A DNA stretch of 20,190 nucleotides from the IMG/VR virus record IMGVR_UViG_3300017739_000163, positions 1 through 20,190 of that record; one strand, written 5' to 3'. Shown in pieces: positions 1 through 20,190 of this stretch. Below the pieces are notes generated by a model. It was not told the origin of the DNA. It did not search any database and worked only from the letters and a program-made list of their open reading frames with translations. How positions within the stretch are numbered: position 1 is the stretch's first letter; each line of letters starts with the position of its first letter. The translations under genes were made by a program, and so were the position numbers. This DNA comes from a virus.

Positions 1-441
1 GTTGTTGATATAAAGACTGCTTCTAACTTTGCATTTAAAAAGTTTAAGGAAGGTACACTTAGAGATGATGATCCCTTCGGCTATCTTGCTCAGTTAAGTG
101 GTTATGAAGAAGCAGAAAAGTCTTCTAATGGTGGTTTCTTAGCTATCAATAAAGAAACAGGTGAGTTAACTTTATATCAGCCTGATGAACTTGATAAGCC
201 TAATATTAGATATGAGATAAGCAAAGCTAAAAAAGCTATAGACCAGGATAATCCTCCTGAAGAAATGTGCTATGAGCCAGTACCTGAAGGTAAGGCAGGA
301 AACATGAAGCTTCCTAAACCTTGTGTATATTGCTCTCATAAACATAAATGTTATTCTGATTTAAGAATTTTTAAATATTCCAAGGGTTTAACATACTTTA
401 CTAAAGTAGTTAATGAGCCTAGAGTAGAAGAGGTTTTATAA
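1..441 (+). CDS. PD-(D/E)XK exonuclease, Cas4/RecB-like (5' partial)
   Basis: The frame is open from base 1 to a TAA at 439-441, giving 146 visible residues; the start lies outside the window. The first residues read VVDIKTAS, which fits the (D/E)xK strand of the PD-(D/E)XK nuclease fold. QLSGY follows at about residue 30, fitting the QxxxY motif of RecB/Cas4-type exonucleases. Near the C-terminus are C108, C111 and C117 (spacing CxxCx5C), as in Cas4/AddB-type enzymes that bind an iron-sulphur cluster; the usual fourth cysteine would be upstream, out of view. In marine podoviruses such an enzyme is thought to degrade host DNA or process phage ends during recombination. It sits just before endonuclease I in the same operon. 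The family call rests on motifs only. Confidence 0.75.
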   Translation, partial: VVDIKTASNFAFKKFKEGTLRDDDPFGYLAQLSGYEEAEKSSNGGFLAINKETGELTLYQPDELDKPNIRYEISKAKKAIDQDNPPEEMCYEPVPEGKAGNMKLPKPCVYCSHKHKCYSDLRIFKYSKGLTYFTKVVNEPRVEEVL

Positions 442-722
442 TGCAACGTATAAATAAAAGTAAAAAGCAAAAGTTTAACAATGCGATAACCAAATTGATA
501 CAAGAGTGGTTATATTCTTTGTTACCTGAAGATCAGTTAAAACTTTTAACTCCTGAAAAAATTCAAGAGTTAATGCCAAAAGAACCTTATTTCTTTAGCC
601 AAGGACAGATTAGAATAAATGCTTACACTTTAAAATGGTTTAGGAAAAAAATAAAAAAGGTTGTTAAAAAGTCTGATAAAACTTTAGAAACAATTACATT
701 GAATGAGATAATGAATGCGTAA
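441..722 (+). CDS. Small basic protein of unknown function
   Basis: This encodes 93 residues and I do not recognise it. The start ATG shares its A with the stop codon of the exonuclease (TAATG), so translation is probably coupled. The protein is rich in Lys and Arg at both ends (KSKKQK near the N-terminus, RKKIKKVVKK near residue 70), with a leucine-rich middle that is probably helical. No membrane segment or catalytic motif is visible. Its place between an exonuclease and a Holliday-junction resolvase suggests a nucleic-acid role, but that is inference from position and charge. Confidence 0.75.
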   Translation: MQRINKSKKQKFNNAITKLIQEWLYSLLPEDQLKLLTPEKIQELMPKEPYFFSQGQIRINAYTLKWFRKKIKKVVKKSDKTLETITLNEIMNA

Positions 723-1137
723 ACCTAGAGTTAAAAGACCTAAAGAAAAAAATATACCTAAAGGTTATGATTCTAAATGGGAGTTTGAATTACATAAGAA
801 ACAATTAAAGACTTGGAGTTTACATAATAAGGCTGTACCTTATGTAGTAGAACATATTTATTGGCCTGATTTTATTAAAGTTATAAATGGTAAAACAATT
901 CTTTTAGAATCTAAAGGAAGGTTTTGGGATTATCAAGAGTATAACAAGTATATTTGGGTTAAGAAAGCTTTACCTGATGATTGTGAATTAGTATTTTTAT
1001 TTGCTTCTCCTTATGCACCTATGCCAGGAGCAAAGAAAAGAAAGAACGGTACTAAGTTTAATCATTCTGAATGGGCAACAAAAAATAAATTTAGATGGTT
1101 TTCAGAAAAAACATTTCCAAAGGAGTGGATGGAATGA
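715..1137 (+). CDS. Endonuclease I (T7 gp3-like Holliday-junction resolvase)
   Basis: At 140 residues this is close to T7 gp3 (149). The catalytic pattern of phage endonuclease I is visible in order: an early acid in SKWEFELHKK (about residue 24), PDF at about residue 50, and ESKG at about residue 64, matching the Glu, Asp and Glu-x-Lys metal site of T7 gp3. Family members cut branched DNA (four-way junctions, replication forks); this clears phage concatemers for packaging and helps break down host DNA. The basic N-terminus (RKPRVKRPKEK) may contact DNA. The ATG overlaps the end of the preceding gene by 8 bp, and the stop overlaps the next start (ATGA), so it belongs to a coupled operon. Confidence 0.88.
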   Translation: MRKPRVKRPKEKNIPKGYDSKWEFELHKKQLKTWSLHNKAVPYVVEHIYWPDFIKVINGKTILLESKGRFWDYQEYNKYIWVKKALPDDCELVFLFASPYAPMPGAKKRKNGTKFNHSEWATKNKFRWFSEKTFPKEWME

Positions 1138-1568
1138 GTATTAACGATGCAACACCAGAAGAGTGGAACAAACTTAGGACTAAACATGACGTAGAATTAT
1201 CAGAGTGGGATGAGCCTAATGACCATCCTGTGTATAGTGATAAGTTTGTGCATGACGTATACACTCTTGAGTCTGAGATTAATAATAAAAACACACCTGA
1301 TAATAGTTTAGGTAAATCGTATGCTGAATTAATAAATACTATGGTAGATCATCCACCACATTATAATAACGGTAGTGTGGAATGTATAGAAGCTATTGAA
1401 GCTATGCTTACGCCTGATGAGTTTATAGGATACCTAAGAGGTAACTCACTAAAGTATCGCTGGAGATTTAGATACAAGAGTAAACCTATAGAAGACTTAC
1501 GCAAAGCTCGTTGGTATGAAGAACGGCTGCTTAAGTTTTTGTTGGAGAATCAGGATGTCTTGGGATAG
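1134..1568 (+). CDS. DUF3310 protein (T7 gp1.7-like nucleotide kinase relative)
   Basis: This encodes 144 residues from the ATG that overlaps the upstream stop as ATGA; a longer in-frame start at 1095 lies inside endonuclease I and has no coupling signal. The C-terminal half is a DUF3310 domain: VDHPPHYNNGSVECIEAIEA, then GNSLKYRWRFRYK and a KARWYEERLL helix, the family's usual order. DUF3310 also occurs in T7 gp1.7, a thymidylate kinase-like protein, so a link to nucleotide metabolism is likely and suits the neighbouring reductase genes. The acidic N-terminal half (about residues 1-70) is outside the domain and I do not recognise it. Activity is not shown by the sequence. Confidence 0.8.
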   Translation: MSINDATPEEWNKLRTKHDVELSEWDEPNDHPVYSDKFVHDVYTLESEINNKNTPDNSLGKSYAELINTMVDHPPHYNNGSVECIEAIEAMLTPDEFIGYLRGNSLKYRWRFRYKSKPIEDLRKARWYEERLLKFLLENQDVLG

Positions 1569-1719
1569 AAAAGCAGAACGAACTGAAAAGTTTAATAAAA
1601 GAAAAAAGTCTAAAAATAAAGCACGGACTAAAGGATATAGGCAGTCACAGTTAAAAGAAAAGGATGACGTTGATGACATTAAAAACTGGCAGTATGAATT
1701 ATTTGGGGATAGAGATTGA
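1555..1719 (+). CDS. Small lysine/arginine-rich protein
   Basis: This encodes 54 residues, beginning MSWDRKAERTEKF. The ATG at 1555 was chosen over an in-frame ATG at 1516 because it gives a short overlap (14 bp) with the DUF3310 gene; residues encoded before it look like shadow sequence. The N-terminal half is very basic (FNKRKKSKNKARTKGYR) and the end is acidic and aromatic (DDVDDIKNWQYELFGDRD). It overlaps the start of nrdA. I do not recognise it. Small basic genes placed just before nrdA are common in compact phage operons. Confidence 0.6.
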   Translation: MSWDRKAERTEKFNKRKKSKNKARTKGYRQSQLKEKDDVDDIKNWQYELFGDRD

Positions 1720-3556
1720 TTATGATAAAGAAAGTTTACTTACAGAATTTTCTATTCAAACATTAAAAGATAGATACTTTTGGGAAGATGAAGAATATGC
1801 TCAAGAAGCTTTTGCAAGGGCCGCTGTATATAGCGCTACTTATCAAGGACACACTGACTTCGATCTTGCACAGCGACTTTATAACTACGCAAGTTCTAAT
1901 TGGTTCATGTTTAGCACTCCTATCCTTAGCAATGGGGGAACCAAGCGTGGTTTACCTATCTCTTGCTTTCTTAATTATGTTCCTGACTCAAGGCGTGGTC
2001 TATCTGATCATTATGACGAGAACATATGGTTGGCTAGTTCAGGTGGAGGCTTGGGTGGATATTGGGGTGATGTTAGGAGTAATGGTGTATCTACTTCTAA
2101 CGGCAGTGAGTCTACTGGTAGCATTCCATTCATGCATGTTGTAGATAGTCAAATGCTTGCTTTTAACCAAGGTATTACTAGAAGAGGATCTTATGCAGCA
2201 TATATGGATATTAGTCATCCAGAAATTGAAGAGTTTATTGCAATGCGGAAGACTACTGGAGGTGATCTCAATCGCAAGTGCCTTAACTTGCATAATGGTG
2301 TCAGTATATCTGATGAGTTCTTATACTCCGTACAGCACGACTTACCTTGGAGACTTATAGATCCTAAGTCAAAGCAAGCTATAAAAACTTTAGCAGCCAG
2401 GGATTTATGGTGGCAGTTAATACACACTAGAGCAGAAACAGGCGAGCCATATATTGTTAACCTTGACCGCTGCAACGAAACCTTACCACAGCAGCAGAAA
2501 GACTTAGGACTCAAAGTACGCCAAAGTAATTTATGTTCTGAAATTACCCTACCTACTAGTGAAGAGCGCACAGCAGTTTGCTGCCTGTCCAGTGTTAACC
2601 TAGAATACTTTGATGAGTGGAAAGATAATGAGTTATTCATTAGTGACTTAGTTACCATGCTGGATAACACACTAGAACACTTTATTGATAATGCTATACA
2701 AACAGTAGGTATTTTAGAACAGTGCGATACTTTACAGGAGTTTAAGTACCATGTTGACTTGGATAAAAAAGGTTTTACAAAAGCCGCTTATAGCGCATAT
2801 AGAGAACGTGCGATTGGTCTTGGTGCGATGGGCTTTCATTCTTATCTTCAACGTAATGGAATCCCTTTTGAGGGAATGTACGCTGCCAGCTTTAACAATA
2901 GAGCCTTTAAACATATCAAAGAAAGAGCTATTGAAGCTAGTGTACAGTTGGCTGGATCTAGGGGTGAAGCTCCTGATATGGTTGGCAGTGGTCGCCGTAA
3001 CTCACATCTGCTTGCTATTGCTCCTAACGCCAGCAGCAGTATTATATGTGGTGGAACGAGTCCTAGTATTGAGCCTACGAGGGCTAACGTATTTACGCAC
3101 AAGACTTTAACCGGATCTTTTAAAGTAAAGAATAAGTACTTGGAGAAGTTACTAGATGAGAAAAAGATTAATACTGAAAAGACTTGGAAAGAAATTGCCG
3201 CTAATGAAGGATCTGTGGAAACTTTGGAAGCGTTATCTAAAGAAGAGAAAGAAGTCTTTAAAACCGCACCATCTATTAATCAGATATGGGTTATTGAACA
3301 CGCACTACAAAGACAAAAGTATGTCTGTCAGGCGCAGTCAGTAAACTTATTCTTTATACCACCACCAGCTACAGCAGATCAGGAGGTACATGATGAGTAT
3401 TTGGAATATATTAATAGCGTACATTGGGCAGGAGCTAACAAACTCAAATCTATGTATTACTTACGCTCTAATGCAGCTAGAAATACAGAGAATGTTAACA
3501 TTAAAATACCAAGAATTAACTTAGAAGAAGGGGAGTGTTTAAGCTGTGAAGGTTAA
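1694..3556 (+). CDS. nrdA: Class I ribonucleotide reductase, alpha subunit
   Basis: This encodes 620 residues and reduces ribonucleoside diphosphates to deoxy forms together with NrdB, encoded downstream. Counting from ATG 1694, active-site elements are visible. C91 lies in LPISCFL. N279, C281 and E283 form the NLCSEI loop holding the thiyl-radical cysteine. C296 is in CCLSSVNL. The phosphate loop is APNASSS. Y588 and Y589 (MYYLR) belong to the radical-transfer path, and C615 and C618 form the C-terminal redox pair. E. coli NrdA has 761 residues; the N-terminal ATP-cone is missing here, as in many phage enzymes, so dATP inhibition through that site should be absent. In-frame ATGs at 1664 and 1673 are possible, but the sequence from 1694 (MNYLGIEIDYDKESLL) looks like the natural N-terminus. 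Confidence 0.95.
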   Translation: MNYLGIEIDYDKESLLTEFSIQTLKDRYFWEDEEYAQEAFARAAVYSATYQGHTDFDLAQRLYNYASSNWFMFSTPILSNGGTKRGLPISCFLNYVPDSRRGLSDHYDENIWLASSGGGLGGYWGDVRSNGVSTSNGSESTGSIPFMHVVDSQMLAFNQGITRRGSYAAYMDISHPEIEEFIAMRKTTGGDLNRKCLNLHNGVSISDEFLYSVQHDLPWRLIDPKSKQAIKTLAARDLWWQLIHTRAETGEPYIVNLDRCNETLPQQQKDLGLKVRQSNLCSEITLPTSEERTAVCCLSSVNLEYFDEWKDNELFISDLVTMLDNTLEHFIDNAIQTVGILEQCDTLQEFKYHVDLDKKGFTKAAYSAYRERAIGLGAMGFHSYLQRNGIPFEGMYAASFNNRAFKHIKERAIEASVQLAGSRGEAPDMVGSGRRNSHLLAIAPNASSSIICGGTSPSIEPTRANVFTHKTLTGSFKVKNKYLEKLLDEKKINTEKTWKEIAANEGSVETLEALSKEEKEVFKTAPSINQIWVIEHALQRQKYVCQAQSVNLFFIPPPATADQEVHDEYLEYINSVHWAGANKLKSMYYLRSNAARNTENVNIKIPRINLEEGECLSCEG

Positions 3557-3731
3557 ATTATTATTTTTATTATTGTTACTACCTGCTTGTGCGTCAGAAC
3601 GTACGCATAATAATTATTGGGATCAATATAGTCCTAAAAATACAAAGTGCTCAGATTCTTATATAGCCATATGTAGAAAGCATGGAGCTTTTATGATATG
3701 TGAATGTAAGAAGAGAACTAGTTATGTCTAA
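3546..3731 (+). CDS. Tiny putative lipoprotein
   Basis: This encodes 61 residues from a GTG start that overlaps the end of nrdA by 11 bp. The N-terminus MKVKLLFLLLLLPAC is a short basic region, a run of leucines and a lipobox ending in Cys15 (LPAC), the pattern cut by signal peptidase II. The mature part (about 47 residues) has four further cysteines (CSDSYIAIC, then ICEC) and a basic end. This predicts a lipid-anchored periplasmic or outer-membrane peptide. A lipoprotein inside a nucleotide operon is odd; possible roles are superinfection exclusion or an o-spanin-like function, but nothing in the sequence decides this. I do not recognise a family. Confidence 0.65.
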   Translation: MKVKLLFLLLLLPACASERTHNNYWDQYSPKNTKCSDSYIAICRKHGAFMICECKKRTSYV

Positions 3732-3969
3732 ACATCCTATAGAAGATTGTCAATATTATATATGGGAAGAGAATAGGCTTGCGTCTTACGAAGAGTTTAA
3801 AGAATTTTACGCTGCAAAAGAAGTAGAAGATACTAAATATAAAAACTTCTGCATTCAACAGTGGGCTGAGTACGCAATAAATTATAACAAACTAGACAAA
3901 CTTAGTTTTAGAATATGGGTAGCTAGAAACGATAAGGAGCTAAAAGAAAAATGGAAGACCACAAAATAA
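3724..3969 (+). CDS. Small hypothetical protein
   Basis: This encodes 81 residues beginning MSKHPIEDCQYYIWEE. The ATG at 3724 was preferred to one at 3700 because a purine-rich AAGAAGAGAA lies about 10 bases upstream and the overlap with the lipoprotein gene shrinks to 8 bp. The protein is rich in aromatic and charged residues (YYIWEENR, EEFKEFY, FRIWVARND) and is probably all-helical and soluble. No signal peptide, membrane segment or known motif is visible. Function unknown. Confidence 0.7.
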   Translation: MSKHPIEDCQYYIWEENRLASYEEFKEFYAAKEVEDTKYKNFCIQQWAEYAINYNKLDKLSFRIWVARNDKELKEKWKTTK

Positions 3970-4166
3970 AAGCACTAAAGAGCATGTATAAAGCTCAAAT
4001 TATTTGGGCTGCTTCAGAGCTTAAAAACTATCTTGAGAATCCAGCAGCCGTAGGCGAGCATACAATGCTTGAAACTATGGACGAGCTAGTAGGCAAGATA
4101 GCTGAAGCAGAAGATAAACTAGTTGTATTAGAGACTTCTTTTCTAGAGACTGCGTTTAATGAGTGA
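3951..4166 (+). CDS. Small helical hypothetical protein
   Basis: This encodes 71 residues, overlapping the gene before by 19 bp and the 2OG oxygenase gene after by 8 bp. The second half (METMDELVGKIAEAEDKL) has heptad-like spacing of hydrophobic residues and is likely a short coiled coil. It is acidic overall and has no cysteines. I recognise no family. Its place in the unbroken chain of overlapping genes between nrdA and nrdB is the main support that it is real. Confidence 0.65.
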   Translation: MEDHKIKALKSMYKAQIIWAASELKNYLENPAAVGEHTMLETMDELVGKIAEAEDKLVVLETSFLETAFNE

Positions 4167-4851
4167 AATAAAATATAAAATGCTGCCACTACCTTCTGTG
4201 TTTATGATGGAGGCAGACTTTCCCATAGAGTATGTAGATACTTTAAATACTTTTCTAGATGACCTACTGTTACAAGAGGACAGACTTACTGCTGCTGATA
4301 CTCTTGTAGGACAAATCCAGGCAGGTGAGCAGCTACGCATGGATCATACTCACAAAGACTTACAATACGTTAGAGCGTACCTACAGAACATGGCTGTACA
4401 CTACGTTGGCCAGTTCTTTGAAAACACAGGACAAGCACTAGATGGTGATAGACAAATAGACATAGATGAGTTGTGGTCTGTACACAGCTACGAAGGTGAC
4501 TATAATCCGATCCATGACCACGGCACTAAAACTATAATGGGGATTAGCTGTACAACGTGGACTAAAGTACCAGAACAAATAGAAAAATTAAACGCACCAC
4601 ACATAGGAGATTTTAGCTACTACAACGCTTCAGGGTGTGTTGATGGATTTCTAGAGTTTGTTTATGGTCAAAGTGCAGTTAATGATAAAGAACGACTAAA
4701 GCCTACACAGGCAGTAGTATTTAAACCAGAGATAGGTAAGATATACTTCTTTCCTTCGTGGCTACAACACATGGTATACCCATTCAAAGGCGAAGGAGAG
4801 CGCCGTACTGTAGCTGCAAATTTAAACGCATTCCCAGTGGAGAAACAATGA
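4159..4851 (+). CDS. Putative 2OG-Fe(II) oxygenase
   Basis: This encodes 230 residues. The C-terminal half carries the double-stranded beta-helix signature of 2-oxoglutarate/Fe(II) dioxygenases: NPIHDHG with H119 and H121 as the proximal iron-binding pair (HxH, as in the putative 2OG-Fe(II) oxygenase family common in marine phages), a distal H204 in SWLQHMVYPF, and R215/R216 positioned to hold the 2-oxoglutarate carboxylate. FFPSWLQHMV is typical of the strand before the distal His. The N-terminal 100 residues are helical and not recognised. The substrate is unknown. Cyanophages and pelagiphages often carry such genes, and ties to protein or base hydroxylation and to nitrogen/2OG sensing have been proposed. 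It lies between nrdA and nrdB, and its stop overlaps the nrdB start as ATGA. Confidence 0.82.
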   Translation: MSEIKYKMLPLPSVFMMEADFPIEYVDTLNTFLDDLLLQEDRLTAADTLVGQIQAGEQLRMDHTHKDLQYVRAYLQNMAVHYVGQFFENTGQALDGDRQIDIDELWSVHSYEGDYNPIHDHGTKTIMGISCTTWTKVPEQIEKLNAPHIGDFSYYNASGCVDGFLEFVYGQSAVNDKERLKPTQAVVFKPEIGKIYFFPSWLQHMVYPFKGEGERRTVAANLNAFPVEKQ

Positions 4852-5810
4852 GCTTATTAGATACAAGAGATTATTACAAACCATTTGAGCATCCTTGGAT
4901 GTTTGACTACTACTCACAGCAGAATCAAATGCACTGGTTTCCAGAAGATGTACCATTACACAATGATGTAAAAGATTGGCAAGACCTTGATGAGTCTGAA
5001 AAGAATTTACTTACACAGATCTTTAGATTGTTTACTCAGTCTGATGTAGATGTAGGGTCTGGTTATGTTGATCGTTACATGAAGATCTTCAAGAAGCCTG
5101 AAGCACGTATGATGATGGGTGCCTTTCATAATATGGAATCAATACATCAACACGCCTACAGTCTGCTACTAGACACCGTAGGAATGCCAGAGGTGGAGTA
5201 TAAAGCGTTTGCAGAGTATGAGGCTATGGCTGACAAGCATGAGTATATCGACGCTGTACGGGTTACTAAGGGCGATAGACAGTCTATTGCTAAAGCCCTG
5301 GCTATTTACTCTGCATTTACTGAAGGGCTACAGTTGTTCTCAAGTTTTATTGTATTACTTAACTTTCCACGCTTTGGTAAAATGAAAGGTATGGGACAGA
5401 TTATTACATACAGCATACGTGATGAGTCTATGCACGTAGAGGCAATGACAAAGCTATTCAGAGAGTTTATTCAAGAGAACATTGAACTATGGACTGATGA
5501 TTTCAAAGCTGAGATCTATCAAGCATGCCGTGAAATGGTTGACCTAGAGGATAGATTCTTAGATCTTGTGTTTGAACAAGGTGACATACGTGGACTAACA
5601 AAGAAAGAGATGCAGCAGTACATCAGATACATTGCAGATCGTAGACTATTACAGCTAGGATTAAAACCTAATTATAATGTAAAAGATAATCCACTAGATT
5701 GGTTAGACGATGTATTAGGTGTAGAGCATCAAAACTTTTTTGAAGGGCGAGCTACTACATATATGAAGGCAGGACTTAGGGGCAATGTAGAAAAAGTGAG
5801 GTTTGCATGA
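4848..5810 (+). CDS. nrdB: Class I ribonucleotide reductase, beta subunit
   Basis: This encodes 320 residues and supplies the radical for NrdA. The dinuclear metal ligands sit at family spacing: D66 (FTQSDVDVG), E97 and H100 (MESIHQHAY), E159 (FTEGLQLF), and E193 and H196 (RDESMH). Y104 lies seven residues after E97, the position of the E. coli radical Tyr122, so this is a tyrosyl-radical type rather than one lacking the tyrosine. The start at 4848 overlaps the upstream stop as ATGA; the long in-frame extension from 4758 lies inside the oxygenase gene and reads as shadow (RRRRAPYCSC). A C-terminal tail beyond about residue 290 would dock on NrdA. Confidence 0.95.
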   Translation: MSLLDTRDYYKPFEHPWMFDYYSQQNQMHWFPEDVPLHNDVKDWQDLDESEKNLLTQIFRLFTQSDVDVGSGYVDRYMKIFKKPEARMMMGAFHNMESIHQHAYSLLLDTVGMPEVEYKAFAEYEAMADKHEYIDAVRVTKGDRQSIAKALAIYSAFTEGLQLFSSFIVLLNFPRFGKMKGMGQIITYSIRDESMHVEAMTKLFREFIQENIELWTDDFKAEIYQACREMVDLEDRFLDLVFEQGDIRGLTKKEMQQYIRYIADRRLLQLGLKPNYNVKDNPLDWLDDVLGVEHQNFFEGRATTYMKAGLRGNVEKVRFA

Positions 5811-6028
5811 ATGAAGAAGGAAATATTATATCATTTAAAGTATTTATAGATAAGAAAGGCAAGTTAATGACAGAGTACAGCTATCTTCCCAAAAAAGAGA
5901 TTACAAAGTTTTTTGATGGTGAGGATAGTATTCTTTTGCATAAGGTTTTAAAAGAATTAGATCCTATGTTTACTAAGTTGCATAAAAAATTAGAAAAAGA
6001 ATTAGAAGCTTTATTTAACTTTGGTTAA
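5807..6028 (+). CDS. Small hypothetical protein, last gene of the plus-strand operon
   Basis: This encodes 73 residues. Its ATG overlaps the nrdB stop (ATGA). The first part (NIISFKVFIDKKGKLMTEYSY) could form beta strands; the end (LKELDPMFTKLHKKLEKELEALFNFG) is an amphipathic helix with coiled-coil character. No known domain seen. Its stop lies inside the converging gene on the other strand, with an 18-bp tail-to-tail overlap. Confidence 0.7.
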   Translation: MNEEGNIISFKVFIDKKGKLMTEYSYLPKKEITKFFDGEDSILLHKVLKELDPMFTKLHKKLEKELEALFNFG

Positions 6029-6229
6029 ATGTAGTTTTTGTTTGCATAATATTTTATCGCTTGTAGCAAGTACATAATCAGAATGTTTTTGTATTAAAGA
6101 AAAAATAGCTAGTTTAAGATCTGCATCGTCAGCTTCAGCAAATGCTGTACTAAGATGAGAGATTGCTTCAGTATTTAATCTTATAGTTCCTGCCTCTGGG
6201 GATTCAAAAAGTACTACAGAATCTTCCAT
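6011..6229 (-). CDS. Small acidic hypothetical protein
   Basis: From the ATG at 6229 this encodes 72 residues (MEDSVVLFESPEAG...). That ATG forms TAATG with the stop of the gene before it, the pattern used repeatedly in this operon; an ATG two codons earlier (6235) has AAGG four bases upstream and is equally possible. The N-terminal part suggests beta strands (VVLFESPEAGTIRLN); the rest is helical (LSTAFAEADDADLKLAIFSLIQKH). It is the only acidic protein in a set of strongly basic ones. No known family. It is the last gene of the minus-strand operon. Confidence 0.65.
   Translation of the reverse strand: MEDSVVLFESPEAGTIRLNTEAISHLSTAFAEADDADLKLAIFSLIQKHSDYVLATSDKILCKQKLHLTKVK
6013..6030. terminator. 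Hairpin at the converging operon junction, possible terminator
   Basis: ATTTAAC (6013-6019), loop TTTG and GTTAAAT (6024-6030) form a perfect 7-bp inverted repeat. It covers the last bases of both converging genes, including the plus-strand stop at 6026-6028 and part of the minus-strand stop at 6011-6013. On the plus strand GTAG and then TTTTTGTTTG follow, a T-rich tract offset by four bases; on the minus strand no T tract follows. The stem is AT-rich, with one G-C pair, and therefore weak. It may end plus-strand transcription. Confidence 0.4.
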
Positions 6230-6543
6230 TACCATTTTACCTTATGTGACCAATATCGTGCACTGAGTTTAGACGGACTAGCATCTTGTGCATTATGTCT
6301 AGCATAATATGATTTTTTGCGAGCTTTATCTTTTTTAGATGTAGGATTTTTACCAGCACCACGAACACCTTGCTGGCCAAAACGTATTGTTTTTATTTTA
6401 TCACCGTCTTTAGCTACAACAACATGAGATTTGGTAGGATGTTTAGGAGTCCGTTTAGGTTTATTATACCCAGATACTCCAGCCCTGGCTAATCTAGGAT
6501 CTCTTTTTTTAGCTTTACTTCCTTTTTTATATTCTTCTCTCAT
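6229..6543 (-). CDS. Basic conserved marine-phage protein (DUF6321-like)
   Basis: This encodes 104 residues, strongly basic. It begins MREEYKKGSKAKKRDPRL, and the middle reads KHPTKSHVVVAKDGDKIKTI followed by RFGQQGVRGAGKNP, and it ends in SARYWSHKVKW. From memory this matches a conserved uncharacterised family in marine phages and large DNA viruses (I believe DUF6321); the family number is recall and not checked. A basic, glycine-containing RFGQQG loop would suit nucleic-acid binding. The start overlaps the upstream stop as ATGA. Confidence 0.75.
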   Translation of the reverse strand: MREEYKKGSKAKKRDPRLARAGVSGYNKPKRTPKHPTKSHVVVAKDGDKIKTIRFGQQGVRGAGKNPTSKKDKARKKSYYARHNAQDASPSKLSARYWSHKVKW

Positions 6544-6785
6544 TTCTTTCTATAGCTCCTAGTTTTCTTTGCAATCTTTTTAGGCTGCTTACTATGTTGC
6601 TTGCCCTTCTTAGTATCTTCACGTTTCTTTTTAGTAGTAGCAGCATATTCAGAAGACGATAAAGATTTTATAGCTTTTTCAGGCAGGTAACGCTCTCCAG
6701 TTTCACTAGATTTTTTACCAGACTTAGTACGCCATTTTTGTTTTGTCCAAGATCTTAAAGACTTTTGAGATTTTTTAAGTGCCAT
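6540..6785 (-). CDS. Basic conserved phage protein (DUF5872-like)
   Basis: This encodes 81 residues, about a third of them Lys or Arg. Conserved-looking segments are LRSWTKQKWRTKSGK, GERYLPEKAIKSLSSSEYAA and a C-terminal KQPKKIAKKTRSY. From memory the arrangement matches a small uncharacterised family (I believe DUF5872) that in marine phages is often found next to the DUF6321-like gene. A nucleic-acid-binding role is inferred from charge alone. Its ATG overlaps the stop of the 29-aa gene before it (TAATG), and its stop overlaps the next start (ATGA). Confidence 0.75.
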   Translation of the reverse strand: MALKKSQKSLRSWTKQKWRTKSGKKSSETGERYLPEKAIKSLSSSEYAATTKKKREDTKKGKQHSKQPKKIAKKTRSYRKK

Positions 6786-6874
6786 TACTGATCATGTCCT
6801 TTGTCTTGCTGCTGTTTTATCCACTCTTCAAATTCTTTTTTACTTCTTGTTTTTTGTTGGGCTTGTTTTGCCAT
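6785..6874 (-). CDS. 29-residue micro-protein
   Basis: ATG at 6874-6872 opens a 30-codon frame ending in TAA at 6787-6785. The product starts MAKQAQQKTRSKKEFEEW and ends in DKGHDQ. A GGAG ribosome binding site lies at 6882-6879, a good distance from the ATG. Its stop overlaps the start of the next gene (TAATG), as expected for translational coupling. It overlaps the last 35 bp of the gene before. The peptide is helical, charged and glutamine-rich. No family recognised; it could be a translated leader that couples its neighbours rather than a functional protein. Confidence 0.6.
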   Translation of the reverse strand: MAKQAQQKTRSKKEFEEWIKQQQDKGHDQ

Positions 6875-7142
6875 GCTTTCTCCTTATAGCTTCTTTGCCT
6901 TTCTTAGCAATCTCAGCTTGTTTAGATTTGCCAGCTACTTTAGCTCTTTGCTCTAGTACAGTTAGTATTTGTATTTTACGAGCAAAAGGTTTATTTACAT
7001 TTTTTACTTTACGAACAGTATCTCTAGCATCTTGGACAGTAGCAAACTTTATACCGACTGTATCTTTAGGATTTTCGTCTGTATATAAACGTCTGCCACT
7101 GCCCTTTGGCTTTTTACCTGTTCCTTTTTTAGGATCTGCCAT
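6840..7142 (-). CDS. Basic conserved marine-phage protein
   Basis: This encodes 100 residues. The N-terminus MADPKKGTGKKPKGSGRRLY is flexible and basic. A helical middle follows (FATVQDARDTVRKVKNVNKPF, ARKIQILTVLEQRAKVAGK), then a Lys-rich tail (IRRKHGKTSPTKNKK). I recall near-identical N-termini in other marine phages and in environmental genomes, always as uncharacterised proteins. The charge pattern with disordered basic ends resembles small histone-like or DNA-condensing proteins, but no HU or H-NS motif is present. It overlaps the preceding YRG-repeat gene by 14 bp, so it is probably under the same riboswitch. Confidence 0.7.
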   Translation of the reverse strand: MADPKKGTGKKPKGSGRRLYTDENPKDTVGIKFATVQDARDTVRKVKNVNKPFARKIQILTVLEQRAKVAGKSKQAEIAKKGKEAIRRKHGKTSPTKNKK

Positions 7143-7293
7143 CCCACTTTACTCCACGATAAACGCCTTTTTTAGGCTTTGAAGGTTCTTCAGTTTTGTT
7201 TTTATATTTAACACCTCTGTAAGTACCTTCTTCAACTTTAGTTTTTTCTTCTTTTTCAGAACCTACACGCAAACCTCTATAGTAATTATCCAT
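7129..7293 (-). CDS. YRG-repeat small protein (DUF4278-like), riboswitch-controlled
   Basis: This encodes 54 residues from ATG 7293, which has a strong GGAGG six bases upstream; an in-frame ATG at 7326 would lie next to the riboswitch and is rejected. Three copies of one motif are present: YYRGLRVG (about residues 4-11), TYRGVKYKNK (about 24-33) and VYRGVKWDG (about 44-52), separated by charged linkers. The YRGxxY pattern is that of DUF4278, small proteins of cyanobacteria and marine phages. A glutamine-type aptamer lies upstream; Downstream-peptide RNAs are known to precede genes for short peptides of this size. Its biochemical role is unknown; a link to nitrogen status is inferred from the riboswitch. 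Confidence 0.75.
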   Translation of the reverse strand: MDNYYRGLRVGSEKEEKTKVEEGTYRGVKYKNKTEEPSKPKKGVYRGVKWDGRS

Positions 7294-7299
7294 AGTATA

Positions 7300-7304
7300 C
7301 CTCC
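7300..7304 (-). promoter_or_regulatory. GGAGG ribosome binding site of the YRG-repeat gene
   Basis: GGAGG at 7304-7300 lies six bases before the ATG at 7293 and fixes the start. It lies 23 bases after the 3' end of the aptamer, so riboswitch control of translation initiation is feasible, although I find no strong alternative helix that hides it. Confidence 0.75.
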
Positions 7305-7327
7305 AGTTAGTATTGAAATTAATCAAT

Positions 7328-7374
7328 GCGTTCCTTCGGCACTATGCCTACTTCCGTCCCAGTAGGGATGAACG
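7328..7374 (-). ncRNA. Glutamine riboswitch aptamer (Downstream-peptide/glnA type)
   Basis: Read on the minus strand, CGTTC (7374-7370) pairs with GAACG (7333-7329) as P1. TCCC, loop TACT and GGGA form P2. The invariant-looking core GGACGGAAGTAGG follows. GGCA, loop TAG and TGCC form P3, then CCGAAGGAACGC closes P1. The conserved core and closing strand match the glutamine aptamers as I remember them, while stem sequences differ but remain paired. Known members bind L-glutamine and are found in cyanobacteria, cyanophages and marine metagenomes, usually before glnA or short-peptide genes; here the next gene is the YRG-repeat gene. Upstream, AATAAT at 7391-7386 could be a -10 element placing a start near 7379, but no good -35 is seen. 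Confidence 0.88.
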
Positions 7375-7386
7375 TGTTAAGTTAGA

Positions 7387-7575
7387 TTATTTGTAACCGC
7401 CTCCTGCTGCTTTGTATTGTTTAGCAAGCATTTGAGCTTTACGCCCTGACCATTGCCCTGGTTTACCTCCTTTTGAACCTGCTTTAATTTTATTAAACAG
7501 TCGCTTACGCATAGTAGGCTTAGTATAGTTACCAGCCTCGTTTACCCTAGATTTACTTTTTTTCTTAGCAGCCAT
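7387..7575 (-). CDS. Basic conserved marine-phage protein
   Basis: This encodes 62 residues, MAAKKKSKSRVNEAGNYTKP to a C-terminal KAAGGGYK, with RKRLFNKIKAGSKGGKPGQW in the middle. The ATG at 7575 is preceded by GAGGA at a good distance; a longer reading from 7632 overlaps the preceding gene and lacks support. I recall very similar sequences in cyanophages, other marine phages and algal viruses, always uncharacterised. High Lys/Arg/Gly content suggests nucleic-acid binding or a ribosome-like contact. The stop lies 12 bp before the riboswitch, so this gene is outside its control. Confidence 0.75.
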   Translation of the reverse strand: MAAKKKSKSRVNEAGNYTKPTMRKRLFNKIKAGSKGGKPGQWSGRKAQMLAKQYKAAGGGYK

Positions 7576-7576
7576 A

Positions 7577-7828
7577 TCATTCCTCTTTCTTTTTTGCTGG
7601 ATCTCTAAATAGTATCTTAGTACCTGCATCATTTACATTGATCTGACGCACTCTACAGTACGTTTTAAAATAATTATTATTACCTAACATAGAATTATTA
7701 TTAGCTACTGACTGACTATTAAGTGCAGCAGAGTATTCTAAACAAGAAGTTAGTTCTCTAAAATAAAACTCTTCTCCTGTAGGTTGCCCTCGCTCTAAAA
7801 TAAGAAGGACAAATATCATCATAGTCAT
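7577..7828 (-). CDS. Small protein with N-terminal hydrophobic anchor
   Basis: This encodes 83 residues. MTMMIFVLLIL is a short hydrophobic stretch that could be a signal anchor, followed by ERGQPTGEEFYFRELTSCLE and later TYCRVRQINV; the two cysteines (C29, C58) could form a disulphide if the protein is exported. The layout (short anchor, PTGE.YFR, Cys-x4-7-Ala-x-Leu, then TYC) matches my memory of uncharacterised marine phage proteins. The start overlaps the upstream stop (ATGA). The lysis genes are nearby, so an envelope role is possible. Confidence 0.65.
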   Translation of the reverse strand: MTMMIFVLLILERGQPTGEEFYFRELTSCLEYSAALNSQSVANNNSMLGNNNYFKTYCRVRQINVNDAGTKILFRDPAKKKEE

Positions 7829-8055
7829 GCTTTAATATCTACCGTATATTTATCTTGATTATAAATTTTTAAAATAGTAACCAGCAACTGACCATTTTTA
7901 TATTCATAGTAAAACTGTTCAAGATAAGTTATAGCCTGTACAGCCCCTTTTATAGCAAAAGTTTTTTGCTTTATAGAATACATTTCTCTTACCTTGTCAG
8001 GTACTATAGACTCCTGTGCGTTAACACTATTAGGAAAAGGAGGTATAGCTTCCAC
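7825..8055 (-). CDS. Small hypothetical protein (GTG start)
   Basis: This encodes 76 residues if started at GTG 8055, which overlaps the upstream stop as TAGTG and has AGAAGA a few bases before it. The next in-frame ATG (about 7983, MYSIKQKTF) would cut it to about 52 residues. The C-terminal part (AVQAITYLEQFYYEYKNGQL, then VTILKIYNQDKYTVDIKA) looks beta-rich. No known domain. Its stop overlaps the next start (ATGA). Confidence 0.6.
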   Translation of the reverse strand: MEAIPPFPNSVNAQESIVPDKVREMYSIKQKTFAIKGAVQAITYLEQFYYEYKNGQLLVTILKIYNQDKYTVDIKA

Positions 8056-8294
8056 TACAATCTTCTTTTCTTTTTAACAGCCTCCACTTTTACTGCCGTA
8101 GGTGCTTGTAGCTCCCATGTCAGCAGCAGCAGCTTCGTGTCCCACGCTGTTCCAAGGACTCTTGGCGCTTGGTTACGCACATACACAGTCGCTCCGTATC
8201 CGCACTTTTGGTAGTTGTAGCGCAGCCACACTTCCGCAACTTTGTGTCGTTTTGCTGGGGGTTGGACGTAGCGTAGCATTCTGTATTCTCGCAT
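8055..8294 (-). CDS. Hypothetical protein in a GC-rich island
   Basis: This encodes 79 residues, starting MREYRMLRYVQPPAKRHKV and ending in VKKKRRL. The first ATG in frame is 8294; no clear ribosome binding site precedes it, and the frame stays open upstream with no ATG, GTG or TTG, so the true start is uncertain. Composition looks normal for a protein (WLRYNYQKCGYGATVYVRNQ), unlike the Cys-rich alternative frame 8326-8120. GC content (over 50%) is well above the flanks, suggesting separate origin. The stop overlaps the next GTG start. Function not recognised. Confidence 0.55.
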   Translation of the reverse strand: MREYRMLRYVQPPAKRHKVAEVWLRYNYQKCGYGATVYVRNQAPRVLGTAWDTKLLLLTWELQAPTAVKVEAVKKKRRL

Positions 8295-8329
8295 GTCGCA
8301 GAATAAGTTTGGTCGTTCTGGATCATAGA

Positions 8330-8632
8330 CTAGCTCTTGCTCAAGAGAGCTTGTACGAGAGCTTGAATCTGTTCGTTCGTTTTTTCTTGAATTTTTTCCT
8401 GTCGGGCCAACGAGTTGACGATTGCTTCGACCTTCTGCTCCGTCACTGCCTGTGCTTGCCCGTTGGCCTGTGCCTTTGCCGCAGCTTGCTCTGCTATCTG
8501 AGCTATGCGCTCACGATCTTCTGATGCGTGTGCTGTGTTAGCTTGTAGTACGCCCCAAGCCACTGCTAAACTTACAGCAGCAGCACCTATAGGTAGACCC
8601 CACTGGGGTATTCTAATGCTTCCGTCACTCAT
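8330..8632 (-). CDS. Membrane-anchored coiled-coil protein, probable lysis accessory
   Basis: This encodes 100 residues. One membrane segment (about 12-30, GLPIGAAAVSLAVAWGVLQ) is followed by a long Ala/Gln/Glu-rich helix (about 37-98, DRERIAQIAEQAAAKAQ onwards) with coiled-coil spacing. It starts two bases after the holin stop. The N-anchor plus coiled-coil plan and the holin/endolysin context fit an i-spanin or a second holin-like protein, but no lipoprotein partner (o-spanin) is seen beside it, so the role is open. GC content is far above the rest of the window. Confidence 0.7.
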   Translation of the reverse strand: MSDGSIRIPQWGLPIGAAAVSLAVAWGVLQANTAHASEDRERIAQIAEQAAAKAQANGQAQAVTEQKVEAIVNSLARQEKIQEKTNEQIQALVQALLSKS

Positions 8633-8634
8633 AA

Positions 8635-9000
8635 TTATTTCCTTTTATTCATTATTCCCATTACAGATCTAACGCCAAATGATGCAGCAATGATTACAGA
8701 CAAACTGTACTGATACCAATCTGGCATGTTTTCTAATGCTTCAAAACCTGCTTGTACATATTCTACAGTTGCAGGAAAGAAACAAAGTACAAGAGGCACA
8801 CTAAATAGAAGTGTAAGCCACTCATCTTTCCAGGATTGATTGGATGCTCTAGCCATAGCAGTTTCCCAATCAGCAACAGATTCAGCTTGCTTTACCATTA
8901 CAGTAGCTTCTGCTTCTGCTTTAGCTTTAGTCTTAGCTACTTTACCTTCTAGCCAAGTCCCTCCTAATTTTACAAGACCATCAAGTACTGGAATCGCCAT
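8635..9000 (-). CDS. 3-TM holin (GTA_holin_3TM-like)
   Basis: This encodes 121 residues. It opens with a weakly hydrophobic helix (MAIPVLDGLVKLGGTWLEGK), then an Ala/Lys/Glu-rich helix (about 20-42). The family signature DWE...SWKDEW follows (44-61), then a membrane segment (about 62-79, LTLLFSVPLVLCFFPA), a linker with AGFEALENMPDWY, and a second membrane segment (about 97-115, SLSVIIAASFGVRSVMG). This order fits the 3TM holin family known from gene transfer agents and marine phages. The holin permeabilises the inner membrane at the set time so that endolysin reaches the cell wall. GAGGA before the ATG supports this start, which lies within the end of the preceding gene. Confidence 0.85.
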   Translation of the reverse strand: MAIPVLDGLVKLGGTWLEGKVAKTKAKAEAEATVMVKQAESVADWETAMARASNQSWKDEWLTLLFSVPLVLCFFPATVEYVQAGFEALENMPDWYQYSLSVIIAASFGVRSVMGIMNKRK

Positions 9001-9157
9001 TAACTTCTTCCTCTATTTGATCTAAAATAGTTTGTTGTTGTTCTTCAAACAAAACACGAAAGTCTTCGTATTTCATAAATCCTAAGTTATGTTTTGCTTG
9101 GTGTAGTTGATAAAGCCTATAAACTTTACTAAGCATATCTTCACTATATAAAATCAT
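8981..9157 (-). CDS. Small hypothetical protein between endolysin and holin
   Basis: This encodes 58 residues from ATG 9157, which forms TAATG with the endolysin stop and has GGAG just upstream; the in-frame ATG four codons earlier (9169) is less well placed. The sequence (SKVYRLYQLHQAKHNLGF, then FRVLFEEQQQTILDQIEEEV) is helical and charged with no membrane segment. It overlaps the holin start by 20 bp. Its position suggests a lysis or regulatory role, but it matches no family I know. Confidence 0.65.
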   Translation of the reverse strand: MILYSEDMLSKVYRLYQLHQAKHNLGFMKYEDFRVLFEEQQQTILDQIEEEVNGDSST

Positions 9158-9525
9158 TAGTAACTCCATACATGTGGTCTAGGACGTTCTTTAGAATCTG
9201 GTAAATCATCTAAATGTATAAAACGTACTCCCTCTTTCTGGCTTACACCTATTCCTGTAAAACCTGCATTTAAAGCTGCCTGTAAGAGCTTGTGAGCTTG
9301 ATCTCCTCTTACTGCTATATCTACAGCCCTTCCTGATGCATGAGCGCCAGGAGTGTTTTTACGAGCTTCTATAGGGTGGTCAGGGCAACGATAGGCAGAA
9401 GTAATGGGAAAAGCAAAACCTAGCTCACCTCTTAGCTTATCAACCTTTTGCATAAATGCAGGGTCAATGCCATCTGCCTCACAGTGCTTGCATTCTAGTT
9501 CTTTGTCTGTAAAATATTTGTACAT
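9157..9525 (-). CDS. Endolysin, M15-type peptidase (zinc D-Ala-D-Ala or L-Ala-D-Glu)
   Basis: This encodes 122 residues from ATG 9525, which has AGGA six bases upstream; TTG 9546 is a weaker option. Zinc-site motifs of Peptidase_M15_3 are present: SAYRCPDHP (43-51), GAHASGRAVDIAV with H62 and D69, and RFIHLDD with H104. The protein cuts peptide bonds in peptidoglycan stem peptides. C12 and C15 (CKHC) form an additional pair near the N-terminus. It lies directly after the largest virion gene and before a holin, the normal lysis cassette. In-frame codons upstream encode a hydrophobic stretch (IFFFALIPLLALLGIHM) preceded by a TAG at 9576-9574; see findings. Confidence 0.88.
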   Translation of the reverse strand: MYKYFTDKELECKHCEADGIDPAFMQKVDKLRGELGFAFPITSAYRCPDHPIEARKNTPGAHASGRAVDIAVRGDQAHKLLQAALNAGFTGIGVSQKEGVRFIHLDDLPDSKERPRPHVWSY

Positions 9526-9581
9526 ATGTATTCCTAATAAAGCCAATAAAGGTATTAACGCAAAAAAAAATATCTAAACAT
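9526..9581 (-). other. Hydrophobic upstream extension of the endolysin, broken by a 9-base T run
   Basis: The large virion gene ends TAATG at 9583-9579, the standard coupling signal of this operon. Reading from that ATG gives only MFRYFFLR before a stop. In the M15 frame the same stretch reads IFFFALIPLLALLGIHM, leading straight into the endolysin. The two frames are joined if the T run (T x9 on the minus strand, 9570-9562) were ten long or slipped by one, giving MFRYFFFALIPLLALLGIHM, a convincing signal anchor. Confidence 0.45.
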
Positions 9582-12500
9582 TACAATTTACCTTGCTCTT
9601 GTTTTCTAGCTAACTCATTAAGTTGATTATCAATACGTTTTCTAGCTTCTTCACTTGCTCCTTTATAAGCAGCAGTATCTCTTACACGCTCTGTAATTTC
9701 TGTTTTACGTGGAAACTTTTCAGGCGGTGCTAGTATAGAAGGTTGTTTAGGTTGTTTAGGTTGTTTTTTAAAACGAGCTTTAGCAGCTATCTTACGACGT
9801 TTTTTAGGTTTAAATGCTGACATATCTTTATCAGGAGAGTAATAAACAAAACTATCTTTCTTTAAAGGATTAGCCAGTATAGGTTCAAAGCGTTTAGTAT
9901 CTTTATCATATTCTACTAAAATATCTCCGTCAGGAGTACGCATATATCTAACTCCACCTTTACCACGTTTAACTTGATCTTGTTTAGGATTATAACTTTC
10001 TAAATCTGGACGTTTATCTGTGTCTTGTAAACCTATAATACCTTCAGTTTCATCTGTTTCTCTTGCTCTTGCTGCATCCATTTGACCTCTTGTTTCAAAT
10101 TCTTCAAATGCAGAAAGCGTGTAAGGTTGTTCTTCTGTAATAATAATTTTTTTAAGATACTCATTTGCTGCTTGTTGACTTTCTTTTTGATTTGTTACTG
10201 TAGGAGCAATACTTGCAAATGCTTTAGCATTAGGATGCCGTATATTATTATTTATAGGATGATGCAAAGCTTCAGCAGGTTTTGTTTCTTGCCTACCTTT
10301 AAGAAATGCAGCCATCTCTGATGCATTTAAAAGCCTACCAGATTCATTATTTAAATATTTAGAACTTTGTCCTGGAATAACTTCTGTTATAAAATATAAA
10401 GGAACAGGTATTTGACGATCTGGAACAATTAAACTAGCATCAAATTGATTTTTAAAATCATCATAAGTTTTATTTTGATCAGCATCTTTTAAATTTAGTT
10501 CAGATTTTAAAAGAGCTAAGTTTCTTTCAGTAGCTTGTTTAACTGTTAAAGTTTTGCTAGGAAAAACTTGTGGAATACCTAAAGCAATTCTATTCATTCT
10601 ATTTTCATATTCTCCAGCAAGCTCTCCTTCAAGTTGAGCATACTTACTATGTGCATATTCATGTCGTTTTACAAACTCTTCCCATTCTTCTCTTGTTTCA
10701 ATTGCATTTTCTGGTAACGGTTCTGCTCCTGGTTTTTTTTCTAAAACATCTGGGCGTAAAGTTGTCCACGCTTTTTGTTGATATTTTTCTTCCATTCTTA
10801 CAGGATCAATATAAATTGTATTATCAGATTTACTATGATAAGCAAAAGCATCTTTTTGTTTAGGTAAAGGCCCAAACACTACAGGAACATTAGGTAATTC
10901 TTCTTTTAATGTTCCTAATTCTTTATCTCTAGGAATTAAAGAAGTTACAATGTTAAAAGGCCCAGCATTAATTTTTTGCTTTAAACTTTCTGTAGAAGTG
11001 TTTGGCCCTATTTTATTTTGCTCAATAAATTTTGTACGATAATTTTCATGTAGTTGCGTATTAAAATCAAAATATGTTTGCGTTGATATTACAGGTGATA
11101 CTGAATCTTCCATAAACATTGTATCATCTAAAAGAAACCAACTTTTATTTGGTTGTATTTCTGATGCAAGTAAAGGCTCATTGCGTCCTTCAAAACTATA
11201 TGTTGTTACTGTAGAGTCTATTAAGTCTGGTTTTTCAGGAGGTAATACATCTACTTCTTCAACTCCACTTGCTAGTATTTCTCTAGATCCTGGCATAGCT
11301 TTATCTGCTTCTTCTAGCAAAGTAGTTGCTGTAGCCCCTGTAGATTCAAAAGCAGTACGCACTGGAGGTACTTCTTGTTGTACTGTTTGCTCTGTAACAC
11401 TAACAGCTTCTTTTGCTAAATCTTTTGATTGTTGTTGTTTGGGATTAAACTGAATAGAATCATAACCTGCTTTCTTTAAAAGTTCTGTTACTGATTTATC
11501 TAAAGTTCTAAATGCATTCCAAGCAATACTATCTAAAGGATCTGCATAAGAAAGATCTTCAATATTTGTAGCAAGAATACGTTTTCTTTCTTTTCTTAAT
11601 CTATCAAGTTGTTTTAATAACTGAGAATCTTTTAACTTACTCATAAAGTTTTCATCTTCTAACAAATCGCTAGGATTAAACTCTTGATTTAACTCACCAT
11701 CATAAACAAAAGGATTTAAAGTTCTAATAGTTCCTTTTCGTGATTTAGGAATATTGACAGGTGGTTGAGTTTGTGCTACCATCCAACCTGTTTTATTCTG
11801 AACTATATATACATCATCTTTAACAGCAGACTCTTCAATGTTCAAACTTTTTAACAATTCTGCTTGCTTTCTGTCTTGAATAGGTGTATCTTCATAACTA
11901 ATGAAATTATCTAACTCGACTTTATTTTCTTGTGTAGGATCAAAAGTAACTCTATCAGTTTCATCATCTGTAAGACTTAATGTTTTCTTTATAGCCTTAA
12001 CTATACTTCCTTTAACAAATCTATCTCTATTATCAATTATATCTCCTGCCTGATCTTCATAAGGCATACCTGTCATACGATCTATACGACTACTAGGATT
12101 TACAGAAGCTTTAGGAACATTACTAAATACTTCCCCACCTTCTGCATAAGGTTTAACTTGCTCTAAATAATCTCGTCTTGGACGCTGTAAATAAGCTTGA
12201 TAAGATTGTTCTCTTAATGGTGGCTTTAATCCAATAGCTCTATCAATAGACTTACCTACTTCTTTAACATCTTGCTTAAAAGAATTATTTTCTACTACAC
12301 TTGGCAATGCTCTATATAAACTATATCCTGGAGTATTAGTTGCTAAAAGTTCTCCTGGCCCTTTACGATACAAAATAGCATCAATAGCATCACCTACTAT
12401 TGGCCCTGTAACTGCTTTAGTTACTGAACCTAACGCACCTCCACCTATCTCTGCATTTTCTCTAGCATTTTTAACATACTCACCATAGCCAAACCCACCC

Positions 12501-15500
12501 CAACGAGACACAGCTTCAAATGCTATTTCTCCTGCGTCTTGTTCTTCACCTGATGAGTCTTTAAAGCTACCACCATTACGAACCCAATTAGTACCTGCTG
12601 CTGCCATAGTCATTAACAAACCTGTACCTAAAACTTTACCTCCCCCACGAATAGGATCTCTGGCTGCTTGGCCGTAAAAGTTTTTAAGAACAGTATTACT
12701 AAAAGCAGTAGGGTATCCCATAAACTGTAACAACACAGTACCCATAGGTGTTTGTTGTGCATGAGGTCTAATAGATGCTGCTTTAGAAGGATCTAAAATT
12801 ACTTCATTAGTAAAACGTGCAGCACCTCCCATAACATTAGTTTCGTAAAAATCATTCCATTGTCTTAAACCATTTACTACTTTTTCAGTATATTTATTAG
12901 CTCCAGCTTTTTCCCATTGCAAACCTCTTCCAATATTTACACCTAAATCTAATAACTCTTGGGCTAAACGATTATATTCTTTACTTTTATTATCTAATCT
13001 ATTCATCTTTCTAAGATTCTGAGTAATTAAATCTTTACCCATTGTAAAAGATGCAAGCTGCACAGTACGTGTCCATTGCTCTAGTAAATTTAATCTAAAG
13101 AAACCACTTTGTATTTTTTTACCTTTAGTACTCTGAATGCCTTCTCCAGCCAAGCCATCAATACGTTGAGCTACTGCTTGATTAATTCCTAAAAATACTC
13201 TATGCATTTCTGCAAGAGCATCTTCTTTACTTAAATTAAATCTATCTTGAAGCTCTCTAACCGTACCTTGACTTTGTTTTTGTACTGAATACTTGACAGT
13301 TTGAGCCACACCTTTTGCCCATGTCGCTGTGTTTAAACGAGTTAAAGGTATAAAGATTTCTGTTAAACTAGATAATGTAGCTAAAGGTAAATGAGCTAAT
13401 TGTTGTGTAATCTTTATAGTATCTGGAACAACACTTAAACCATTCATTCCGAAGTTTTGATTATCTAAACCAGTAGTAAAATTATAAAGCCTTGCTAATT
13501 CTTCTTTATCATTATTAGTAAGAGTAATATTTTTTGCTTTAAGTTGTGATTCAATATCTCTAACATATCTTTCATTAAAGTCATTTATATTTTTACCAAG
13601 AGTTCTACTTCGTGCATACAGCCTAGAACTTTGCGTAAAGTAATCACGCATTAAACTGTCAAAATCGTGGTCTATAAACTTTTCAATTTCTAAATCATCA
13701 AGTAAAAATAATTTTCTAGGACTAAAAGATGATGGAGCTACAGTACCTAAAGTTTCAATATCAAGTGTGTTAACTTGAGTCTTTTTACTAAGCATATCGT
13801 CAATAATATTATTAGCTACTTCATATTTAGCTGTGCGTAAATCAGCAGCATCTTTACCTTTAAGAATATCTGGTAAAGTATTAGCAATTTTTCTTTTAGC
13901 TTTTTCATTTATTACAAAAAGTTCTCCTAATTTAGCATTTATTTCATCTGTATTTTTTATTAAGAAAGGTGCTTCAATAGAAATTCCTTCTGCATTATAT
14001 TCTCTTTGTAGTTTTTCTATAAAACTATTTACATCCTCAACACGTTGATTTTTTAAATTATCTACCATATCTTCAAACGTATCTGAAAGATTAGTTTTGC
14101 GTATGTACTCTTCTTTTTGAGGGCCATCAGGCAATAAACTAATAACTTTAACATCAGAAATAGAAACAGCATTACTGTTTACCATAATATCTGCAAGTTC
14201 TTTTCTATTTTCCTGAACTTCACTCCACTTCCAACGGCGAGTAAGCCAATCATTAGGGCCAGAATTTAAAGGTTGTCTAAAAATTCCTACATTTTTACCG
14301 TCTTCTAAAACACTGCCAGCTAAATCTTTCATTTTAGTAGCTATTTTATAATGTGTTGCAGTTGCTTCAGGAACTTTTGTTCCCCATTCATTACTTTTAA
14401 CACGCATGAGCTTATCCATAATAAACTCATCTTCTTTATTCATTTTTCCTCTAATTAATAAAGGGCGTATTAAGTCTTCATATTGTTGAAAATACTTTCC
14501 TTGATAGTTATTAAGCACTTCATTATAAGAATAATTTAATTTAGCAGCTCCAGGCCCTCTAAATTTAAAAGTGTCATAACGAACAGTAGCTAATAAATTT
14601 TTAAGAGCTGGGGAAGATTCTGCTAAAGTTAAAAATCTAGTTACAGGCTTACCTACTGTTTTAGAAATAACAGTATCTTTTAATTTAGAGGCTTTAAAAC
14701 CTAAACTGTTTTCATCAACAAATGTTTCATCTGAAAACTTAACTAAATTTTGTCGTGCTTCTTGAGAAAATGCAGTAGATGCTTTGCTAATCCCTGCACC
14801 TAATCCTCCACCTAAAGCTGCACCAATTAATGTAGAACCTGCTATATCATATAAATTCAAACCATTTCGTATATCTATACCATCTATAGACTCTCTTTCT
14901 TGACGAAGATAATCATCCATGCCTGTCCATATAGCACCTTCAGCAGCACCTAAAACAGCAGTATTTTTTACTTTATCTTTATAATACTGTCTAACTGCTT
15001 CTTGTCTTGCAAGTTTAGCTTTGTTAATAGTAGACTTCCAATCTACTTTATTATCAATATCTAATTGTTTTAAACCTTCTTTTTGAATTACATCCCATAA
15101 TGGAACATCATCTTTAAAAGTATTGCCTACTTTTTTTAATCCTAATTTAGCTGCTTGAGCCAAACCTTTATTAGCAAACAAACCAGCAGTGCTTGCTCCT
15201 CCAGTAAACGGAGCAGCAATAAGTGCTGCAAGTGTCAAAGGATCTGTAGCTAAATCTACTGTAGCATCTTTAGCAAAGTTTAAGTATTGGCTAAACCCGC
15301 CCATATCAGCTTTATCAAAACGCTGACGCAAATACTTATAGTCTTTCTTTTGTTGATCTGAAAAGCTTGGAATATCTACAAGACTACGTTTTGCACTGGA
15401 ACCTAAGTTCCATTCTTCATCACGAAGATACTCATATACGTCTTCTACTTGCTGATCGTTTTCACCTATACTAGATAAAAATCTTTCAGACACAGCAATA

Positions 15501-15604
15501 TATTCTTCATCTTCTTCTAAAGAATCTAAAGTATCTTTTGCAAGACTTTTAATTTTAGGAGGAGTGTACGCTACTCTAAAATTTTTACGCTCGTTATAGC
15601 TCAT
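9581..15604 (-). CDS. Giant virion protein (2007 aa), probable DNA-ejection protein with metallopeptidase domain
   Basis: Its length, place at the end of the virion module and hydrophobic glycine/alanine-rich patches (about 118-135 DPLTLAALIAAPFTGGAS, 248-270, 985-1000) fit the internal core or ejection proteins of podoviruses (T7 gp16-like role), which enter the cell ahead of the DNA. A link segment RIDRMTGMPYEDQAG lies at about 1173-1187. Residues about 1280-1385, with TLNPFVYDG and KKAGYDSIQF (G1380), loosely resemble an ADP-ribosyltransferase-like polyvalent domain. HEYAH at 1648-1652 is a zinc HExxH motif, in a context (IYIDPVRMEEKYQQKAW before, GEYENRMNRIAL after) recalled from marine phage metallopeptidase-like domains; E1665 or E1667 could be the third ligand. 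The tail is very basic. The ATG overlaps the upstream stop (TAATG). Virion location is inferred. Confidence 0.8.
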   Translation of the reverse strand: MSYNERKNFRVAYTPPKIKSLAKDTLDSLEEDEEYIAVSERFLSSIGENDQQVEDVYEYLRDEEWNLGSSAKRSLVDIPSFSDQQKKDYKYLRQRFDKADMGGFSQYLNFAKDATVDLATDPLTLAALIAAPFTGGASTAGLFANKGLAQAAKLGLKKVGNTFKDDVPLWDVIQKEGLKQLDIDNKVDWKSTINKAKLARQEAVRQYYKDKVKNTAVLGAAEGAIWTGMDDYLRQERESIDGIDIRNGLNLYDIAGSTLIGAALGGGLGAGISKASTAFSQEARQNLVKFSDETFVDENSLGFKASKLKDTVISKTVGKPVTRFLTLAESSPALKNLLATVRYDTFKFRGPGAAKLNYSYNEVLNNYQGKYFQQYEDLIRPLLIRGKMNKEDEFIMDKLMRVKSNEWGTKVPEATATHYKIATKMKDLAGSVLEDGKNVGIFRQPLNSGPNDWLTRRWKWSEVQENRKELADIMVNSNAVSISDVKVISLLPDGPQKEEYIRKTNLSDTFEDMVDNLKNQRVEDVNSFIEKLQREYNAEGISIEAPFLIKNTDEINAKLGELFVINEKAKRKIANTLPDILKGKDAADLRTAKYEVANNIIDDMLSKKTQVNTLDIETLGTVAPSSFSPRKLFLLDDLEIEKFIDHDFDSLMRDYFTQSSRLYARSRTLGKNINDFNERYVRDIESQLKAKNITLTNNDKEELARLYNFTTGLDNQNFGMNGLSVVPDTIKITQQLAHLPLATLSSLTEIFIPLTRLNTATWAKGVAQTVKYSVQKQSQGTVRELQDRFNLSKEDALAEMHRVFLGINQAVAQRIDGLAGEGIQSTKGKKIQSGFFRLNLLEQWTRTVQLASFTMGKDLITQNLRKMNRLDNKSKEYNRLAQELLDLGVNIGRGLQWEKAGANKYTEKVVNGLRQWNDFYETNVMGGAARFTNEVILDPSKAASIRPHAQQTPMGTVLLQFMGYPTAFSNTVLKNFYGQAARDPIRGGGKVLGTGLLMTMAAAGTNWVRNGGSFKDSSGEEQDAGEIAFEAVSRWGGFGYGEYVKNARENAEIGGGALGSVTKAVTGPIVGDAIDAILYRKGPGELLATNTPGYSLYRALPSVVENNSFKQDVKEVGKSIDRAIGLKPPLREQSYQAYLQRPRRDYLEQVKPYAEGGEVFSNVPKASVNPSSRIDRMTGMPYEDQAGDIIDNRDRFVKGSIVKAIKKTLSLTDDETDRVTFDPTQENKVELDNFISYEDTPIQDRKQAELLKSLNIEESAVKDDVYIVQNKTGWMVAQTQPPVNIPKSRKGTIRTLNPFVYDGELNQEFNPSDLLEDENFMSKLKDSQLLKQLDRLRKERKRILATNIEDLSYADPLDSIAWNAFRTLDKSVTELLKKAGYDSIQFNPKQQQSKDLAKEAVSVTEQTVQQEVPPVRTAFESTGATATTLLEEADKAMPGSREILASGVEEVDVLPPEKPDLIDSTVTTYSFEGRNEPLLASEIQPNKSWFLLDDTMFMEDSVSPVISTQTYFDFNTQLHENYRTKFIEQNKIGPNTSTESLKQKINAGPFNIVTSLIPRDKELGTLKEELPNVPVVFGPLPKQKDAFAYHSKSDNTIYIDPVRMEEKYQQKAWTTLRPDVLEKKPGAEPLPENAIETREEWEEFVKRHEYAHSKYAQLEGELAGEYENRMNRIALGIPQVFPSKTLTVKQATERNLALLKSELNLKDADQNKTYDDFKNQFDASLIVPDRQIPVPLYFITEVIPGQSSKYLNNESGRLLNASEMAAFLKGRQETKPAEALHHPINNNIRHPNAKAFASIAPTVTNQKESQQAANEYLKKIIITEEQPYTLSAFEEFETRGQMDAARARETDETEGIIGLQDTDKRPDLESYNPKQDQVKRGKGGVRYMRTPDGDILVEYDKDTKRFEPILANPLKKDSFVYYSPDKDMSAFKPKKRRKIAAKARFKKQPKQPKQPSILAPPEKFPRKTEITERVRDTAAYKGASEEARKRIDNQLNELARKQEQGKL
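9741..9767 (-). repeat. Three 9-base tandem repeats in the 2007-aa gene
   Basis: GGTTGTTTA occurs twice and a third copy with one mismatch follows, on the plus strand. On the coding strand this gives the tripeptide KQP three times (KQPKQPKQP) in the basic tail of the virion protein. Confidence 0.8.
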
Positions 15605-18600
15605 TAATTACTCGCTAGTAATGAATTTTTATTAGAAGATTTTAAATTATTAGCTACTTGTATGTATATTTGTATAAGCCTAGAATCCATAGAAGGACTG
15701 TAATTTTCTAAATAATCATTATACTGACTAACTTTAGAATTAACAGTAGATCCATATTCTTCTTTTCCAAGATTAGGTAATGCTCTATCATTTTCTACTC
15801 CAAAGATACTTTGAAGTTTTAAATATTCAATAGCATTTCTTGCATAATCATTGTTACTATTTACAGGAATACTTTTAGCTCTTTTAGCTTGTCGATTAAA
15901 TTCTTTTTCTTTTTGTTGGTCTGTCATATCAGAAACTTTAAGACTATATTGATTTATTTCTTCTTGAGCTTTTTCACTATTAACTATTTCAAATACAATA
16001 TCTTTAAAGTTTTGACTTTCTTTTTTATTACTGGCTACTCTTATAAACTTTCTTGGGTTATATTCTTTAGGATTAGCAAGTGCAGCAAATGTAAGAGAAT
16101 CTACAATAGGATCTAAAGCATTAGCCTTACTAGTTAAACCTAAAGTTGCATTGTGAGCTTCAATAGCTTTAGCGTATGCTTCTACACCTTGATCAAAAGT
16201 TAATTCATTTGCATCAAATTTATTTTTTAAATAAACAACAGGCTTAGTAGTATCTACCATTAATGAAGTTCCATCTGAAAGAGTTACAGGTATTTCTTTT
16301 TTATTGCTAAATAAATTACGTTGCCTTGCATCTGCACGATCTACAGCCCTAGAAATATTATCTCCTTCTAATAAAGAAGTTTGTTGAGTTTCAGGAACAA
16401 CAGCTTCTGCTGAAGGTATTAAAGTATTAATTACTGTATCTAATACAGTTGTTTCTGAAGTTTCTTTAGGGCTTGTAGGCTCAGGGGTTACTTTTTTTTT
16501 ATTTATAAGCTCTGTTAACTCTCTTGCTCTTTCTTGTTCTTCTTCAGTAGCTGCAACACCAATTAAAGCTGATCCAAATTGTTTAGCACCTTCACCTATT
16601 GTTTCTAATCTTTCTTCACGAACATCTTTTGGTATGCGTGTAGCTCCCATCATTCTAGGATCATCTTCTATAATTGCATTGTCTACTATTTCTTGCACTT
16701 TACTTTGATCTTCAGAGTCTCCTCTTTCTTTAGCTTGGTTAATAGCTTCGTTTGCTTGTTCTGTAGTTAATGTATTACCAGCAGTGCCACGCTCTGTATC
16801 TACTACTCCAAATAAATTTTCAGAACTTTGTTCTACGTATTTACTGTAGTAAAAGTTTTTAACACCTTCAAAAGTAATTTTAGAGGGGTCTACTATAAAT
16901 TTATCCTCTACTCTTGTTATAGCATTTGAATAAATTAAAAGCTCAGGTAAATTATTTTCAAAGAATGAGCGAGGAGGAAGATTACCACGGAATACTCCTG
17001 GCAAATTTCCTAAAAGATTTTGACGAGTTGCTTCATATAAATGATTACTCATATGTGCTGCTTTAATAATTCCTGTACTATTACGTGCTAAAAAAGCACT
17101 TCCTTTATCTTTTCTAGGATCAAAGCCTAAAGAAATTATAAGATCTTTAGAATCCTCTTCTGTTAACTTAGCTTTATTCTTTACAGTATCTAAAGCAAAA
17201 AAACTTTTATTTTCTATTGCTGTTGTTAAGCTTAAAGAAAATCTACTAACATAATCTTCACCTTCAGGACTAGAAGATGTAGGAGCAGTTTTTAAAGGAG
17301 CAACAAATCCTATTATTGCTCTATTTCTAACTTCTTCATCAGGCTCATCCATTAATGCATCAAAATAAACAGGATCATTTGTATAATGAACATTTCCTGG
17401 AACACTTGGATCAGGATTATAATTTGCTGGATCAGCTATATACGCAGCTTTCATAAACTCAGCTTGTGATTTAACTCTATCAAAATCCATAGTTTGTAAT
17501 GCATTCTCTACTAATTTATCAGTAAAAGCATTATTAGGCATATCTGCAAATTGTAAAGTAACTGTAGCTATATTATTTTGATCTAAAACTCTTTCATATT
17601 CTGCTGCTAGTTCTTCTGTTTCAAATTGTCCGTTTGCTGTTCTTTTAGTATTTAATTCAGCAAGTCTTGCTTTACTACTTGTTTGTACTTCTTTAGCATG
17701 GATTATACTTTGTATTTGTTCTATATTAGCTAAAGGTCTTTCTAAAATTGTTTCTAAAGCAGTTGAATATCTTTGTTCTTCTTTAGCAATTAAAATTTGT
17801 TTTTCTTCATCTGAAACATTCATTTGATTAATAGAATTTAATTTTCTTAATCTGCCAAGACCTAATGTTACTGTAGTTTGATTAGGATTAAGATCTCCAA
17901 AAGTTAAAAGATTAAAATGACTTTGTATTTCTTTAGCTGTAGCATCTGGCCTATCTCCAAAAAATTGTTCCATACCTTGACGCATTTTTTCTTTAGTTCC
18001 AGGATCAAATACAGAAGTAAACTCTAATTGTTCAGGAGTTATAAAAGCACCATAACCTAAATCTGCCATTGTTAAAGTAGCTTTTAAATCATTTTTACTT
18101 CGTGAATCTCTCCATACAGAAAGAGCTTTATCCATATCAGCAGCAGGTTTAGTCATATAAGTAGATCTAAAAGTATCAATAGAACCATCACGCATTCTAA
18201 TTTTACGTCTAAGTCTTCCATCTAGTTTAGCAAGTAAACCATAATCAGCAGCATCAAAATCAATATCCATTGCTTGTAAAGATTCTGCGGCAGCTTGAAA
18301 CTTATCATAGTTAAAAGATTGACCTGTTGCTACATAGTTTGCTTGATCTTTAATTGCTGCTCTATAAAAACTTTCTATATTTTTTTTAGCTTCAGGTTGC
18401 AAACCAACATACTTACCTTGTAATTTTTTAAAATCACCATAAGAAGGCAATAACTCTTGTGGAATAGTTTTAAATTTTTCTGTAGTTTCTTTCCAAGCTT
18501 GATCGCCAAAAACACGTTGAGCAATGGCATAATTACTATCAGATATTGTATCTGCATTAATTTCATTATTATCAAAATTAAAACCTTTACTAGCTAAATC

Positions 18601-18879
18601 TCTATATTGCCCTGATGTTTCTTTATACATCTTTGCTTTTTTAGCAGCATTCATATTAAGTTTAGCAAGCTCTAAAGTATTATCAAAATTAGTTTGATCT
18701 ATTTCATCTTGTAGCTTTTCAGTTTGATACTGATCATAAACACCTATTACACCTTTAATAAGATTAGGAGCTAATCTTCTTAAAGAGCTAGGATCTTTTC
18801 TACTTCCTCGTTTAGCCGCAGCAAAACTTTTAAGCAAACTTTCAACATCAAAATCTCTTATGTCGGGACGAGTAGCCAT
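15604..18879 (-). CDS. Large virion-associated protein (1091 aa), probable internal core protein
   Basis: The N-terminal part (about 45-95, DQYQTEKLQDEIDQTNFDN onwards) is a likely coiled coil, followed by a long mainly helical, soluble region without cysteine or an obvious enzyme motif. A Pro/Thr/Ser-rich stretch near 790-850 (TPEPTSPKETSETT) looks like a linker. It lies between a 191-aa protein and the 2007-aa protein, the position of internal virion proteins such as T7 gp15 in podoviral late operons. AGGAG eight bases before the ATG supports the start, and the stop overlaps the next ATG. No sequence family recognised; the role is inferred from size and position. Confidence 0.7.
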   Translation of the reverse strand: MATRPDIRDFDVESLLKSFAAAKRGSRKDPSSLRRLAPNLIKGVIGVYDQYQTEKLQDEIDQTNFDNTLELAKLNMNAAKKAKMYKETSGQYRDLASKGFNFDNNEINADTISDSNYAIAQRVFGDQAWKETTEKFKTIPQELLPSYGDFKKLQGKYVGLQPEAKKNIESFYRAAIKDQANYVATGQSFNYDKFQAAAESLQAMDIDFDAADYGLLAKLDGRLRRKIRMRDGSIDTFRSTYMTKPAADMDKALSVWRDSRSKNDLKATLTMADLGYGAFITPEQLEFTSVFDPGTKEKMRQGMEQFFGDRPDATAKEIQSHFNLLTFGDLNPNQTTVTLGLGRLRKLNSINQMNVSDEEKQILIAKEEQRYSTALETILERPLANIEQIQSIIHAKEVQTSSKARLAELNTKRTANGQFETEELAAEYERVLDQNNIATVTLQFADMPNNAFTDKLVENALQTMDFDRVKSQAEFMKAAYIADPANYNPDPSVPGNVHYTNDPVYFDALMDEPDEEVRNRAIIGFVAPLKTAPTSSSPEGEDYVSRFSLSLTTAIENKSFFALDTVKNKAKLTEEDSKDLIISLGFDPRKDKGSAFLARNSTGIIKAAHMSNHLYEATRQNLLGNLPGVFRGNLPPRSFFENNLPELLIYSNAITRVEDKFIVDPSKITFEGVKNFYYSKYVEQSSENLFGVVDTERGTAGNTLTTEQANEAINQAKERGDSEDQSKVQEIVDNAIIEDDPRMMGATRIPKDVREERLETIGEGAKQFGSALIGVAATEEEQERARELTELINKKKVTPEPTSPKETSETTVLDTVINTLIPSAEAVVPETQQTSLLEGDNISRAVDRADARQRNLFSNKKEIPVTLSDGTSLMVDTTKPVVYLKNKFDANELTFDQGVEAYAKAIEAHNATLGLTSKANALDPIVDSLTFAALANPKEYNPRKFIRVASNKKESQNFKDIVFEIVNSEKAQEEINQYSLKVSDMTDQQKEKEFNRQAKRAKSIPVNSNNDYARNAIEYLKLQSIFGVENDRALPNLGKEEYGSTVNSKVSQYNDYLENYSPSMDSRLIQIYIQVANNLKSSNKNSLLASN

Positions 18880-19455
18880 TTATCTTTCTCCTAATAAACT
18901 AGGCTGTTGTTCTTTTACTTCAGGTAAAGGAGTTTCTTCTATTTCTTCTAGTATTTCTTTAGGCACACTACGAACATCTATGCCGCCTTGTTTTCTTAAA
19001 CCTTTAAAATTTACTTCTTCTTTAAAAGAATTTATAACTTCATTAGTTATTTCTCTTTGCTCTTCTTCATCTAACTCAGAGTTTTCACCTTGATAAATTT
19101 CATAATCTCCAATACCTGCACGTTCAGCAATAGCCATTAAAATAACCATAGTAGGTTCTGCTAAAAGCAACATTAAATCAGGATTCCATTTGCCTTGTCT
19201 AAAACCACTTTCTAATAATATTTGAGCCATGCTTGCAATAGGATATGCTTTACTATCTAAAACTTCTAATACAGCAGTTAATCTTTGAGCATCTCCTACA
19301 ATGCTTTTAAATATATATTCAATAGCTTTATTAACTTTTACGAACTCAGGAGGGCCTTCCCACGGATAAGGTGTATCCACAGGATTAGTTAAAGACTGTC
19401 CTGGAATTGGTCGATTAAAAGGATCAACCATTTGTGTTACTTCTGTATTTATCAT
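18880..19455 (-). CDS. Conserved marine-phage virion-region protein
   Basis: This encodes 191 residues. MVDPFNRPIPGQSLT near the N-terminus, followed by PWEGPPEFVKVNKAIEYI, then ILLESGFRQGKWNPDLMLLL and MAIAERAGIGDYEI, is an arrangement I recall from many marine tailed phages, always uncharacterised. The ATG at 19455 has AGGA six bases upstream; ATG 19431 (MVDPF...) is an alternative start. The C-terminal 60 residues are acidic and Pro-rich. It is mostly helical with two weak hydrophobic helices but no clear membrane segment. The end abuts the 1091-aa gene with no gap. A structural or assembly role is inferred from location. Confidence 0.75.
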   Translation of the reverse strand: MINTEVTQMVDPFNRPIPGQSLTNPVDTPYPWEGPPEFVKVNKAIEYIFKSIVGDAQRLTAVLEVLDSKAYPIASMAQILLESGFRQGKWNPDLMLLLAEPTMVILMAIAERAGIGDYEIYQGENSELDEEEQREITNEVINSFKEEVNFKGLRKQGGIDVRSVPKEILEEIEETPLPEVKEQQPSLLGER

Positions 19456-19463
19456 ATAAGTTC

Positions 19464-20190
19464 CTAAGATGACATGCTAAAGTAAGGCCCGTATACTTGA
19501 GAGTATCCTGCATTACTTCTAATACTATTCAGTGTTTGCATCGGATTAGATCCAGCAGCTATACTATTATTAAGTTGTACTGTTTCTGACATTGTAGGCG
19601 CAGAAGCTAAACTTTCTGCTGTATCTAATTGAGAAGAAGCTATTGAGCTTGCATAAAGATTAGATCGGCTAGGTGGTTCAGGTAACTCTTCAGGAGGAGT
19701 TAACAAAGAAGCTGCTGTAGTTGTTGTCCTAGCTACATTAGAAGTTCCTCCAAAACCTGTATACTGTCCACCTGTTACAGATGTAACATCAGCTTCTAAA
19801 CCATATTGAATAACATTTCCAGTTGTATCAAAAAATCCTTCACCTTTATCTACAGCATCTTGTAAAGTTGCAAATTCTTGTCTAGCATAAGCATTAGAAG
19901 GTTGTAAATCATATTTTTTAGCAAACACATCATATGCGTCACGATTTTCTGTATTTGCTAAATAATCTGCAAAATCTTTACTTCTTTGTTTAGATCTTAC
20001 AAACATATCTATATCTGAAGAAGTAGCACTAGGATTATCTTTTAAAAAATTAGTTCCATAAGTTTCATATCCTGGAAGATCTTTTGCTGTAGAAGCATCT
20101 TTAAAAAAATCTAAACCTGTTTTAGTAGCGTTTTGTATAGAAGGAAAAAAATCATTAATTCTTCCTGAACTAGCTGCTTCTGTTAAAAGA
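19464..20190 (-). CDS. Virion-region protein, 5' partial
   Basis: The frame is open without a stop from the right edge of the window to TAG at 19466-19464, giving about 241 visible residues; an internal ATG at 20006 is probably not the start. Visible upstream residues (LLTEAASSGRINDFFPSIQN) continue smoothly into the rest. The C-terminal half is low in charge and rich in Ser, Thr, Ala and Gly (VARTTTTAASLLTPP), typical of virion or internal head proteins. No motif recognised. It is the first gene of the virion module seen here, eight bases before the next start, whose ribosome binding site overlaps its stop. Confidence 0.75.
   Translation of the reverse strand, partial: LLTEAASSGRINDFFPSIQNATKTGLDFFKDASTAKDLPGYETYGTNFLKDNPSATSSDIDMFVRSKQRSKDFADYLANTENRDAYDVFAKKYDLQPSNAYARQEFATLQDAVDKGEGFFDTTGNVIQYGLEADVTSVTGGQYTGFGGTSNVARTTTTAASLLTPPEELPEPPSRSNLYASSIASSQLDTAESLASAPTMSETVQLNNSIAAGSNPMQTLNSIRSNAGYSQVYGPYFSMSS

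Follow-up and report, generated by a model that had tools for sequence, protein, structure and literature searches.

Earlier work placed glutamine riboswitches in cyanobacteria only, where the pairing of a glutamine aptamer with a DUF4278 gene is known, and the published type-1 and type-2 elements both raise expression on glutamine (PMC6316151). Riboswitches in general have been described as rare in phages (PMC9004378), and phage glutamine riboswitches have already been published for Melnitz, Mosig, and cyanophages (PMC9004378, PMC9602691). The window analysed here is a whole IMG/VR record of 20,190 bases (IMGVR_UViG_3300017739_000163), which is classed as linear and is probably a fragment. 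The glutamine element on its minus strand resembles the Synechocystis gifB leader (type 1, RF01739) in its aptamer sequence, its three-helix fold, the DUF4278 gene behind it, and the ON direction of switching (predicted here), but it differs in lying in a marine phage operon, in having a start codon that the P3 strand is predicted to mask, and in a micro-protein that appears to be of SAR86 rather than cyanobacterial type. The Downstream-peptide or Glutamine-II element (RF01704) likewise precedes short DUF4278 genes, whereas the aptamer in the window gives no match to its model. Among phages, the riboswitch of Methylophilales phage Melnitz (PMC9004378) is also a marine phage element and provides the closest DNA match in an isolate (87.8% over 49 bases), but it was reported within ssrA (tmRNA) rather than before a YRG gene, and in another type of phage. 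T4-like cyanophages (e.g. Syn33) have a reported glutamine riboswitch and a YRG micro-protein, but the latter is distant and the Syn33 region scores below the RF01739 cut-off. The features of the locus are as follows.

7387-7575 (-), small basic protein (phrog_17747, E 3.7e-37), directly upstream of the aptamer; a conserved marine-phage landmark, with DNA matches in isolates
7325-7376 (-), type-1 glutamine riboswitch aptamer (RF01739)
7374-7370/7333-7329 (-), aptamer helix P1
7368-7365/7360-7357 (-), aptamer helix P2
7348-7346/7340-7338 (-), aptamer helix P3
7291-7346 (-), predicted expression platform
7312-7327 (-), linker hairpin (ATTGA 7327-7323 / TCAAT 7316-7312) between the aptamer and the ribosome binding site, from the predicted fold and aligned window-type leaders
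7300-7304 (-), Shine-Dalgarno sequence GGAGG
7129-7293 (-), 54-aa YRG micro-protein (DUF4278, PF14105) with three YRG repeats
6840-7142 (-), basic protein of 100 aa; its gene begins within the YRG ORF and overlaps the end of that ORF by 14 bases (the same overlap in related locus L002 and matching coordinates in L003)
4159-4851 (+), 2OG-Fe(II) oxygenase (PF13759, 57 bits), outside the cassette

The RF01739 (type-1 glutamine, glnA) covariance model of Rfam matched positions 7376-7325 of the minus strand in a cmscan search with a score of 60.9 bits (E 1.7e-11), compared with a gathering cut-off of 35 bits. The alignment is full-length, i.e. positions 1-53 of 53, and contains zero non-standard pairs, which bears out the glutamine aptamer core and three helices that a sequence-only reading of the window had proposed. 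The same reading had placed the element in the Downstream-peptide family (type 2); the RF01704 model gave no match in the window even at E 10, and this identity was rejected; of the covariance check on the minus strand, only the glnA half turned out positive. By covariance model, the element is thus a genuine type-1 glutamine aptamer, and glutamine binding is predicted. It starts 11 bases past the stop codon of the small basic protein gene, and the ATG of the YRG ORF (7293-7291) lies 3' of GGAGG (7304-7300), in agreement with the strong ribosome binding site noted earlier.

Eight related loci also match RF01739, with scores of 56-63 bits. In 18 distinct leaders with the layout of the window, 99.5% of the aptamer pair cells are standard, and two-sided changes were found in P2 (UA to CG) and P3 (GC to AU), the paired changes among related phages for which a comparison had been suggested. 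P1 is invariant in this set, partly due to the search pattern, which fixed P1. Conservation of the aptamer exceeds chance. The window-type leaders that show the linker hairpin were collected by that very feature.

In the predicted ligand-free fold of the window leader, CATAG (7346-7342) pairs with CTATG (7295-7291), and GCC (7340-7338) pairs with GGT (7301-7299); the start region bound in this way by the P3 strand reads GGTATACTATG, and the pairing covers the start codon as well as the last bases of the Shine-Dalgarno sequence. The free leader has an MFE of -19.9 with an unpaired value of 0.04 for the AUG, whereas the aptamer-forced fold has an energy of -16.3 and an AUG value of 0.91, i.e. 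forcing the aptamer costs 3.6 kcal/mol. Among 19 window-type leaders, the mean gain in start-codon accessibility upon imposing the aptamer was 0.52, compared with 0.016 (sd 0.05) in controls in which the stretch after the aptamer was shuffled, and none of 100 shuffles reached 0.52. In a swap test, pairing of the P3 strands was stronger with the start region of the same leader than with that of another (p 0.002, a value that is no strict probability because the sequences are related). Column-wise covariation of the OFF helix in the aligned leaders was not above that of shuffles, and in about five of the 19 leaders the accessibility of the start codon changed little or not at all; for these two reasons, the P3/start-codon platform stays a prediction. 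Because aptamer formation frees the start codon and shuffles do not, we predict that the element is a translational ON switch. When glutamine is absent, the P3 strand of the aptamer would pair with the Shine-Dalgarno end and the start codon; bound glutamine would stabilize P1 and P3 and thereby release the start codon, and high glutamine would then turn on translation of the YRG (DUF4278) micro-protein. Other phage YRG leaders (L314, L319, L320, L323, and L340) have different predicted expression platforms, and in L323 and L340 a Shine-Dalgarno-sequestering hairpin directly after P1 appears to be used.

A real aptamer could also serve as an OFF switch, act by transcription termination, or mainly tune the basic gene that overlaps the YRG stop codon, and the predicted nature of the expression platform together with this overlap leaves some room for such alternatives. 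We nevertheless consider them unlikely: the release of the start codon on aptamer formation exceeds that in shuffles and the published relatives are ON switches (PMC6316151); the minus strand around the leader shows no intrinsic terminator; and in three other loci (L017, L028, and L073) the YRG gene is followed by a gene other than the overlapping one.

The ORF behind the ribosome binding site encodes a 54-aa protein with three YRG motifs, as had been described, and the presence of a riboswitch-type aptamer ahead of a YRG micro-protein gene in a phage operon is likewise supported, with the control itself predicted. The protein, which is short and repetitive, passes the DUF4278 cut-off marginally (25.7 versus 25.3 bits), a caution on its homology, shares 76-78% identity with its relatives in L002 and L003, and had no matches in isolated-phage protein searches. 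The AlphaFold model of it, which is of low confidence (pLDDT 60), suggests three beta hairpins, each centred on a YRG motif. As in the glutamine synthetase inactivating factor IF17 (gifB), a DUF4278 region lies behind a glutamine riboswitch; the window protein differs from IF17 in consisting of the DUF4278 part only, since DUF4278 was the sole Pfam domain found and a second, inhibitory domain of the IF17 type is absent from the ORF. The N-terminal (DUF4278) part of IF17 was reported to be dispensable for function, yet to promote protein stability (PMC6316151). Inhibition of glutamine synthetase by the YRG micro-protein can therefore be hypothesized but should not be assumed.

As judged by covariance matches, the type-1 glutamine aptamer is not confined to cyanobacteria and is common in marine proteobacteria. 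Scores above the RF01739 cut-off were obtained in 59 of 151 genomes of the SAR86 order (defined here as the order of the SAR86 genome that holds locus L207), in 95 of 150 genomes of one alphaproteobacterial order, and in five of 289 genomes sampled across Alphaproteobacteria. In contigs of SAR86 and other marine gammaproteobacteria, the aptamer precedes genes for glutamine synthetase (SAR86) and GOGAT (the others), the latter comprising the large subunit, called from a PF00310 match and sequence reading, and a protein like the GOGAT small subunit; in contigs of an alphaproteobacterial order, it precedes ammonium transporter genes. Seven loci (L203, L271, L144, L146, L195, L212, and L159) exemplify aptamers before genes for glutamine synthetase, GOGAT subunits, ammonium transporters, and a Gcw_chp porin-like protein. 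Tandem glutamine aptamers, several of them before micro-protein genes, also occur in bacterial genomes (L207, L177, L168, L238, and L131).

YRG micro-proteins were found in 44 of the 151 SAR86-order genomes, with one further, weak hit in 274 Gammaproteobacteria and a single positive genome among 289 Alphaproteobacteria. The SAR86 YRG genes sit behind glutamine aptamers and are chromosomal, with neighbours that read from sequence as housekeeping genes (gpmA, mutY, era, acpS, adk, and ilvBNC). One alphaproteobacterial genome (G572; L342 and L343) carries a pair of neighbouring YRG micro-protein genes, in whose leader no glutamine aptamer was seen.

An HMM built from five phage YRG proteins scored 47-56 bits against SAR86-order chromosomal YRG proteins, most of which had come from a similarity search that included two gammaproteobacterial sequences; the YRG loci that were entered via the aptamer pattern alone gave 47.8 bits (L207) and 33.7 bits (L177). 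The same HMM gave 20.2 bits at best against cyanobacterial DUF4278 and 13.7 bits against the YRG protein of a T4-like cyanophage (L124). The phage protein is thus closer to the SAR86-order chromosomal proteins than to the cyanobacterial ones, and we infer that the cassette in the phage belongs to the SAR86 type. Other genes were sought as pointers to the host. NrdA is nearest to that of Pelagibacter phages, not SAR86 phages; no tRNA genes were found in five related loci; a conserved phage gene was found in none of the 151 SAR86-order genomes searched, which is uninformative on the host; and, against isolated phages, a 1091-aa ORF had no protein matches and a 2007-aa ORF only weak matches to Pseudomonas phages.

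The arrangement of an aptamer before DUF4278 is the classic cyanobacterial one (PMC6316151), and many loci of this kind were found; T4-like cyanophages carry YRG genes (L124), and the riboswitch has been reported in them (PMC9602691). The window could accordingly be read as a cyanophage with a cyanobacterial gifB/DUF4278-type gene and riboswitch acting on cyanobacterial glutamine synthetase. This origin was rejected on the YRG HMM scores and the affinity of NrdA, and the ORFs of the window showed no photosynthesis gene; we regard it as quite improbable.

The explanation that we favour as a whole, and hold to be reasonably probable, is instead a functional ON riboswitch and YRG cassette of SAR86-type origin acting on host nitrogen. 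It joins an aptamer, a cassette, and a SAR86-order homology that are demonstrated to an ON mechanism that is predicted, while we infer the type of host (SAR86), the way in which the transfer went, and what the protein does. The aptamer and the YRG gene would have been inherited as one cassette, whose most probable source is a marine proteobacterial host of SAR86 type, and the micro-protein would act, gated by glutamine, on host nitrogen physiology in late infection. Since the switch and the protein resemble a pair found on the chromosomes of SAR86, a bacterium abundant in the ocean, it is probable that a portion of the host's nitrogen-sensing circuitry was copied by the phage.

The surroundings of the cassette agree with the earlier description, with an M15 peptidase gene and a membrane-protein-like ORF upstream and small basic protein genes downstream. 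The gene order is the same in the close relatives L002 and L003. The aptamer-YRG slot follows the 62-aa gene in the window and in L002, L003, L018, L042, L088, and L123, follows the 100-aa gene in L017 and a 104-aa gene in L028, and precedes the 62-aa gene in L073. Aptamer and YRG gene together form one unit, which is mobile among the same neighbours and not tied to one operon position. Because the cassette moves relative to other genes, the YRG gene is its conserved target; the broader claim that part of the operon is controlled is uncertain. The overlapping gene (6840-7142) could be translationally coupled to YRG in the window, L002, and L003. The aptamer is absent from comparable regions of the isolated phages HTVC033P, HTVC115P, CRP-345, and MEP401. 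At the DNA level, the phrog_17747 gene matches phages of Pelagibacter, Roseobacter, and Methylophilales, and a further small basic protein, phrog_14910, is encoded at 6540-6785.

The ligand response of the window RNA is so far a prediction, and the element might be a relic that is carried with the gene and has lost glutamine sensing. The full-length RF01739 match with an intact core, the compensatory P2 and P3 changes in relatives, and the continued pairing of aptamer and gene through changes of position make this very improbable. The sequence-only reading had correctly noted a 2OG-dependent oxygenase gene in the opposite operon, but its idea that riboswitch and oxygenase, both present in the window, form one glutamine/2-oxoglutarate circuit is hardly credible and was rejected, as the oxygenase gene lies with those for NrdA and NrdB on the strand opposite to the aptamer and L003 and L017 have the cassette and the reductase genes with no oxygenase match.

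A strict aptamer pattern was found in at least 120 IMG/VR contigs, mostly ahead of micro-protein genes. YRG proteins lie behind the aptamer in about 47 of these contigs and five further micro-protein groups in others; six contigs have no assigned ORF behind the aptamer, four of which end too soon. Micro-proteins of the FCRK/YCRK, ARKEV, LQWLPP, and IGSEQ types occur behind viral glutamine aptamers (L010, L008, L025, L045, and similar loci), and the non-YRG viral examples tested had no match in Pfam. A SAR86 locus adjoining ilvBNC (L239) and three phage loci (L005, L020, and L113) share a family of NPFYP micro-proteins encoded behind glutamine aptamers, with a SAR86-phage similarity of E about 1e-9 to 1e-7 (phmmer, small set).

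In 41 of the 151 SAR86-order genomes, the P3 loop of the glutamine aptamer holds an insert of some 80 nt that is both conserved and structured and that adjoins a YRG gene wherever checked (L277-L284 and L345-L384, upstream of YRG genes). Its core reads GGAAAACCTCTTTC..GAAAGGCTAGCAAGTACC..GGGAACGAGACCGAA. The alignment was fitted to the model and is thereby biased towards the structure; in it, 93.4% of cells are paired and 50 are double-changed, compared with 14.5 expected from shuffles. No Rfam family explains the insert, and its exact-core pattern found nothing in viral contigs. It could be a second sensor inside the glutamine aptamer.

As far as the literature searched shows, three things are new: a phage cassette of SAR86 type, the platform predicted to pair P3 with the start codon, and the wide range of micro-proteins that phages encode behind glutamine aptamers. 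We tentatively propose, as a possibility that we do not yet favour over its contrary, that phages of uncultured marine heterotrophs, SAR86 especially, carry copies of host cassettes consisting of a riboswitch and a lineage-specific micro-protein, such that a nitrogen-status regulon would run both on the chromosome and in infection, with the SAR86 gene under a composite nested switch. One RNA and a reporter would suffice for a direct test of nitrogen-state control of phage micro-proteins, and host-matched cassettes could hint at hosts for phages of uncultured bacteria.
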